Source: Dyadobacter sp. 50-39 (GTDB lineage Bacteria; Bacteroidota; Bacteroidia; Cytophagales; Spirosomataceae). From it: DNA of 64,000 nucleotides. The position numbers were made by a program, and so were the translations under genes. The notes beneath the pieces are model-generated. The model was not told where the DNA came from and did no database searches. It saw nothing but the letters and a program-made list of their open reading frames with translations. Shown here piece after piece: positions 1 to 64,000 of the stretch. Location of the stretch: contig MKSR01000010.1 of NCBI GenBank assembly GCA_001898145.1, positions 1 to 64,000 on the forward strand, written 5' to 3'. Every line of letters begins with the position of its first letter. Position 1 is the first letter of the stretch.

Positions 1-248
1 TTGCTTCGGCTTCCCGAAACTCGTGGCCCTGATCGTTTTCAGTGCCGTTGTTCCCGATTGGGAGTGCAAAAGTGGGAGGTTATTTTTTTAAATGCAAGCA
101 ACAGATGCAAAAAATTGTAAATAAACTTTCCCACTTTCTAGCAACCAATTGATAACCAGAAATTACCACTCCATAATTTTTTTCACAAATTCTTGAAGTA
201 CTCGATCACATGCATCTTTAAAAGCGCTTTTACCTTGCCGACCCTCTC
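1..248. other. Left-edge non-coding stretch
   Basis: No convincing gene is visible here. The stretch is AT-rich from about 85 onward. It holds a 9-bp inverted repeat, AAAGTGGGA at 69-77 and TCCCACTTT at 129-137, and a perfect 12-bp palindrome AAAAGCGCTTTT at 220-231 just after the stop of the symporter gene. Neither has the T-run of a classical terminator. Any neighbouring gene to the left is outside the window. Confidence 0.4.
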
Positions 249-1865
249 CTACCAGAAGTAAGCATATAACGCAACGAGCAGAACAAGGACAACAACCGCT
301 CCCAGTACAAAGCCCGTGTGCGCCCTGAACATGGAAGCGTCTACGGCCAGTCCCTTTTTCTCATCTGGCAAAACAAAGCTTAGCAGGAACATCCCGGCCA
401 CGCAGATGACAAACACCCAGCCCATCCTGTCCAGAAAAGGTACCTGCGTCCAGTCTGTAAATGGCAGCCAGTTGTTGTGCATGGCCAGAGCGATCAGAAA
501 TCCACCCACAATCGCGAACAGCGCGCCGGCCGAATTACTGCGTTTCCAGAAAAAGCCCATAATAAAGGAAGCAAAAATCCCCGGGGAGAGCAGTCCGGTC
601 ATTTGCTGGATAAACTGGAAACCGCCCGCTTTATCAATACCCATATAAGGAGAAACCAGGATAGCCAGGATCATCGAGACTACGATGACGATCCGGCCGA
701 TGCGGACGAGCTGCGCCTCGGATTTGTTTTTACCTATATATATTTTGAAAATGTCCAGGGTAAATATGGTTGAAATACTATTGGCCTTTCCTGCCAGCGA
801 AGCGACAATAGCTGCCGTGAGCGCCGCAAAAGACAGCCCCTTCAAGCCGGCGGGCAGCAGATTCAGCAGCACCGGGTAGGCTTTGTCAGCCACGATCACT
901 CCATTCTCCGTCATTTCCTGCTGGAACAGTCCCTGGTTGTAAAGGGTATAGGCGGCAATTCCCGGCAACACGACGATTACCGGCATCAGCAATTTCAGGA
1001 ACGCTGCGAACAGCAATCCGTTCCGGGCCGTTTTGAGGTCTGCTCCCAGCGCCCGCTGCGTAATGTATTGGTTGCAGCCCCAGTAATTCAGGTTCACGAT
1101 CCACATACCGCCCAGCAGTACGGTCAGTCCCGGCAGTTCCATATAATGCGCGCTTCCCGGTTTAAAAATCATATGGAAGTGGTCCGCATGGTTTTCCCGC
1201 ATCATTTTCAGCCCGTTCACAAGACCGGATGTATCGAAATTTTCAGAGACGAGGTTGATCGCGATGTAGCTGGTCGCCAGCCCGCCGATGATCAGAAAGA
1301 AAACCTGTATAACGTCCGTGAAACCGATCACCTTCATTCCACCGATCGTGATAATAATAGAGAAGATAGCGAGACCCCACATACATAGGTCGAAATCAAG
1401 CCCGGAAATGCCGGATACGGCCAATGCTCCCAGATAGAGGATTGAGGTAAGGTTGACGAGAATGTATAGCCCCAGCCAGAAAATAGCCATAATCAAGCTC
1501 ACGGTCGGATTGTAGCGCTGGCTGAGAAACTGCGGCATGGTGAATATGTGGTTTTTCAGGTAAATCGGCATGAAAAACAATGCGACTATCACCAGCGTCG
1601 CCGCCGCCATCCATTCGTAGCTGGATATGGCAAGGCCCATTGAAAAACCATTCCCCGACATACCGATAAATTGCTCGGCGGAAATATTCGATGCAATCAG
1701 CGATGCTCCGATCGCCCACCAGGTTAGTGAACCCTCAGCCAGAAAAAAGTCCTTGGTAGAAGCTGTCTGACTTTTCTTCCGGTTGTAAATCCAATATCCA
1801 TATGCGGATACGATGATAAAATAGATAAAGAAGACAATGTAATCGAGGGAATGTAACTGTTTCAT
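249..1865 (-). CDS. Sodium/solute symporter (SSS family), probable sugar importer
   Basis: A 538-residue inner-membrane carrier of the sodium:solute symporter family, the right length for SglT-like sugar transporters. The N-terminus shows the family pattern: a first helix, a short basic loop, then FFLAEGSLTWWAIGASLIASNISAEQFIGMSG, whose last part is typical of the sodium-site helix in sugar symporters. About 14 hydrophobic segments follow. It is the last gene of the minus-strand polysaccharide locus, 95 bp after the tandem esterase, so it probably imports the monosaccharide released by that locus. A hairpin at 1894-1924 separates it from the esterase and may lower its expression. The substrate is inferred from context; xylose or arabinose would fit the GH43 enzyme. 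Confidence 0.88.
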   Translation of the reverse strand: MKQLHSLDYIVFFIYFIIVSAYGYWIYNRKKSQTASTKDFFLAEGSLTWWAIGASLIASNISAEQFIGMSGNGFSMGLAISSYEWMAAATLVIVALFFMPIYLKNHIFTMPQFLSQRYNPTVSLIMAIFWLGLYILVNLTSILYLGALAVSGISGLDFDLCMWGLAIFSIIITIGGMKVIGFTDVIQVFFLIIGGLATSYIAINLVSENFDTSGLVNGLKMMRENHADHFHMIFKPGSAHYMELPGLTVLLGGMWIVNLNYWGCNQYITQRALGADLKTARNGLLFAAFLKLLMPVIVVLPGIAAYTLYNQGLFQQEMTENGVIVADKAYPVLLNLLPAGLKGLSFAALTAAIVASLAGKANSISTIFTLDIFKIYIGKNKSEAQLVRIGRIVIVVSMILAILVSPYMGIDKAGGFQFIQQMTGLLSPGIFASFIMGFFWKRSNSAGALFAIVGGFLIALAMHNNWLPFTDWTQVPFLDRMGWVFVICVAGMFLLSFVLPDEKKGLAVDASMFRAHTGFVLGAVVVLVLLVALYAYFW

Positions 1866-1893
1866 CGATAGGCCGTTTGGTAATTATGAAAAT

Positions 1894-1924
1894 GCCGGCT
1901 GGTGGAGAAGGCCACCTCACCGGC
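1894..1924 (-). terminator. Imperfect hairpin between esterase and symporter
   Basis: GCCGG (1894-1898) pairs with CCGGC (1920-1924) and GGTGG (1901-1905) with CCACC (1912-1916), around a 6-nt loop. On the minus strand the hairpin is followed by ATTTTC. It could partly terminate readthrough into the symporter or stabilise the upstream message. The T-run is short, so this is only a moderate call. Confidence 0.45.
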
Positions 1925-1960
1925 GTTTTCGGAATATCAGTTTAAATGAATGGCGAAAGG

Positions 1961-3916
<1,956 letters not shown>

Positions 3917-3953
3917 TTAAAAAGGAAGCCGTTGGCTTGGCAAGTGTGATAAA

Positions 3954-5642
3954 CTATTCGGGCTGTTTCGGGAACATCGGATCGTTACCGCTGTATTTCA
4001 GGTATTTGAATGAGGCGGAATTGCTGGTCCTTTCACCCGACGACGTAGCATACAGCCCGAACAGACAGCCGATAAACCCGCCGGCCACTTTGGTACTGAG
4101 GAATTTAGCATCCAGCTTTTCTTTGAGCGGCTGCCAGGGGCCGCCGTTGGAAAAGTAAAAACTGTAAGTCTTTCCTTCCGCTGCAATGCGCAGCTTCACA
4201 GGTGCGGCGGGGTTGGGCAAAGCGATTTGCGTGAGCAGTTCCATTTCATTGCCTTGCGCAGCACTCCTGAACAGCTGGATCACCGGTTTGTTCTTCTCGG
4301 TCGATTTGCTGATCAGATAAAAGTGATGTTCGTCCTGGAAAATCGTCAGACCTGCTTTTTCCTTTTCCGAAGCGGCCGAAAAATCCAGTTCCGTTTCTGC
4401 TGTACAATATAAATGCTGCTGCCGCTTGCCTATAAAAGAAGGATTGCCCAGCTCCATGATCGTTTCCGGCTTTAATTTCAATGTCAGCCCGGCCTTTTTG
4501 GAAAGCGAGAATGAGCTGCTATCGACGGTCCGCATGAAAAGCAAGGCGGGATCGAGCTGCTTTTCGAAGGTAAGTGTGTAGGAGAAATTGCCGGCCTGCG
4601 GGCTTGCCCCCTTTTGCTTCACTTCGGCGAACGGCGCGGTATACTGGTACCGGATCTCCTTCGAATCCGGATTGATAATGGGCCATTGGTCTTTCCAAAC
4701 CACCGGGGCGATGAACGTTTCCCGGCCGGTATTGTAAAAATCGCCTTCATATGGCCTTACCGCGAGGAAAATGGCGTAAGTTTTGCCATCCGGTCCATCG
4801 ACGAATTGTACATGGCCCGCCGAAGTCACCGGGTCCTTCCGGTCTTCGGGAAGACCTTTTTGCGTTAAAATCGGGTTGTTTTCATAGGCGACGTAAGGCC
4901 CCCAGACAGATTTGCTGCGAAAAACCACTTCGGTATGGTTCACGGATGTTCCGCCCTCGGCCGCATAGAGGTAGTACCAGCCGAACCGCTTCATAATGTG
5001 CGGCGCCTCGATCCACACCGGTTTTTGGCTCAGATCTACCCCGCCATTGACCAGTTGCTTCTCTTCCCCGATCACTTTCAGGTTTTTCGGATCGAATTCA
5101 TAGATCCGGATCGTCCGGTGGCCTGAGTACAGCGGCTTGCGGTCCGGCGCATCGCTATTGTAAACGATGTAGGCCTTGCCGTCTTCATCGAAGAAGAGCG
5201 AAGGGTCAATGCCGCGGACTTGCGGGATGCGAACCGGATTACTCCAAGGGCCGGCCGGGTCCTTGGCTGTCACGACAAAGTTACCGTCGTGATCGATATC
5301 CGTGCAGGTCAGGTAGAACAGGCCGTCATGATAGCTGATCGCCGGGGCGAAAAGGCCCCTGGTTAACTTCTCCCCCATGAAGTCCATCTGTGAAGGACGG
5401 TCGATGACATTCCCGATCTGCTTCCAGTTTTTAAGGTCTTTGCTGTGAAACACGGGGATACCCGGAAAGTAGGAGAATGTCGAATTGACCAGGTAATAAT
5501 CTTTCCCCACCTGCACCACGCTCGGATCCGGGTAGAAACCCGTGAGGATCGGGTTCACGAGGGTGGTCGTCTGGGCTGAAACGCCATAGCTCAGCAACAG
5601 GCAAAGTGCGGCGCAAACGGCGCGGCTGAAATGCTTACTCAT
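3954..5642 (-). CDS. GH43 glycoside hydrolase (beta-xylosidase/arabinofuranosidase type)
   Basis: A secreted five-bladed beta-propeller hydrolase. I place the start at the ATG at 5642 (MSKHFSRAVC, then a signal peptide ending VSAQ), giving 562 residues. The open frame extends 26 codons further upstream but would then overlap the preceding regulator gene. The GH43 triad is visible: Asp39 in FYPDPS (base), Asp146 in GIDPSLFF (pKa modulator) and Glu212 in WIEAPH (acid). The C-terminal ~200 residues form a beta-sandwich like the C2 domain of xylan beta-xylosidases. It lies 31 bp after the HTCS regulator and 58 bp before the tandem esterase, so it is probably transcribed with them. It likely trims xylo-oligosaccharides; xylosidase versus arabinofuranosidase cannot be settled here. 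Confidence 0.9.
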   Translation of the reverse strand: MSKHFSRAVCAALCLLLSYGVSAQTTTLVNPILTGFYPDPSVVQVGKDYYLVNSTFSYFPGIPVFHSKDLKNWKQIGNVIDRPSQMDFMGEKLTRGLFAPAISYHDGLFYLTCTDIDHDGNFVVTAKDPAGPWSNPVRIPQVRGIDPSLFFDEDGKAYIVYNSDAPDRKPLYSGHRTIRIYEFDPKNLKVIGEEKQLVNGGVDLSQKPVWIEAPHIMKRFGWYYLYAAEGGTSVNHTEVVFRSKSVWGPYVAYENNPILTQKGLPEDRKDPVTSAGHVQFVDGPDGKTYAIFLAVRPYEGDFYNTGRETFIAPVVWKDQWPIINPDSKEIRYQYTAPFAEVKQKGASPQAGNFSYTLTFEKQLDPALLFMRTVDSSSFSLSKKAGLTLKLKPETIMELGNPSFIGKRQQHLYCTAETELDFSAASEKEKAGLTIFQDEHHFYLISKSTEKNKPVIQLFRSAAQGNEMELLTQIALPNPAAPVKLRIAAEGKTYSFYFSNGGPWQPLKEKLDAKFLSTKVAGGFIGCLFGLYATSSGERTSNSASFKYLKYSGNDPMFPKQPE

Positions 5643-5673
5643 GTTTTTAGTTTTTAATCTGCGGGTAAAATGG

Positions 5674-8600
5674 TTATGCTTTTTCCATATAATTCTCTGC
5701 AAATGCGGTGGGCGAAACACCGTGCAACTCCCTGAATGCGACTGAAAAACTGTTCACATTGGCGAAGCCCACGGCAAATGCCACCTCGGACACCGTCAAT
5801 CCCTTTTTCGTCATCAGTTCGGCAGCCTGTTTCAACCGGATATTGCGGATCAGGTCGCGGGTCGTCAGATTGGTGAGCTCTTTGAGCTTCCGGTGCAAAT
5901 GCACCCTGCTGATCCCTATTTCATGAGCGATCATTTCTACGCTGAGGTCCGGATTGGCCAGGTTTTTGTCAATCAGGAGATGTACTTTTTCCAGCAGCTT
6001 TTCTTCCGAGGCCTTGATCTGGACCCTAGAAATGAATTCCTCCTGGTAATGCTGCTCGTTGTCGTTATTGCGCAGTATCTGCCTGTTCCTGATCAGCGCC
6101 TTGATCGTTTTCGTCAAAATCTGCACATTGAAAGGCTTGGTAATGTAGGCGTCCGCACCCATTTCCAGACCTTCTGCATTGGTCGATTCCGCCGTTTTGG
6201 CGGTAAGCAGGATCACCGGGATGTGGTTCACCAGCGGGTTGGCCTTCACTTTTTTACAGAGCGTCATACCGTCCATTACCGGCATCATCACATCGCTGAT
6301 GATCAGGTCCGGAATTTCTTTCAGAATGGCCTTGTAAGCCTCCTCGCCATTGGCATAGGAAAACACCTTGAATTCACCCGACATTTCGTCCGCCAGGTAA
6401 TTGCAGATTTCGCTGTCGTCGTCCACCACCACCAGGCGTTTGGCTTTCTTGCGGGCCTTTGTTTTATCGGCGTTTTCCACGTCCTTTTCCATCGGCGGCT
6501 CTTGCGCGGGCGGCATTTCAATGATTGACTCTGCCGCGCTTACTTCCAGCAGCGGCATTTCAATCACAAACCGGCAACCGATTTCACGCATATTCTCCGC
6601 CCGTATCCTGCCACCATGCAGCTCCACCAGCTGCCTCACCAGATGCAGGCCAATACCCGTCCCATGCCGGTTGTGGTCGCGGTGGCTGTCGGACTGGTAA
6701 AAGCAATCGAAAATGCGCTCCGTTTCCTGCTGGTCGATAAAAGGTCCGGAGTCTTCGACGGCCAATGTCAATTCTGGCCTCCCGCCCCGATGTTCTCCGT
6801 CGCTTACCGTCAGGGCTACGCGGATCCGGCCGCCTTTGGGGGTAAATTTAAATGCATTGGAAAGGACGTTGATCAGCACTTTATCAAAATTCAGCGGGTC
6901 GATTTGCGCGAAAATCCTTTGCGGAGGCGCGTCCACAACAAACTCCACCTTCTTACTTTCAATCTGCTCCTCGAACAGCAGGCATATTTCCCGGGTAAAA
7001 TCCACCATTTCCACCTTCGAAAATTGGAGCGACATTTGCCCTTTCTCGATCTTACGGATGTCCATCAGCTGATTAACCAGGTCTAATATACGTTTCGTGT
7101 TGCGCCCCATGATCTGGTACAAATGCATCCGTTCCGCATTGTAATCCAGGGTTTGCAGCTTTTGAAGCGGGCTCACCACCAGTGTCAGCGGCGTGCGGAT
7201 CTCGTGGGCGATATTGATAAAAAATTGCAGCTTGGCCTCATTCACCTCCTCGCGCCGCAAATGCGCCAGCATCTTTTGCTTCACGAGCCGCCTGTTTTTC
7301 AATGTTTTAAAAATATAACCGGCGGCAAGCAGCGCGAACAGGGCATATACAAGCCAGGCCCACACTGAAAAATACCAGGCAGGATGTATGATGATCGTCA
7401 CCCGCGTCTCTTCCGAGTCCGTCTTGCTCGACCGGGCTTTCAGCCGGAACTGGTACTTCCCGGGCGCCAGGTTGTCGAAAGTGAGCCTGTTGGTTCCTGC
7501 CCGGAGCGCGGTCCAGTCGTTGTCGTTGATCGCGTACATATAGGAAACCCGCTCTGCGTCAATGAAATCCATTGTCGAGAATTCCAGACTGAAAGAGTTG
7601 TCGTGATGCGCCAGGTTAAACTCTTTCGCGCTGCTCACGGTGGTATCGACAATCATGTAGCTGCCGGATTTCATACCCTTTTTCACAGCCTTGTCATGAA
7701 TGTAGAGATCCACAATGCGGACGGCCGGCCTTCTGGCGGACATCCGGATTTCCTCAGGCCTGAAATGTGTCAGCCCATTGATCCCCCCGAAATAGAATTC
7801 TCCATTTTTGGTCACCATGGAAGCACCCTGGCTAAACTCATTTCCCTGCAGCCCGTCGGCCGAATAGAAGTTGACGAACGTGTTGCTTTCCAGGTCCATT
7901 TTGGACAGGCCCCGGTTTGTACTCAGCCAAAGGTTCCCCGCTTTATCACCGCGAACGGCGCCGATCAGATTGCTGGGCAGTCCGTCGCCCATATCAAAAG
8001 TGGTAATCGCCCTGGTTGCGCGCGATATCTTTTTCAAACCCTGTGATGTCCCGGCCCACAAATTACCCTTGTCGTCGTCAAATAATGCGTAAATCACCAC
8101 ACCCTTCAATAGGCTGTTCACCCCGAATGTGGATATAAAACTTTTGGTTTCCAGGTCCAGGCAGGCCAGTCCGTTGAAAGTCCCGATGAAAAGCTTGTTG
8201 TCTTTCGCGATCAGCAGGCAGTTTACCCAGCTGTTAGGCAAAAAATTCTCCCCAGGCAGGCTGATCCGCCCCGGTAATGCGTCCAGGTTTTCAACGGCAC
8301 CGGTGCGGAGGTCCATACTGAAAATCCCCGAGCCCATCGTAGCGATCCAAAGCCTTTTTTCCGAATCTTCCTTCATATCGAAAACCCGCTGGACATTGTC
8401 CCCGTTACGGTCGGCAAGCTTGTCGGAATGGGTAAACTTCCCGGTTTTGCGGTCGAGCTTAGAGAGCCCGCTCAGGTATGACCCCGTCCAAAGATTACCC
8501 TCGGAATCCTCGAAAATGGTCATCACATTCTCGGGCGCGGATGGGTTACTGGCACGCCTGTGGTAATGGATCCCCGACTTACCCCCGCCGGGTAATGCAT

Positions 8601-9753
8601 ACAGGCCGTCATTGTCCGTCCCGACCCAGATCGTGCGGTCCTTGTCTTCAAACAACGCCTTCACCGCGCTGGACCCGATCAGATTTTTCGTCGCGGACTT
8701 GTAGCCCATGTAACCGAACCGATTGTTGTTGACGCCCAGCAGCAGAAGTCCTTTCTGGTAAATGCCCAGCCAGGTATTCCCGGAATTGTCCTCGCAAGCC
8801 GAGAAAACCTTCGATTTCGTAAAGTCAAATGCGTCCACATTATGGTTCATATCCAGGATTATGCCGGAAGCGGGATCAAAATATTTCAATCCATTCCCCC
8901 TCGTGCCGATCAGGATCTGCCCATTGTCGTTGACCATCAGGTTGGCGATGGGCAGGCTCCCGGTCCCGTGGTAGGGAATCGGCTGAAAAGTGTCGTTTAC
9001 AGGGCTGTATTGGTATAAACCGCTCACCATATTGCCGGCAAATACACGCCCGTATTTATCCTGGCAAAGGCTTGTAATGATGTTATTCTGAATCTTTTTG
9101 GAGACGAAGTACGATTTACGGGATTGTAAAGAACTACCTGAAAACCGGAGCAATCCACGGTCCTCGGTCGACACCCAGAGGTTCCGGTTGCTGTCTTCGA
9201 ATAGCTGGATGATCAGGTTACTCGGGACCTGCAACGGCACGGGAATAGCGCAAAGCTGTTTACCGTCGTGAACCACCCTGAATATACCGTGACCGGAAGT
9301 CCCCACCAGTATATCGCCGTTTTTACGCTCGCAGATAGCCAGTACCCGCACATTGGTCATTTTGCTCTCTCCAATCATCAGCGGGATCGTCCGGAAAGAA
9401 TCCGTGGCCGGATCATAATACTGGAGGCCGTGCAATGAGCCGGTGTACATTCTTCCATGATGGTCTTCAAAAAGGACCTGGATAAAATTGCTGGATACTC
9501 CTCCGCCACTCGCCTTATCCTGCCGGTAAACGGTGAACTTGATCCCGTCGAACCGGTTCAGTCCGTCCTCGGTAGCCACCCATATAAAGCCCCGCCGGTC
9601 CTGGTGAACAGCAGTAACCATGCTGCTCGACAACCCGTTTTCGACGTTAAAAAGCTTTGCGGACTGAGCGGACGCATGCGACGCTACAAACAGCCAGATT
9701 ACCAGCGCCTGCATGGCCCGGTTGAAGCGGGACACGCCTGTACTTTTTCTCAT
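5674..9753 (-). CDS. Hybrid two-component system regulator (HTCS)
   Basis: A one-protein sensor-regulator of 1359 residues if translation starts at the ATG at 9753 ([10 protein letters not shown], followed by a signal/anchor ending ASAQS). The domain order is an N-terminal sensor of repeated Reg_prop beta-propeller units (about 30-690), a Y_Y_Y domain (about 700-780) and one membrane helix (about 790-815). Next come HisKA with His850 in [10 protein letters not shown], HATPase_c, a receiver with phospho-acceptor Asp1154 in ISDVMMP, and an AraC-type helix-turn-helix. HTCS proteins bind oligosaccharides in the periplasm and activate their own locus. Here the gene lies between susCD and the hydrolase genes. 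Its own promoter carries the same direct repeat as susC (9895-9923 and 15182-15210), which predicts positive autoregulation. Confidence 0.95.
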
Positions 9754-9856
9754 CCATGCATTGTAGCTGCTTCCCCCGGTGCACCCTTCGACTGCGGTCA
9801 TGTTACTTTTCTGTTGTTACTGTTAACTGCTTTTTACCTCGATTTACAACAGAAAA

Positions 9857-9923
9857 CAAAGATATATGGGGATAATACTATAACTGACCGCACAATGTTA
9901 CACAAGTCATAGCCCATGTTACC
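9857..9923 (-). promoter_or_regulatory. HTCS gene promoter with 21-bp-period direct repeat
   Basis: On the minus strand a -7 box TATCTTTG (9864-9857) matches the Bacteroidota consensus TAnnTTTG. Exactly 30 nt upstream of it lies a direct repeat: ATGTTACA at 9895-9902 and ATGTTACC at 9916-9923 (plus-strand reading), start-to-start 21 bp, with CATAG in the spacer. The susC promoter has the same arrangement. A 21-bp period places both half-sites on one face of the helix, as expected for a dimer of AraC-type domains. Confidence 0.75.
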
Positions 9924-9926
9924 AAT

Positions 9927-9957
9927 CGGAAGCCCACCCATGCCGGGCAGGCTTCCG
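9927..9957 (-). terminator. Hairpin after susD
   Basis: CGGAAGCC (9927-9934) and GGCTTCCG (9950-9957) form a perfect 8-bp stem just after the susD stop, with further pairing (GCCC/GGGC) in the loop. There is no T-run. It could attenuate or stabilise the susCD message ahead of the HTCS gene. It lies directly beside the HTCS operator. Confidence 0.4.
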
Positions 9958-9968
9958 ACGTACATTAC

Positions 9969-11786
9969 TCAGTATCCAGGGTTCTGCTTGATACCGGCAT
10001 TCTGGTCCAGTACATTTTGAGGGATCGGGCTCATGTATTGTTTCAGCTCGAATTTTACTTTGTACTTCTTCTCCTCTTCAATGGTGTAGACCCAAACACC
10101 GGAGTTATTGGCCGGCACCGAATTGCGGATGACCATATTGTGCCGCGGCTTGTTCATGACGGTCGCCGCAGCGCCCAGGCGTTTGTTGTCCAGGAAGCGC
10201 TTGTCTTCAAAGCAAAGCTCCACCCGCCGCTCCCGCGCAATGGCCGTGCGCATAGCGTCTTTGGACAAACCTGCCGGAAGCGCAGGGAGCTCGGAACGCG
10301 CCCGCAGCTTGTTGATCGCGTCGTATACCGAAGCATCGGGGCCGGCCGCTTCGTTTTGCGCCTCGGCAAAATTCAGCAGGATCTCGGCATAGCGGAAAAA
10401 GATGTAGTTCTGCCCGCTGGCGTCGGCACCGGGCGCCGCGTCCGGGTTCAGGCGCTTCTTCTGGTAATATCCCGAGTCGCCCACATCGGTTTTTCCGGCC
10501 AGGTCGATCTGGTTGGTGCGGTCAGGGTTAGGGTACGTGGCGTCGATACGGGTGTAGATGGTATCGGCGCGGGGCATCCAGTCCTGCTTGTACACCGCTC
10601 CGTCGAACACGATGGCGTCATAAAACCGCTTTTCACGGTTGGCATACGGCTTTTGCGGATTATAGCCCGAAGTCGGGTCAGTGATCGGCTTTCCGTTTGC
10701 CATAGCAAACTGGTCTACCAGTTCCTGGGTAGGATTATAGTTTCCCCATGAGCGATATTCGCCCAAGACATAGGTAGGTCCGCCCCGCTGCTCGTAGCTG
10801 GAACCCATTCCACCGACGTTCGCCACCACCTGACGGTCCCAGATCACCTCCGAATTGTACTCGTTGCTGACCCTGAAAATTTTTTTGAGGTCGCCGAAAA
10901 GATTATACCGTTGCCCGTTGCCGTATTTATCGATGAATTGCTTGTTGGTCGCGGCTGCCTTCGCCCAGCGCGAAGCGTCGAAGTTGCCGAAATGCACGAA
11001 CTTGCCGGGGTCGGGTAAATAAGGCGTAGCGGTGTTGAACAGCGGACTCGCACCAAAAAGCTCGATCCAGCCCTTCACAGCCAATGCGGCTCCCAGCGTC
11101 GCGCGGCCCGCATCCTTGTCGGACGAATTGTATTTCACCGCCAGATGCTCCCCTTTCACAACCTGGTCCAGTTCATTGACAATGAAGTCGAAAGTTTCCT
11201 GGAACGTCTTTCTGGGTTGCAGCAGCTCCTCGGGACTCATGGTGTTTCTATCCAGAGGCACGGTAATGATGGGCAGCCCGCCGATATGGACAAAAAACTC
11301 GGAGTAAAAGAAGGCTCTGAGGAACCTGGCTTCGTCGATGCGTTTGCTGTAATACGCCTCCGAAAAATTCGCTTTGTTCTCCGTCAGTTTCTGAATAAAA
11401 GTGTTGCATTTGCGGATCTTGACGAAAAAGTTCTGCCAGGTATAGCCGTAAGTCGGGCCCTGGGTTCCTCCCCACGGGTTATCGGTACTGCTCGACGGGA
11501 TTTGGGTAACCCCCTGGCGCCAGTTGGACGCCGTATAATAATGACTGATGTTGTAGTCGTCGCTGAAATAGTCCAGGGTTTCCGTCTGATTCAGTTTGTT
11601 CGGCAACTCACTGTAAACATCGTTGAGAAATACATCGGCATTCGTTTCCGACTCCCACTGGGTTTTGTCGGTCAGGTTGGCCTTATTGGCATTTTCCAAA
11701 AACTCGTCCGTATCGCAAGCCACCGGCAGTATCGCCATCAAAATGCAAGCGCACGATATTTTCAAATAATTCATTACAGCTTTCAT
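9969..11786 (-). CDS. SusD/RagB-family surface glycan-binding lipoprotein
   Basis: A 605-residue SusD-family protein with a lipoprotein signal peptide whose lipobox LPVAC puts the lipidated cysteine at residue 24. SusD proteins form the lid of the SusC channel at the outer surface and capture oligosaccharides through a TPR-like helical scaffold. The C-terminal family pattern is visible: a run of arginines and glutamates in RERRVELCFEDKRFLD, then IPQNVLDQNAGIKQNPGY. It starts 14 bp after the susC stop, so the two are co-transcribed. An ATG four codons further in (11774) is an alternative start. The ligand is inferred from the neighbouring GH43 and esterase genes. Confidence 0.93.
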   Translation of the reverse strand: MKAVMNYLKISCACILMAILPVACDTDEFLENANKANLTDKTQWESETNADVFLNDVYSELPNKLNQTETLDYFSDDYNISHYYTASNWRQGVTQIPSSSTDNPWGGTQGPTYGYTWQNFFVKIRKCNTFIQKLTENKANFSEAYYSKRIDEARFLRAFFYSEFFVHIGGLPIITVPLDRNTMSPEELLQPRKTFQETFDFIVNELDQVVKGEHLAVKYNSSDKDAGRATLGAALAVKGWIELFGASPLFNTATPYLPDPGKFVHFGNFDASRWAKAAATNKQFIDKYGNGQRYNLFGDLKKIFRVSNEYNSEVIWDRQVVANVGGMGSSYEQRGGPTYVLGEYRSWGNYNPTQELVDQFAMANGKPITDPTSGYNPQKPYANREKRFYDAIVFDGAVYKQDWMPRADTIYTRIDATYPNPDRTNQIDLAGKTDVGDSGYYQKKRLNPDAAPGADASGQNYIFFRYAEILLNFAEAQNEAAGPDASVYDAINKLRARSELPALPAGLSKDAMRTAIARERRVELCFEDKRFLDNKRLGAAATVMNKPRHNMVIRNSVPANNSGVWVYTIEEEKKYKVKFELKQYMSPIPQNVLDQNAGIKQNPGY

Positions 11787-11800
11787 AATATCGTTTATCG

Positions 11801-14800
11801 TTAAAATGTCAGATCAATTCCAAATGTGCTCGCCTTCATCACCGGGTAGGCTGTTTCACGGTCGGTGTAGCCCATCTCAGGATCGATGTGTTTGATTTTG
11901 CTGATCGTAAACAGGTTTTGCGTCAGGAAATAAACCCTCGCCGAGCTCATTTTCAGTTTGCTGCTCAAAGCTTTGGGCAGCGTGTAGCCGATGCTCGCTG
12001 TTTTCAGGCGCACGTAGCTGGAATTCACCCACCAGAAATCCGAATCTTTCGTGTTGTTGGCGTAAGGTGCCGGGGTCGATCTGGGGTATTTCGCATCCTG
12101 ATGATCCGGCGTCCAGCGGTTGTCGTAATATTCGTCGGCGGTGTTGCTGCCGTTATTTTCAAATGGAACGGTCATGAATTGTCTGACATTGATGCTGGAT
12201 TTTCCTGATCCCTGGAAAAACAGGCTCACATCAAACCCTCTCCAGTTCACGCTCGGTGTAAGACCGAATGTCAATGCAGGGTAAACAGGGTTCCCGATCA
12301 CGGTCAGGTCGAAGTTGTCGATCAGGCCGTCCGGCTTGCCGTCCGGGCCGCTCAAATCCGCATATTTGATATCGCCGGGGTGCAGGTCACCGAACTGTGT
12401 AACATTGTATCCGTCGGCGGCACCCACGATACCGTCCCCGTTTTTATCCTCGGCCGAAGTAAACAATCCGAGCGACTTAAACCCGAATGGCGTTCCGAAC
12501 TGTCGTCCTACCAGTGTCCGGTTAGGATTTTTCGCCTCCGCATCGGTTTGGAACACTTCCTGCATTTTGTTGATCGAATAGCTCAGGTTGGCATTCAGAG
12601 AGAAATCCAGGTCTTTGGATATTCTCTTGCGGGTTCCGAGGTTGAGCTCCACGCCGTTCGCGCTCATTCTGCCCTTGTTTTCCTGCGAAAGCGACAGTCC
12701 GTATTCCACCGGCAATGTTACCTGCGGCGCCAGCAGCATACCGGTGCGCTTTTCGTGGAAATAGTCGAATTCAACCGTTAACAGGGAATTCCACATGCTC
12801 AGGTCGAAACCAAAGTCCGTTTTGGTGGATATTTCCCAGGTGATCCTGGAATTTGCTTCGCGCGGCACCCGTGATCCCTGCACCAGCGAGCCTCCTCCGA
12901 AAGCATAAGCAGCCCCCCTCAGGTCATACCCCGACTGATACTGGAATGGTCCCCCGGCCAGCATCCCGGCCTTGCCCCACGATCCCCGCACTTTCAATTC
13001 GTCGATGAAGCGGAAATTCTTCATAAAGTTCTCTTCCGACACCCGCCAGGCGGCCGAGAATGCCGGGAAATAACCCCAGCGGCTGCCGGGTGCAAAGTAA
13101 TAGTGCCCGTCGTAACGTCCGGCCGCTTCGAGAATGTACCGGTCTTTGTAGGTATACCCCAGCCGGTATACGTAACCCAGTTCCGAACCGGTGGACGACA
13201 CCCCGGCATTGTCATAATCCAGCTTGTCGGAGCTACCGAAGCTGAGCTCGTCAATGCCGATCGCGAAGTTGTTGCGGCGTGTCGCCATGGAATCGGATTT
13301 GGTTTGACGCGCCTCCAGCACCACGAGGCCGGTGATCGCATGCGCTCCGAAAGTGCGGTTATAGTTCAGGTAGCCCTGGTAGGTGAAGTTGGTCCGTTTC
13401 TGATTCTGCAATCCCAGCCAGCGGAAAGGCCTTCCGTTACCCTCCTGAAGTGAAATGGCTTCGGTGTAGGTGTAAGGTTTTTGAGAAAGGTCAATTTTGT
13501 GGTAAACAAACGGTACGTGCCAAAGTTTCACATTTTGCTGCCACGGATCATAGCTGAACACCGCTTTGGCACTCAGGCCTTTGGCAATCTGCTGCTCCAC
13601 GTATATCGTCCCCAGCAGAGTATTGCCGTTCGTTCTTCTGTATCCTTCTGATCTCAAAACACCAATGGGCGTACTGGCCGACGACTCTCCCCATTTATCT
13701 CCCTCGGGATAGATCAGGCTCTGTGTAGGCAGAAATTTGTAGAAGCTCCGGAAAAGGTGACCGGAAGTGGTTTCGTCGGCATCTACGTCCCTGGTATTTT
13801 CCACGCTTCCAAACAGTGACATCCCCACTTTGGTGGTTTTGGTGGCTGCCATTTCAAGGCTCAGGTTGTAGTTGTACCGCCTGTAACTTACCGGATCGAA
13901 AATACCCTTCTGATCGAAATAGCTCACGCCGGCGTGATAGGTGACATTTTCCGTGCCGCCGCTTAGTTCAAGGCCGTGATTCTGCACAGGCACGTTCTTC
14001 TTGAACACATCGACAAAACTGGAGTTCGGGTACTTCCAAGGGTCTTCGGCGTGCAGCTGGTCGTAATTTTTCACCATTTCCGGGTCGTTGGGCAAGCTGG
14101 TTCCGCCGGGTGTCTGGTTCAGGTAGGCTTCGTTCTGCAATGTCATGTAATCCCTGGCCGAGAGCATTTTCGGCAGGTAGGTAGGGTTCTGAAACCCGTA
14201 GGAAGAGCTGATCCTGACCTGCGGCTTGCCGCTTTTGCCCCTTTTGGTCGTAATCATAATTACCCCGTTGGCACCGCCGATCCCGTAAGGTGCCACCGCC
14301 GCGGCATCTTTCAATATCGTGATCGTCTCGATACTGGCGGGGTCCACCTGGCGGATATTGTCCCTGCGGACACCGTCCACCACCACCAGCGGCCGGTTAT
14401 TGCCCGTTGTGACAATCCCGCGGATGTGAATATCCGGGTCGTCCTTTCCGGGCTGTCCGCCGTTGGGGCGCATACTCACACCCGCCACGCGCCCGGCCAG
14501 CGATTGAGAAATGTTCGCTACAGGCACCTCGGCAATGGCATCGCCTTTGATGCTGCTGATGGAGCCTGTCACCGTGGCTTTTTTCTGGGTACCGTAGCCT
14601 ACGACCACGATCTCCTCCAAAGCTTTGGTATCCTGGGCCAGCACCACCTCCAGCTTGGTTACCGTACCCACCTGGATTTCTTTGGCCAGGTACCCAACAA
14701 AAGAGAAAACGAGCACATCCTGGTCATTGACAGATTCCAGCGAATAGGCCCCGCTCACGTCCGTGGACGTGCCGCGCGTGGTGCCCTTAATGGTAACGTT

Positions 14801-14992
14801 GACCCCGGGAAGTCCCTGGCCCGCCTCGTCGGTTACTTTACCATTCAATTTCTTGTCGATCGATCGCGTCCGCGCGGTTCCGACCATTTCCACTGGGCCC
14901 GCAACGCCGGCGGCCAACGAGCCTGACGCCACAGCCAGACTTGTTAATTGTAGAAATGACAATTGTAAAAAAAGCCGTAATTTTCTTTTCAT
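11801..14992 (-). CDS. SusC/RagA-family TonB-dependent transporter
   Basis: An outer-membrane TonB-dependent glycan importer of 1063 residues. I place the start at the ATG at 14992 (MKRKLRLFLQ, followed by a signal peptide); the open frame extends 21 codons further upstream without a good leader. The order is a carboxypeptidase-regulatory-like domain (GKVTDEAGQGLPGVNVTIKG), a TonB box region (EEIVVVGYGTQKK), a plug domain and a 22-strand barrel ending in a hydrophobic strand (FGIDLTF). It has no N-terminal STN domain, consistent with control by the HTCS protein rather than by FecR/sigma. It pairs with the downstream SusD, 14 bp away. Confidence 0.94.
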   Translation of the reverse strand: MKRKLRLFLQLSFLQLTSLAVASGSLAAGVAGPVEMVGTARTRSIDKKLNGKVTDEAGQGLPGVNVTIKGTTRGTSTDVSGAYSLESVNDQDVLVFSFVGYLAKEIQVGTVTKLEVVLAQDTKALEEIVVVGYGTQKKATVTGSISSIKGDAIAEVPVANISQSLAGRVAGVSMRPNGGQPGKDDPDIHIRGIVTTGNNRPLVVVDGVRRDNIRQVDPASIETITILKDAAAVAPYGIGGANGVIMITTKRGKSGKPQVRISSSYGFQNPTYLPKMLSARDYMTLQNEAYLNQTPGGTSLPNDPEMVKNYDQLHAEDPWKYPNSSFVDVFKKNVPVQNHGLELSGGTENVTYHAGVSYFDQKGIFDPVSYRRYNYNLSLEMAATKTTKVGMSLFGSVENTRDVDADETTSGHLFRSFYKFLPTQSLIYPEGDKWGESSASTPIGVLRSEGYRRTNGNTLLGTIYVEQQIAKGLSAKAVFSYDPWQQNVKLWHVPFVYHKIDLSQKPYTYTEAISLQEGNGRPFRWLGLQNQKRTNFTYQGYLNYNRTFGAHAITGLVVLEARQTKSDSMATRRNNFAIGIDELSFGSSDKLDYDNAGVSSTGSELGYVYRLGYTYKDRYILEAAGRYDGHYYFAPGSRWGYFPAFSAAWRVSEENFMKNFRFIDELKVRGSWGKAGMLAGGPFQYQSGYDLRGAAYAFGGGSLVQGSRVPREANSRITWEISTKTDFGFDLSMWNSLLTVEFDYFHEKRTGMLLAPQVTLPVEYGLSLSQENKGRMSANGVELNLGTRKRISKDLDFSLNANLSYSINKMQEVFQTDAEAKNPNRTLVGRQFGTPFGFKSLGLFTSAEDKNGDGIVGAADGYNVTQFGDLHPGDIKYADLSGPDGKPDGLIDNFDLTVIGNPVYPALTFGLTPSVNWRGFDVSLFFQGSGKSSINVRQFMTVPFENNGSNTADEYYDNRWTPDHQDAKYPRSTPAPYANNTKDSDFWWVNSSYVRLKTASIGYTLPKALSSKLKMSSARVYFLTQNLFTISKIKHIDPEMGYTDRETAYPVMKASTFGIDLTF

Positions 14993-15467
14993 AATGAAAA
15001 TGAATAAAAGGTGGTAGAAGCATTCATTCACAATGATCTTTCCGATCATTGGCACTCAGCAGAAAACCTGGTTCGGGAAGGCCTGGCCTGTTGGTGGTGG
15101 AGGATGTATTCGGTTCAACCCTTCCCGTTAGCACATCTAAGCACAAATATATATTCACATAATGCAATTTTGAGTCCCGTTATGTTACAAAAAGCATAGA
15201 TTATGTTACATTTTTAAGACCGACCCTGATTCGTTTGCTAGGGCATAAGAAATCCTGCCCCCGCAACGTCACGGGCGGGGGTTCCGCTTTCCATTCGGGA
15301 TGCGCCACGTAGCGTATAGCCAGATCAGTAGATACATGGCAAATACACCTTCACTACCAGGAAATTACCCTTGCTTTCGAATTCTCGCGTATCCATATTC
15401 GCCTTTTCCTTACCACGAGGTCCGGCGATAGGATGGTATCCTGTGTCACCTGCTGAGCAACTGCCCT
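14993..15467. other. Divergent intergenic region between susC and kinase gene
   Basis: This 475-bp gap holds the susC leader (about 145 nt), the susC promoter and its direct repeat (15144-15210), and a GC-rich inverted repeat CCCCCGC (15258-15264) / GCGGGGG (15275-15281) without a T-run. No small gene stands out. I found no clear -7 box for the plus-strand kinase gene that begins at 15468. Confidence 0.5.
15144..15210 (-). promoter_or_regulatory. susC promoter with 21-bp-period direct repeat
   Basis: The -7 box TATATTTG (minus strand, 15151-15144) fits TAnnTTTG. Exactly 30 nt upstream begins a direct repeat ATGTTACA (15182-15189) and ATGTTACA (15203-15210) with a 21-bp period and CATAG in the spacer. 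Across the 29-bp element it matches the HTCS-promoter copy at 22 positions. This is the likely binding site of the locus HTCS protein; the binding itself is inference. Confidence 0.78.
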
Positions 15468-17726
15468 ATGAACCCGACCCGACTGCTTCTGCTGTTTTTT
15501 TTCGCTGTTCTGTACGCGCGCGCCTGGGCCATAGAGCCCTTCTATCCTAAATATGGTTTACAGGATGCGCGCCGCGATCAGAAGTTCTTACGCTCCCAGG
15601 TGGCGGATACGACCCAGCTTTACCGCGCGATCCGGCTGAGCCGGTTCCATGTCTACAAGCCCGGGCAAAGCAAGCCGGATTTGGATAGCGCCTACTCCTT
15701 TTACACCATTGCCAGCCAGATATGTAATAAAATGAACGCCCCCCGCTACCGTGCCGACGTGCTGAACCTGCTGGGTGCGATCGTTCATGAAAGGAACGAC
15801 ATCAGCGGCGCATTGGCGCTTCATCAACAAGCGGCCGCGCTGGCCAGAAGCCTGGGCGATTTGCCCAGGGAGGCCGAAAGCTGGTACCTGAGCGGGGAAA
15901 CCGAGCTTAGCGGCGGTAGCAAAGATTCCCCTCACTACCAGACCGCCCTGCGGTTGTATTCCAAAGCCGGCCTTCCCGAGCGCCAGGCGTATGTGCTGTG
16001 CAGGATTTCGCTTACCCAAACGTTCAACAGCCAGTACGACGCCGCGCTTCGCTCCTCGCTCGAAGCCTTGAAGCTTTACCAGTCCGTGCACTATCCCCGC
16101 ATGCGGTACGTTCATACCGATTTGCTTCGCATTAACCGCGATCTGGGACTTTACAGCCAGGCATTACAATACGGCCTGCTTGCCATCGACGAATCGCAGA
16201 AAGTGCGTGACACCGGACATCTTGCCGGCTGCTACCTGTCGATGGGGTTGCTCTACGAGCAGCTGGGCGACCTGGCCAGCGCGATCAAATACCAAAAGGA
16301 GTGCGTCAATGCGGGAATCGAGGTTGCCAATGCAAGCGGGGTCCTGAACGGTACCCGGTTTGTTGCCACCAACCTGATGCTGCTGGGCAAAACCAGGGAG
16401 GCCGGGAGGTATTTCATGCCCATTTTCAGGCAGTTCCCGCCCAGGAGCCTGGGCGACAGCCTTATTCACCTCTCGGTATGGGCGCGGTACTACGTTTTCA
16501 ACCGGCAATTGGATAAAGCAGTACCTATTTTCCAGTCGTTGCTGAAACATGAGGATAATCTTGAAGTATACATTCAGAACTATGGAGAACTTACCAATCT
16601 CGAAATCGCGGAACATTACCTGAAACATGATCGCTGGGACCGGGCGCGCTTTTACGTCACAAAGGCCGCTCAAAGGGCCGCAAGTTCGCCCAGGACGCGC
16701 GTCGACATAGCCCTGAGGATTCAAAAAGCCATGTATCTCGCCGATTCGGCGCAGGGGAAGTTCGCTTCCGCGCTCGAACATTACAGAATGCACCGAAAAC
16801 TGAGCGATTCCCTGTTCTCTGTTCAGAAAAGCCTTCAGATGGCTGGTATCCAGGTACAATTCGATGTAAAAAGGAAAGAACAGGACATTACGCTGCTCAC
16901 CCAACGGAACAGGATACAGCAGGAACGTATACAGAACCAGGAATCGCAGCGGAAAGCAATGATCGGCGGCACGGCGATGCTATCCTTTCTGCTGCTTTCG
17001 CTGTATGTACAATTCCGCAACAAGCAGAAAAGCAATCAGGAACTGACGCTGCACCAGCGGGTAATCGAAGATTCAAATGCCCGGTTGATGCGCACCGTGG
17101 AGGAGAAACAAATGCTGGTGAGGGAAATCCATCACCGGGTCAAAAACAACCTGCAAACGGTCATCAGCCTGCTCGAATCCCAGGCATTCTACCTGGAAAA
17201 CGATGCACTGGCCGCTGTGAAGGACAGCCAGAGCCGCATTCATGCGATGTCGCTCATCCATCAGAAGCTGTATCTGGCCGATAATGTGACGTCCATCAGC
17301 ACGCAGGCATATATCGAGGAACTGATCCTGCACCTCAGCAGCAGTCACTCCGATAGCGGCCGCATTCGCATCGACGTGCAGGTTGAACCGATCCAACTGG
17401 ATGTAGCCCAGGCGATCCCGCTCGGGCTGATCATTAACGAAGCGGTTACGAACATCTTCAAATATGCATTCCCCGATGACCGCTCAGGTGACATGCTGAT
17501 CCATTTCAGCCAAAATCCAGACAACCAATACACCCTCCATATCCGCGATAATGGCATCGGCATTGATACGGCTGCGGACCAGGGCAAGCCGGGTTCGCTG
17601 GGTATGAACCTGATGAAAGGCCTCACCCATGAGCTGGGAGGCACTTTTACCTTGAAATCCGATCAGGGAGTAGCGATTACCGTTCAGTTTGCACCGCTTC
17701 AACATTATTGGGAAAATCATGCGTAA
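15468..17726 (+). CDS. TPR-containing sensor histidine kinase (HisKA_2 type)
   Basis: A 752-residue kinase with a signal peptide (about 1-21) and TPR-like helical repeats in the presumed periplasmic region (about 60-480). These are followed by a coiled coil (RKEQDITLLTQRNRIQQERI), one membrane helix (MIGGTAMLSFLLLSLYV, about 502-518), a HisKA_2 phosphorylation motif REIHHRVKNNLQT (His555/His556) and a HATPase domain with DNGIGI. Kinases of this class commonly pass phosphate to a separate response regulator. The nearest candidate is the sigma-54 activator at 21073. The stop overlaps the start of the next kinase gene (ATGCGTAA), which suggests translational coupling. Confidence 0.9.
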   Translation: MNPTRLLLLFFFAVLYARAWAIEPFYPKYGLQDARRDQKFLRSQVADTTQLYRAIRLSRFHVYKPGQSKPDLDSAYSFYTIASQICNKMNAPRYRADVLNLLGAIVHERNDISGALALHQQAAALARSLGDLPREAESWYLSGETELSGGSKDSPHYQTALRLYSKAGLPERQAYVLCRISLTQTFNSQYDAALRSSLEALKLYQSVHYPRMRYVHTDLLRINRDLGLYSQALQYGLLAIDESQKVRDTGHLAGCYLSMGLLYEQLGDLASAIKYQKECVNAGIEVANASGVLNGTRFVATNLMLLGKTREAGRYFMPIFRQFPPRSLGDSLIHLSVWARYYVFNRQLDKAVPIFQSLLKHEDNLEVYIQNYGELTNLEIAEHYLKHDRWDRARFYVTKAAQRAASSPRTRVDIALRIQKAMYLADSAQGKFASALEHYRMHRKLSDSLFSVQKSLQMAGIQVQFDVKRKEQDITLLTQRNRIQQERIQNQESQRKAMIGGTAMLSFLLLSLYVQFRNKQKSNQELTLHQRVIEDSNARLMRTVEEKQMLVREIHHRVKNNLQTVISLLESQAFYLENDALAAVKDSQSRIHAMSLIHQKLYLADNVTSISTQAYIEELILHLSSSHSDSGRIRIDVQVEPIQLDVAQAIPLGLIINEAVTNIFKYAFPDDRSGDMLIHFSQNPDNQYTLHIRDNGIGIDTAADQGKPGSLGMNLMKGLTHELGGTFTLKSDQGVAITVQFAPLQHYWENHA

Positions 17727-20051
17727 ACCGATCCTATTTCCCGCATTCACGGCACGTTTGACCAGCATCACCGGGATCCTGAATTGCACATTCGCCGGCA
17801 AGCTTTTCAGAATCGGCTGCCTGTGGCCCGCTCTGCTTTTGAGCGTGTTGCAGAGCCGCGCCCAAACCGAATACGCGGATCTCGGCCAATACCAACGCCA
17901 GTTACTGTCCGCCAGGTCGGATCAGCAAAAAGCTTCCGCGATGCTGTCGATTGGATTCCACTTCTTATCAAAACCGGGCGAGCGGGAAAACGATATGAAG
18001 GCGGCACAGGCATATGGTAAGGCCGCACACAGGATCGCCACGCGACTCGGTTCCGACAGCCTGCAAGCGAGGGCGCTGCTGCTATCGTCCCAGATCCTGA
18101 AAGAAAGCGGCAAACGGGCCGAAGCGCTCGCTACGCTCAACCAGGCGATCGCCCGATACAGCGCGTCCGGCGATTTGGCCGGGGAGGGAACGGCGCTGAT
18201 GGAAAAGAGGCATTACTATCAGCTTTCCGGCCCGGAAATGGATGAGCGGATCAGGGTGGTTTCCAGGGCCGCTCAGTTGTTTAAGCGAGCCGGCGATCAA
18301 CGCCTTCGGGGCGATGCATTGCTGGAACTGGGTGATGTAGTCGGCAACGACGGGAAACTGATGGAGGCGATCGACTACCTGAAACAAGCGGACATCGCCT
18401 ACCGGCAGGCCGGGTTTCCAAGACGCAATACCTGTACAGCACCCTTTGCATTGCACACACCGCGCTCGGCAGTTATCAGGAAGGTTTGGAATATGGGTTT
18501 AAGGCGGAGAAAGTTGCCAGGTCCCTGGGAGATTCAAGTCAAACCCTTACGACCATTTATAACCGGATCGGGATTACCTACTATAATCTGGAAGATGAGC
18601 TGAATGCGTTGGAATTCTTTAAAAAAGGACTGGCCGTAGCCGTGAGGAATAACGACGAGGACGGAACGCTGTACTTAACCGGCAACGTGCTGAACATTCT
18701 GCTGCTCAGGAAGAGAAGCATTGCAAAATCAATGCTGCCTGAATTGGACAGCATCGTCACCCGCGGTTCGGCTAAGTCAATCAAACCGATCCCCTATTCG
18801 GAGATCTGCAGGACTTACCTGCATGTTGGCAATGCCGGACGTGCCAAATTTTTCCTTGATCAATTGCTGGAATTTCAAAAATCGAAACCGCTCAGTCCTT
18901 CCGAAGAGATGCCGGTTTACCGGGCGGCGTACGAATACTACTATTATTTAAAGGACTTCCGGACCGCGCGTCGGTACCTGGATCAGGAAGCAGTACTGGC
19001 CCACCGGTCACTGGATACAAGGAGGTTGCAGGGAATATATCAAAGCCGCTACAAGCTCGACTCCGTCGACGGCAATTACAAGTCTGCGTTCGAGAATTTG
19101 AAAAAGTTTAAGACATACACCGATTCAACCGCAGCCAACAAGGCCCGCAACGAGCTTCAAACCCTGACGGTACGCTATCAACTGGAAATGAAAAACGATG
19201 AGATTAAGCTGAAATCGGACAATATCAAGCTTCTGACCAAAGATAACGACGCCCAGAAAGCGCTGCTTCACCGGGCGGACGTGATCCGGAACATTACGAT
19301 TGCCGCCATCGTGCTGCTCATTATGCTCCTGGCGGCGCTGTACAGCCGCTGGAACGCCAACCGCAGGAACAGCATCATCATCGCCAATAAAAATCAGCGC
19401 CTGGAACAGTTGGTACGGGAGAAGGAATGGCTGGTGAAGGAAATCCACCACCGGGTCAAGAATAATTTGCAAACCATCATCAGCCTGCTCGAAACCCAGG
19501 CGGCATTCTTGCGGGACGACGCGCTGTCGGCCGTATTGGACAGCCAGCACCGGATCCACGCCATGTCGCTGATCCATCAGAAATTGTATTTGGTAGACAC
19601 CTCCACATCGATCGATATGAGGCCTTATGTCGAAGAACTGGTGCATTACCTCGCGGATAGCTTCGATCCGAATGCCAAAATTGAGATCGCTCTGGACGTC
19701 GATCATGTGCTGCTGGATGTTTCGAGAGCCATTCCGGTAGGACTCATTGTCAATGAAGCCGTTACCAATGCCATGAAGTATGCCTACCTCAATCGCGAAA
19801 CAGGCGTGCTGCAAGTGAGTTTGAAACAATCACCGGGAAAACGGATCGAACTGCGTATACAAGACGACGGGATCGGGATGCCGCCCACGATGGACAATGT
19901 CCGACCCTCTTCGCTGGGCATGCGGCTGATGAAGGGCCTCGCGAACGAAATCAGTGGCGAGCTGGCGATCGAAAGCCGGCACGGCACCGCGGTCAGCCTG
20001 ATATTCCCCCTGAACGAACCCATTGTCACAACGCCGGAGCGTCCCTTCTGA
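17719..20051 (+). pseudogene. Second TPR/HisKA_2 sensor kinase, broken by a 1-nt frameshift
   Basis: A paralogue of the preceding kinase, starting at the ATG at 17719 that overlaps the previous stop. The reading frame is intact to about 18417 (AYRQAGFP) and then continues one base out of register (KTQYLYSTLCIAHTALGSYQ) to the stop at 20051. Restoring one C in TTTCC at 18415-18419 would give one 777-residue protein with TPRs, a membrane helix near 19290-19340, KEIHHRVKNNLQT and a HATPase domain. As it stands, the first frame stops at 18603 and leaves a kinase-less TPR protein. A shorter product could begin at the ATG at 18486 and still hold the membrane and kinase parts. Either a recent inactivation or a sequencing error would explain it. 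Confidence 0.85.
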
Positions 20052-20146
20052 GCTCGCGCAGGTTTTTAAGTACACCAATAACCGCGTGATCGCCATTGAT
20101 GTGCCGGCCGGAACCTCGTTGCTTTGCATTTAAAACCCATGCTGCT

Positions 20147-21001
20147 ATGAAAAACAACTCCCTTTCCGCCATCCTTGCCCGCACCCAATTCGCCACCGAT
20201 TCCGGCAAAATGATCGCCTACCGCTCCATCGGGCAGGGCACACCGCTTATTTTATGCAACCGGCTGCGGGGAATTCTCGACTCGTGGGACCCGGCATTCC
20301 TGGACGAGCTGGCCCAGTTCTACCAGGTCATTATTTTCGATTATTCCGGTATCGGCTCCTCCGCCGGCAACCTTCCAACTCAAATTGCCGGCGTGGCCGA
20401 GGATATCAACTTCCTGGCAGCCCAGCTGAAACTCGACCGGTTCATCCTGGCAGGCTGGTCGTATGGCGGGCTCGTGGCGCAAACTTTCGCTACGCATTAT
20501 CCGCAAAAAGTGTCACACCTGATATTGCTCGGTACCAATCCGCCGGGAAAAAACCAGCATCCCCTGGAACAAGCATTCCTCGACGCGACCATGCATGAGG
20601 TGAATGACCTCGCCGACGAAACCGTTCTCTTTTTCGAACCGGCGTCCGACCTGAGCAGGCAGGCTGCCGAAAGCTACTTTGAGCGGATCAACGCCCGTAC
20701 CGAGGACCAGGATGTACCGGTACCGGAGGAAAAATGGAACAATTATTTTGCCGGCGCCCAGGACTTCGCTGCCGACGGATACGGTTCGCGGGACAGGCTG
20801 GCCACAATCCCGGTCCCTATCCTGGTTATCTCCGGCGATCACGATCCCGCCTGCCCGATCGAAAACTGGTATGCATTGAGCCGGAAGATCCCGAACCTGC
20901 AAATGATCATGCTCGGACAGACCGGCCATGGGCCGCAAAGCCAGTATCCCGAGCTGGTAGCCCGCTACATCGCCGATTTTGTGAAATATGCCAGGTTATG
21001 A
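20147..21001 (+). CDS. Alpha/beta hydrolase
   Basis: A 284-residue cytoplasmic alpha/beta-fold hydrolase. I use the ATG at 20147 (MKNNSLSAIL); an upstream in-frame ATG at 20096 would add 17 residues of low-quality sequence. The nucleophile elbow is GWSYGG with Ser105, the acid is probably the aspartate in GDHDPACP, and the histidine is in TGHGPQ. The overall pattern resembles bromoperoxidase or epoxide-hydrolase-like members. There is no signal peptide. It sits between the kinase pair and the sigma-54 response regulator, on the same strand. The substrate is unknown. Confidence 0.85.
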   Translation: MKNNSLSAILARTQFATDSGKMIAYRSIGQGTPLILCNRLRGILDSWDPAFLDELAQFYQVIIFDYSGIGSSAGNLPTQIAGVAEDINFLAAQLKLDRFILAGWSYGGLVAQTFATHYPQKVSHLILLGTNPPGKNQHPLEQAFLDATMHEVNDLADETVLFFEPASDLSRQAAESYFERINARTEDQDVPVPEEKWNNYFAGAQDFAADGYGSRDRLATIPVPILVISGDHDPACPIENWYALSRKIPNLQMIMLGQTGHGPQSQYPELVARYIADFVKYARL

Positions 21002-21011
21002 GTAGTTAATC

Positions 21012-21019
21012 TATATTTG
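21012..21019 (+). promoter_or_regulatory. -7 box of the sigma-54 regulator gene
   Basis: TATATTTG fits the Bacteroidota -7 consensus TAnnTTTG and lies 53 nt before the ATG at 21073. No good -33 TTG is visible at the usual distance; the nearest TTTG (20978-20981) is 30 nt upstream. Confidence 0.5.
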
Positions 21020-21072
21020 CATTTATAGTAAGCATATGCGCTAAATCGACCCATATCAGCTCTCTCCCGACC

Positions 21073-22452
21073 ATGAGCGGCAAGGTTTTAATCGTTGAAG
21101 ATCAGTTTATCGAGGCCAACCACATTCAAATGGTGCTTGAAAAGGCTGGCTATACGGTAATAGCCATCGCGCACGACGTCCGCTCCGCCCTGGAAATCGT
21201 CGATAAGCAACTCCCCGACCTGGTTTTACTGGACATTTACCTAAAAGGCAACCTCACGGGGATAGACCTTGCGCGTGTGCTCCGGAAACGGAATATCGCA
21301 TTCGTATACCTTTCGGCGAACTCGTCCCGGGAAATCCTGGACGCAGCCAAAAGCACCCAACCGTACGGCTTTCTGGTAAAGCCATTCCGCGAAAAGGACA
21401 TCCTGGTCACCCTGGACATCGCCCATTACCTGCACCAGCAAAAAGCAGAACTGTCCAAACCGCAGCCTCCGCTAAAAATACCCGCCCATTCCGAGCTCCC
21501 TGCCATTGTCGGAAACAGCCCCGGCCTGATGGAAGTAATGGAAAAAGTCCGCATTGCCGCGCCGTCCGATGTTTCGGTGCTGATACTCGGCGAGAGCGGC
21601 ACCGGCAAGGAAAAAATTGCGGAAAGCATTCACAACCTTTCCGAACGCCGAAGGCAGCCATTTGTAAGAGTGAACTGCGCGGCGCTTCCCGCGGCGCTGA
21701 TCGAATCGGAATTGTTCGGGCACGAGAAAGGAGCATTCACGGGCGCGTCGGAGCGGCGTGCGGGGAAGTTTGAGCTGGCCCAGAAAGGAACGATATTCCT
21801 TGACGAAATCGGCGAACTGTCCCTTTCCATGCAAGTGAAGTTCTTGCATGTATTACAGGAAAAGCAGATCGACCGGATCGGCGGAAAATCCCCCATCGGC
21901 CTGGATATCAGGATTATTGCCGCCACCAACCGTAACCTGGAAAAGGAAGTCGCGGAAGGACGGTTCCGGCTCGACTTGTATTACCGGCTGAACGTCTTTC
22001 CGATCATGCTGCCGCCGCTCCGGGAACGGAAGGACGATATCATGCCGCTGGCTGTCCATTTCGTTCAGCAATTCGCCGCTCAATTCGGCAAGACGGTTTC
22101 GGGCTTTTCCCCTTCCGTTTCCAGGGAACTGATGGGCTACCACTGGCCGGGCAATATCCGCGAGCTGCAACACCTAGTCGAGCGCAGCGTCCTGATGAGC
22201 TCCGGCGACACGATTACGAATGTGGATCTGCTGAATGACCACAAACGCGAAGCACCCGCTGGCGAGGCCGGTTCAAAAGTCAAGTCCATGGAAGAGATGG
22301 AGCGGGACTACATCATTCAGATTTTGCAGCAATGCAACGGGCGCATCTCCGGCGCGGGCGGCGCTGCGGAACTCCTCGGGCTCAACGTCTCTACCCTCAA
22401 CTCGCGGATGAAAAAACTGGGCATTGTCAAAGGCCCCAGGTTCTTCGCGTGA
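21073..22452 (+). CDS. Sigma-54-dependent response regulator (NtrC type)
   Basis: A 459-residue regulator with three parts: a receiver domain (about 1-122, phospho-acceptor Asp54 in LVLLDIYL), an AAA+ domain (about 145-380) and a Fis-type DNA-binding helix-turn-helix (about 415-455, GAAELLGLNVSTLNSRMKKL). The AAA+ domain shows Walker A GESGTGKE (173-180), the sigma-54 contact loop GAFTGA (220-225) and Walker B FLDEIGELS, so it should be an active sigma-54 ATPase. The receiver (TGIDLARVL) is of the type usually paired with HisKA_2 kinases, so the two TPR kinases upstream are the likely partners. I could not find a clear -24/-12 promoter for it nearby. Confidence 0.92.
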   Translation: MSGKVLIVEDQFIEANHIQMVLEKAGYTVIAIAHDVRSALEIVDKQLPDLVLLDIYLKGNLTGIDLARVLRKRNIAFVYLSANSSREILDAAKSTQPYGFLVKPFREKDILVTLDIAHYLHQQKAELSKPQPPLKIPAHSELPAIVGNSPGLMEVMEKVRIAAPSDVSVLILGESGTGKEKIAESIHNLSERRRQPFVRVNCAALPAALIESELFGHEKGAFTGASERRAGKFELAQKGTIFLDEIGELSLSMQVKFLHVLQEKQIDRIGGKSPIGLDIRIIAATNRNLEKEVAEGRFRLDLYYRLNVFPIMLPPLRERKDDIMPLAVHFVQQFAAQFGKTVSGFSPSVSRELMGYHWPGNIRELQHLVERSVLMSSGDTITNVDLLNDHKREAPAGEAGSKVKSMEEMERDYIIQILQQCNGRISGAGGAAELLGLNVSTLNSRMKKLGIVKGPRFFA

Positions 22453-22514
22453 CCTGTCTTTGAAGGAATTTCCCCGGGATTTGAAAATGTACAATCAGTA
22501 CCATTAAATGGATG

Positions 22515-22545
22515 TTGAGGCGCGAAAGCGGCATGCGTAGTTTTG
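22515..22545 (+). promoter_or_regulatory. Promoter of the two-hydrolase operon
   Basis: A -33 TTG (22515-22517) and a -7 box TAGTTTTG (22538-22545) are separated by 20 nt, matching the Bacteroidota housekeeping promoter. The -7 box ends 62 nt before the ATG at 22608. This suggests the genes are read by the primary sigma factor rather than by sigma-54. Confidence 0.6.
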
Positions 22546-22607
22546 TTCTGTCCGGTTCAGGACAACCATTGCGCCGCTTTGTTCTACCACTTAATCTCAA
22601 CCATATC

Positions 22608-23591
22608 ATGATCACTGAACTCACTGCACCGTCCCCGGTTGATTTTGCGCGGGACCCTCATTTGTCTCCGGCCGTGAAGGAATTCCTCACGCCGCTCAAT
22701 GCAGGCGGGCCGCCATTGGAAAGCCTGCCGGTGGATGATGCCCGCAATGTGCTCGTTGCCGCACAAGCCGCTTTCGAAGTGGATCTTTCGGGCATTACCG
22801 AGGAGGAAAAAACGATTACCGCGGACGGTTTTGCGATCACGCTCAACATTGTGCGCCCCGAAGGTGCGACCGGCGAGCTGCCCATCTTTATGTTCATCCA
22901 CGGCGGCGGATGGGTCCTGGGCGACTACCCTACCCACAAGCGCATGGTGCGCGACCTGGCGACCCTTACCGGTTTCGCAGGCGTATTCGTGAATTACTCC
23001 CGCGCCCCGGAAGCAAAGTATCCCCAGCCCGTGCACGAAGTACATGCCGCGGCCAAATGGCTGGAAGCCCATGGAGCGTCCATTGGTGTGGACGGTACCA
23101 GGCTCGCCATTGTGGGCAATAGTGCAGGCGGAAACCTCGCCACGGCCACCGTGCTGCTGGCCAAAGCGAAAGGCGGCCCGGAATTCAAGACCCAGATCCT
23201 GTTCTGGCCCGTAACAGACGCCAATTTCGAGCGGTCGTCGTTCAAACAATTCGGCACGCAGCGCTTTTTGACATCCACATTAATGCAATGGATGTGGGAC
23301 CAATATGTAAGTCCGGAGCAAAGACACGAAATCTACGTCTCCCCGGCCCAGGCCACCGCAGACCAGCTCCGGGGGCTGCCGCCCACGCTGATCCAGGTCG
23401 CCGAGAACGACATACTGCTCGACGAAGGGGAAGAATACGGCCGCAAGCTGAGCGAAGCCGGTGTGGAGGTGACCACGGTGCGTTACAACGATGTGATTCA
23501 CGATTTCGGCCTATTGAATGGCCTCGCGGAGATCCCGCAAACGAAGGCCCTGTTTATCCAGGCCGCCCAGCAATTGAAAAAATACCTTTAA
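22608..23591 (+). CDS. Alpha/beta hydrolase, hormone-sensitive-lipase family
   Basis: A 327-residue esterase of the HSL/class IV type, starting at the ATG at 22608 (MITELTAPSP). The family oxyanion motif is HGGGW (98-102), the nucleophile is Ser172 in GNSAGG, the acid is probably the aspartate in ENDILLDEG, and the histidine is in VIHDFGLL. No signal peptide is seen. A second hydrolase follows 23 bp downstream, so the two form an operon. Enzymes of this family act on short-chain acyl esters; the natural substrate cannot be read from sequence. Confidence 0.88.
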   Translation: MITELTAPSPVDFARDPHLSPAVKEFLTPLNAGGPPLESLPVDDARNVLVAAQAAFEVDLSGITEEEKTITADGFAITLNIVRPEGATGELPIFMFIHGGGWVLGDYPTHKRMVRDLATLTGFAGVFVNYSRAPEAKYPQPVHEVHAAAKWLEAHGASIGVDGTRLAIVGNSAGGNLATATVLLAKAKGGPEFKTQILFWPVTDANFERSSFKQFGTQRFLTSTLMQWMWDQYVSPEQRHEIYVSPAQATADQLRGLPPTLIQVAENDILLDEGEEYGRKLSEAGVEVTTVRYNDVIHDFGLLNGLAEIPQTKALFIQAAQQLKKYL

Positions 23592-23614
23592 TAACCACCT
23601 TAGCCAGGATCGAT

Positions 23615-24391
23615 ATGAAAACCAAGACTGTACTTTTTGTGACGGGCGCATTTGTGACGCACCACTGCTGGGACGAATGGAGAACTTATTTCGAAGAGCG
23701 TGGTTACAACACTTTCGCCCCGGCCTGGCCGTTTAAGGACGGGACCGCGGCCGAGCTCCGCGCACGCCAGCCCCACGACACCGACCTTGCGCGCCTGACG
23801 CTCGCCGAACTGGTGGACCATCATGCCGACATTGCCAAAGGTTTACCCGAAAAGCCCATTATCATCGGCCATTCGCTGGGTGGGCTCATTACCCAGATCT
23901 TGCTGAACCGCGATCTGGCCGCCGCCGCCGTAGCCATTCACTCGGTGCCGCCGCAGGGCATTATCCCTTACGAGTTTTCATTTCTCAAATCGACATGGGG
24001 GGCTCTGGGACTTTTCACCTCGCTGGACGAAACTTACCTGATGCCGTTCGATACCTGGCAGTATGCATTTGTGAATGAAATGCCGCTCGACGAACAGCAA
24101 AAGGCCTACGACCTGTTTACAGCCCCCGAATCCAAAAGAGTGGCGAGGGGTGGGCTTACGAGTGCCGCCGCAGTGGATTTCGACAAGCCGCACGCCCCGC
24201 TACTGCTCACTTCGGGCTCGCTGGACAACATCATTCCGCCGCATTTGAACAACCGGAACTACGAACGCTACAAAAAGAACGGCTCGGTGCTGGAATATAA
24301 GGAGTTTCCGGGCCGCAACCACCACGTGCTGGCGCAGGCCGGCTGGGAATCCGACGCGGATTATATTCTCGACTGGATCAAAAATTATTGA
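23615..24391 (+). CDS. Alpha/beta hydrolase
   Basis: A 258-residue hydrolase starting at the ATG at 23615 (MKTKTVLFVTGAF). The nucleophile elbow is GHSLGG (Ser87), the likely acid is the aspartate in GSLDNIIPP, and the histidine is in GRNHHVLAQ. It resembles small cytoplasmic esterase/lipase-like members that protect against or process xenobiotic esters. It is the second gene of an operon with the HSL-type hydrolase and is followed by a strong terminator at 24414-24443. The substrate is unknown. Confidence 0.85.
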   Translation: MKTKTVLFVTGAFVTHHCWDEWRTYFEERGYNTFAPAWPFKDGTAAELRARQPHDTDLARLTLAELVDHHADIAKGLPEKPIIIGHSLGGLITQILLNRDLAAAAVAIHSVPPQGIIPYEFSFLKSTWGALGLFTSLDETYLMPFDTWQYAFVNEMPLDEQQKAYDLFTAPESKRVARGGLTSAAAVDFDKPHAPLLLTSGSLDNIIPPHLNNRNYERYKKNGSVLEYKEFPGRNHHVLAQAGWESDADYILDWIKNY

Positions 24392-24413
24392 TAAGCGCTT
24401 CACAGCAAACGGG

Positions 24414-24443
24414 TGCCCTTGAACTTGTGCAAGGGCATTTTTT
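24414..24443 (+). terminator. Rho-independent terminator of the hydrolase operon
   Basis: TGCCCTTG (24414-24421) and CAAGGGCA (24430-24437) form a perfect 8-bp stem with an 8-nt loop, followed at once by six T residues. It lies 22 nt after the hydrolase stop. Confidence 0.88.
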
Positions 24444-24476
24444 ATTATATTAACCCATCCCAAAGCAGTCACCGCC

Positions 24477-25019
24477 ATGGCTAACGAAACCTTCGATCCA
24501 GAACCGCGCATCGAGTCAATCCTGTCTGCCTATTCAGCACGCATTGCCGGCGATCTCGACAAATACCGCAACCATGTTTACCGGGTATACCGGAATTGCC
24601 AGCAGCTGGACCCCAATACCTTCAACCATAAGGTGTACGCCATTGCGGCCGCATTTCATGACGTCGGGATCTGGACAGACCACACCATCGACTACCTGAA
24701 CCCGTCGGTAGCGCACGCGATGGATTACCTGCACAACGAAGGCGAACATGCGCTACAATCCCAGGTTGCGACGATGATTTACTGGCACCACAAAACCAGC
24801 ATATACAAGGGACCGTTCGCACATACCACCGAAGTTTTCCGTAAAGCCGACTGGGCCGACGTCTCGCTGGGCCTGCTCGCATTCGGCATGGAGCGGAAAA
24901 GGCTGCGAGCTACCCGGCAGCAGTTTCCCAACAGGGGCTTCCATGTATTTCTCGTGGGCAAGGTGTTCGCCAATTTTTTCAGGCATCCGCTCAACCCGCT
25001 GCCCATGTTTAAAAGTTAA
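24477..25019 (+). CDS. HD-domain protein
   Basis: A 180-residue soluble protein of the HD superfamily of metal-dependent phosphohydrolases. His33 (RNHVYRV) and the His61-Asp62 pair in AAAFHDVGIW supply the expected metal ligands, and later histidines (YWHHKTS) may complete the site. Related single-domain HD proteins are poorly characterised and probably act on nucleotides or phosphate esters. The gene begins 33 nt after the upstream terminator, so it has its own promoter, which I cannot identify. Confidence 0.8.
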   Translation: MANETFDPEPRIESILSAYSARIAGDLDKYRNHVYRVYRNCQQLDPNTFNHKVYAIAAAFHDVGIWTDHTIDYLNPSVAHAMDYLHNEGEHALQSQVATMIYWHHKTSIYKGPFAHTTEVFRKADWADVSLGLLAFGMERKRLRATRQQFPNRGFHVFLVGKVFANFFRHPLNPLPMFKS

Positions 25020-25232
25020 CTCAAAGGCTTGTTTTGAAGTGATTTAGCACATTCTTCCCATAGATTTCTGTCTGTTGCTGTCGAAATATCACAGTGACAT
25101 TTCGCATAATATTGATATTTCAACAACAATGGCTGCCCAAAATCTATACATCTAATTGATTATCAACAGTTTAAATACTGGCATGATTATATAAATAGGG
25201 AAACAGACTCACCTTTAAACCCATTCGGTACG

Positions 25233-26033
25233 ATGAAGAACTTTCCTTCCACTGCGGTCCATCCGCTTTCGGTGCAGACTATCCGCGCCGGGCGTGGGGC
25301 AGATGACAACTGTGACGCTTACAGGGCATTCTGGCTCAAAGCAAACCCCGCAACAAGTTTCAGAAAACTGCTTATTCACCCGCCAGGCAGCTTACCCACG
25401 CCGCACAGCCTGCACGACATGTACGGGCATGTGATTTCCTTTCCCGAAGAATTCCTGCTGATGTTCGGCTTTGCCGAATCTTTCCCGTTTCGGGTAAAGG
25501 CCGCATTGCCCCGCTCCCAATCGATTACGATTGACCTGTCGGGCTGCCCATTCGGCAGGACCATTGAACGGACTATCGACAATATGAAAGACCAATGCTC
25601 CCGGCTGCCGAATGGGCACTTGTCGTTTTCGGGAAATCTGAAGGTAATGCTGGTGTCGGTAACCCGCATATTCCAGCACCACGACGAAGCCCCGGTCATT
25701 TGCGCTGACCGGCAGCTTTTCGAGCGCTTTATACAGCTGGTGGCACAGGAGAATGCGGCTAAAAAAGGCATGCAGGATTATGCCAAAGCATTGTCTATCA
25801 GGGCCGATGTTTTGTCGGATGCCGTCAAACGGATTTCGGGCTATCCCGCCAGCCACCACATTTACCAGCACATTATCCGCACCGCCAAGCATGCCGCTAT
25901 CGGGTCTGGCGCTACCATGAAAGAGGTGGCCTATGGATTGGGTTTCAAGGATGTCACCCATTTCAGCAAATTCTTCCGAAACAAAGCGGGGATGACATTT
26001 ACAGATTATAAAAAAGCCTATCAACTCCTATAA
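25233..26033 (+). CDS. AraC-family transcriptional regulator
   Basis: A 266-residue regulator with a divergent N-terminal region (about 1-160) and a C-terminal AraC double helix-turn-helix (about 175-266). The second helix-turn-helix shows the family pattern MKEVAYGLGFKDVTHFSKFFR. The N-terminal part lacks a clear cupin pattern. It is followed after one base by a second AraC gene (TAA, C, ATG), so the two are translated from one message. The 213-bp upstream gap is AT-rich and has no clear TAnnTTTG box. The target is unknown; the Nudix regulator and the carboxylesterase lie just downstream. Confidence 0.85.
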   Translation: MKNFPSTAVHPLSVQTIRAGRGADDNCDAYRAFWLKANPATSFRKLLIHPPGSLPTPHSLHDMYGHVISFPEEFLLMFGFAESFPFRVKAALPRSQSITIDLSGCPFGRTIERTIDNMKDQCSRLPNGHLSFSGNLKVMLVSVTRIFQHHDEAPVICADRQLFERFIQLVAQENAAKKGMQDYAKALSIRADVLSDAVKRISGYPASHHIYQHIIRTAKHAAIGSGATMKEVAYGLGFKDVTHFSKFFRNKAGMTFTDYKKAYQLL

Positions 26034-26034
26034 C

Positions 26035-26883
26035 ATGAACAACACAGCGTACAATGGCTGTCAGGCGGGCTTCCATGCCGAACGCCTTGGTGATGGCTCC
26101 CGCACCGGCTTTCGCCAATCCGAACTGTTTGAGCTGATCTGGATCAAAAAAGGCCATGGCGCATTTACCGTGGACATGGAGAACCGCCCGGTCGGCGACA
26201 ATTGCCTGTTTTGCATCTTCCCCGGCCAGATCAACCGGTTCAATGAGAAGGAAGAATTTGAAGGATATAAAATCGCTTTTTCAAGGGAATTCCTCTGTGC
26301 CGGCAGTTCGTTGTCTCACCTGCCCCAGGCCCTGGACTACACCAGACCGGGCACGGAACTCGAAATATTGAACCTCGGCAAGGAAATACAAACCGAGGTT
26401 GAGACCATTGTTGAAATGATGGTTTGGGAGTACACCCACCGTCCGCAGCTGTGGACACAAATGCTGCATGGACTCCTGAAAGTCCTGCTAGCCTATCTCC
26501 CCGCCCAACCGGACAGTGAAGCAGCTTCCTGCCTGACAGCAGCCGACCACCTGGTTTTCAACCGATTCAGGAACCTGCTCGACCGCAAGTTTACTGCGCA
26601 GCGCCAGGTTTCGGCATATGCTTCTGATCTGGCGGTTTCGTCCAACTACCTGAGTGAAATAGTCAAACGCGTTTCGGGGCATTCGGCGGCGCATCACATC
26701 CAGCAGCGCGTGCTATTGGAGGCGAAGCGTAAAGCGGTCAGTACCAGCTTTTCCATGAAGAAAATTGCGCTGGACCTGGGCTTCGACGACCCATCCACTT
26801 TCAGTAAATTCTTCAAAACAATGGCCGGGTCGAGCTTTTCGGATTTCCGCAGCGGCTGGTTTCACTTGAAACTGTACAAATAA
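26035..26883 (+). CDS. AraC-family transcriptional regulator with cupin-like sensor
   Basis: A 282-residue AraC-type regulator. The N-terminal half (GHGAFTVDMENRPVGDNCLFCIFPGQ) looks like the small-molecule-binding cupin domain of this family. The C-terminal third has both helix-turn-helix units (VSSNYLSEIVKRVSGHSAAHHI and MKKIALDLGFDDPSTFSKFF). The ATG lies one base after the stop of the previous AraC gene. The 3' end overlaps by 22 bp the 3' end of the convergent Nudix-type gene. The AraC remnant at 62171 is closely similar and lets the lost parts of that gene be identified. Confidence 0.87.
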   Translation: MNNTAYNGCQAGFHAERLGDGSRTGFRQSELFELIWIKKGHGAFTVDMENRPVGDNCLFCIFPGQINRFNEKEEFEGYKIAFSREFLCAGSSLSHLPQALDYTRPGTELEILNLGKEIQTEVETIVEMMVWEYTHRPQLWTQMLHGLLKVLLAYLPAQPDSEAASCLTAADHLVFNRFRNLLDRKFTAQRQVSAYASDLAVSSNYLSEIVKRVSGHSAAHHIQQRVLLEAKRKAVSTSFSMKKIALDLGFDDPSTFSKFFKTMAGSSFSDFRSGWFHLKLYK

Positions 26884-27554
26884 GGAGCCATGTGCGCCTT
26901 ACCGGAAAAGTGCTTCTCGTGACGCGTCAATACCTCGGCGGCGAGCATCTTGCGCTGGAAAGTTGTTCTTCGGAGTTTGGTCCCTAAAATGGCTTCGTAC
27001 ACATTTTGAAGCTCGTTCATCGTGAATTTTTTGGGTAGCAGGTTCCCGCCAACCAGTTTCCGGTCCAGGTTGTCGCGCAAAGTCTGAATGGCTTTCTCGA
27101 CGATATGCTGGTGGTCCAGGATCAGTTCGGGAAGTTCGTTGACGGGATACCATTCACAGGAATCCGAAAGTGCATCCGGCCTGGGCCTTACGTCCTCGTA
27201 ATTGATCAATGCATAATAGGCCACGGAAATGAACCGGTCGAGCATCCATTCGTAGCCATCCGCAGGCAGGATCCCGTTCGCTTCCAGCAGGGTACGCATA
27301 ACTTCCGGATCAAACCGGCTGAAATCGCCGAATGTATAAAACTGTTCGAGGTAAATGTTCGTCAGTCCTGTCCGCTCATTCAATCCCCGAAGCACGGCAT
27401 CGTTCAGATTTTCCTGCAACCGCACGAAGCCGCCCGGTAATGCAAACAAACCGGTGTTGTGGTATTCCATGATCAGGATCTTCAAATCACCTTCTGAAAA
27501 TCCAAAGACGACAGAATCGTAGGCAATATGGGGCAAATAGGCCGTTTGGGGCAT
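26862..27554 (-). CDS. Nudix-type transcriptional regulator (NrtR/AraR-like)
   Basis: A 230-residue protein with an N-terminal Nudix fold and a C-terminal winged-helix region (KFTMNELQNVYEAILG, then RRTTFQRKML). This is the build of Nudix-related regulators such as Bacteroides AraR. The Nudix box GGFVRLQENLNDAVLRG keeps the spacing but has Arg-Gly where catalytic enzymes have Arg-Glu, so hydrolase activity is unlikely. I choose the ATG at 27554; an upstream TTG at 27572 falls inside the -7 box. It is divergent from a carboxylesterase, with a palindrome between them. It is probably a sugar-responsive repressor of itself and the esterase. Confidence 0.82.
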   Translation of the reverse strand: MPQTAYLPHIAYDSVVFGFSEGDLKILIMEYHNTGLFALPGGFVRLQENLNDAVLRGLNERTGLTNIYLEQFYTFGDFSRFDPEVMRTLLEANGILPADGYEWMLDRFISVAYYALINYEDVRPRPDALSDSCEWYPVNELPELILDHQHIVEKAIQTLRDNLDRKLVGGNLLPKKFTMNELQNVYEAILGTKLRRTTFQRKMLAAEVLTRHEKHFSGKAHMAPYLYSFK

Positions 27555-27569
27555 TTCGAAAATTTTCCT

Positions 27570-27616
27570 CAAAAATAGTTAGCACTTGTGATAATTACCA
27601 ATTACTATTGTCACAA
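27570..27616. promoter_or_regulatory. Shared operator between Nudix regulator and carboxylesterase
   Basis: An inverted repeat, TTGTGATAAT (27586-27595) and ATTGTCACAA (27607-27616), matches at 9 of 10 positions with an 11-nt spacer. It lies in the 77-bp divergent gap. For the minus-strand regulator, -33 TTG (27601-27599) and -7 TATTTTTG (27577-27570) are 21 nt apart, so the repeat covers that promoter. A weaker -7-like TACTATTG (27603-27610) points toward the esterase. This fits repression of both genes by one protein. Confidence 0.72.
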
Positions 27617-27631
27617 ACTGAGACAATAAGA

Positions 27632-29263
27632 ATGAAAACAATCTTCTTCCTGGCAGCATTGCTGTCGTGCTTCGCGAACAACACCGGCCTGTTTGCCCAA
27701 GGCAACTATGGATTTCCGGTTCAGGCAAAAGTAGAAAATGGCACTATCGAAGGGCAGTACGACACCAAAACGGGCCTGCAATACTACCTGGGCGTTCCCT
27801 TCGCCAAACCGCCGGTAGGCGACCTCCGGTGGAAAGCACCGCAGGCACTGGGTAACTGGACAGGCGTGAAACAAACGAAGGCTTTCGGCCCGCGCGCCAT
27901 CCAGGCTCCGGTATTCGGCGACATGGGTTTCCGGTCGAACGGCATCAGCGAAGACTGTCTGTATCTCAATGTGTGGACTCCGGCGAAGCGGAACACGACC
28001 GGCCTCCCCGTGCTGGTTTATTTCTACGGCGGCGGGTTTGTTGCCGGTGACGGCTCCGAACCGCGCTACGACGGCGCTGCGATGGCCCGGAAGGGGATCG
28101 TCGTGGTGACGGTTAACTATCGGCTGGGGTTATTCGGGTTTTTCGCCCATCCGGAGCTGAGTAAGGAGGCATCCTATAAAGCGTCGGGCAACTATGGTTT
28201 GCTCGATCAGGCATTTGCATTGAAATGGGTGAATAAGAACATCGCTGCATTTGGCGGTGACCCCAGGAAAGTGACCATTGCGGGAGAATCGGCCGGATCT
28301 GTTTCCGTGAGTGCGCAAATGGCCTCTCCGCTGTCGAGGAACCTGATAGCCGGCGCTATTGGCGAGAGCGGATCAGGAATTGGCGCATTGTCGGCGGTGC
28401 CCCTGGCCGAAGCCGAAAAAGTGGGTGCCGACTTTGCCAAAAACGCAGGCTACACCTCCCTGGCCCAACTCAGGGCTGCCAGCACCCGCGAACTGTACGA
28501 AGCTTACACCGAGTCCAAACGCTTCGGTTTTCCCTCCGTGATCGACGGGTATTTCCTGCCCAAAACCATGCTGGAAATCTTCAATGCCAAAGAACAGGCA
28601 CAGGTCCCTTTGCTGGTAGGCTGGAATTCGGCCGAAATTCCGGGAACGGCTTTCACTCAAGGCCCTATCAATCACGAGAATTTGGTGGCGAAAGTAAAAG
28701 AGGCCTATCCGAACGACTGGGAAGAAATTTTGAAGGTATACCCGCATGGCGATGCAAAAGAAGTTGAATGGGCCGCCACCAACCTGGCTTCCGACCGGTT
28801 CATCGCTTACAGTACCTGGAAATGGTTCGATGTGCACCGCAAAACCAGCAACCAGCCCGTGTACCGTTACCTGTACAGCAAACTGCGTCCCCCGTTAGTC
28901 GATAAAAACCTCACACCCGGCCTCGCCGGCGGCGTACAGCAGGGAGGCAATAAAATGCCCGCTCCTATCGGCGCCCCGCATGCCTGCGAGATCGAATATT
29001 GCATGGGAAATCTCGATCTGGTGAAGGACTATGCGTGGACGCCGGATGACTACAAAGTATCCGAAACCATGCTGAACTACTTTGCCAATTTCATTATCAG
29101 GGGAAATCCAAATGGCGACAAGCTCCCCGAATGGCAGGCTGCCCAGCCCACCGACGCGACACCGCCGGTCATGATCCTCAACACGGAATCGAAAGAGGTC
29201 AAATACAATGATGCCCGGTATTTGTTTCTGGACCGCAAGAGCGGGAACAAGCAGGCCAACTAA
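27632..29263 (+). CDS. Secreted type B carboxylesterase
   Basis: A 543-residue carboxylesterase (COesterase family) starting at the ATG at 27632 with a signal peptide ending GLFAQ. Family features are present: EDCLYLNVWTP near residue 107, an oxyanion hole YGGGF (132-136), and the nucleophile Ser220 in AGESAGS preceded by FGGDP. The C-terminal histidine is in GAPHACEIEYCMGN. It is exported, probably to the periplasm, and hydrolyses carboxylic esters. The 5' gap with its palindrome suggests control by the divergent Nudix-type regulator. It adds a fourth hydrolase to this part of the window. Confidence 0.88.
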   Translation: MKTIFFLAALLSCFANNTGLFAQGNYGFPVQAKVENGTIEGQYDTKTGLQYYLGVPFAKPPVGDLRWKAPQALGNWTGVKQTKAFGPRAIQAPVFGDMGFRSNGISEDCLYLNVWTPAKRNTTGLPVLVYFYGGGFVAGDGSEPRYDGAAMARKGIVVVTVNYRLGLFGFFAHPELSKEASYKASGNYGLLDQAFALKWVNKNIAAFGGDPRKVTIAGESAGSVSVSAQMASPLSRNLIAGAIGESGSGIGALSAVPLAEAEKVGADFAKNAGYTSLAQLRAASTRELYEAYTESKRFGFPSVIDGYFLPKTMLEIFNAKEQAQVPLLVGWNSAEIPGTAFTQGPINHENLVAKVKEAYPNDWEEILKVYPHGDAKEVEWAATNLASDRFIAYSTWKWFDVHRKTSNQPVYRYLYSKLRPPLVDKNLTPGLAGGVQQGGNKMPAPIGAPHACEIEYCMGNLDLVKDYAWTPDDYKVSETMLNYFANFIIRGNPNGDKLPEWQAAQPTDATPPVMILNTESKEVKYNDARYLFLDRKSGNKQAN

Positions 29264-29269
29264 TATCAC

Positions 29270-29302
29270 TCAGCTGCCCGCATTTTCGCAGCGAGCAGCT
29301 GA
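29270..29302. terminator. Convergent hairpin between carboxylesterase and YdeI-family gene
   Basis: TCAGCTGC (29270-29277) and GCAGCTGA (29295-29302) form an 8-bp perfect inverted repeat with a 17-nt loop in the 48-bp convergent gap. No T-run follows on either strand, so it is a weak call for a two-way terminator. Confidence 0.4.
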
Positions 29303-29311
29303 TCCCAAAAT

Positions 29312-29911
29312 TCATGTTCCGGGCCGCCGGAAGGCTTTTGGCATCGTGCCTTCTTTGCAGTTGGCCACAATTTCCTCGATGCGCGCATTCCGGGTTTTGT
29401 CCGTTTTCGCCATGACCAGCCATTGCAAAAGTATTTTCCTGGCCGATGGGCTGAGCTTTGCAAAGGATTGCCTGGCCTCCGGAACCAGTTTGAGGGCGTC
29501 GTTTAAATCCTTTGGAACCTTCAATGATTCTACGGAGTCGAGCAGGCTCCATGAGCCATTCTTTTTGGCTATTTTGATGCAGGCAAGGCCGGCAGGCCGG
29601 ATCAGGCCCTGGGCGGTCAGTACTTTTACCTTTTCCTTGTTGATCTTCGACCAGGTACTTGTCGGCTTTCGCCTTGTAAAAAACTGCGCGTAGCGCTGCT
29701 CGTCGAGGGTACGTGCGGTACTGTCGATCCAGCCAAAACACAGCGCTTCGTCCACGGCCTCGCTCCAACTGATGGCGCGTGCGCCGGTCTGCTTTTTGTA
29801 ATTGACGAGCCACACGCCCTTTTTGGTCTCGTGGTTCTCTTCGAGCCACGCCCTCCATTCCTCCTTGCTTTCGACATGAAGCATATCCGCCTCATCGATG
29901 GTTCTTTTCAT
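29312..29911 (-). CDS. YdeI/OmpD-associated family protein
   Basis: A 199-residue cytoplasmic protein starting at the ATG at 29911 (MKRTIDEADM). The N-terminal half carries the YdeI-family signature (WRAWLEENHETKKGVWLV, then EALCFGWIDS), and RKPTSTWSKINKEKV follows. The C-terminal half has the second conserved region (FAKLSPSARKILLQW, then KTDKTRNARI). Family members are linked to peptide or bacteriocin resistance in a few bacteria, but the biochemical role is not known. The frame stays open upstream to 30391, but that part has no family similarity and I do not include it. Confidence 0.85.
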   Translation of the reverse strand: MKRTIDEADMLHVESKEEWRAWLEENHETKKGVWLVNYKKQTGARAISWSEAVDEALCFGWIDSTARTLDEQRYAQFFTRRKPTSTWSKINKEKVKVLTAQGLIRPAGLACIKIAKKNGSWSLLDSVESLKVPKDLNDALKLVPEARQSFAKLSPSARKILLQWLVMAKTDKTRNARIEEIVANCKEGTMPKAFRRPGT

Positions 29912-30085
29912 ACCCGTAAATGCAGTTTGTACAAAAAAAGTGAAAATTCGTGAAAGCGGACATGCCTGTTCGATTACGCACAGCCAATCTTGCAAAAAAC
30001 CATTGTCAGGCCGCGCATCGAGCATAGGCAAAGGATGGCATATTAATTTTACACTTTTGCCCGTATGCTCATCATCGTTCCGTTT

Positions 30086-32473
30086 ATGCTGAAAAACTAC
30101 ATCCGAATCGCCTGGCGAAACCTGGTACGCAATAAAACTTACAGCCTGCTGATTCTGTGTGGCCTTGCGACGGGCATGACGTGCGCCGCGGCGCTGTGGC
30201 TGTACGTGCGCGACGAGCTGAATTTTGACCACTACCACCAGCACGCGGACCGCATTCATCGGCTCAACCTGCACATTCAATGGGGGAGCAACGAATACAA
30301 ACTCGGAATGGCATCGGCTCCGTTTGCACCCGCTCTGAAGCATGAGTATCCGGCTATCGAGCGGACACTGCGCGTCAAGCGGGGCGCGCATTCATTCAGG
30401 GCCGGAGAAAAGGCGCTGAATGTAAAAGAACTGATCTGTGCCGATTCCACGCTCTTCGATTTTTTCGACTACCAATTTATAGAGGGCCGCGCCTCAAACG
30501 CCTTGCACGAGCCCGACAACCTTGTGATCACCGACAAGCTTGCAAAAAAGCTGTTTGGAAAATCTGTCGGCGTCCTGGGTCGCGTTGTGATGGTGAAGGA
30601 CAATGTTCCGTTCCGGGTGTCGGCGGTCATTAAGGAAGCACCTGCCAATCACCATTTGAAGTTCGACGCGGTCCTGCCGTATTTCAACGAGGCCGTCAGC
30701 CGGGTAAGGATCGATAAGTGGGATGGGTTCAATACCTGGACTTATCTGATGCTAAGCGACAGCCAAAGTGCTGCTCAATTGCAGAAGGCCATGCCGGCAT
30801 TCTACAAAAAATACATCGCTGCCCCCATCGGAGATACGGGAAAACGTGATGTAAAATTTGAAATCAGCTTGCAGCCGCTCACGGACATGCACCTGCATTC
30901 TTCCCATCTGATGGGCGAAGAAAATGGCAGTACCATGACCTACGTGCTGACGTTTTCGCTGATAGGGCTTTTTATTCTGCTTATCGCCATCGTCAATTAT
31001 GTAAACCTGGCTACTGCCCGCTCTGCTGTGCGGGCGAAAGAGATTGGCATTCGAAAAGCAGTCGGGTCGAAGTGGTTGCAGCTGGTGGGACAGTTCCTTA
31101 CCGAATCGGTCATGATGGCCGTCCTGGCCCTCTTGGTGAGCATGGTGCTGCTGAATGTACTTATGCCCTATTTTAATGGAGTTGCCGACAAATCGCTGGC
31201 TCTTGATCTTGCAGACATTCGAACCATGGCATACTTCGTTGCGCTGGCCCTTCTGACCGGACTTGTAAGCGGCCTGTATCCCGCATTCGTTTTGTCACGC
31301 GCCGAACCGGTGCAGGTATTGAAAGGAGTAACGGCCACCCAGGCTACCGGGGCTCTGTTCCGGAAAGGCCTGGTGATTTTTCAGTTTTTCATTTCGATGG
31401 TCATGATCGCCGGCACGATCACGGTTTACAGGCAGCTGAATTACATGCGGGACACCAGGCTGGGTTTTAGCCAGGAACACGTTGTGAAAGTGCCGTTGCA
31501 AAGCCCGCTGCTGCAACAGCATGCGGCGGCAATGAAATCGGCGCTGCTGAAAGAACCGCTTATCGACAAGGTAACCCTTACCAACGGCTCCATTGGAGAC
31601 CAGCTGAATAACAAGACATCGTTCGATTTTTACAGCAACGGCACGGAAATTACCGTCAGCTCCGAATATTTCAGCGTAGATGATGACTTTACCGACGCCC
31701 TGCAAATTCAAATCAAAGAGGGCCGCAGCTTTTCCCCCTCGCTGGACCACGACAGCTCTCATGCAGTCCTTATCAACGAGGCGATGCTCAAACAACTTGG
31801 CTGGAAGAGTTACAGGGAAGGGCTCATCGAAATCGATGCCAGGAAAATGCCCATTACCGGTGTTATCAGCGACTTTCACATCCGCTCGTTACACCACCAG
31901 ATCGAGCCTCTGGTGCTAATCCGGAAAGACGCCCGGCCGGAAGCACTGCTGGTGAGGGTTTCTCACAAGAACCTCAACGCTGCCGTCGGTGTCATCAAAG
32001 ACACGTTCCGGCAAATAAACCCTCATCAGCCGTTCGACTACGATTTTTTAGATCAGGCATTTGCAAGGCAGTACCGCGCCGATGAGCAAAAGGGCAGCCT
32101 CTTCCTGGCTTTTTCCGGCGTCGCAATCATCATTGCCTGCCTGGGTCTTTTCGGACTTGCTACCTTCACTGCCGAACAGCGAAAAAAAGAGATCGGTGTG
32201 CGCAAGGTCCTGGGCGCCTCTGTCGCGAGCATTGTAACGCTCCTGTCCAACGACTTTTTGAAATTAGTCGCGATAGCCATAGCGCTGGCCATTCCCGCCG
32301 GGGTCTTCCTGATACGCAACTGGCTTGAGAACTTTGCCTACCAGGTTTCGCTGGACTGGTCCGTGTTTGCATTGGCGGCTGGTATTGCATTGTGCATATC
32401 GCTGATCACCGTCAGTTTCCAGAGCGTCAAAGCAGCCGTTGCCAATCCGGTCAAAAGTTTGCGCAATGAGTAA
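30086..32473 (+). CDS. MacB/FtsX-type ABC transporter permease
   Basis: A 795-residue inner-membrane protein starting at MLKNYIRIAWRNL (30086). A first helix (about 21-41) is followed by a periplasmic MacB-like domain, an FtsX permease core (about 290-420), a second MacB-like periplasmic domain and a C-terminal FtsX core (about 680-790, ending SVKAAVANPVKSLRNE). This double FtsX layout is common in Bacteroidota, where many copies occur as orphans. No matching ABC ATPase with LolD/MacB features is adjacent; the ABC-F protein that follows is not a transporter subunit. Possible roles are export of a small molecule or lipoprotein handling. Confidence 0.88.
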   Translation: MLKNYIRIAWRNLVRNKTYSLLILCGLATGMTCAAALWLYVRDELNFDHYHQHADRIHRLNLHIQWGSNEYKLGMASAPFAPALKHEYPAIERTLRVKRGAHSFRAGEKALNVKELICADSTLFDFFDYQFIEGRASNALHEPDNLVITDKLAKKLFGKSVGVLGRVVMVKDNVPFRVSAVIKEAPANHHLKFDAVLPYFNEAVSRVRIDKWDGFNTWTYLMLSDSQSAAQLQKAMPAFYKKYIAAPIGDTGKRDVKFEISLQPLTDMHLHSSHLMGEENGSTMTYVLTFSLIGLFILLIAIVNYVNLATARSAVRAKEIGIRKAVGSKWLQLVGQFLTESVMMAVLALLVSMVLLNVLMPYFNGVADKSLALDLADIRTMAYFVALALLTGLVSGLYPAFVLSRAEPVQVLKGVTATQATGALFRKGLVIFQFFISMVMIAGTITVYRQLNYMRDTRLGFSQEHVVKVPLQSPLLQQHAAAMKSALLKEPLIDKVTLTNGSIGDQLNNKTSFDFYSNGTEITVSSEYFSVDDDFTDALQIQIKEGRSFSPSLDHDSSHAVLINEAMLKQLGWKSYREGLIEIDARKMPITGVISDFHIRSLHHQIEPLVLIRKDARPEALLVRVSHKNLNAAVGVIKDTFRQINPHQPFDYDFLDQAFARQYRADEQKGSLFLAFSGVAIIIACLGLFGLATFTAEQRKKEIGVRKVLGASVASIVTLLSNDFLKLVAIAIALAIPAGVFLIRNWLENFAYQVSLDWSVFALAAGIALCISLITVSFQSVKAAVANPVKSLRNE

Positions 32474-32548
32474 AATTGCCTTTTGCACCCCTTCATTCCC
32501 GGCCTGACCAAAATTCGACTTTTTTCGCCGCTTTCTATCCGATAACCG

Positions 32549-32556
32549 TAGCTTTG
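32549..32556 (+). promoter_or_regulatory. -7 box of the ABC-F gene
   Basis: TAGCTTTG fits TAnnTTTG and lies 20 nt upstream of the ATG at 32577. A T-rich stretch (TTTTTTCG) precedes it at roughly -33. The ABC-F gene therefore likely has its own promoter and is not simply read through from the permease gene. Confidence 0.55.
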
Positions 32557-32576
32557 CGGTTTCAAACGATGCAAAG

Positions 32577-34214
32577 ATGATTACAGTTGAAAATTTGGCC
32601 GTTGAATTCAGCGGTTCCACCCTGTTTAGCGAAGTCTCCTTCGTAATTAACCCTACCGATAAAATTGCCCTGATGGGTAAGAATGGCGCCGGAAAGTCGA
32701 CCATGATGAAGATCATCGCCGGTGAACAAAAAGCCACGCGCGGCCACGTGCGTGCACCCAAAGACGCGGTGATCGCTTATCTGCCCCAGCATTTATTGAC
32801 CGAGGACAACTGCACCGTTTTCGAAGAAGCGGCCAAGGCATTCAAGCAGGTGTTTGAAATGCGCGCCGAAATGGAAAAGCTGAACCATGCACTCGAAACC
32901 CGCACGGATTACGACAGTGAGGAGTACATGGCGATCATCGAGCAGGTTACCGAAATCGGTGAGAAATACTACCAGCTGGAAGAGGTCAACTACGACGCCG
33001 AGGTCGAGAAAGCATTGAAAGGGCTGGGGTTCAGGCCGGAGGATTTTCACAGACAAACCAAAGAATTCAGCGGCGGATGGCGCATGCGCATCGAGCTCGC
33101 CAAAATATTATTGCAAAAGCCCGATCTCATCCTACTCGATGAGCCTACCAACCACATTGACATTGAATCGGTTATCTGGCTGGAAGACTTTTTGGTGAAC
33201 AAGGCGAATGCCGTGATGGTCATTTCCCACGACCGCGCTTTCATCGACAACATTACCAACCGGACCATTGAAGTGACTATGGGCCGGATCTACGACTACA
33301 AGGCCAACTACTCCCATTACCTGCAACTCCGCGAGGAACGCCGGGCGCATCAGATCAAGGCTTACCAGGAACAGCAGAAGATGATCGCCGACAATATGCA
33401 GTTCATCGAGCGTTTCCGGGGGACCTATTCCAAAACCAATCAGGTTGCTTCCCGCGAACGGATGCTGGAAAAACTGGAAATTATTGAAATCGACGAAATC
33501 GATAATTCTGCTCTCAAACTTCGTTTCCCGCCTTCGCCGCGCTCGGGGGATTATCCGGTTACGGTGAAGGACGTTTCAAAATCCTATGGGGACCAGGTGG
33601 TGTTCAAGAATGCGAGCATGTCTATTTCCAGAGGGGAAAAGGTATCCTTTGTAGGCCGGAACGGGGAAGGTAAGTCTACGATGATCAAGGCCATCATGGG
33701 CGAGATCGGTGTGGAAGGAACCTGTCAGCTGGGGCATAATGTGAAGGTCGGGTATTTTGCGCAGAACCAGGCGTCCCTGCTGGACCCGAACCTGACAATA
33801 TTCCAGACGGTGGACGAGGTAGCGGAAGGCGATGTTAGAACCCAGATCAAGAATATCCTGGGTGCGTTCATGTTCCAGGGCGACGATATTGATAAGAAAG
33901 TGAGCGTATTGTCAGGCGGCGAGAGAACACGGCTTGCCATGGTAAAACTGCTCCTGGAACCGGTGAACCTGCTGATTCTCGATGAGCCCACGAATCACCT
34001 GGACTTGAAGTCGAAGGATGTTTTGAAAGAAGCACTCCGGAATTTTGACGGAACCCTGGTGCTGGTATCCCACGATCGTGACTTTTTACAGGGCCTGTCG
34101 GAAAAGGTTTTTGAGTTCAAAGACAAACGCGTCATCGAGCATTTTGAGACCATTGATGCCTTCCTGGAACGCAACCGGATCAAAAGTATCGCAGACCTGC
34201 AACTGGCCAAATAG
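32577..34214 (+). CDS. ABC-F family ATP-binding protein
   Basis: A 545-residue protein with two ABC domains on one chain and no membrane segment, the ABC-F layout. Walker A motifs are GKNGAGKST (34-42) and GRNGEGKST, signatures are FSGGW and LSGGE, and both halves have DEPTNH. Between the two domains lies the charged linker typical of ribosome-binding ABC-F factors (RGTYSKTNQVASRERMLEKLE). ABC-F proteins act on the ribosomal E site to modulate translation or give antibiotic protection. The short linker and generic N-terminus suggest a housekeeping member rather than a resistance protein. Confidence 0.92.
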   Translation: MITVENLAVEFSGSTLFSEVSFVINPTDKIALMGKNGAGKSTMMKIIAGEQKATRGHVRAPKDAVIAYLPQHLLTEDNCTVFEEAAKAFKQVFEMRAEMEKLNHALETRTDYDSEEYMAIIEQVTEIGEKYYQLEEVNYDAEVEKALKGLGFRPEDFHRQTKEFSGGWRMRIELAKILLQKPDLILLDEPTNHIDIESVIWLEDFLVNKANAVMVISHDRAFIDNITNRTIEVTMGRIYDYKANYSHYLQLREERRAHQIKAYQEQQKMIADNMQFIERFRGTYSKTNQVASRERMLEKLEIIEIDEIDNSALKLRFPPSPRSGDYPVTVKDVSKSYGDQVVFKNASMSISRGEKVSFVGRNGEGKSTMIKAIMGEIGVEGTCQLGHNVKVGYFAQNQASLLDPNLTIFQTVDEVAEGDVRTQIKNILGAFMFQGDDIDKKVSVLSGGERTRLAMVKLLLEPVNLLILDEPTNHLDLKSKDVLKEALRNFDGTLVLVSHDRDFLQGLSEKVFEFKDKRVIEHFETIDAFLERNRIKSIADLQLAK

Positions 34215-34219
34215 CAGAT

Positions 34220-34249
34220 GATGTCGCCGGCATCCACTCCGGCGACATC
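34220..34249. terminator. Convergent hairpin after ABC-F gene
   Basis: GATGTCGCCGG (34220-34230) and CCGGCGACATC (34239-34249) form a perfect 11-bp stem with an 8-nt loop, starting 5 nt after the ABC-F stop. No T-run follows. It probably serves both the ABC-F gene and the convergent pyruvyl-transferase-family gene. Confidence 0.55.
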
Positions 34250-34300
34250 AAATCCGCTTCTTGCTGTTTCAAATGAAAACATGCGCCGCCGCATTTCCCA

Positions 34301-35569
34301 TCAGACCTTTTCACCGAAGATCCGGAACACCGCATTGTAGCGTTCCCTTACGTTCCCCATGGCTGTCTGCACCTTTTTCAATGCAGCATCATAGCCGGCA
34401 TTGATTTCCATCAGGCGGTCGGTGATCTGTTTTGCATTGGTCTGTTCTATTTCAAAGGTCCAGTCGGACAAGCCTAAATCGTAATACATTTGGCCTTTGA
34501 TGGTGTCCTCCGGCTGGCGCAGGTAAAAACAGGGCGTGCCGTTGGCGGCGGCGATGATCGGCGAATGGCATTCGAAACTCAGTACAGCCTGCGCCCGCTT
34601 GTAAAGCGATGCGGCCTCATCGGGCAGCCAGTAACCGTGCTTCACGATGTGCGGCTTTACATCCGCTGGCAGCGGGTTGATCAGCAGCTCGTCCATCACA
34701 TCCAGCTGGTAGGTCATTTCGGGACATACGACTACTTTCCCTTTGGTTTTCCTTACCCAGGCTACCATGGCCTCGCGGAGTTTGGCATGGTCGATCTCCT
34801 TCCATTTGTCGTTCAGCTCGTCCACTTCCCGGATGCGTTCGGCGCTCCATCCGGCGTTGTTGGGCCTGATCTTGTAGTAGGGCGTCCGTCTCAGCCGGGG
34901 AATGACGCAGATAAATTTGCGGTCGGCCAGCTTATTGTCGGCGATGAATTTCCCGGCGGCAGCGTCGTCATGAATGTCCATGGCAAATGTAGCATCCGGT
35001 GCGAATGCGATATGCTTGCCTTCCAGGCCCGCCTCTTTCAGCTTGCCGATCGATGCCGTTTCGCGCGTGAAAATGAAGGATGCGTTTTGAATAATCCTTT
35101 TCAGCTCGGGGGTAACGTCCTGGATGGTAACCCCGAAAATCCCGAACGGCTTTTGGGTTTGTTTCTGCCAGCTGTCCAGATAGTCCGCCGCCACGACCGA
35201 CGGGCCGGAGCCGTGCAGGAAAAAGTCGGCGGCGGCAAATGCCTGTTTCACCTCGTCGGACTGCGGCTCACCGTCTTTACTCACCTGTCCGTGAATGATC
35301 TGCAAATCGGGATAATGCTTTTTGAGCATCCCTTCCGCGAAATCGCTCTTGCTCTTTTTCCAGAGAATCAGCTTCGCCTGGGGCAGCCGCTTTTTGAGCA
35401 ATGCGATAAGCCCCGGCGTGTGGGCGATATCGCCGATGTTAACATCCTGCCAGCCCGAGACAAACAGGATTGTGGGATCTGCCTTGGCTTGCGCTATTTT
35501 ATTCAACAGGACAAGGCCCGTGAAGGCTACGGCATTTTTTATAAAACCTCTTCTATTGTTCAAATCCAT
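34301..35569 (-). CDS. Polysaccharide pyruvyl transferase-family protein with Tat-type leader
   Basis: A 422-residue protein with a twin-arginine-type leader (NNRRGFIKNAVAFTGLVLL, residues 4-22) ahead of a pyruvyl-transferase fold. The family features GDIAHTPGLIALL near the start and HGSGPS in the first half are both present. Enzymes of this family add pyruvate ketals to glycans from cytosolic phosphoenolpyruvate, so a Tat-exported member is puzzling. It is clearly a paralogue of the next gene upstream, 33 bp away. It is the last gene of a run formed by ECF sigma, FecR, SusC, SusD and two pyruvyl-transferase-like genes. A role in recognising or modifying the glycan imported by that SusCD pair is inference. 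Confidence 0.78.
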   Translation of the reverse strand: MDLNNRRGFIKNAVAFTGLVLLNKIAQAKADPTILFVSGWQDVNIGDIAHTPGLIALLKKRLPQAKLILWKKSKSDFAEGMLKKHYPDLQIIHGQVSKDGEPQSDEVKQAFAAADFFLHGSGPSVVAADYLDSWQKQTQKPFGIFGVTIQDVTPELKRIIQNASFIFTRETASIGKLKEAGLEGKHIAFAPDATFAMDIHDDAAAGKFIADNKLADRKFICVIPRLRRTPYYKIRPNNAGWSAERIREVDELNDKWKEIDHAKLREAMVAWVRKTKGKVVVCPEMTYQLDVMDELLINPLPADVKPHIVKHGYWLPDEAASLYKRAQAVLSFECHSPIIAAANGTPCFYLRQPEDTIKGQMYYDLGLSDWTFEIEQTNAKQITDRLMEINAGYDAALKKVQTAMGNVRERYNAVFRIFGEKV

Positions 35570-35602
35570 AACTAATAATCATTTAAACTACCTCTTTTAA
35601 AA

Positions 35603-36865
35603 CTAACTGATATGCGGCCGTATCAACGCCATAGTCTCCTTTTGCCGCTGATGCACGAATGCAAGTGCTTTTTCCAGCTTTTGCGCCGTCGCCTTTTTGT
35701 TGGTAAGCATATCCAGCACGGCGGGCACAAGCCGGTCGATATCCCCGGGATGGTCGAGGTCGAAAAGCCACTCCCCCAACCCGATATCCTTCCACATCAT
35801 ACCCTTGCTGGTTTGTTCCTCGAACCGGCATACGATCGCCGGGATGCGGTTGCCCACGCACATAATGGGTGAATGCATTTCGATCCCGAACAACCCCGCC
35901 GAACGGACATAGGTACTGATCGCCTCATCGGTAAGCCAATACTCCGTCCTCAGCACCGTTTTTTGCTTCACGTCCTCCGGCAATGGGTCAAAAAGCATTT
36001 CCTTCCCGATCCGCATCTGGGTTTCGTTCTCCGGCACGATCAGGATCTTGTAGGGCGTCTGGCGGGCCACCGCGGTAATCGCCGCCCGGATCGGGGCATT
36101 GTCGTGCTCCTTCATTTCCTCGTTGCGCGCGTGCTTGGCGGCATTGGGTTGCTGATTTTTGCGGGGCAGCTCCCACCAGGGCGTGAACCGCAGCTGCGGT
36201 ATCACGCACACGAACCCGCGGTCTTTCAGATTGTGGCTTTTTAAAAATGCGGCTGCTTTCTCGTCGTCTTTCAGATCGACCGCAAACGCACCGTCGGGAC
36301 AAAATGCCATTACAGGCGACTTCACCCCATTTTTACGGGCAAATTCGAGGGACGCAGAATCCCGGAACAAGGCAAAGTGCGCGTCGGTCATAATGGTATT
36401 ATCCTCCGCCCTGAACTTCCAGCGGTCGGCGGGCAGCCCGTACACGCCGGGGAATGTAATGCCGTAAATTCCGTAGGGTTTACCGGTTTGCTGTTTCCAC
36501 AAGGCCAGGTCTTTGCCCCGTACCAGCGACGGCCCCGAGCCGTGCAGCATGAACGAACATTCGGCAAATGCCTTTTCGACATCGGTAGGTGAAGTAATGA
36601 TTTTGAGTTTGGGAAAACGCCTCGCCAGCATCAGGTCGACCCCCTTGCCGACATCGACCGGCCACAAACGGACTTCCACATCGGGGTAATACTGTTCCAG
36701 CAACGCGATAACCCCGGGCGTATGCCCGATATCGCCGATATTCTCCACCTGCCACGACGACCTGAGCAGGATGCTGCGCTGTGCCGGCCGGCCGGCCACG
36801 TCCAGCCCGGCCGCCAGCCCAGATAACAATGCGCTGTATTTAAGAAATGATCTTCTGGATTGCAT
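35603..36865 (-). CDS. Polysaccharide pyruvyl transferase-family protein with Tat signal
   Basis: A 420-residue paralogue of the following gene. The leader is a textbook Tat signal, SRRSFLKYSALLSGLAAG (residues 3-20). The body repeats the same landmarks: WQVENIGDIGHTPGVIALL, HGSGPSLV and FGIEMHSPIM. The match to the second copy runs over the whole length, so the pair arose by duplication. It begins 50 bp after the susD stop. Phosphoenolpyruvate is not expected in the periplasm, so either these proteins use another donor, have a lectin-like role, or the fold has been reused. No close biochemical precedent comes to mind. Confidence 0.8.
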   Translation of the reverse strand: MQSRRSFLKYSALLSGLAAGLDVAGRPAQRSILLRSSWQVENIGDIGHTPGVIALLEQYYPDVEVRLWPVDVGKGVDLMLARRFPKLKIITSPTDVEKAFAECSFMLHGSGPSLVRGKDLALWKQQTGKPYGIYGITFPGVYGLPADRWKFRAEDNTIMTDAHFALFRDSASLEFARKNGVKSPVMAFCPDGAFAVDLKDDEKAAAFLKSHNLKDRGFVCVIPQLRFTPWWELPRKNQQPNAAKHARNEEMKEHDNAPIRAAITAVARQTPYKILIVPENETQMRIGKEMLFDPLPEDVKQKTVLRTEYWLTDEAISTYVRSAGLFGIEMHSPIMCVGNRIPAIVCRFEEQTSKGMMWKDIGLGEWLFDLDHPGDIDRLVPAVLDMLTNKKATAQKLEKALAFVHQRQKETMALIRPHIS

Positions 36866-36915
36866 GTTCTGAAAAGTTTATGATCGACTGCTTTCACGAC
36901 GGCGGGCGTGCAATC

Positions 36916-38616
36916 TCACGGATAACCTGGATTCTGCTCGAATTTGGCGCCCGTATTGGCATCGATCACTTTCTGCGGAATAGGCCAGTAGCGGTTGAAA
37001 TCGCGGATGGTCGCGCCTGACGACGGCCCGTTCGGGACCGAGGGCACGGAGTTATACTTGCGCACCCTGTCCACGAGCCTGCCCATGCGGATCAGCGTAC
37101 GCAGGCGGGGCTCCTCCACGATCAGCTCGCGCGAGCGCTCGTCCAGGATAAAATCCTCGGTGACATCGGCGGCGGTAACCGGTTTGGCTTTCGCACGGGC
37201 ACGGATCACATTCAGATCAGCGGCGGCCATCGCATTGTCTTTCTTTCTGAAATAGGCCTCCGCACGCAGCAGGTAAGTTTCAGCAACGCGCATCCGGCTG
37301 AAATCCTTCACGGAATTACCGCTCAGGTTGTTGTTGCCCATGGGCGTACCCTCGATCTTCCGGATATAGGGATAATATTGCCGCAAAGTATCCAGTACGA
37401 ATTTGGTCGGCGAGCCGTCGGATTTGGTCGTATAAAGCTGCCCGTCCGCTCCTCTTCTGGTGAGAATGGGCTTGCCGAAATATTCCTTGTCGGCCGCATT
37501 GTTGTAGTAATAAGTCCTGCGGATGTTGTGCGCTGAATTGCGGATATCACCCGGGTCGGACTTCCAGATGTCGTACTTGATGTAATTCGTAGGGGAATTC
37601 ACGCCGATACCGCGCCCAAGGCTGTCCGAAGGCAGGTTGGCACTTCCGTTCGGCGACTGGATCTTATCGTACTCCGGCCCCCAGTAGCGAATGCTGATAT
37701 TGGCCAGTGAAGGCGTGGAATAACCGCCCGGTGTAAAATTTTCGAACTGCCAGGCCCACATGACCTCTTTGTTACCCGACGATTTATTGATCTGCCCATC
37801 GGCAAAAAGATCGGAAAACACGTCGCCCGGCCGGGAGCTCGCCTTGCCGAACCGCTGGGTCATGAGCTGGTAGTCCCCGACTTCCTTGCTGATCACCTTT
37901 GTCGCTGCCGCAATGGATTTGTCATAGTAGGCATCATCTTTCTTTTCCATACCCAATGAAATGTAAACCTCGCTCAGCAGATGAAAAGCCGCCGCACGGG
38001 GAATTCTCCCATCCGGCACATCCAGGTCGAGCAGCGCCGAGGCGGCTTCCAGGTCTTGGGCTACGAATTCCAGCACCTCCCCCCGCGAATTGCGCACAAA
38101 GTCGAACTTCGGCTCGACGATCCGCTCTTTGACGATCGGCACGCCTCCGTACACATTCGCCAGGAAATTGTAGGTATATGCCCTGAAAAACAATGCCTGG
38201 CCTTTGATATTGGCACGCGCGCCATCGCCCATCTTCAACGCGGGATCGTCGATATTTTCCAGTATCAGGTTTGCCCGCACGATCATTTGCTTGAAAGCCC
38301 AGTCCCAGTAAATGGCCGTAGCTTCCAGGTTAGAATTCAGCAGGCTGTAATCCTTGTTGCCGCGCGAATCGTTGCGGCCCCATTGGCTCTGGTCGGTGCC
38401 CACGGTCATGTATTCGAAATTGTTGGAGGCAATGCTGTGCTCCTGCCGTGCGCCTTCGTACAGCGACACTACCGCAGCGTCGTAGCCGGCTTCATTGACG
38501 AGCAGGTTTTCAGGGCTGAAACGGTCCAGCGGCACCTCGTCCAGGTATGATTCCTTACAGGCGGGCGTGAGGCCGAGCGCGCATAAGGTCAGCAAAAACG
38601 TAATGGTTCTTTTCAT
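36916..38616 (-). CDS. SusD/RagB-family lipoprotein (second locus)
   Basis: A 566-residue SusD-family protein with a lipoprotein leader, lipobox LTPAC (Cys20). The N-terminal pattern YLDEVPLDRFSPENL and the C-terminal RSRELIVEEPRLRTLIRMGRL and KFEQNPGYP are characteristic. It lies 12 bp after the susC stop and before the pyruvyl-transferase pair. It should cap the SusC channel of this locus. The absence of any glycoside hydrolase in the locus leaves the ligand unknown. Confidence 0.92.
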   Translation of the reverse strand: MKRTITFLLTLCALGLTPACKESYLDEVPLDRFSPENLLVNEAGYDAAVVSLYEGARQEHSIASNNFEYMTVGTDQSQWGRNDSRGNKDYSLLNSNLEATAIYWDWAFKQMIVRANLILENIDDPALKMGDGARANIKGQALFFRAYTYNFLANVYGGVPIVKERIVEPKFDFVRNSRGEVLEFVAQDLEAASALLDLDVPDGRIPRAAAFHLLSEVYISLGMEKKDDAYYDKSIAAATKVISKEVGDYQLMTQRFGKASSRPGDVFSDLFADGQINKSSGNKEVMWAWQFENFTPGGYSTPSLANISIRYWGPEYDKIQSPNGSANLPSDSLGRGIGVNSPTNYIKYDIWKSDPGDIRNSAHNIRRTYYYNNAADKEYFGKPILTRRGADGQLYTTKSDGSPTKFVLDTLRQYYPYIRKIEGTPMGNNNLSGNSVKDFSRMRVAETYLLRAEAYFRKKDNAMAAADLNVIRARAKAKPVTAADVTEDFILDERSRELIVEEPRLRTLIRMGRLVDRVRKYNSVPSVPNGPSSGATIRDFNRYWPIPQKVIDANTGAKFEQNPGYP

Positions 38617-38628
38617 GATCGGTAAGGT

Positions 38629-41600
38629 TTAGAAAGAAATATTCACCCCGGCAATGAAGGTTTTCAGCAAAGGGCCGTTATCGCCCGGCCCGCGGCCGCC
38701 ACCGCCGAATTCGGGGTCCCAGCCTTTCCAGCTGGTCCATGTTGCGAGGTTCTTCGCGCTCACATACACTTGCAGCGAGGCTATTTTCACCGGTTTCAGC
38801 AGTTGTTCGGGTATATGGTAAGAGAGCGAAACATCTTGCAGGCGGGCGAAACTCCGGCTTTCATAAAACCCATAGCCGAGCGGATTGCGGTAGTTGATCC
38901 TGGGCCGCGTGTTAATGGGGTTTGCCGGGGTCCAGTAAGGGATGTCCAGAAAATTGGCCTGGTCGTAAAAGTTGGTTCCCGGGTTCAGCATATCCATTCT
39001 GGAATAACCGCCCTGACGGATATTGAATGCCGCCGACAAGCTCAGTCCTTTGTAGCTCCACACATTGGTAATACCCAAATTATACCTCGGCTGCGCATTG
39101 CTGATCACCCTCCGGTCCTGCGGTGTGATTTTGCCATCGGGCACGCCGTCCGGGCCGCTGATATCCTTGAAGCGGATATCGCCCGGCTTCGCTCCGGGAA
39201 TGAGCGTCAGGTCGTCCCCTTCCTGGAAAATCCCGTCGAAAACGTAGTCGTAATTGCTCAGGAGCGGGTGCCCGATAAACCAGCCGCTGGCAATGTCGTC
39301 GTCTTCCCGGCCATCGTTGTTCACGTCGCGGCCGGTCAGCTTCACGATTTTATTCCGGTTGAATGAAAAAGCGATGCTTGTATTCCAGGCAAATCCGCCG
39401 CGCTGGATATTGGTGCTTTTCAGGTCGATTTCCAGGCCGCGGTTTCTCGTCTGGCCCACGTTTCTCAGGAACTCCTCAAAGCCGTTGGTATTGGGAATAG
39501 CCTGTTTCAGCAGCAGGTCGTAGGTGCGTGTCCAGTAGTAGTTGAGCGAAGCGCTGATCCGGCTGTTGAATGCCTGCACATCGGCGCCGATATTGGTACT
39601 CTCGGAGGTTTCCCAACCCAGGTTCGGATTGGCCAAGCTGCTGGGGCTCAAACCCACCGCGGTGCTCCCGCCGTCGCCGAATACGTAGTTCTTCTGTTCT
39701 ACCTGGCTCAGCGAGGAATATTCGGCCACACCCCGGTTGCCGTTCCGGCCCCAGGAAGCGCGCAGTTTCAGAAAGGTTATTTGCTTCAAATCGCGCATAA
39801 ATGCTTCCTCTGTAACATTCCAGCTCAATGCAGCCGCCGGAAATACGCCAAACTTGTTGCCCGCCCCGAAGGCCGAAAACCCATCCCGGCGCATGCTCAC
39901 GGTGGCCAGGTATTTGCCTGCAACGGAGTAGCCCAGCCGGGCCATGCCCGAAAGCTGGCGGTTTTGAATGGCACCCGCATCGATGTTAAACCCCTCCCCG
40001 ATTTCAAGGGCATTGTAGCCCAGGGCGTCGTTGAAAATATTCTGACTGGAAAGGAATGAAAACTCCTCCTTCTGCTGGTAGGCCCCATAAAGCAATGTCA
40101 CGTCCAGGCTCTGGCGGGGTGTGATCTGCTGCTTGTAGCTGACGATGTTCTCCACCGTGATATTCTGCTTTTCGCCGTGACGCTTCGAGCCCGAGCCTAG
40201 CCGGTTCAGAGGCTCGTACGACGGGTTATACTTGAACTCCTTCGAATCGGTGCGGGTGTAGGCGGCATTCAGCTTGTAGGACAGGCCTTTCCAAATGCGT
40301 ATGTCCGCGAAACCATTGGCAAACAATGCGTTGGTGATCGATTTCCGGTCATTAAGCGCATACCCGATCAGCGGATTGGAAACCAGGCCAATGTCCTGCG
40401 GGAGCGGACGGGGCGACTTGCCATCGGCCAGAAACAGGCTGGCATAAGGGCTCAGATAGGTCGTTGCGACCAGGTCTGCACGCACGCCCGAGTCGTCCCG
40501 CGAAGTGAATCCCGAATTGACGCCCAGTTTCAGCCAGTCGGTGGCATCGACGGAAAGGTTGAGCCGGCTGGAAATCCTGCTGAAATTGTCCCCTTTCACC
40601 GGGGACTTCGCTTTGAGGTACCCTCCCGAGAAGAAGTAGCTCGTGCGGTCGGTTTTGCCGGATACGCTCAACTCGTAATTCGACATGGGTGCCGACTGTC
40701 TGATTTCCTGAAAAGGCTTGATCGATCGCCCGGCGGCCATGTTTTCCAGCTCCACCGGCTGGAACGGCACCGCCCCCCCGTCGGCCACCTCCGCGTCCTT
40801 ACGGGCCGCCAGGTATTGCTCCGCATTCAGGAGTTTAGGTAAAAAGGCATAATCGGAAGCGCCGACGTAGGTATTGAATGAAAAAACCGGCTTGCCCGAC
40901 TTGCCCCGCTTGGTCGTGATTTCGATCACGCCATTGGCGGCCAAAGACCCGTAAATGGCAGTAGAACTGGCATCTTTCAGCACGTCGATCGATTCGATGT
41001 CGCTGGGATTAATGTCGGCCAGGCTTCCGCCGGCGTAAATAATGCCGTCCAGGACAATGAGCGGGGATGTGCTTCCGGAAATAGAATTGGTACCCCGTAT
41101 CTTGATCGTCCCTACCTGGCCGGGCCGGCCATTGTCGGTCACCTGCACGCCGGCCGTCGTTCCTCTCAGCATTTGGGATGCATTGGTATTGGGTTGAAGC
41201 CGGGCCTGCTCCACGTTCACGCTGGCCACTGCGCCGGTCAGGTCACGCTTTTTGACGGTACCGTAACCTACAACCACCACTTCTTCCAGGGCCTTAGTAT
41301 CCGGTTTCAAAACAACATTCACTTGGGTACGCGAGCCGATTTCCACCTCCTGGGGCAGATAGCCTACGAAGGAAAACACGAGCAAACCAGCCTCATCGGG
41401 CACATTCAGGTCGAATTTCCCATCCACGTCCGTCACCGTCCCAAACTGCGTCCCCTTCACGACCACGCTCACACCCGGCAGCCCCGCACCTGCATCGTCC
41501 GTCACGATGCCCTCCACCTTCCGTTCCTGCGGCCGGGCGGGTGAGACTCCCCTGCCCTGGTCGGGCGAGAGGCCGCCCGATTTCGGTTCCGGCTCCGACC

Positions 41601-41949
41601 GCGAAAGGATGATCTGCCTTCCGGCCACCACATAGCGAACCTGCATCGGTTTCAGGATCAGGTCCAGCACTTCGCCCAGGCTGCGGTTGTCGGCACTCAA
41701 TGTGACACGCTCCTGGACCGGCACCACCTGGGGACTGTACGAGAATTTGATCTCTGCCTGTTTCTCGATCAGGTGCAGCACCGATTTAAGGCTTTTGGCC
41801 TGAACGGTTACGGATATACTTTTACTAAGGAGCTCCTGTCCGACGGGACTTCGGGCCCAGGAAATATGGATCATTCCAAGCACCAGCAACAGGGCACCGA
41901 CGATGGTCCTCATGCCAATGAATGCATTGCGTGCGGCAAGTTTTTTCAT
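38629..41949 (-). CDS. SusC-family TonB-dependent transporter with STN domain
   Basis: An outer-membrane transporter of 1106 residues from the ATG at 41949 (MKKLAARNAF). After the signal peptide comes a secretin/TonB N-terminal (STN) domain (about 40-115, SVTVQAKSLKSVLHLIEKQ), then a carboxypeptidase-regulatory-like domain (VEGIVTDDAGAGLPGVSVVV), a TonB box region (EEVVVVGYGTVKK), plug and barrel. STN domains contact an anti-sigma factor in the periplasm, and the FecR gene lies 88 bp upstream, so this receptor should signal substrate binding to the ECF sigma factor. The HTCS-linked SusC earlier in the window lacks this domain. Confidence 0.94.
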   Translation of the reverse strand: MKKLAARNAFIGMRTIVGALLLVLGMIHISWARSPVGQELLSKSISVTVQAKSLKSVLHLIEKQAEIKFSYSPQVVPVQERVTLSADNRSLGEVLDLILKPMQVRYVVAGRQIILSRSEPEPKSGGLSPDQGRGVSPARPQERKVEGIVTDDAGAGLPGVSVVVKGTQFGTVTDVDGKFDLNVPDEAGLLVFSFVGYLPQEVEIGSRTQVNVVLKPDTKALEEVVVVGYGTVKKRDLTGAVASVNVEQARLQPNTNASQMLRGTTAGVQVTDNGRPGQVGTIKIRGTNSISGSTSPLIVLDGIIYAGGSLADINPSDIESIDVLKDASSTAIYGSLAANGVIEITTKRGKSGKPVFSFNTYVGASDYAFLPKLLNAEQYLAARKDAEVADGGAVPFQPVELENMAAGRSIKPFQEIRQSAPMSNYELSVSGKTDRTSYFFSGGYLKAKSPVKGDNFSRISSRLNLSVDATDWLKLGVNSGFTSRDDSGVRADLVATTYLSPYASLFLADGKSPRPLPQDIGLVSNPLIGYALNDRKSITNALFANGFADIRIWKGLSYKLNAAYTRTDSKEFKYNPSYEPLNRLGSGSKRHGEKQNITVENIVSYKQQITPRQSLDVTLLYGAYQQKEEFSFLSSQNIFNDALGYNALEIGEGFNIDAGAIQNRQLSGMARLGYSVAGKYLATVSMRRDGFSAFGAGNKFGVFPAAALSWNVTEEAFMRDLKQITFLKLRASWGRNGNRGVAEYSSLSQVEQKNYVFGDGGSTAVGLSPSSLANPNLGWETSESTNIGADVQAFNSRISASLNYYWTRTYDLLLKQAIPNTNGFEEFLRNVGQTRNRGLEIDLKSTNIQRGGFAWNTSIAFSFNRNKIVKLTGRDVNNDGREDDDIASGWFIGHPLLSNYDYVFDGIFQEGDDLTLIPGAKPGDIRFKDISGPDGVPDGKITPQDRRVISNAQPRYNLGITNVWSYKGLSLSAAFNIRQGGYSRMDMLNPGTNFYDQANFLDIPYWTPANPINTRPRINYRNPLGYGFYESRSFARLQDVSLSYHIPEQLLKPVKIASLQVYVSAKNLATWTSWKGWDPEFGGGGRGPGDNGPLLKTFIAGVNISF

Positions 41950-42037
41950 AATATCCGTTATTAGGGTTAGATGTGGGCAATAGCTGAGCAATCCCGTCCG
42001 CTGACGGGAACTGTGGAAATACAGGAAGAATCACCGG

Positions 42038-43135
42038 TTACCGGCATTCACCGCCGTGAATGACTACCTGGCCGTCGAGTTTCTGGTAGTCCGCATTGAT
42101 CGTCGCGCAAATGACGCGGATTTTTTCTTCAAAAGTTTCGGTTTTAAGCGATGCGCTGAGTTGACAATTTTGCAATTGTTCCTTGTTATACACAATGGAA
42201 ATCCCGTACGCCCCTTCCAATTCGCGTATGACCTGGCTGACAGGCACGGCATCATATTCGAACGAAGGCATTTGCCTCGCGGGGGCGATCACCCGCGGCT
42301 CCGGGACGATCGACTTGCTGAACTCATCCGCCTGCCGCGAAAACACGGCCTGCTGATTGGGCAGCAGCAGCAACCCGCTTCTGGACTGCAGCTGATCCTT
42401 CGCGACCGGACCGTCATCCTTCGACACCGACACTTGCCCGGACGACACATTCACCAGCACCTGGGCCTCCGCATCGAAGGCCCTTACCGTAAACTGCGTA
42501 CCCAGTACGCGGGTCACCACCTCATTGGCATACACCAGGAAAGGCCGCCGGCCATCACGGGCAACTTTGAAATCCGCTTCGCCGGAGAGGTAAACCTCCC
42601 TTCTGGCGGCGTCGAACGAGGGCTTGTAACTGATCCTGCTGCCGGGTGTGAGCCGCACTACCGAGCTGTCTGACAGTACGATCGTTTCGACGCTGCTGCC
42701 CGAGTTGACGCGTTCCGTGAGCTCCGCGTGCAAACCAGCCATCCGGTTGGCATAGTAGCTTTCGGAGCCCTTCCTGCCCAGCCACCAGTAGGCCAGTAAT
42801 CCACTCAAAAGCAGCAACATAGCCGCTGCAATCCATTTCGAATAACTTATTCTGCGCAACGGAACGGCCTGCCGCGCGTTGGTTTCCCGGATCCTGGCCA
42901 GCAGGGATTCAATCACTTCGTCGGAGATCACATGCCCGGCATACCCGCTCAGTCCCAGCCGGATGGAGTCCAGCAGGTATACCGCCCGTTTCCATTCATG
43001 CAGGTTGGGCGGGTTGCCCGCCAGCCACGCGTCCCACCGCAGAGCCGTTTCCGGAGTGGGCTCCAACTGATGGCCGACGAAGTCGTCTGATAGCAGAAAG
43101 TCGGCGGCGACGTAGTTATCCAATGTCTGGTCCAA
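42038..43135 (-). CDS. FecR-family anti-sigma factor
   Basis: A 365-residue inner-membrane anti-sigma protein. The cytoplasmic N-terminal part is followed by one membrane helix (101-119, WIAAAMLLLLSGLLAYWW) and a periplasmic FecR domain (GSSVETIVLSDSSVVRLTPGS and LSGEADFKV). The C-terminal DUF4974-type region (PVSQVIRELEGAYGISIVY) resembles the STN fold and probably contacts the transporter. The most likely start is a TTG at 43135, since the in-frame upstream stop is close and no early ATG gives a sensible N-terminus. It lies 59 bp after the sigma gene. Confidence 0.9.
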   Translation of the reverse strand: MDQTLDNYVAADFLLSDDFVGHQLEPTPETALRWDAWLAGNPPNLHEWKRAVYLLDSIRLGLSGYAGHVISDEVIESLLARIRETNARQAVPLRRISYSKWIAAAMLLLLSGLLAYWWLGRKGSESYYANRMAGLHAELTERVNSGSSVETIVLSDSSVVRLTPGSRISYKPSFDAARREVYLSGEADFKVARDGRRPFLVYANEVVTRVLGTQFTVRAFDAEAQVLVNVSSGQVSVSKDDGPVAKDQLQSRSGLLLLPNQQAVFSRQADEFSKSIVPEPRVIAPARQMPSFEYDAVPVSQVIRELEGAYGISIVYNKEQLQNCQLSASLKTETFEEKIRVICATINADYQKLDGQVVIHGGECR

Positions 43136-43194
43136 GGTACAATGCGTTGTGCTGATTCATACATAGATGACGCCATCCGCAAATAGTACTCAGT

Positions 43195-43776
43195 TTAACC
43201 CAAAAAAATATTAAAAAAGTGAATAACCGGGAGGATAATCCAGCCGCGAAGCTTTTCTACCGCACGAAAAACAAGGTTTTTGGCGGATTGGGTATTCATT
43301 TGCAGGATGTCGCCGATCTGACTGTAATTCAGGTTTTCGATAAACCGCAGCTTGATCGCCTCCTGCTGGCGCTGCGGCAGCCTGGAAATAAGCGTGGTGA
43401 GCTTGTCCTGCCTGGATGCTGCCATATCCAGCTCTTCGAGTATCTCAAAATCTTCCGGGTCGAAGATTTCCAGATCGATTTCCGACAAGGGCGTAAAAGG
43501 CCGCTCCTTTCGTTCCAGAAGATGGATAATCCGGGTCTTCAATGCTTTGAGCAGGTAATATTTCACATGGACCGGTACCGAAAGCCGCTCGCGCTTTACC
43601 CACATTTCTGTAAAAACATCGTGGATACAGTCCATTACAAACGCATCGGATGCCGCCACGAGGCTGGATCCGTAACGGTACATATCTTTGATATAGAGCC
43701 GGTAAAGTTTCGTATAGGCTTCTTCATCGCCATCCTGAAACATCTTCCAGAGCTCTTGTGGGGTTAATTCAGGCAA
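43195..43776 (-). CDS. ECF RNA polymerase sigma factor
   Basis: A 193-residue sigma-70-like factor with region 2 (DEEAYTKLYRLYIKDMYRYG, then CIHDVFTEMWVKR) and region 4 (LISRLPQRQQEAIKLRFIENL, then YSQIGDILQMNTQSAKN). The frame opens with TTG at 43776, which keeps the family N-terminus ELTPQELWKMFQDGDEEAY; the first ATG (43743) would remove 11 residues of it. It heads the operon with FecR and the STN-SusC. By the known FecIR logic it should direct transcription of the downstream SusCD and pyruvyl-transferase genes. Confidence 0.9.
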   Translation of the reverse strand: MPELTPQELWKMFQDGDEEAYTKLYRLYIKDMYRYGSSLVAASDAFVMDCIHDVFTEMWVKRERLSVPVHVKYYLLKALKTRIIHLLERKERPFTPLSEIDLEIFDPEDFEILEELDMAASRQDKLTTLISRLPQRQQEAIKLRFIENLNYSQIGDILQMNTQSAKNLVFRAVEKLRGWIILPVIHFFNIFLG

Positions 43777-43861
43777 TGTGGGTGGGTCGGGTTAGTTTAT
43801 CCGCATTAAGAGACGCCACAACCGCCTATTTACTCTGACGCAATGGGGCCGCGCTATGCGG

Positions 43862-43905
43862 AAAAAAAGGACCGGCCGGTGATTAATTCAGCAAACCGGC
43901 CGTCC
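43862..43905 (-). terminator. Strong terminator overlapping the 3' end of the TolC gene
   Basis: On the minus strand the stem pairs the complements of 43895-43905 (ACCGGCCGTCC) and 43869-43880 (GGACCGGCCGGT), with one bulged base, and is followed by seven T residues (A run at 43862-43868). The TolC stop codon (43885-43883) lies in the loop. It ends the ABC-HlyD-TolC operon and protects the sigma-FecR operon from readthrough. Confidence 0.85.
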
Positions 43906-45313
43906 ACTGCACCGCGTAGGCGGTCTTGAAAAACTTGGCTTTCAGTTCGATCAGCTTCTGCTGCGCTTCGAGCAATTTGGTTTCCCGGCTGTTGACCAGA
44001 AAGAGCGAACTTTCCCCATTTCCCAACCGTGTTTGCTCCGCTTCGAGCAGCTTCTGGTAGTTGCTGAAATTAAGCGATTGCAAGCCGATCTGCTCTTTCA
44101 GCACCGTGTATTCGTTGTGGTACTGCCTGATTTTCACTTGCAGGTCCAGCTGCTTCTGCGCCTGGTCCAGTCGTGTTTCCATGATTTTCAAACCCGCTTT
44201 ACGGTACTCACCCCGTCCCGCGGAAAGCCGCAGCGGTATTTCGAATTTGAACCCGTACTGATAATTGTTTCCGAGCGCAGACGATTCGGCAATGCCTGCA
44301 AACGCATTGTACCCTTTACTGAGGTGGTTGTAGCGAAAATCGGCTTTGGGCAGCAATCCCTGGAATTTCAATTTCTTTTCCACGTCCAGTGCGCGCAGTT
44401 TGTAGTCGTACACACGCAATGCCGGATGCGAATTTTCCGCGATCGTCAGCAATGCGTTCAGATCGAGCTCCATGTCGGCCAGCACCAGCTGATTGTCCCA
44501 GCCGGCAGGCGGCGAAACATCCTCCGGAAGGTTGTAAGGTGCACCCGAGTCGGTCCACAGGAAGCTGGAAAGCGTGAGCCCCGCGTTGCGGAATTGCATG
44601 CGGTACTGTGTTTCCTGGTATTGAATGCTTTGCAGTTGCGCCAATGCCTCGACGGTATCGATCGCCGCACGCTCGCCATTCTCGAATGACCTGCGCACAA
44701 GGTCCACCCTTTCCACGTTAATGGCTACCGCCGTCTTCATTACCTGATACAGATTATAGCTGCTCACCCAGCCCCAATAGGCTTCCATGGCTTCCATCAA
44801 CAGGTCGTTGACAAAGAGCCGCTGCTCTGTTTCGGCCATGGATGTGAATATTCTGGCCTGTTTCAAATACGCCCGGCGCTTATCCATCAGCAGGTCTTTG
44901 GCGAGTGGAATGCTCGCTCCGATGAAGGACGATTGCCCTTTGGACATCGTGGGGTCCAGGCGCTCGCCCGTATAGTTGTCGATCCCGCTGTACACCTCGA
45001 TGCCGTACCAGGTAGGAATCACGATCTCGGGGGAAGTGCGGTTGTAATATTCCGTTCCGCCGAACCGCTTGCGGGCGACATACGCGCCCAGCACGGGGTC
45101 GAACCCGCCGCGCGCAACGAGCAGGTCGGCCTGGGCCTTGTCGACATGGATGCGGGCCTGCCGGGCAACGGGATGGAACTTGCGGACGAGCTCCAGCACC
45201 TGCCCGCCGCTCAGGGTGCGGGTGGAATCCTGGGCCAATGCCGGGACGGACAGCGCCATAGCCACCGCCAGCCCCAGATGAATTACGATTGTTCTCATAA
45301 GCGGGCGCGTCAT
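43883..45313 (-). CDS. TolC-family outer-membrane efflux protein
   Basis: A 476-residue outer-membrane factor. It has a signal peptide ending ALAQ and the alternating helix/strand pattern of TolC proteins, with long coiled helices (AQLQSIQYQETQYRMQF, then KLLEAQQKLIELKAKFF). The ATG at 45313 overlaps the stop of the HlyD gene (ATGA), so it is probably translated by coupling; a second ATG at 45298 would also give a normal signal peptide. With the ABC protein and HlyD it completes a tripartite exporter. A strong terminator covers its 3' end. Confidence 0.9.
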   Translation of the reverse strand: MTRPLMRTIVIHLGLAVAMALSVPALAQDSTRTLSGGQVLELVRKFHPVARQARIHVDKAQADLLVARGGFDPVLGAYVARKRFGGTEYYNRTSPEIVIPTWYGIEVYSGIDNYTGERLDPTMSKGQSSFIGASIPLAKDLLMDKRRAYLKQARIFTSMAETEQRLFVNDLLMEAMEAYWGWVSSYNLYQVMKTAVAINVERVDLVRRSFENGERAAIDTVEALAQLQSIQYQETQYRMQFRNAGLTLSSFLWTDSGAPYNLPEDVSPPAGWDNQLVLADMELDLNALLTIAENSHPALRVYDYKLRALDVEKKLKFQGLLPKADFRYNHLSKGYNAFAGIAESSALGNNYQYGFKFEIPLRLSAGRGEYRKAGLKIMETRLDQAQKQLDLQVKIRQYHNEYTVLKEQIGLQSLNFSNYQKLLEAEQTRLGNGESSLFLVNSRETKLLEAQQKLIELKAKFFKTAYAVQWTAGLLN

Positions 45314-46638
45314 TTTTTCTTCTCCTTTCCGGCCGGCTCTTTCAGCACATAGTAGTCAGGCGGGAAGCCATTGATATTACGCCACAGTTCGTACCAGACC
45401 GGCACATCTTTGAGCAATGCAATGGCCTGGGCACCAGTACCAAGTTTCAGCTGCTTCGGCCACGGTCGGTCGTCGGCGTCTTCCGCCACCAGTACCCTGA
45501 AAAGCCCGTTGGGGCTGATCGTGTGCTCATAGGCAACTACTTTTCCTCCGAAAGTACCATAGCTGTTCTCGGGCCATCCACTGAATATGATCGCGGGGAA
45601 GCCGTCGAACATGAACCGCACCTTCTGCCCCACGCTGATCAGCGGAAGGTCTACCGGACGTACGTACATTTCCACGGCGTACTGGGTGCGTGTAGGCACG
45701 ATCACGGTAATCTGTTCGCCATCCTTAAGGATTTCGCCGATACCAGCCTTGTTGGCCTGAACGATCTGCCCATCCTGCGGTGCGGTAATGATGTACATAC
45801 CGTTCCGGATCGTGTAGTTGGCAACCTGGTTTTCCAGTTTCGCCATTTCACCTTCCCCGGAAGCAATGTTGCTGAGGCTTTGCAGCCGTTCGCCCTCGGT
45901 CTTGCTGATCTTCTCGGCATACTCCTGTTCCACCCCGTTCTGCTCGATCTGCGTAATGAGGATTTCCTGTTTCGTCTGTGCTACCTTGTTTTCTGCTGCC
46001 ACGCGTTTGGCCATGGCATTCCGGAATGAGGTATTGCGCTGCTGAAGCTGGGTTTTGGAAACCAGCCCTTCCTGGTGCATTTTTTCCTGTCGCTCGTACT
46101 GGTCTTTGGCCAGGTTAAATTCGTTATTGGCCGCTTCCAGCTCCGCCTGCTCGCTGGCCAGTTTGCTGTCCAGCTGGCCGAGCTTGTTTTTCAATTGCTG
46201 GATTTTCAGCTTTTGGGACGCCTCCAATGCCCTGATCTGGGACTCGGCGGTGGCCGCTTTGCTCCGGTAATAGCGAATGGAACCCTTTTTGGCGTCTACC
46301 TGCTGCTGGGTGCGGTTTACGAGATTGGGGTCCAGGTAGTCTTCCTTGATCTCGGAGAGCTGGACGATCGTGTCGCCCTTCTGAACGAAATCCCCCTCCT
46401 TCACATACCACCTGGCGATACGGCCCGGAATGGGCGAATTGATATCCTGCGGACGCTGCTCCTGAAGCAGGGTCGTGATAGAGCCGCGTGCCTTGATATT
46501 CTGCGTCCACGGCAGGAACAGTCCCAGTACGAGGAGAATGATGATTCCGTAGAACCAGTAGCGGACTTTGCTTTCATGCCCGCGCATGTAAATCGCTTCG
46601 AACGATTTGAGAGGTATTTTATAGTTCGCCTGATCCAT
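45310..46638 (-). CDS. HlyD-family periplasmic adaptor
   Basis: A 442-residue membrane-fusion protein with one N-terminal membrane helix (about 28-45), a biotinyl-lipoyl-like domain (GRIARWYVKEGDFVQKGDTIVQL) and a long coiled coil (about 110-260, rich in Q, E and K). The second lipoyl half (GMYIITAPQDGQIVQ) and a beta-barrel part follow. The gene overlaps the ABC gene by 20 bp upstream and the TolC gene by 4 bp downstream, a tight three-gene operon. The long coiled coil is typical of adaptors working with type I secretion or multidrug ABC transporters. Confidence 0.9.
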   Translation of the reverse strand: MDQANYKIPLKSFEAIYMRGHESKVRYWFYGIIILLVLGLFLPWTQNIKARGSITTLLQEQRPQDINSPIPGRIARWYVKEGDFVQKGDTIVQLSEIKEDYLDPNLVNRTQQQVDAKKGSIRYYRSKAATAESQIRALEASQKLKIQQLKNKLGQLDSKLASEQAELEAANNEFNLAKDQYERQEKMHQEGLVSKTQLQQRNTSFRNAMAKRVAAENKVAQTKQEILITQIEQNGVEQEYAEKISKTEGERLQSLSNIASGEGEMAKLENQVANYTIRNGMYIITAPQDGQIVQANKAGIGEILKDGEQITVIVPTRTQYAVEMYVRPVDLPLISVGQKVRFMFDGFPAIIFSGWPENSYGTFGGKVVAYEHTISPNGLFRVLVAEDADDRPWPKQLKLGTGAQAIALLKDVPVWYELWRNINGFPPDYYVLKEPAGKEKKK

Positions 46639-48304
46639 TGTCGAAGTTCTCGGTTAGTGTTGCAGTGCCATTGCTGAGCAAAATCTGATAGTCGCACGCT
46701 TGGAGGAAAGCGGCGTCGCCGGTGGCCACGATGATCGTGGCACGATGGGGCTTGCTGGTGAGGTATTGCATCAATTTCTGCCTTTCATGCCCCGCCAGCC
46801 CATCGAACGGATCTTCCAGCAGCAGCAGCGAAGGCTTGTTGAGCAATGCCCTCAGTAACGAAATACGTTTGATATAATGTCCCGGCAGGTTCTTGCCGTT
46901 GGGCGCCACCTGGGTCTGGAATCCTTCGGGAAGCTGGTCGAGGAAGCCCGACAGCCCGCATTGCTCGGCCAGGTCGATGATCTCTTCCGAGGTGATCTGG
47001 CTGCGGCCGTCGATGATGTTGTCCCAAACCGTCCCGATGAAAACCTCGCGCTGGTTGAGGTATAGCCCCATTTTCATGCGGAGCGTGGCCAGCCGGTAGT
47101 TGCTGAGGGGAACTTTGTTGAACAGCAGCGAGCCGGAGAAGTGCTGGTAATGACCGGCCAGGATTTTGAGGAATGTGGATTTGCCCGATTGCCCCATGCT
47201 GGAAATACCGACGAGGCTTCCGGCCGGGATCTGCAAGTCGACGTCGCGGAAAAGCGCCCGGTCGTCGCGAAATGAAAACCCAAAATTCTGCAGTTCGATC
47301 GCCACGCCTTTTCCGGCCGGATCGATGGAGAGCTTACCCTCGTTCTCAGAGAGGTTTTCGGTTACCGAAGCCAGCTTTTCGAGACCTGTAACCACGTCGT
47401 AGACGCTATCGAGGTTCACAATCAGTTTTTCGACCGCGTTGATCACTGCCAGCACCACGATTTCGGCCGCGATAAACTCACCGATATTCAACTGCTGCCG
47501 AAGCAACAGGAACGCCCCGCCGCCCAGCATGGCCGTAGTAATGGCGACCTTCGTCATAACCAGCGTCTTGTATTGAAAAAGCAGCACCGAAAAGTGCTCC
47601 GTACGGGAATTCAGGTATTTGTTGACATGGACGTCTGTCCGGGCGAGGTTGAAATTCGTGTCGTAGCTGAGCTTAAAGGGGTTGATCACCCGGGCCATTT
47701 CCTGCAGCCAGGCCACGGTTTTGTATTTGTGGCCGCTTTCCTCCATACTCGTCTGGAGTCCGCTCGTGCCGGTAAGCCGGAAAATGAGCGTCAGAATGAC
47801 GACGAGCGTGAGGCCGAATACAATGAAGAAGGGATGGTAAAGGGCCAGCAAGATGAGGCCGAAGATAATCTGGATGCTGGCAGCCGGAACGTCAAGGAGG
47901 AGTTTGGATAAACCTTTCTGGACGTTGAGGACATCGAAAAACCGGTTGACCTTCTCGGGAAGGTAAAAATTATCCGTCTTAAAGAGGTCGAACCGCGGGA
48001 TCTTGTCGGCGAAGTCGAATGCGTAGCGGACGAAGATCTTCTGCTTGATTTTTTCAACGATCTTCATTTGATTGATCTGCATCAGGCCCACCACCACCGT
48101 CCCGGCCACTACCAGGCTGATCAGCACATAAATGGAGGTAACCATCGAGCCGCCCAGCACAAATCCGATGATAGCCTGGATCCCCAGCGGCAGACTCAAA
48201 TTGACGAGACCAGTCAGGATGGCGTAGAAATAGATCGCTATGATGTCCGATCGGTCCAGGACGATCAGGTTCCATAATCGCTTAAAAGGAGGTGTATTTT
48301 CCAT
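46619..48304 (-). CDS. ABC exporter protein with degenerate ATPase motifs
   Basis: A 561-residue half-transporter with an exporter-type membrane domain (about 20-310) and a C-terminal nucleotide-binding domain (about 330-550). The ATPase motifs are altered throughout. Walker A reads SMGQSGKST with two glycines lost, the signature is LPGHY instead of LSGGQ, Walker B ends LLLLEDP with the acidic pair reversed, and the switch histidine is absent in IIVATGDAAF. The Q-loop region remains (YLNQREVFIGTVWDNI). It heads the HlyD/TolC operon under a TetR-type palindrome. It may hydrolyse ATP poorly, or belong to a clade with its own motif set. There is no N-terminal peptidase domain. Confidence 0.85.
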   Translation of the reverse strand: MENTPPFKRLWNLIVLDRSDIIAIYFYAILTGLVNLSLPLGIQAIIGFVLGGSMVTSIYVLISLVVAGTVVVGLMQINQMKIVEKIKQKIFVRYAFDFADKIPRFDLFKTDNFYLPEKVNRFFDVLNVQKGLSKLLLDVPAASIQIIFGLILLALYHPFFIVFGLTLVVILTLIFRLTGTSGLQTSMEESGHKYKTVAWLQEMARVINPFKLSYDTNFNLARTDVHVNKYLNSRTEHFSVLLFQYKTLVMTKVAITTAMLGGGAFLLLRQQLNIGEFIAAEIVVLAVINAVEKLIVNLDSVYDVVTGLEKLASVTENLSENEGKLSIDPAGKGVAIELQNFGFSFRDDRALFRDVDLQIPAGSLVGISSMGQSGKSTFLKILAGHYQHFSGSLLFNKVPLSNYRLATLRMKMGLYLNQREVFIGTVWDNIIDGRSQITSEEIIDLAEQCGLSGFLDQLPEGFQTQVAPNGKNLPGHYIKRISLLRALLNKPSLLLLEDPFDGLAGHERQKLMQYLTSKPHRATIIVATGDAAFLQACDYQILLSNGTATLTENFDNGSGEL

Positions 48305-48323
48305 AACCGGGTTGAGTTTGCAA

Positions 48324-48364
48324 CAAAGATATTAACACTTTTTTAAACGATAGTAATACTATCG
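48324..48364. promoter_or_regulatory. TetR operator and promoter of the exporter operon
   Basis: The perfect 17-bp palindrome CGATAGTAATACTATCG (48348-48364) lies in the divergent gap between the ABC gene and the tetR gene. On the minus strand a -7 box TATCTTTG (48331-48324) lies 16 nt downstream of it, so the palindrome covers the -33 region of the exporter promoter. It is the natural binding site for the divergent TetR protein and should allow repression of the exporter operon. Confidence 0.82.
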
Positions 48365-48448
48365 CTAATATATGCAATGATATTTTTTCTTAATACATTA
48401 GCTATTGCTTTCTGCCTTTTAGTAGCTTAGTGTAAATATTTATTTAAT

Positions 48449-49129
48449 ATGGATTTCCAGGTTAGTTTTCATTTGAATGAGAAGGTCTTTCTGAAAGACC
48501 CCGAAAGCAGCGAGACGGGCAAGAAGCTGGTCAAGAATGCCATCGACCTGATATATGATGTTGGCTTCGAACATTTTACATTCAAAAAGCTGGCTGCCCA
48601 GGTCAAGACCACCGAAGCCACCGTCTACCGGTATTTTGAAAACAAACACCGGCTGCTGCTGTACATACTGAACTGGTACTGGAGCTACATGGAATTTCTG
48701 GTGATGTTCAAGTTGCAGAACGTGGATGACCCTACGCAGAAACTGCATGTAATCATCGAGCTCCTTACGCAGGAACTGCCGCAAAGCGGCGGCGCATTGA
48801 ACTATAATGTCGAATACCTGAACCAGATCATCATCAGTGAAAGCAGTAAAGTGTATCTTGTCAAAGAAGTAAGGGAAATCAACAAGTTTGAGGTTTTCAA
48901 ACCGTATAAAGATCTTTGCGCGAGGATTGCCGAGGTCATTACCGAATACAATGCCTCCTATCCTTACCCGCGGTCGCTGAGCAGCACGCTGATCGAAACG
49001 TCGCATTACCAGCAGTTCTTTTGCAGTTATCTGCCCAGGCTTACCGACAACGAGACCGGGAACGACCGCGCGTTTGTCGTCCAGTTTTTAACCGATTTGT
49101 TATTCAAGAGTATTCATAAAACCGCATGA
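48449..49129 (+). CDS. TetR-family transcriptional regulator
   Basis: A 226-residue regulator with an N-terminal TetR helix-turn-helix (about 23-70, FTFKKLAAQVKTTEATVYRYFENK) and an all-helical ligand domain. It is divergent from the ABC-HlyD-TolC operon with a perfect palindrome between them, so it most likely represses that operon and possibly itself. Its stop overlaps the start of the downstream ldhA gene (ATGA at 49126-49129), making a two-gene operon. The inducer is not known. Confidence 0.9.
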   Translation: MDFQVSFHLNEKVFLKDPESSETGKKLVKNAIDLIYDVGFEHFTFKKLAAQVKTTEATVYRYFENKHRLLLYILNWYWSYMEFLVMFKLQNVDDPTQKLHVIIELLTQELPQSGGALNYNVEYLNQIIISESSKVYLVKEVREINKFEVFKPYKDLCARIAEVITEYNASYPYPRSLSSTLIETSHYQQFFCSYLPRLTDNETGNDRAFVVQFLTDLLFKSIHKTA

Positions 49130-50124
49130 AAATCCTGTTCTTTTCCGCCAAGCCCTACGACAGGCAGTTTTTTGACGCTTACAACAAGCCCTACGGTTTT
49201 GAAATTGAATACCTGGAAACGCACCTGGGGCCGCATATCGTGAATGCCGTGGATGGCCAGGAGGCGGTTTGCGTGTTCGTCAATGATAAAGTGAATGCGG
49301 AAGTCATTTCGGTGCTGCACGCGAAAGGGGTTAAGATCATTGCCCTGCGCTGTGCCGGCTTCAACAATGTGGACCTTGACGCGGCGCGCGCGCATGGGAT
49401 GCGCGTATGCCGGGTGCCCGAGTACTCGCCCGAGGCGGTGGCCGAGCATACGGTGGCGATGCTGCTCACACTCATACGCAAGACGCACAAGGCATATAAC
49501 CGCGTCCGCGAGCAGAACTTTTCGCTGAACGGGCTGCTCGGTTTCAATTTACACGGCAAAACGGTTGGGGTAGTCGGCACGGGTAAAATAGGCGGCGCGT
49601 TTTGCCGGATCATCAACGGCTTTGGCTGCCGGGTACTCGCATTCGATTTGTTTCCGAATCCGGGGCTTCAATCCGCCGGGATCGAATACGGTACATTAGA
49701 GGAGGTATTGAGCGCATCGGATGTCGTTTCCCTCCACTGCCCGCTCAACCCCGATACGCATTACCTGATCAACGAAAAGACCCTCGCCATGATGAAGCCG
49801 GGCGTCACGCTGATCAACACCAGCCGCGGCGGGCTGGTCAATACCGCCCATGCGATTGAAGCGCTTAAAAACAAGCACCTGGCCAACCTGGCTATCGACG
49901 TGTACGAGCAGGAAGAGAAGTTGTTTTTCAAGGACCTGTCCGAAAGTATCATCGAGGATGACACAATCCAGCGCCTGATGAGCTTTCCGAATGTGCTGGT
50001 AACTGCCCACCAGGCCTTTTTTACCGAAGAGGCTTTGACGGAGATTGCCCAGGTCACCCTGCGGAGCATCGACAGCCTGCTGCGGGGAAAACTCCCGGCG
50101 GAGCAAAACGCCCTGCTGGTGTAG
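49126..50124 (+). CDS. ldhA: D-lactate dehydrogenase
   Basis: A 332-residue NAD-dependent D-2-hydroxyacid dehydrogenase that closely follows the E. coli LdhA pattern: ALRCAGFNNVDLDAAR, PEAVAEHTVAMLLTL, the NAD-binding GTGKIG, the catalytic arginine in INTSRGG, glutamate in DVYEQEEKLFF and histidine in VTAHQAFFTEEAL. It converts pyruvate to D-lactate with NADH in the cytoplasm during oxygen limitation. It overlaps the tetR stop by 4 bp, so expression is coupled to that regulator. This links a fermentative enzyme to an exporter regulator, an unusual pairing. Confidence 0.93.
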   Translation: MKILFFSAKPYDRQFFDAYNKPYGFEIEYLETHLGPHIVNAVDGQEAVCVFVNDKVNAEVISVLHAKGVKIIALRCAGFNNVDLDAARAHGMRVCRVPEYSPEAVAEHTVAMLLTLIRKTHKAYNRVREQNFSLNGLLGFNLHGKTVGVVGTGKIGGAFCRIINGFGCRVLAFDLFPNPGLQSAGIEYGTLEEVLSASDVVSLHCPLNPDTHYLINEKTLAMMKPGVTLINTSRGGLVNTAHAIEALKNKHLANLAIDVYEQEEKLFFKDLSESIIEDDTIQRLMSFPNVLVTAHQAFFTEEALTEIAQVTLRSIDSLLRGKLPAEQNALLV

Positions 50125-50158
50125 GCAATTTCAAATGTCCGTTTCCCCCTAACCGTGC

Positions 50159-50920
50159 CTAACTGCCTCTGGAATAGAATGCATCCAGGTTATCGCGGTA
50201 AAAACGGGTCCATTTCAGGCGTGCCGCATTGTTCATGGTGACAAAGAACTCGCTGTTGAAATAGCTCTCCAATTCCTTCACATGGGCGAGATTGACGATA
50301 TTCGACCGGTTGATCCGCACGAAATCCGACGGGTCGAGCTGTGATTCCATCTGGCCCAGCGTGCCGTGTACCGTGTGCTTTTTGGTAGCCGTGAAAAGAT
50401 GGATGTAGTTCCCGTCCGCTTCACAATAGAATATGTCGTTTACCGCCACGAAATACTGGCGCTGCCTTTCCTTCACCAGGATCCTCTTCGGAAACGATTC
50501 CTTGGAAGTCTTTTCCAGGGAAGCGAGGAGCATTTGCAGCTCGCTGTTACTCGCCTTGGCGATATTGGCTTTTGTGCGGGCCAGCGCCTGGCGGAACCTG
50601 ATCTCGGTGAATGGTTTCAACAAATAATCCACGGCTGCCACTTCAAATGCACGGATCGCATATTGATCGAAAGCCGTAGTGAATATGACCGCCGGCTGGT
50701 GATACTGCCACACTTCGCTGATCACCTGGAAACCGTCGGCTTCCGACATCTGAATGTCCAGAAATACGATTTCCGGCTTGTGGTGCAGGATCGACAAGGT
50801 GGCTTCGTTGCCATTGGTGGCTTCATCCACGATCTCTATTTCCGGGTCGTCGGTCAGCATAGTACGCACAATGTGCCTGGCCAGCGGTTCATCGTCGACG
50901 ATAATGGTCTTAAACTTCAT
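50159..50920 (-). CDS. LytTR-family response regulator
   Basis: A 253-residue response regulator with a receiver domain (phospho-acceptor Asp55 in IVFLDIQM, Lys in LLKPF) and a C-terminal LytTR DNA-binding domain (about 145-250, RQYFVAVNDIFYCEADGNYIHLF and FVRINRSNIVNLAHV). The start overlaps the 3' end of the sensor kinase gene by 11 bp, so the two form a classical LytS/LytR pair. The regulator at 55429 is a paralogue with the same layout. Confidence 0.92.
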   Translation of the reverse strand: MKFKTIIVDDEPLARHIVRTMLTDDPEIEIVDEATNGNEATLSILHHKPEIVFLDIQMSEADGFQVISEVWQYHQPAVIFTTAFDQYAIRAFEVAAVDYLLKPFTEIRFRQALARTKANIAKASNSELQMLLASLEKTSKESFPKRILVKERQRQYFVAVNDIFYCEADGNYIHLFTATKKHTVHGTLGQMESQLDPSDFVRINRSNIVNLAHVKELESYFNSEFFVTMNNAARLKWTRFYRDNLDAFYSRGS

Positions 50921-52085
50921 AGTATAATGCCACGTTTTGGGAATGCGTTGAAAGCGGTAACGACAAGACAGCCAGCGTCCCGCCGCGCTCGGGCGACTCG
51001 TATGTCAGGCTCGCGTCCTGGCCGTATAGCCGGTCCAGTCGCTGCCGGACGATCGAGATCCCGACGCCCTGCCTGCCTGATCGTGCCTTCTGATTAAAAC
51101 CGACGCCATTGTCCAGGACTTCGATCCGCAGGCTGTCGTGCTGAAACCCGGTGGATATGCGGATCACCGCCGGCCGGGAAAGCTTCTCGATGCCGTGAAT
51201 GACCGAGTTTTCGATCAATGGCTGTAAAATGTATTGCGGAACGAGGGCCGAAGCGGTGTCTTCGTGCAGGTCCCATTCAATGCTGAGCCGGTCTTCGAAA
51301 CGGATCTGCTGAATGTACAGGTACTCTTTGGCAAACTCTACTTCCTGACACAGCGGCACCTGCACCACATCCTTGGTATCAACCAGCGTCCTTAGCAATG
51401 TGCTCAGCGAATTGACCATATTGATAGCCTTCTTATTCTCCCGCATCATCATCAGCCCTACCAGCGAATTCAGAGTATTGAAGAGAAAATGAGGTTTCAG
51501 CTGCATTTTAAGGGCCTGTAACTGCGCCATTGTCAGCTCCCCCTGCAACTGTGCGGTTTTCAGCTGATAGGCCGAATTCTGGTTTTTCAACTGCTGGTTG
51601 CGGTGAATGTACTGGGCAATGTTGTAGCCCAGCACGATCAGCATGTAGATCGCGACGCGAAATACATACGTGTTGATCGATTTCAGCACTACCTGCTCCA
51701 CCGTCGTATCCTGCCCTGCTTCCCACAGATACAGTTCGCGCACGATCAGGAACTCGATGAAAGTGAGCGACGCGAAGATTACCGTAAGAAAAACCAAATG
51801 GATGCCGATGACGCGCACAAGCTTCCACGGGCTCCGGTTGACTACCGGGAAATGGTGGGCGGCGATCAGTATGACCGGAGTGATGAGTATCCATAATCCC
51901 CAATGGATAAACCACTGGACAGTCTCCGTGTACAGGCGCGTGCGGCCGGTAACCAACGCGGTGAGCACACCCTGTCCGTAAGATATGGCTGCGAAACTCC
52001 CCCAGAATGCGATGGTCAGCCGCCAATATTTTTGCGGAGACAACGGCACGCCCGCCATATCCAGTATTTGTTTGATCTGATACAT
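50910..52085 (-). CDS. LytS-type sensor histidine kinase
   Basis: A 391-residue membrane kinase. Four hydrophobic segments occupy about 25-160, followed by a coiled coil. The His_kinase (PF06580) motif LKPHFLFNTLNSLVGLM carries the phosphorylated histidine. The HATPase domain is visible as LQPLIENSVIHG and LDNGVGF. No extracellular sensor domain is present, so the signal is probably sensed in or near the membrane. It is co-transcribed with the LytTR regulator it overlaps. Confidence 0.92.
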   Translation of the reverse strand: MYQIKQILDMAGVPLSPQKYWRLTIAFWGSFAAISYGQGVLTALVTGRTRLYTETVQWFIHWGLWILITPVILIAAHHFPVVNRSPWKLVRVIGIHLVFLTVIFASLTFIEFLIVRELYLWEAGQDTTVEQVVLKSINTYVFRVAIYMLIVLGYNIAQYIHRNQQLKNQNSAYQLKTAQLQGELTMAQLQALKMQLKPHFLFNTLNSLVGLMMMRENKKAINMVNSLSTLLRTLVDTKDVVQVPLCQEVEFAKEYLYIQQIRFEDRLSIEWDLHEDTASALVPQYILQPLIENSVIHGIEKLSRPAVIRISTGFQHDSLRIEVLDNGVGFNQKARSGRQGVGISIVRQRLDRLYGQDASLTYESPERGGTLAVLSLPLSTHSQNVALYYEV

Positions 52086-52392
52086 TGTTCCAAATTGTTC
52101 AAAAAAAGCTGCCGGTGAAGATTTACGGTGACTGATTTTGATTATCCAACCCGTTTTTTACGTGACCTGAGTATTTCCTTGTTTAAGATACAATTTCAGG
52201 ACGTAAACCCAATAGCCAGCCCACCCTGTCCGTAGCCGTACCGGTCAGTCCAGAACCTCCGGTTGCGCAACTACTCGCACTGCAATTCGGTCAGGTGGTC
52301 AGCAAATGCTTTCCGGCCGTCAATTTGCTCTCGGCGATTAGCCGCCCGCTGGTTTGCTTGCGCGAAAGCTCATCCATTCACAAACCAAAACT
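52086..52392. other. Divergent gap between kinase and VWA lipoprotein genes
   Basis: A 307-bp region between two outward-facing genes. I find no clear TAnnTTTG box, long inverted repeat or credible small gene in it. Both promoters should lie here. Confidence 0.4.
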
Positions 52393-53577
52393 ATGACGAA
52401 GAGAACTCTCACGGCGGTCGCCGTCATCTCACTCTCCGCGACGCTATGGCTAGGCTGCGGGTACACATCCGGTGACGAAAAGAATAATGTTTCCGAAGAA
52501 CAACAGGAAATCACAGGCCCAGACGCAGGTCAATTAAACGTAGCTGTTCTGGGCGACGAATGGCAGGTCGACAGCGACCAAAACGGCATTCCCGACTTCA
52601 TCGAAAAAGAATCGGGATATAACCCGGCAGGAGAAGACTGCAATCCGGAAGCTGCCTGCGGCGAAGGCGTTCCGGGTGCCGACCTCGATCTGAGCGTCAA
52701 CACATTACTGATGCTGGATGTTTCCGGATCGATGGCCGCCCGCCTGGGAGGCGTCCCGAAGATCGACATTGCGAAAATGTCGCTGCTGAAATACGCGTCC
52801 AGCGTACCGGAATCGATCCGGCTGGGATTGCTGGTATACGGGCACCAGGGTAACAACGAACAGTCGGGCAAGGCTGAAAGCTGCGCCGGGATCGAGGTGA
52901 TGGCGCCGATCGGAAACCTGAGCGAGGCCAACGCCAACACGATCATCAACCGGTTTTCGCCAACCGGATGGACCCCGATCGCGTCCGCACTGGAAAAAGC
53001 AAAACAAACCTTCGGTACCGACCGTAAGGGACGTAACCGGATCATCATGGTTTCCGACGGCGTGGAGACCTGCGGCGGCGATCCAGTGAGCGTAGCGCGG
53101 CAATTACACAGCTCGGGCTTTGCTGTTACCATCGATGTCGTGGGTTTCAATGTGCCGGGCAGCGATGCACAGCAGCTGAAACGGATCGCCGAGGCCGGCG
53201 GAGGAATTTACTTTGACGCCCGAACACAATCGGCACTCGATACCTATTTCCAGGAACAGAACCGCGCGGCCGCCAAAACCTGGGAAGCGGCCAATTGCTA
53301 CGCGGAGGCTTACAACAAAGCCTGGCTTTGCGATGCGAATATGGTATTGAAAGCCATCCGCGTGCTGAATGCCGAGAGCAGGAAAGCACAGTCGGCCGGC
53401 AAAAACGACGAGGTCCGGGCGCTGGAAGAGGTTCGCCTGGCGATCAATCAAAAGCATGAGGAGCGGAAAAAGCAACGGAAGATCATCAGGGAGAAATGGC
53501 ACAAGCTGAGCCGCGACGCATTTGAAATCAACCAGAAAACTTTGAAAGCCTACGGCAAAATGCGGCGAAGCCCATAA
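52393..53577 (+). CDS. VWA-domain lipoprotein with calcium-type DxDxNG motif
   Basis: A 394-residue predicted lipoprotein: the leader ends LWLGC, giving lipidated Cys22. A thrombospondin-type-3-like segment (DSDQNGIPDFIEKESGYNP, about 60-78) and a cysteine-containing linker precede a von Willebrand A domain (about 100-300). The MIDAS motif DVSGS is at 109-113, and IIMVSDGVETCGG follows later. The C-terminal ~90 residues are helical and very rich in Lys, Arg and Glu (KHEERKKQRKII). VWA domains bind protein ligands through a metal ion. The role here, whether surface adhesion or assembly, is unknown. Confidence 0.85.
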   Translation: MTKRTLTAVAVISLSATLWLGCGYTSGDEKNNVSEEQQEITGPDAGQLNVAVLGDEWQVDSDQNGIPDFIEKESGYNPAGEDCNPEAACGEGVPGADLDLSVNTLLMLDVSGSMAARLGGVPKIDIAKMSLLKYASSVPESIRLGLLVYGHQGNNEQSGKAESCAGIEVMAPIGNLSEANANTIINRFSPTGWTPIASALEKAKQTFGTDRKGRNRIIMVSDGVETCGGDPVSVARQLHSSGFAVTIDVVGFNVPGSDAQQLKRIAEAGGGIYFDARTQSALDTYFQEQNRAAAKTWEAANCYAEAYNKAWLCDANMVLKAIRVLNAESRKAQSAGKNDEVRALEEVRLAINQKHEERKKQRKIIREKWHKLSRDAFEINQKTLKAYGKMRRSP

Positions 53578-53719
53578 AACTGCCGCCAGGCCTCAGCTCA
53601 TACTTTTTTACATTCACATGGTCAAATACCGGTAAGAGAGGCGCTCGTATGTTGTTAGTTTTAATCCTGATCCGACAGGACCGATACCATTTTTAACCTG
53701 CTACATCGAAGTACGAAAA

Positions 53720-53742
53720 GGCGGCAGCCGTTCCGCCGTCTT
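53720..53742 (+). terminator. Terminator-like hairpin ahead of the LuxR-type gene
   Basis: GGCGG (53720-53724) and CCGCC (53733-53737) form a short stem, flanked by AAAA on the left and TCTTTTT on the right, so it could work in both directions. It lies about 140 nt after the VWA lipoprotein stop and 24 nt before the next ATG. It is either the VWA terminator or a leader attenuator. Confidence 0.6.
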
Positions 53743-53765
53743 TTTCACTTAGCTCCCCGTGCCCT

Positions 53766-54410
53766 ATGCCAACCATCGCCATTATCGATCGCTTTCCGAT
53801 CCTCCGGACGGGCTTGATGATTCTGCTACGAAACCAGTTAAAAAAAGCCGACTTTATCGAAGCGGCAGACCCGAATGGGTTAGAGTTTCGCCAACGACGT
53901 AAAAATCCCGACCTGGTTATTCTCGGTCTGAGCAAACGGCGCTTTCCCGACTTTGAGACGGTATTGGGCCAGGTGAGGGCAACCTTTCCCGACACCCCGG
54001 TGGTCGTTTACAGCGAAAGCCTGCGCAGCGAGATCGTTTTGTCCTACATCCGCCTCGAACTGGACGGCTATGTCGCCAAAAGCACGGATTGTACCGAGAT
54101 CGTGCGCTGCGTGGGGGACGTCCTGAGCGGGCGACGCTATTTGTGCCAGGCATTCAGTGATGCCATTCTGCGCGCTATTTACCAAGAACCCCACCCAAAT
54201 CACTTCACCGGCATCGCCAACCTCACCTACCGTGAGTTCCGGATAGCCTGCCAGCTCGCCAAGGGAAAAAGTACGGAATCGATCGCGCATTCGCTGGGTG
54301 AGAAACATGCCGTTGTCGAACGCCTGGCGGTCCGGCTGGTTTCGAAGCTGAATGTCAGGAATTACGACGAATTGTTCAGCCGGGTGAGCCGGCTGGCCCA
54401 CTACGACTGA
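53766..54410 (+). CDS. LuxR/NarL-type regulator with a non-phosphorylatable receiver
   Basis: A 214-residue protein with the receiver plus helix-turn-helix layout of NarL regulators. The receiver begins normally (PTIAIIDRFPILRTGL), but the position of the phospho-acceptor is Gly54 (LVILGLSK instead of the usual hydrophobic run ending in Asp). The lysine of the switch region is kept (GYVAKS). The DNA-binding part (LTYREFRIACQLAKGKSTESIAHSLG) is recognisable but divergent. It should act independently of phosphorylation. It overlaps the 3' end of the convergent membrane-protein gene by 10 bp. Confidence 0.8.
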   Translation: MPTIAIIDRFPILRTGLMILLRNQLKKADFIEAADPNGLEFRQRRKNPDLVILGLSKRRFPDFETVLGQVRATFPDTPVVVYSESLRSEIVLSYIRLELDGYVAKSTDCTEIVRCVGDVLSGRRYLCQAFSDAILRAIYQEPHPNHFTGIANLTYREFRIACQLAKGKSTESIAHSLGEKHAVVERLAVRLVSKLNVRNYDELFSRVSRLAHYD

Positions 54411-54829
54411 TCTTCTTTGAGTTGGAAAAATGCCATCGTCAATAAAATACCGGCGAGGAAGGACGTCACCGCAGGTACCATGAAAAAGTACAGGTACGAA
54501 GTGACGGCATACCCGAACGCCGCCAGCAAAATCGGCAGAATGCACCATTTAACCCCGACGGGATCACGCCGGATGCGGTAAGATAGCAGCCAGAGCAGCA
54601 CCGTGAATGCCAGCAGCGTAAAAATAAAGTTCAGGCTCATACCCGTGTAGTTTTCATCGATACTCCGCATTTCGCCGAAAACATTGAATTTGTGCTCCCG
54701 AACGATCCTCCATACTTCGATCGACCGGGCATCGGTAGCTTCCCGGCGGGTCGAATGCCCGATCGAATGTCCCAGAGCGAAAAAAAGCGTGCAGCCTGCT
54801 GCAATCCTGATCAGTAATTTTGGTTTCAT
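54401..54829 (-). CDS. Small membrane protein, four helices
   Basis: A 142-residue protein with four predicted membrane helices: about 7-25, 65-83, 92-112 and 114-135. It is of a type common in Bacteroidota and has no assigned function. The first loop carries GHSIGHSTRREATDARS. The gene starts 9 bp after the stop of the DUF4287/DUF5655 gene, so they are co-transcribed. I do not recognise the family with certainty. Confidence 0.75.
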   Translation of the reverse strand: MKPKLLIRIAAGCTLFFALGHSIGHSTRREATDARSIEVWRIVREHKFNVFGEMRSIDENYTGMSLNFIFTLLAFTVLLWLLSYRIRRDPVGVKWCILPILLAAFGYAVTSYLYFFMVPAVTSFLAGILLTMAFFQLKEDQS

Positions 54830-54838
54830 GGCTAGCTA

Positions 54839-55387
54839 TTAAATGGCTTTTGAATAGGCGAGTTCGAACCAGTCCAGCACCTCCCGGGACACCTGATCTG
54901 ACGTTTCGATATTGATTTTGTGCGTACACATGGCCCCCGCGCCCGGGATCAGCTGCAAAATCCCCTTCGGCTCCTGCCCTTTCAGGATCAGTTCCAGTTC
55001 GAACCGGGTCCTGGTGGCAGGTTTCAGACATGCGAACTGCTTTTTGCGGCGCAAGCTTACATAGGCTTTCTTGGGCGCGATTTCGATATCGTCGCCCAGC
55101 GACAGGATATGGAACATCAGCGCGTCGTAGATCGGCCGGAGGTTTTCCTTTCCTGCATACTGGCGTTCGATGAGCTCATCCGAATCCATGGAACCGGAAT
55201 CCGTTCCATTGAGCTTGTGCACGACGATGTCCGCATAGTTCATGCCGAGGTTATGGTCTTTCATCAGCATGTCGACCAGCTCTTTGTGCCTGGCACCGGG
55301 TTCCCGTTTTTCGTTCAGCAGCTGCATCCACTCGGTCAGCGACTTTCCTGTTTTAGCGGGCATGTTTTCGATCATCTTGTCAATCAT
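54839..55387 (-). CDS. DUF4287/DUF5655-type protein
   Basis: A 182-residue cytoplasmic protein starting at the ATG at 55387 (MIDKMIENMPAKTGKSLTE); a TTG three codons upstream is less likely. The N-terminal part matches the DUF4287 pattern (KTGKSLTEWMQLL, then GMNYADIVVHKL). The C-terminal part resembles DUF5655 (PIYDALMFHILSLGDDIEIAPKKAYVSLRR), a fold thought to bind DNA or nucleotides. The function is unknown. It is co-transcribed with the following small membrane protein gene. Confidence 0.8.
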   Translation of the reverse strand: MIDKMIENMPAKTGKSLTEWMQLLNEKREPGARHKELVDMLMKDHNLGMNYADIVVHKLNGTDSGSMDSDELIERQYAGKENLRPIYDALMFHILSLGDDIEIAPKKAYVSLRRKKQFACLKPATRTRFELELILKGQEPKGILQLIPGAGAMCTHKINIETSDQVSREVLDWFELAYSKAI

Positions 55388-55428
55388 CCGTTTCAATTAT
55401 TTGAGTTTAAAAAAAAGTTTTATGAAGC

Positions 55429-56184
55429 CTAGACTTCGCGTACATAGAAAAATTTGAGGTTATCCTTGTAAAACCGGGTCCATTTCAGCCGGGTGCAGTT
55501 GTTGAGGAACACGAAAAATTCCCCGTTAAAATAGCTCTCAATTTCACGGACGTGGGCCAGGTTAATGAGGTGCGAGCGGCTGATACGCGCAAAATCCGCT
55601 GGATTAAGCCGTTCTTCCAGCTGGAAAAGCTTTTCACAGATCATGTACTTCCTGTTTTCGGTGTGCAGGGCCAGGTAATTGCCCTCGGCCTGGATGTAGA
55701 AGACATTATCGAGGTTGACGAAAAGCTGCTTCTGCTTTTCTTTCACGAGGATCCGTTTGAGGTATTTCGGCTCCCGCGTGCGGCGCGCCGCAGGGTTATC
55801 GGCCTCTTTGGATTGGCTGAGCGACAATGTCTGCTTCGCCCGTTCGAGGGACTTCTTGAACCGAAGCTCGCTGAAAGGCTTCACCAGATAGTCCGATGCC
55901 GCCACTTCGAATGCCTGAATGGCATACTGCGTGTAAATGGTCGTGAATACGACAGCCGGCCGGTGGAAACCCGCTATTTCCTTCAAAATCTCAAAACCGT
56001 CTGCTTCGGGTAGCCGGATATCCAGGTAAATGATGTCGGGTTTGTAATGTAAAATCTTTCCCAACGCCTCGGTTCCGCTGGCAGCCTCCGCCACAATTTC
56101 TATCCCTTTCTCTCTTTCCAACAGATTCCGCACGACCCGGCGGGACACCGATTCGTCATCCGCTATCAGCACTTTGTAAATCAT
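55429..56184 (-). CDS. Orphan LytTR-family response regulator
   Basis: A 251-residue paralogue of the regulator at 50159, starting at the ATG at 56184 (MIYKVLIADDE). The upstream open frame has no sense as protein. Receiver Asp55 lies in IIYLDIRL and the lysine in YLVKPF. The LytTR domain includes KQLFVNLDNVFYIQAEGNYLAL and FARISRSHLINLAHVREIESYFNGEF; the last segment is nearly identical to its paralogue. No sensor kinase gene is adjacent, so it may share the LytS kinase at 50910. This is inference from similarity. Confidence 0.9.
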   Translation of the reverse strand: MIYKVLIADDESVSRRVVRNLLEREKGIEIVAEAASGTEALGKILHYKPDIIYLDIRLPEADGFEILKEIAGFHRPAVVFTTIYTQYAIQAFEVAASDYLVKPFSELRFKKSLERAKQTLSLSQSKEADNPAARRTREPKYLKRILVKEKQKQLFVNLDNVFYIQAEGNYLALHTENRKYMICEKLFQLEERLNPADFARISRSHLINLAHVREIESYFNGEFFVFLNNCTRLKWTRFYKDNLKFFYVREV

Positions 56185-56468
56185 AAAAACTAAAATTAAA
56201 ATGGATTCCATGGCTTCTGGAATGCCTGAAACCCGCAGCACCGGCGGGCGTAAAAGTCGCCGGCAAAATGTCGGCATACTTCGTATCGCGGTGAGTGAAT
56301 TCACAGGCACGGTTGTTAGGTTTTTGAGCAGATCGTCGTTTCGGGGTTTCCAAAGCAATGAACTGACTGACGAAGTGACCACGGAATTATGATTACCTGA
56401 GGTATTTTTATGATTATCTGACTAAAAAATTAACCGAAAACGGGTATCACTGCAATGAACCTCGCTAA

Positions 56469-57545
56469 CAGCTATTTGCGTGGGATTCAGCACACCCCGG
56501 CGACGTCTTTGGCCTGGCCCTTACGCCCGACGGCCGGACAAGCTTCTTTGTCAAATCATTCGGCGGGAGGGAAAAACTCATCATCCTTCAATCTGAAAAG
56601 AAAAACGGACGTTGGCAGCAGCCCGAAACCGCGCCTTTCTCATTTTCGGATTCCCGTTACAACGACATCGACCCCGTGGTAGCCCCGGACGGCAGTCTGG
56701 TACTATTCAACTCCAACCGGCCGCTGCCCGGCGAAACCGCTGCGGGAGATTTTAATGTTTGGGCCTGTAAAAAGACGCCCGGGGGATGGGGCGCGCCATT
56801 TGTGTTATCCAATGCGATCAATTCCGATTCGGCGGACGTCTATGCCGGAATGGCCTCGTCAGGCAATGTATATTTCGGGTCGCGCCGCGCCGGCGGGATC
56901 GGCGGAATGGACATTTATGTGTCGCGTTTCGTTGACGGAACTTATCAGACGCCCGTCAACCTGGGAGCCGAAGTAAATTCGCCCGGCAGCGATTCCAATC
57001 CCTATATCGCGCCCGACGAAAGTTACCTCATCTACGCCTCCGGTATTCCCAATGCCCAAAGTTTTATGATTTCGTATCAGATCAATGGCCGGTGGAGCAG
57101 TCCTATGGAACTTCCGGTGAGCTCGGATCCCGCCGGTTCGATGTTTTGCCCGATGGTCGATCCGCATTCCAAGACCTTCTACTTTGCCCGGACACGCGTG
57201 GAGAACGGGAAGCGGATCGAAAACGTATATTATATGCCGTTAAGCGGCCTGAAACTGGAAGCGCTCCGGGCCCGTGCAACGGTACTGACCGATTATGCCG
57301 GTACCTATAAAGTAGAACCCGCTAATGGGATCAGTGCGATCAAAATATGGAAGGAAAACGGCAAATTATATGGAGCTGCCGACGGCCAGCAAACCCTTCA
57401 ACTCGCCACTACAGAAGTCCCGGATCAGCTGATGATCGTTGAGAACGGGGAAAAAGTCCATTTTTTTAGAACTAAAACCGAACAAGTGCACGGTCTGAAA
57501 ATCAGCATGCCGGAGGGCGACATCACCGCCATCCGGCAACCCTGA
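56469..57545 (+). pseudogene. 5'-truncated PD40/TolB-like beta-propeller gene
   Basis: The frame is open from just after a TAA at 56466 and reads as family sequence at once (DSAHPGDVFGLALTPDGRTSF), with no ATG in front. Later repeats are typical of PD40 propellers: DIDPVVAPDGSLVLFNSNRP, then GGIGGMDIYVSRFVDGTY and DSNPYIAPDESYLIY. The C-terminal ~80 residues (YAGTYKVE, then KIWKENGKLYGAADG) resemble a DUF3471-like domain. The signal peptide and first ~40 residues expected for such an exported protein are missing. A GTG at 56676 could still start a 289-residue cytoplasmic product. I read it as a decaying gene, next to the permease remnant. Confidence 0.72.
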
Positions 57546-57600
57546 CTGCAAGACACCAAAATTCACCACTATTAAATCACCATCACTAAATAAATGAACT

Positions 57601-57779
57601 ATGGGCAGCAGTGTCTGGCGCAAGAAGCCACTTGAAGCATACGAACAGGATATACAAAAAAGTCAACTCAATCGCGTCCTCGGCAGGGGCAGCCTCACGG
57701 CAATGGGCATCGGGGCGCTGCCAAGGCAAACAATGCCATTTATTTCACCTACGGCCGGAAACACAGCAAGTTCCGATAA
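57601..57779 (+). pseudogene. Amino-acid permease reduced to its two ends
   Basis: The first 39 codons are the N-terminus of an APC-family cationic amino-acid permease (SSVWRKKPLEAYEQD, then LGRGSLTAMGIGA). The next frame, one base shifted, gives the typical permease C-terminus AIYFTYGRKHSKFR and a stop at 57777-57779. The whole membrane region, about 1.3 kb or more, is missing. The terminator just after it is intact. This is a clean internal deletion that left both ends joined out of frame. Reading on in the first frame gives an 85-residue product that has no family meaning after residue 39. Confidence 0.85.
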
Positions 57780-57799
57780 CAAGCCCCTTCTAATCATCC

Positions 57800-57826
57800 C
57801 GCCGGCACGAACTGCCGGCGTTTTTT
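57800..57826 (+). terminator. Rho-independent terminator of the deleted permease
   Basis: CGCCGGCA (57800-57807) and TGCCGGCG (57813-57820) form a perfect 8-bp stem with a 5-nt loop and six T residues after it. It remains in place 20 nt after the permease remnant. Confidence 0.9.
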
Positions 57827-57860
57827 ATGCCCGGCTCTTCGGATGTAATAGCGCATAAAC

Positions 57861-57888
57861 AAAAAAATGAGTACGCGAACCCGCGTAC
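57861..57888 (-). terminator. Terminator of the secreted-protein operon
   Basis: GTACGCG (57871-57877) and CGCGTAC (57882-57888) pair around a 4-nt loop. On the minus strand the stem is followed by a T-run (A run at 57861-57867). It lies about 150 nt after the stop of the minus-strand T9SS protein gene. Confidence 0.8.
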
Positions 57889-58037
57889 CCATTATGATTA
57901 CTCAACGCTTTATCCACAACTCTAACCCTTTACTAACCGCTCGTCACGAGCTGCTGGCTGGTTATCGAGCGGAGGTCTTATGAAATTGAATCGCATTAGC
58001 GGGCCTGGCTGCTGCCTCTGCTCCGCTCGCTGCAAAA

Positions 58038-59060
58038 TCAATGCACGATTAAAATCTTTCTGGAAAGAACGGAACCGTCCTTATGGGCAATTTGCAGTAC
58101 GTAAGCACCCGATGAGAATGAGCTTACGTCCAACACGTTCGAGGCCGTTTGTGCCTGCGAGGCAATTTTCTTCCCGCTTTTGTCAAACAGCGACAGCCCC
58201 GTTACACTGGCCCAATCGTGGTGGTCGATCACCAGTTCATCACTTACCGGGTTGGGGAACGTCGTGACCGACAGCATATGGGCCGCGTCGAAACCAAGCC
58301 TACGGATACGACTATACGCGAACGTTTCGTCGATATCCACCATTTTCAAGCGATAAAAGTTGTCGCCCGCCGCGGGATTCTCGTGGGTAAAACTGTAATG
58401 GCGCAAGGCCCTGCTTTCTCCATGGGACCTTACCTCACCCAGTTTCGCCCATTTCTTCGCGTCGGTGCTGTGCTGTACTTCAAAATAATCCGAATTTACC
58501 TCTTCGGAAGTGGACCACCTGAGCATACTCGCCTGGCCTTCGCGCACCGCTGCAAAAGAAACCAGGGTAACCGGTAACGGGGGCCTCACTTTCACACCAG
58601 TGGTGCTATTGTCGTTACCGGTCAGGTTTCCGGGGGTTTGCGGGCCCTGAAAGCCCAGCGTCGCGGTAACGACCTTGGTATCACTCTCGGTTTTTCCCTT
58701 CACGACCACATAAAACGAAAAGCATTCCGCATTGGGCAACGGAACCGTATTTAAAAGCATAATGGATTCCGCGTCTTGCGAAACGATTTTCCAATTGGTG
58801 AGGGGCGAGTTGTCCAGGTTGACAGCCCCGATAATCTCCACAATCGGACTCACGGAAATGAGCGGCCGGAGTTTGTTGGCCGGTGCTTCGAGCCCTTCAT
58901 TCGGGTCCACATTGCAGATGGTAACCAGTATGTTGCCGGGCAATCCTATCTCAACGGCGGCTGTATCGCGCAAAATATTGATATCCACGTCCTGCGCATT
59001 GGCATCCGGCACCCAAAAGCCCACTGTGAACACGGCACATGCTAGAAGAATTTTTTTCAT
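58038..59060 (-). CDS. Secreted protein with type IX sorting domain
   Basis: A 340-residue exported protein. It has a signal peptide ending ANAQ, a beta-sandwich region of unknown class (about 25-165), and a fibronectin-like segment common in Bacteroidota surface proteins (PVTLVSFAAVREGQASMLRW, then FEVQHSTDAKKW). The C-terminal T9SS type A sorting domain (about 262-340) shows FPNPVSDELVI, then VLDVSSFSSGAYVLQI. The protein should be secreted through the type IX system and anchored at the surface. It is the last gene of a three-gene minus-strand cluster, 26 bp after its neighbour. Confidence 0.88.
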   Translation of the reverse strand: MKKILLACAVFTVGFWVPDANAQDVDINILRDTAAVEIGLPGNILVTICNVDPNEGLEAPANKLRPLISVSPIVEIIGAVNLDNSPLTNWKIVSQDAESIMLLNTVPLPNAECFSFYVVVKGKTESDTKVVTATLGFQGPQTPGNLTGNDNSTTGVKVRPPLPVTLVSFAAVREGQASMLRWSTSEEVNSDYFEVQHSTDAKKWAKLGEVRSHGESRALRHYSFTHENPAAGDNFYRLKMVDIDETFAYSRIRRLGFDAAHMLSVTTFPNPVSDELVIDHHDWASVTGLSLFDKSGKKIASQAQTASNVLDVSSFSSGAYVLQIAHKDGSVLSRKILIVH

Positions 59061-59086
59061 ATAAAATTGAGTTTTGCTGATTAGAA

Positions 59087-60310
59087 CTAGAATGCGGAAA
59101 TGTTGGTCACGACGCTGTTATCATCATTTTTAATCTCCCCCCCGGATCCCGACACGATGGTGGCGGTGATGTTTTGGGTAGTACCGCCGCTGGTATTTCC
59201 GTTACGGGCTACATGAAAGCCGATCACGGCTTGTCCATTGGCCGCAATGTTGATCCCTTCCTTTGCCGTAACGGTGACGAAGCCTGAATTTTCGGAAAAG
59301 TCCCAGTTCCCATTCTCATTCGCGGTACCGCCAAAAACCTGGGAGACGCCGCTAGATGTAGGATAGGTAATGGTAAAGCCCGAGGGTTTCACGATCCTGA
59401 ACCTGATCCGGCCGGACGTGGCGGTGCCATTGACTTCGAAGATGTTAACCACGAAATCGCGCGACGCCCCCTTGACAAAGTTCAGGCTGTTGATATCCGT
59501 CGTCGGCGTGAGATTGGGGATCCCTGCGGAGGCAAGGGTGTAGGCCGAGTAGGTGTCGGGAACCAGCGTCGCATTCGTCGTGATGGAGCCGGAAGCCAGG
59601 GTACTTGCCCCGCCCAGCACAGAAGTCGGATTCACAGTCGAGGGAATGACCGACCATTCCGTTCCATTCCAGCCCACGATGCAAAGCTTGGTGAGGCTAT
59701 TACCCGTCATAACGGCGATATTGCTTTCTGCATCCCATGTAAGCGTAATGCTCGTCGGGTTGGGACCGTCGATATCCCAGTATTCCACATTGCTCACGTT
59801 CTCAATGTAACGGGCTTTGCTGGCCGTGTTGAATGGGGCCCCGCCGGGCAGCGGCGCATAATTCCGGCCTGTAAATACATCACTGGTAACGGCCACGCCG
59901 GGATTGGCAAAAAAGTAAGCACCCATCACATTATCATCGGTGGCGGCAAACTGCCCCACGTGCCCGTTATCGCCCACCGGGAAAACGAACCGGCCAGTCC
60001 CGTACTTCCGCACGTAGCCGTCGACGTGCCTTATATTGGTAGCACCCGAGACGGTAATGCCATCTCCCACAAAATTCACCACACCGAGGTTCCCCTGCGC
60101 ACGCTCGGTCAGGATCACGCCCGGCGGGACGCGCACACCTCCCGTGAGGAAGTTCAGATTACCGAAAAAGGTCATTTGGGCACCGCCGAAAACCGTTGTA
60201 TTGCCCAGACTGCCCTCCTGGGCCATGGCTTGACGCACACACAGGCAACACGTCATTATCAGCATCAACCGGACGCTACTGGTCAGAAAATGGAGTCGAA
60301 CATTTCTCAT
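59087..60310 (-). CDS. Exported repetitive beta-rich surface protein
   Basis: A 407-residue protein with a signal peptide (ending RQAMAQ) and a beta-rich body full of Gly, Thr, Asn and Val. The N-terminal part (GNTTVFGGAQMTFFGNLNF, then GTGRFVFPVGDNGHVGQF) resembles cell-surface proteins found with T9SS substrates in Bacteroidota. The C-terminal ~130 residues look like an Ig-like or DUF11-like domain similar in style to the middle part of its downstream neighbour. It has no sorting domain of its own, so it may be held at the surface by a partner. The function is unknown. Confidence 0.78.
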   Translation of the reverse strand: MRNVRLHFLTSSVRLMLIMTCCLCVRQAMAQEGSLGNTTVFGGAQMTFFGNLNFLTGGVRVPPGVILTERAQGNLGVVNFVGDGITVSGATNIRHVDGYVRKYGTGRFVFPVGDNGHVGQFAATDDNVMGAYFFANPGVAVTSDVFTGRNYAPLPGGAPFNTASKARYIENVSNVEYWDIDGPNPTSITLTWDAESNIAVMTGNSLTKLCIVGWNGTEWSVIPSTVNPTSVLGGASTLASGSITTNATLVPDTYSAYTLASAGIPNLTPTTDINSLNFVKGASRDFVVNIFEVNGTATSGRIRFRIVKPSGFTITYPTSSGVSQVFGGTANENGNWDFSENSGFVTVTAKEGINIAANGQAVIGFHVARNGNTSGGTTQNITATIVSGSGGEIKNDDNSVVTNISAF

Positions 60311-60330
60311 AATTCATCGAATATGTTGTC

Positions 60331-61086
60331 CTACTCAAACAGACCAATGGCAACGCCCTCCAAAAAGCCGCTCACGATTTTGTAATCCCGTCCCGGCACC
60401 GCCCTGGTGATGTCGATATACACCTGGTCGTTCGCTTCGAGGAGATAAAGCGTGGAGACGTTGTAAGAGTATTTTCCATTGACAAGCTCGGTTTCATTCA
60501 CAATTCCGCGGTAATCGCTGAACGTGCCGTCGGCACTGCGCCTCTTGACGCTCGCGGTGACCTGATGGCTGCCGGGTGTCGTGCCGTTTTTGATATCGAC
60601 CCTGATGCCCGCATTGAAAAGGTAATATCCCTTTTTGAGCGCCGTAAATACGCCGCTGGTAAAATTAAACCGATCGCCCGTGTTGAACCGGTTGCCTGCC
60701 GTTTCAGTTTTCAGGTCATAGCCCTCATAAACGTACGTGTTGCTCCCTGTCTGAACGTCTACCGCTACGTCGTTCCGCGCTCTGAACGCATATTCAACCT
60801 TTTGGTCCCTGATCGGGATATCCTTCCATTCGGCATTACCGCCCGCGTCGGAGGTCAGTACTTTCGCCGCGCCTTCCGTACCATCCTTGATGGTCACTTT
60901 TCCAGTCGTTTTGTGGACCGACACTTTTCTGCCGATGGTGGAAGCCTCCACTTCAAGGTTAGCATTTCCATCGATAGAAGTCGGGTTTGTCCCGATTTTG
61001 ACCTGCGCATAGCAGGTAGAGCCTAGCAGCAACCCACCGCAAGTCATGGCAGTGATCGCGGCAATCAACCGTAATTTTTGTTTCAT
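60331..61086 (-). CDS. Exported protein with C1q/TNF-like C-terminal domain
   Basis: A 251-residue protein starting at the ATG at 61086 (MKQKLRLIAA) with a signal peptide ending CYAQ. The N-terminal part has the style of Bacteroidota stalk or fibre proteins (NANLEVEASTIGRKVSVHK, then GTEGAAKVLTSDAGGNAEW). The C-terminal ~145 residues match a C1q/TNF jelly roll: TGDRFNFTSGVFTALKKGYYLFNAGI, then YLLEANDQVYIDI. C1q-like domains trimerise and bind ligands. It opens a cluster with two more surface proteins, 20 bp from the next gene, and may form a small surface appendage. Confidence 0.78.
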   Translation of the reverse strand: MKQKLRLIAAITAMTCGGLLLGSTCYAQVKIGTNPTSIDGNANLEVEASTIGRKVSVHKTTGKVTIKDGTEGAAKVLTSDAGGNAEWKDIPIRDQKVEYAFRARNDVAVDVQTGSNTYVYEGYDLKTETAGNRFNTGDRFNFTSGVFTALKKGYYLFNAGIRVDIKNGTTPGSHQVTASVKRRSADGTFSDYRGIVNETELVNGKYSYNVSTLYLLEANDQVYIDITRAVPGRDYKIVSGFLEGVAIGLFE

Positions 61087-61631
61087 ATGTGATTGGTTAG
61101 TTATTGGTAACGAGAAGGATTGAAGCATGTACAAGTGTTAAACAGGTAGCACAAAACAAGCCTGAAAACAGACCGCCATTCTGAGAAATTGTGTCAGATG
61201 AATGAATTTTGTGATTACCTGAGCAAAGCTTCCCGTTACCGGGTTGTAGGGGCAAAAAGGACTAAAACATTGCCATTGAGCACCTTTCAGAGCACTCATC
61301 CTTCCAATAACTCACCTTACATCAAAAACCGGGAATGTCAGCATGTATCACTAGCCGCCCGCAGCGGATCCGGCTAATTTGTGGGCAACAATTATCGCGT
61401 ACCGACGTCGTCTGCCGGCCGGCCGACTGCCCGGCTGGTTTACACGTCTCTACGGGTGCGATTTTAGTTAGGTTTGTAAAAGACAAGTAAATCCATCCCT
61501 CATGGGGGTGGATTTCTTTTTTGTTCATTCCATGATCGACATCGCGTATCTTTAAACCGAAGAACTGATTGTCAACCGAAAAGATCTCGTCAAGACAAAG
61601 TCCATCAACGGGCAATTAACCAAGATATCAA
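61087..61631. other. Intergenic region with orphan plus-strand terminator
   Basis: A 545-bp gap. No gene is supported. It holds the promoter region of the minus-strand surface cluster, a GC-rich palindromic patch near 61413-61430 (GCCGGCCGGC), a -7-like box TAGGTTTG (61469-61476), a strong terminator (61489-61522) with no plus-strand gene before it, and a likely tfoX promoter (TTG at 61521-61523, TATCTTTA at 61547-61554). Confidence 0.5.
61489..61522 (+). terminator. Orphan Rho-independent terminator
   Basis: AAATCCATCCC (61489-61499) and GGGGTGGATTT (61505-61515) form an 11-bp stem with one G:T pair and a 5-nt loop, followed by CTTTTTT. There is no plus-strand gene between the permease remnant at 57601 and this site. 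It may end a small RNA, be left from a lost gene, or act as a leader attenuator for the tfoX-like gene. Confidence 0.82.
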
Positions 61632-61982
61632 ATGGCTTACGACCTGAAACTGGCTGATCGCATCCGCGCGTACCTGGCCGACATCCCCGGCCTGGACATT
61701 GAAGAGAAGGAAATGTTCAAGGGGCTTACCTTTATGGTGAATGAAAAAATGTGCGTTTGCGTGAGCGGCGACGAAATGATGGTCCGTTTTGACCCCGCAT
61801 TGCATGATACCTTTGCCGAGCGGCAGGACTTTCGCCCGATGACCAGCGGCGGCAGGGTGTACACAGGATATGGCTATATCAGCCCCGATTACGTCCGCAG
61901 TGAAAAGGATTTCACTTTCTGGATGCAGCAGTGCCTCGATTTCAATCCCAGAGCGAAAGCCAGCGGAAAAAAGAAGAAATAA
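61632..61982 (+). CDS. TfoX N-terminal domain protein
   Basis: A 116-residue protein that is a stand-alone TfoX/Sxy N-terminal domain: EEKEMFKGLTFMVNEKMCVCV, DEMMVRFDP and GYGYISPDYVRSEKDFTFWM. A lysine-rich tail (KASGKKKK) follows. In Proteobacteria TfoX controls competence with a second domain. The single-domain form in Bacteroidota has no known role. It is monocistronic, with a promoter candidate 80 nt upstream. Confidence 0.88.
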   Translation: MAYDLKLADRIRAYLADIPGLDIEEKEMFKGLTFMVNEKMCVCVSGDEMMVRFDPALHDTFAERQDFRPMTSGGRVYTGYGYISPDYVRSEKDFTFWMQQCLDFNPRAKASGKKKK

Positions 61983-61985
61983 CAC

Positions 61986-62021
61986 AAGGGAGAAGATACC
62001 CTGGCGGATTGCTTCTCCCTT
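61986..62021 (+). terminator. Hairpin after the TfoX-N gene
   Basis: AAGGGAGAAG (61986-61995) and CTTCTCCCTT (62012-62021) form a perfect 10-bp stem with a 16-nt loop, 4 nt after the stop. No T-run follows, so it is a probable but not certain terminator. Confidence 0.5.
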
Positions 62022-62170
62022 CAATAACTTGGGCTGCAAAGCAGCTTCGTTACCTGCTACAACTGTACTTATCCCCGATCTTTCGATCGCAAAGCAATTT
62101 AGTTCGGTTCCCACCGGCATAAAATGTGCATATCAAGGCTTTTTTAGTAGAAATCCCGCCGATTAACCGG

Positions 62171-62623
62171 CTAAGAGCCAACAGCGCGCCTTGCCCGGAA
62201 ATTGGAGAAGTTGCTCCCGGAAAAATTCTTGAAAAATTTGGCCGGGTAGCCCGACACCCGCCGCACGACTTCCGACAGGTATCCGGGGCTGACAAATAAT
62301 TCAGAGGCGTATTCGGACACCCTTTTCCGTGACCAAAAGTTGTTTTCCAGGTTGGTCAGGAACGAAGAGACGATCACGGCTTCCCTTGAAATGGGCGGCG
62401 TCTGCCCTACCCGCAGGCATTCGATCAAGCAGGCGACCAGCACGAGCAGTAAGCCATTCAAAATATCATACTTCAATGCCTGACTGCCGGATGACTCGTC
62501 GAGCATGACCTGAAAAATTTCTTCCAGTTCAACCTGCTGTCCATGATCGGGAAGGCCGATGATCTGTTCGATGGTATTTCCTTTGGAGGTTACCGCCCCC
62601 GCCTGGGGCAAGTACGGGCAACA
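62171..62623 (-). pseudogene. AraC-family remnant with two deletions, abutting the GH92 stop
   Basis: The remnant is in the same frame as the GH92 gene and begins directly after its stop codon. It opens at a point equal to about residue 95 of the AraC gene at 26035 (YLPQAGAVTSKGNTIEQII against HLPQALDYTRPGTELEILN). It continues through the first helix-turn-helix (VSEYASELFVSPGYLSEVVRRVSGYPA) and jumps straight to KFFKNFSGSNFSNFRARR. About 35 residues, including the second recognition helix, are missing without a frameshift. The N-terminal sensor is gone too. It cannot be a working regulator. Confidence 0.85.
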
Positions 62624-64000
62624 TTAGGGCCGGCTTGCGGCGCTCACCCCGTAGGTCTTACCAGGTGTAGCACCCATGTAAAACACCAGCTTGCCGCCCT
62701 GCATCAAGTCCGTGTGACGAATGTAGGTGTAGGGATAAGGCTTGCCATTCAGTTCTACTTTCTGGATGTATTTGTTGTCCTTGCTGTTATCCTTCGATTC
62801 AATGGTAAATGTCTTGCCGTTTTCCAGCCGCAGCGTAGCCGAATCGAACAAAGGCGAACCGAAAACGTATTTCCCTTCCATCGGGTTGACGGAGTACATG
62901 CCCAATGCACTGAATGCATACCAGGCGCTCATCTGGCCAACATCCTCGTTGCCGCTCAGGCCGTTGGGTGTGGGTCTGTAAAATTTCTGCATTACCTCGC
63001 GTACCAGATCGGCTGTTTTCCAGGGTTCGCCCAGGTAGTTGTAGAGGTAGGTAATATGGTGGCTCGGCTCGTTTCCGTGCGCATACTGCCCTATCAGGCC
63101 CGAAATGTCCGGTGCAGTCCCCTCGCGGAGCTCCGAAGAAACCGTAAAAAGGCTATCCAACCGCGATTTGAAGGTTTTTTCACCGCCCAGCAGGCCTATC
63201 AGCCCACGCACATCCTGAGGCACAAGGAAGAGGTATTGCCATGCATTGCCCTCGGTGTAGTCGGAGGTTACGGGTACGGAAAAGAATGGATCGAACGGGC
63301 GGCGGAACTGGCCGTTTTCGAAGCGGCCGTTGAAAAAGGCCGTCTGCTTATCATAATACAACTGATAGAGCCGGCTTCTCTTCGTGAAATAGGCGGCGTC
63401 GGCTTTTTTGCCCAATGCGGCAGCCACTTTGGCAACACCCGCATCAGCGATGGCGTATTCCATAGCCCACGCTACGGATTCGTGCATTTTATCGGCCGGG
63501 ATGTAGCTGAGCTTGTTCAGGTACTGCAGGCCCATCGAATCGCGGGTGGCGGTGTGCTTCATGGCCTCGTACACACGCTCACGGTCTCCGGCGGGGATGA
63601 GCCCCTTCCCGAACGCATCCGCAAGGATAATGATGGCCGGGCTTCCCACCATGCAATCCGTTTCGCTGCCTACCAGCGGCCACACCGGCAAGCGCCCCTG
63701 CTGCTCGTGAATGGCCAGCATCGAGCCGGCAATATCCTTCACCAGGCTCGGTTTTACAATCGACATAAAAGGTCCCCAGCCCCTGTAAATGTCCCATAGC
63801 GACATGGTAGTGAGGTTTTTAAAAGGCGCATTTTTGTAAACCTGCTTGTCGGTACCGCGGTAGTCGTTGTTGGCGTCGTTGAAAAGCGTCGGACCGAGGA
63901 ACATGTGGTAAAGGGCCGTGTAAAAAAGCTCCTTATCCGTATTGTTGCGGGTTTCTACCTGGACGGCGCCCAGCGATTTTTCCCATACCTGGTCGGCTTT
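62624..64000 (-). CDS. GH92 alpha-mannosidase (partial, runs off the window)
   Basis: The C-terminal ~458 residues of a GH92 exo-alpha-mannosidase; the frame stays open to base 64000, so the N-terminus lies outside. The family landmarks are clear: GPTLFNDANNDYRG, GWGPFMSIVKP, YTEGNAWQYLFLVPQD, GNEPSHHITYLYNY and GNEDVGQMSAWYAFSALG. GH92 enzymes are calcium-dependent and release mannose from alpha-linked mannans or N-glycans in the periplasm. The end VSAASRP is short compared with the usual tail and is followed at once by an AraC remnant, so the last few residues may have been lost in the same deletion. Confidence 0.93.
   Translation of the reverse strand, partial: KADQVWEKSLGAVQVETRNNTDKELFYTALYHMFLGPTLFNDANNDYRGTDKQVYKNAPFKNLTTMSLWDIYRGWGPFMSIVKPSLVKDIAGSMLAIHEQQGRLPVWPLVGSETDCMVGSPAIIILADAFGKGLIPAGDRERVYEAMKHTATRDSMGLQYLNKLSYIPADKMHESVAWAMEYAIADAGVAKVAAALGKKADAAYFTKRSRLYQLYYDKQTAFFNGRFENGQFRRPFDPFFSVPVTSDYTEGNAWQYLFLVPQDVRGLIGLLGGEKTFKSRLDSLFTVSSELREGTAPDISGLIGQYAHGNEPSHHITYLYNYLGEPWKTADLVREVMQKFYRPTPNGLSGNEDVGQMSAWYAFSALGMYSVNPMEGKYVFGSPLFDSATLRLENGKTFTIESKDNSKDNKYIQKVELNGKPYPYTYIRHTDLMQGGKLVFYMGATPGKTYGVSAASRP

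Follow-up and report, generated by a model that had tools for sequence, protein, structure and literature searches.

Two predicted tandem operators of an HTCS regulator at a fixed distance from the -7 box in a Dyadobacter susCD locus

In the window, the 64,000-nt stretch of Dyadobacter sp. 50-39 DNA analyzed here, two copies of a 21-bp direct repeat lie upstream of a susC-like gene and of the gene for the adjacent HTCS, respectively. We propose that both are tandem activator sites of that HTCS, a reading that we hold to be very probable in light of their position, uniqueness, conservation, spacing, co-occurrence with a single HTCS clade and types of target, and under which the regulator would bind the two elements and activate transcription from them. 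HTCSs are a main class of switches for plant-polysaccharide use in Bacteroidota, and as late as 2021 work on arabinoxylan use described the sequence bound by its HTCS as "yet to be determined" (PMC7815789).

The elements and genes of the locus

The relevant features, in the order of transcription, are:

15182..15209, minus strand: operator of the susC promoter, GTAACAT-N13-TGTAACAT in gene orientation, half-sites 21 bp apart
15144..15151, minus strand: -7 box of susC, TATATTTG, 30 nt from the operator
11801..15055, minus strand: susC-like TonB-dependent transporter, listed from a GTG start
9969..11786, minus strand: susD-like glycan-binding lipoprotein
9925..9959, minus strand: strong hairpin directly after susD, adjoining the HTCS operator
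9895..9922, minus strand: operator of the HTCS promoter, with the same two half-sites as the susC operator
9857..9864, minus strand: -7 box of the HTCS gene, TATCTTTG, 30 nt from the operator
5674..9801, minus strand: HTCS regulator of 1375 aa with propeller sensor, Y_Y_Y, histidine kinase, receiver and AraC-type HTH
3954..5642, minus strand: GH43 whose C-terminal domain is of beta-xylosidase type, starting with ATG and separated from the HTCS gene by 31 bp
1961..3895, minus strand: two-domain putative carbohydrate esterase
249..1865, minus strand: sodium:solute symporter, ending the same-strand run of genes

The element, written on the plus strand as ATGTTACA-N13-ATGTTAC, is exact in both copies, which face the minus-strand genes. 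The original prediction had placed these copies in the two promoters, 30 nt upstream of a TAnnTTTG -7 box, with 22 of 29 positions identical between the respective 29-base stretches; the positions and distances are matched exactly and the identity was recounted to the same figure. A direct repeat of about 21 bp, the mark of an HTCS tandem operator, is present at both sites with a period of 21 bp, supporting the spacing of two helical turns foreseen at the outset. As the half-site TGTWACA nearly equals its own reverse complement, calling the repeat "direct" depends on its central base: this is A in both halves across 25 sites, themselves chosen by their letters with at most one mismatch, and GTTAC and GTAAC are mixed in two Bacteroidaceae sites found with one mismatch. 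Comparison of the 25 sites also led us to drop CATAG, a pentamer of the spacer earlier read as part of the signal, as a component of the operator; it is not conserved among them. What hardly varies is a dinucleotide AT at +12/+13, counted in gene orientation from the first G of GTAACAT; this AT, which follows the first half-site, has no counterpart after the second.

The identification of the regulator as an HTCS was confirmed, with Reg_prop, Y_Y_Y, HisKA, HATPase_c, Response_reg and the AraC-type HTH_18 all scoring above their cut-offs in a single chain. For susC, the in-frame ATG at codon 22 is a likelier start than the GTG. The hairpin after susD (z = -5.1 for the 61-nt fold, with 0 of 200 shuffles equally stable) is a possible terminator of the susCD transcript, albeit one with no long T run. 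None of the gaps preceding the GH43 gene, the esterase gene and the symporter gene contains a TAnnTTTG box, which makes transcription of these genes from the HTCS promoter plausible; to this extent the earlier proposal that the hydrolase genes are read from that promoter stands, with read-through from susC as the alternative.

Across the full 7.7-Mb genome, a search for the exact element found the copies ahead of susC and of the HTCS gene and no third one; six further matches at two mismatches all lie inside open frames. Within the window, chance statistics for the element alone lend weak support: with three mismatches allowed there are 3 matches against 1.07 expected, and 8 of 100 shuffles reach 3. 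Coupled to a box at 30 nt, it has 2 matches against 0.00 expected, in a pattern that was built from these two sites. The independent tests of the element are its genome-wide uniqueness and its conservation in relatives.

Conservation alongside the orthologous regulator

The search for HTCS orthologs covered 200 of the 222 genomes of the family, with the best matches listed, and three further genomes with an ortholog were added. All 18 family genomes found to have an ortholog among the matches listed (63-85% identity, plus the window's own) carry the element with at most one mismatch. In the eight Dyadobacter loci examined, window included, the susC operator is exact throughout and the HTCS-side operator in six; the other two (L069 and L070) are without the HTCS-side site and promoter, and the HTCS-side arm of the feedback is, given these, dispensable. 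Of 27 sites, 26 stand 30 nt from the -7 box and one stands 29 nt from it, despite changing spacers. The element is, in short, conserved before the targets of orthologous regulators while its spacer varies (27 sites, 18 genomes), the AT being the exception.

In nine genomes from other genera, the site precedes either a susC only 28-30% identical to that of the window (8 sites) or an HTCS gene (3 sites). Because the susC behind the site in these genera is not orthologous to the window's, the operator goes with the regulator rather than with the target gene. Twelve exact sites lie far from an ortholog, and none of nine of these has a -7 box within 75 nt. When the 15-base element was reversed as a control, 5 of the 222 family genomes yielded 51 matches, and three related genomes accounted for 49 of these. 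The conservation at orthologous loci by which the original prediction was to be judged is hence clear in the 18 genomes found to carry the HTCS ortholog, few unrelated exact copies turned up, and the suggested operator role gains support through this conservation.

The position of the sites also bears on the sense of regulation. A repressor-type model has been drawn for an arabinoxylan HTCS (PMC7815789), and the present HTCS might likewise repress from these sites until released on sensing sugar. We consider this very improbable, since the fixed place 30 nt upstream of the -7 box is activator-like, an unphosphorylated B. thetaiotaomicron HTCS is described as repressed in its DNA binding (PMC11253607), and knockout of a xylan HTCS is reported to lower the expression of its genes (PMC4855328).

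The core in distant HTCS loci

Beyond the family, we compared 18 "rumen-type" loci, grouped by the identity of their HTCS to that of the window (33-36%) after matches had already been seen in many of them, with 51 other HTCS loci. The core TGTAAC-N15-TGTAAC at 29-30 nt from a -7 box is found in 16 of the 18 as against 0 of the 51; with two mismatches allowed, the counts are 17 and 1. The exact core at periods of 19, 20, 22 or 23 bp has no match in the 80 loci scanned. In a quick tree, made with no bootstrap, flagged for long branches and leaving out two of eight Bacteroidaceae candidates as well as XynR of Prevotella bryantii, the HTCSs of the core-bearing loci fall on one side of a branch with an SH-aLRT of 100, and the clade of the window HTCS also contains the HTCSs of rumen xylan loci. 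The identity of the DNA-binding domain in the rumen group (39-47%) overlaps that in other HTCSs (28-45%); thus, identity alone does not account for the common core letters. L079 falls inside the clade and has no site at up to two mismatches. L092, counted among the 51 others, is closer to the window HTCS than is the rumen group (41-49% identity, 58% in the DNA-binding domain); its gene is split over two frames, and a search of the 24-kb locus found no site. In 15 of the 18 rumen-type loci, the HTCS is preceded on its own strand by a site at a distance of 3.9-4.6 kb. Together with the site before the HTCS gene in six of the eight Dyadobacter loci, this arrangement supports the predicted positive feedback.

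Among whole genomes, the core with its spacing occurs in 51 of 298 from Bacteroidaceae and in 4 of 396 from the class, the reversed control giving 0 in both. For the 71 Bacteroidaceae sites, at most 30 loci were retrieved, downstream frames were read at 29, and 17 proteins, selected so as to avoid near-copies, were scanned. Most of the downstream genes scanned at these and other core sites are glycoside hydrolases, esterases or SusC, several of xylan type; with the rumen-type loci included, GH10, GH43, GH115, GH8, GH3, CE1, CE15 and SusC are among those seen. One Bacteroidaceae site stands before an aspartyl protease gene. Genome G412 has a one-mismatch site, yet its best HTCS match reaches only 30%. 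Bacteroides reticulotermitis has an HTCS relative with no adjoining site and four sites elsewhere in its genome, all of which precede GH43, GH31-type or GH3 genes; the search control there gave one match beside the four hits at 31 N and none at 32 N.

These distributions weigh upon two further explanations. The sites could be those of a different regulator. One candidate is a global carbon regulator of the Crp type, as is BT4338 in Bacteroides, which likewise has a half-site starting with ATGTT (consensus wwwTATGTTnTAnAACATAwww; PMC11501099). To this we give marginally less credence still than to repression: even with three mismatches allowed, neither element matches the Crp/BT4338 palindrome TATGTTnTAnAACATA, by which we ruled out such a site there; within the genome the exact copies occur at this locus only, unlike those of a global regulator; and the core tracks a single HTCS clade. 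Finally, that one promoter is a recent duplicate of the other, with no selected operator, would fit the 46 positions common to the two 78-bp promoter stretches but is hardly credible, as divergence has reached the spacer and flanks and left the half-sites and their spacing unchanged, and Bacteroidales retain the core at its spacing.

Proposed mechanism, precedents and wider promoter grammar

Briefly, we envisage the following for the tandem activator sites. A phosphorylated HTCS dimer would set its two AraC-type DNA-binding domains head to tail on the TGTAACAT half-sites, whose separation of 21 bp, or two turns, would bring both domains onto one face of the DNA. The site stops 30 nt short of the -7 box, immediately ahead of the -33 region, and from there the bound HTCS might assist RNA polymerase carrying the main sigma factor. 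The susC-side site would then drive susC-susD, and the HTCS-side site the HTCS gene followed, by same-strand continuity, by the GH43, esterase and symporter genes, thereby closing a positive feedback loop. Since distant members of the clade sit among xylan genes, xylan-type oligosaccharides are the likely signal, the substrate being deduced from those neighborhoods. The best reading of the regulator is an XynR-like HTCS with positive feedback.

XynR of P. bryantii is an HTCS that induces xylan genes (PMC8002723); similarly, in the two rumen-type loci scanned, GH10, GH43, esterase, MFS_2 sugar transporter and FGGY kinase genes surround the HTCS. Xylan genes are clear as targets in these two loci and at many of the Bacteroidaceae sites; in the window, GH43 is accompanied by an esterase and a symporter and there is no GH10 xylanase. 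The original prediction regarded HTCSs as a class with few defined sites, a view that finds no support, given that 16 HTCSs of B. thetaiotaomicron were already assigned predicted direct repeats of 21 bp on average (Ravcheev 2013; PMC3878776). The window sites come from a different bacterial order than those Bacteroides motifs, to which we liken them by repeat type and not by letters; they differ from the motifs as presented there in standing also before the regulator's own gene and in keeping a constant 29-30 nt to the -7 box. The SusR motifs of Bacteroides, which also serve a membrane regulator of polysaccharide genes, are likewise direct repeats, with centers 67 or 77 bp apart as against 21 in the window operators (PMC3878776). 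The operator type, a 21-bp direct repeat of an HTCS, is hence already known, whereas the present case, with its fixed layout, looks new: we found no published description of a fixed -7 distance or of cross-order conservation for an HTCS operator. A more distant parallel is AraC of E. coli at araI1-araI2, where two direct-repeat half-sites, also 21 bp apart, lie just upstream of the promoter; AraC differs in being a soluble sugar-binding regulator acting at a sigma-70 promoter through other letters.

We lean slightly towards a more general view, namely that HTCS operators have a readable grammar kept from Cytophagales to Bacteroidales, with a 21-bp tandem placed 29-30 nt from the -7 box and half-site letters that name the regulator, TGTAAC marking the xylan-type regulon and a paralog using the same grammar with other letters. 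With letters, spacing and promoter distance known over two orders, a xylan-type HTCS regulon could be listed from genome sequence alone. A motif-free test of distant promoters bore out a universal 30-nt distance only in part. At SusC promoters (15 boxes in 12 loci), a period of 22 is the commonest (9) and 21 is rare (1); at HTCS promoters (65 boxes in 50 loci), a period of 21 comes top (26) with 10 near it (24), and box distances are scattered. Among the 9 boxes that passed the score, the best repeats have a period of 21 or 22 in 7, and the distances run from 26 to 54 nt. A period of about 21 bp looks general across HTCS operators; the 30-nt distance is shown for this clade only, with a hint of it in one paralog. 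Most other HTCS and susC promoters of the window's own genome have no clear repeat or no TAnnTTTG box; the paralog, in that same genome, has TTTGAACA-N13-TTTGAACA placed 31 nt from TACTTTTG before the susC of locus L209.

Paired elements in the susC and HTCS gene promoters

The source genome (7.7 Mb in 48 contigs) is of the Dyadobacter type, its nearest named relatives being D. soli, D. beijingensis and other Dyadobacter. The locus is a same-strand gene run with a 28-bp, two-half-site element before each of two genes:

15055-11801, minus strand: susC, first gene of the run
11786-9969, minus strand: susD, after susC
9801-5674, minus strand: hybrid two-component regulator (HTCS), after susD
minus strand, in this order after the HTCS gene: GH43 enzyme, two-domain esterase, sodium:solute symporter
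15182-15209: ATGTTACA-N13-ATGTTAC element, upstream of susC
9895-9922: ATGTTACA-N13-ATGTTAC element, upstream of the HTCS gene

In gene orientation both elements read GTAACAT-N13-TGTAACAT and stand 30 nt from a TAnnTTTG box, which PMC7366714 gives as the consensus -7 sequence for the primary sigma factor in Bacteroides. The six gaps between the symporter and the gene beyond susC contain no other such box. Because a strong hairpin, ending about 2 nt short of the HTCS operator, separates the latter from the susD stop, the susCD and HTCS transcripts appear to be separate, with leak-through possible. Divergent from susC (15468-20051, plus strand) are two histidine kinases of the HisKA_2 type, one of them carrying TPR repeats; the plus strand of the shared gap holds no TAnnTTTG. 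As a further observation, receiver residues 1192-1195 of the HTCS are NHIP; here, the first position of an inhibitory contact reported in PMC11253607 is occupied by Ser or Cys in 84% of HTCSs.

The element alone, with three mismatches allowed, gives a weak signal within the window. The genome-wide search suggested by the original prediction returned the two window sites as the sole exact copies in the 7.7 Mb; at up to two mismatches there are eight copies including these two, against 32 for the reversed pattern run as a control, and the six non-exact copies all lie within open frames. As the pattern was built from the two window sites, relatives provide the fair test.

Conservation of sequence and spacing within the family

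Across 222 family genomes, we found 36 exact copies of the element in 24 genomes. The reversed control gave 51 exact matches, 49 of them in three related genomes, where they look like a repeat; a repeated element may carry the control pattern in these (G109, 5; G111, 21; G113, 23). Of the 36 exact copies, 24, spread over 15 genomes, are near an HTCS ortholog, and 12 are far from one. Three further ortholog-bearing genomes have a one-mismatch element, which is thus present in all 18 such genomes found. No TAnnTTTG lies within 75 nt of any of the nine distant copies examined.

Eight Dyadobacter loci were compared, that of the window among them: all eight have an exact susC site, and six an exact HTCS site. 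In D. bucti and Dyadobacter sp. CY323 only the susC site is kept, the operator and -7 box between susD and the HTCS gene being absent; HTCS expression in these two may rely on read-through. Nine genomes of the family that belong to other genera, with Spirosoma and Fibrivirga as named relatives, contribute 11 sites, three before the HTCS gene and eight before a susC with only 28-30% identity to that of the window. The DNA-binding domain is 88-97% identical to the window HTCS in Dyadobacter and 75-80% in these other genera. At 25 sites the half-sites match by search design; the distance to TAnnTTTG, which was outside the search pattern, is 30 nt at 24 of them and 29 nt at one (the susC site of locus L068). 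Two additional sites, both in genome G079, also show 30 nt.

A shared core in distant HTCS loci

HTCSs from rumen and gut Bacteroidales are 33-36% identical overall to the window HTCS, with 39-47% identity in the DNA-binding domain, a range overlapping that of other HTCSs. In 16 of the 18 rumen-type loci, a -7 box follows TGTAAC-N15-TGTAAC at a distance of 29 or 30 nt (14 without mismatch), as against none of 51 other HTCS loci, despite two exact and 14 one-mismatch core matches in the latter. A site is found 3.9-4.6 kb ahead of the HTCS gene, on its strand, in 15 of the 18; since a frame of 1183-1213 aa starts behind the site in each of the ten of these that were read, the HTCS gene appears to be second in line after an operator of its own. 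The intervening protein of about 1200 aa (6159-9800 in locus L087, with equivalents in other rumen-type loci) has a signal-peptide-like start, and the one scanned matched no Pfam family. Two of the three loci without the upstream site start within 340 bp of a contig end, leaving L079 as a true exception. Neighbors in two scanned loci—a GH10 xylanase, esterase, GH43, MFS_2 sugar transporter and FGGY kinase—recall the P. bryantii xynABCDER genes as given in PMC8002723. A quick tree places the HTCS of the window, those of the Spirosoma and rumen types and five from Bacteroidaceae together on one side of a branch with SH-aLRT 100 (39 rows vs 35 others).

We also searched blindly with TGTAAC-N15-TGTAAC-N31or32-TAnnTTTG. 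Four of 396 genomes of the class have it, namely the window's own and three Bacteroidaceae (one Bacteroides ihuae), with none in the control. The own-genome match is the susC promoter; the HTCS promoter reads GGTAAC. Two of the Bacteroidaceae sites directly precede esterase/GH43/GH95 gene runs and one a GDSL-SASA esterase gene. With one mismatch and N31, a search of seven Bacteroidaceae genomes gave eight sites, spread over five of them, and no control match; four of these five have a clade HTCS in the tree. The five new sites precede GH115, GH43, a GH43 frame of unsure start (its N-terminal third has no family match), a gene with a SASA domain and a sugar transporter that is divergent from a second gene with this domain. 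Extended to 298 Bacteroidaceae genomes, the search found 71 sites in 51 (control none); a frame starts 0-223 nt behind the box in each of the 29 sites read. Of 17 downstream proteins scanned, 11 are glycoside hydrolase, carbohydrate/carboxyl esterase or SusC types (CE15, GH3, GH8, GH43, GH97, GH115, CE1, carboxylesterase and three SusC); the others are three with a fasciclin domain, two without a family and an aspartyl protease.

The HTCS relative in Bacteroides reticulotermitis (41-49% identity, 58% in the DNA-binding domain) is closer than the rumen group. Near 11605 its gene (10001-14013 in locus L092) breaks into two frames, which may reflect a frameshift, and no site lies within 10 kb. 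The whole record has four N31 sites, of which two are exact and two carry one mismatch, against a single control match; it has no N32 site. Behind each of the four is a glycoside hydrolase gene: two GH43, one GH31-type and one GH3. Hence, regulator and targets can be far apart.

Proposed action and known HTCS sites

The most likely mechanism is the following, in which operator binding, activation and the substrate are what we infer. An AraC-type dimer would occupy both half-sites, which are arranged head to tail at a spacing of two helical turns and end a little upstream of the -33 region. Such a two-half-site layout is a classic activator arrangement, as for AraC. That the operator-box distance is fixed suggests that RNA polymerase is contacted directly, and with a site before the HTCS gene as well, the circuit should reinforce itself when oligosaccharide becomes available. 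PMC3878776 proposes such a tandem half-site arrangement for HTCSs and predicts motifs for 16 of them, all direct repeats averaging 21 bp; hence, this kind of site is already known, and the earlier description of HTCSs as a class with few defined sites is outdated. Our literature search, with subscription papers mostly outside it, met no statement of a fixed -7 distance or a xylan HTCS motif. According to its legend, a figure supplement of PMC5061871 draws predicted sites and -7 boxes together, and the operator-box distance may be visible there.

A paralogous HTCS neighborhood in the same genome (L209, C40) has TTTGAACA-N13-TTTGAACA, with a period of 21, at 31 nt from TACTTTTG, a box that lies 68 nt upstream of the susC start as listed; the layout is that of the window operators and the letters are different.
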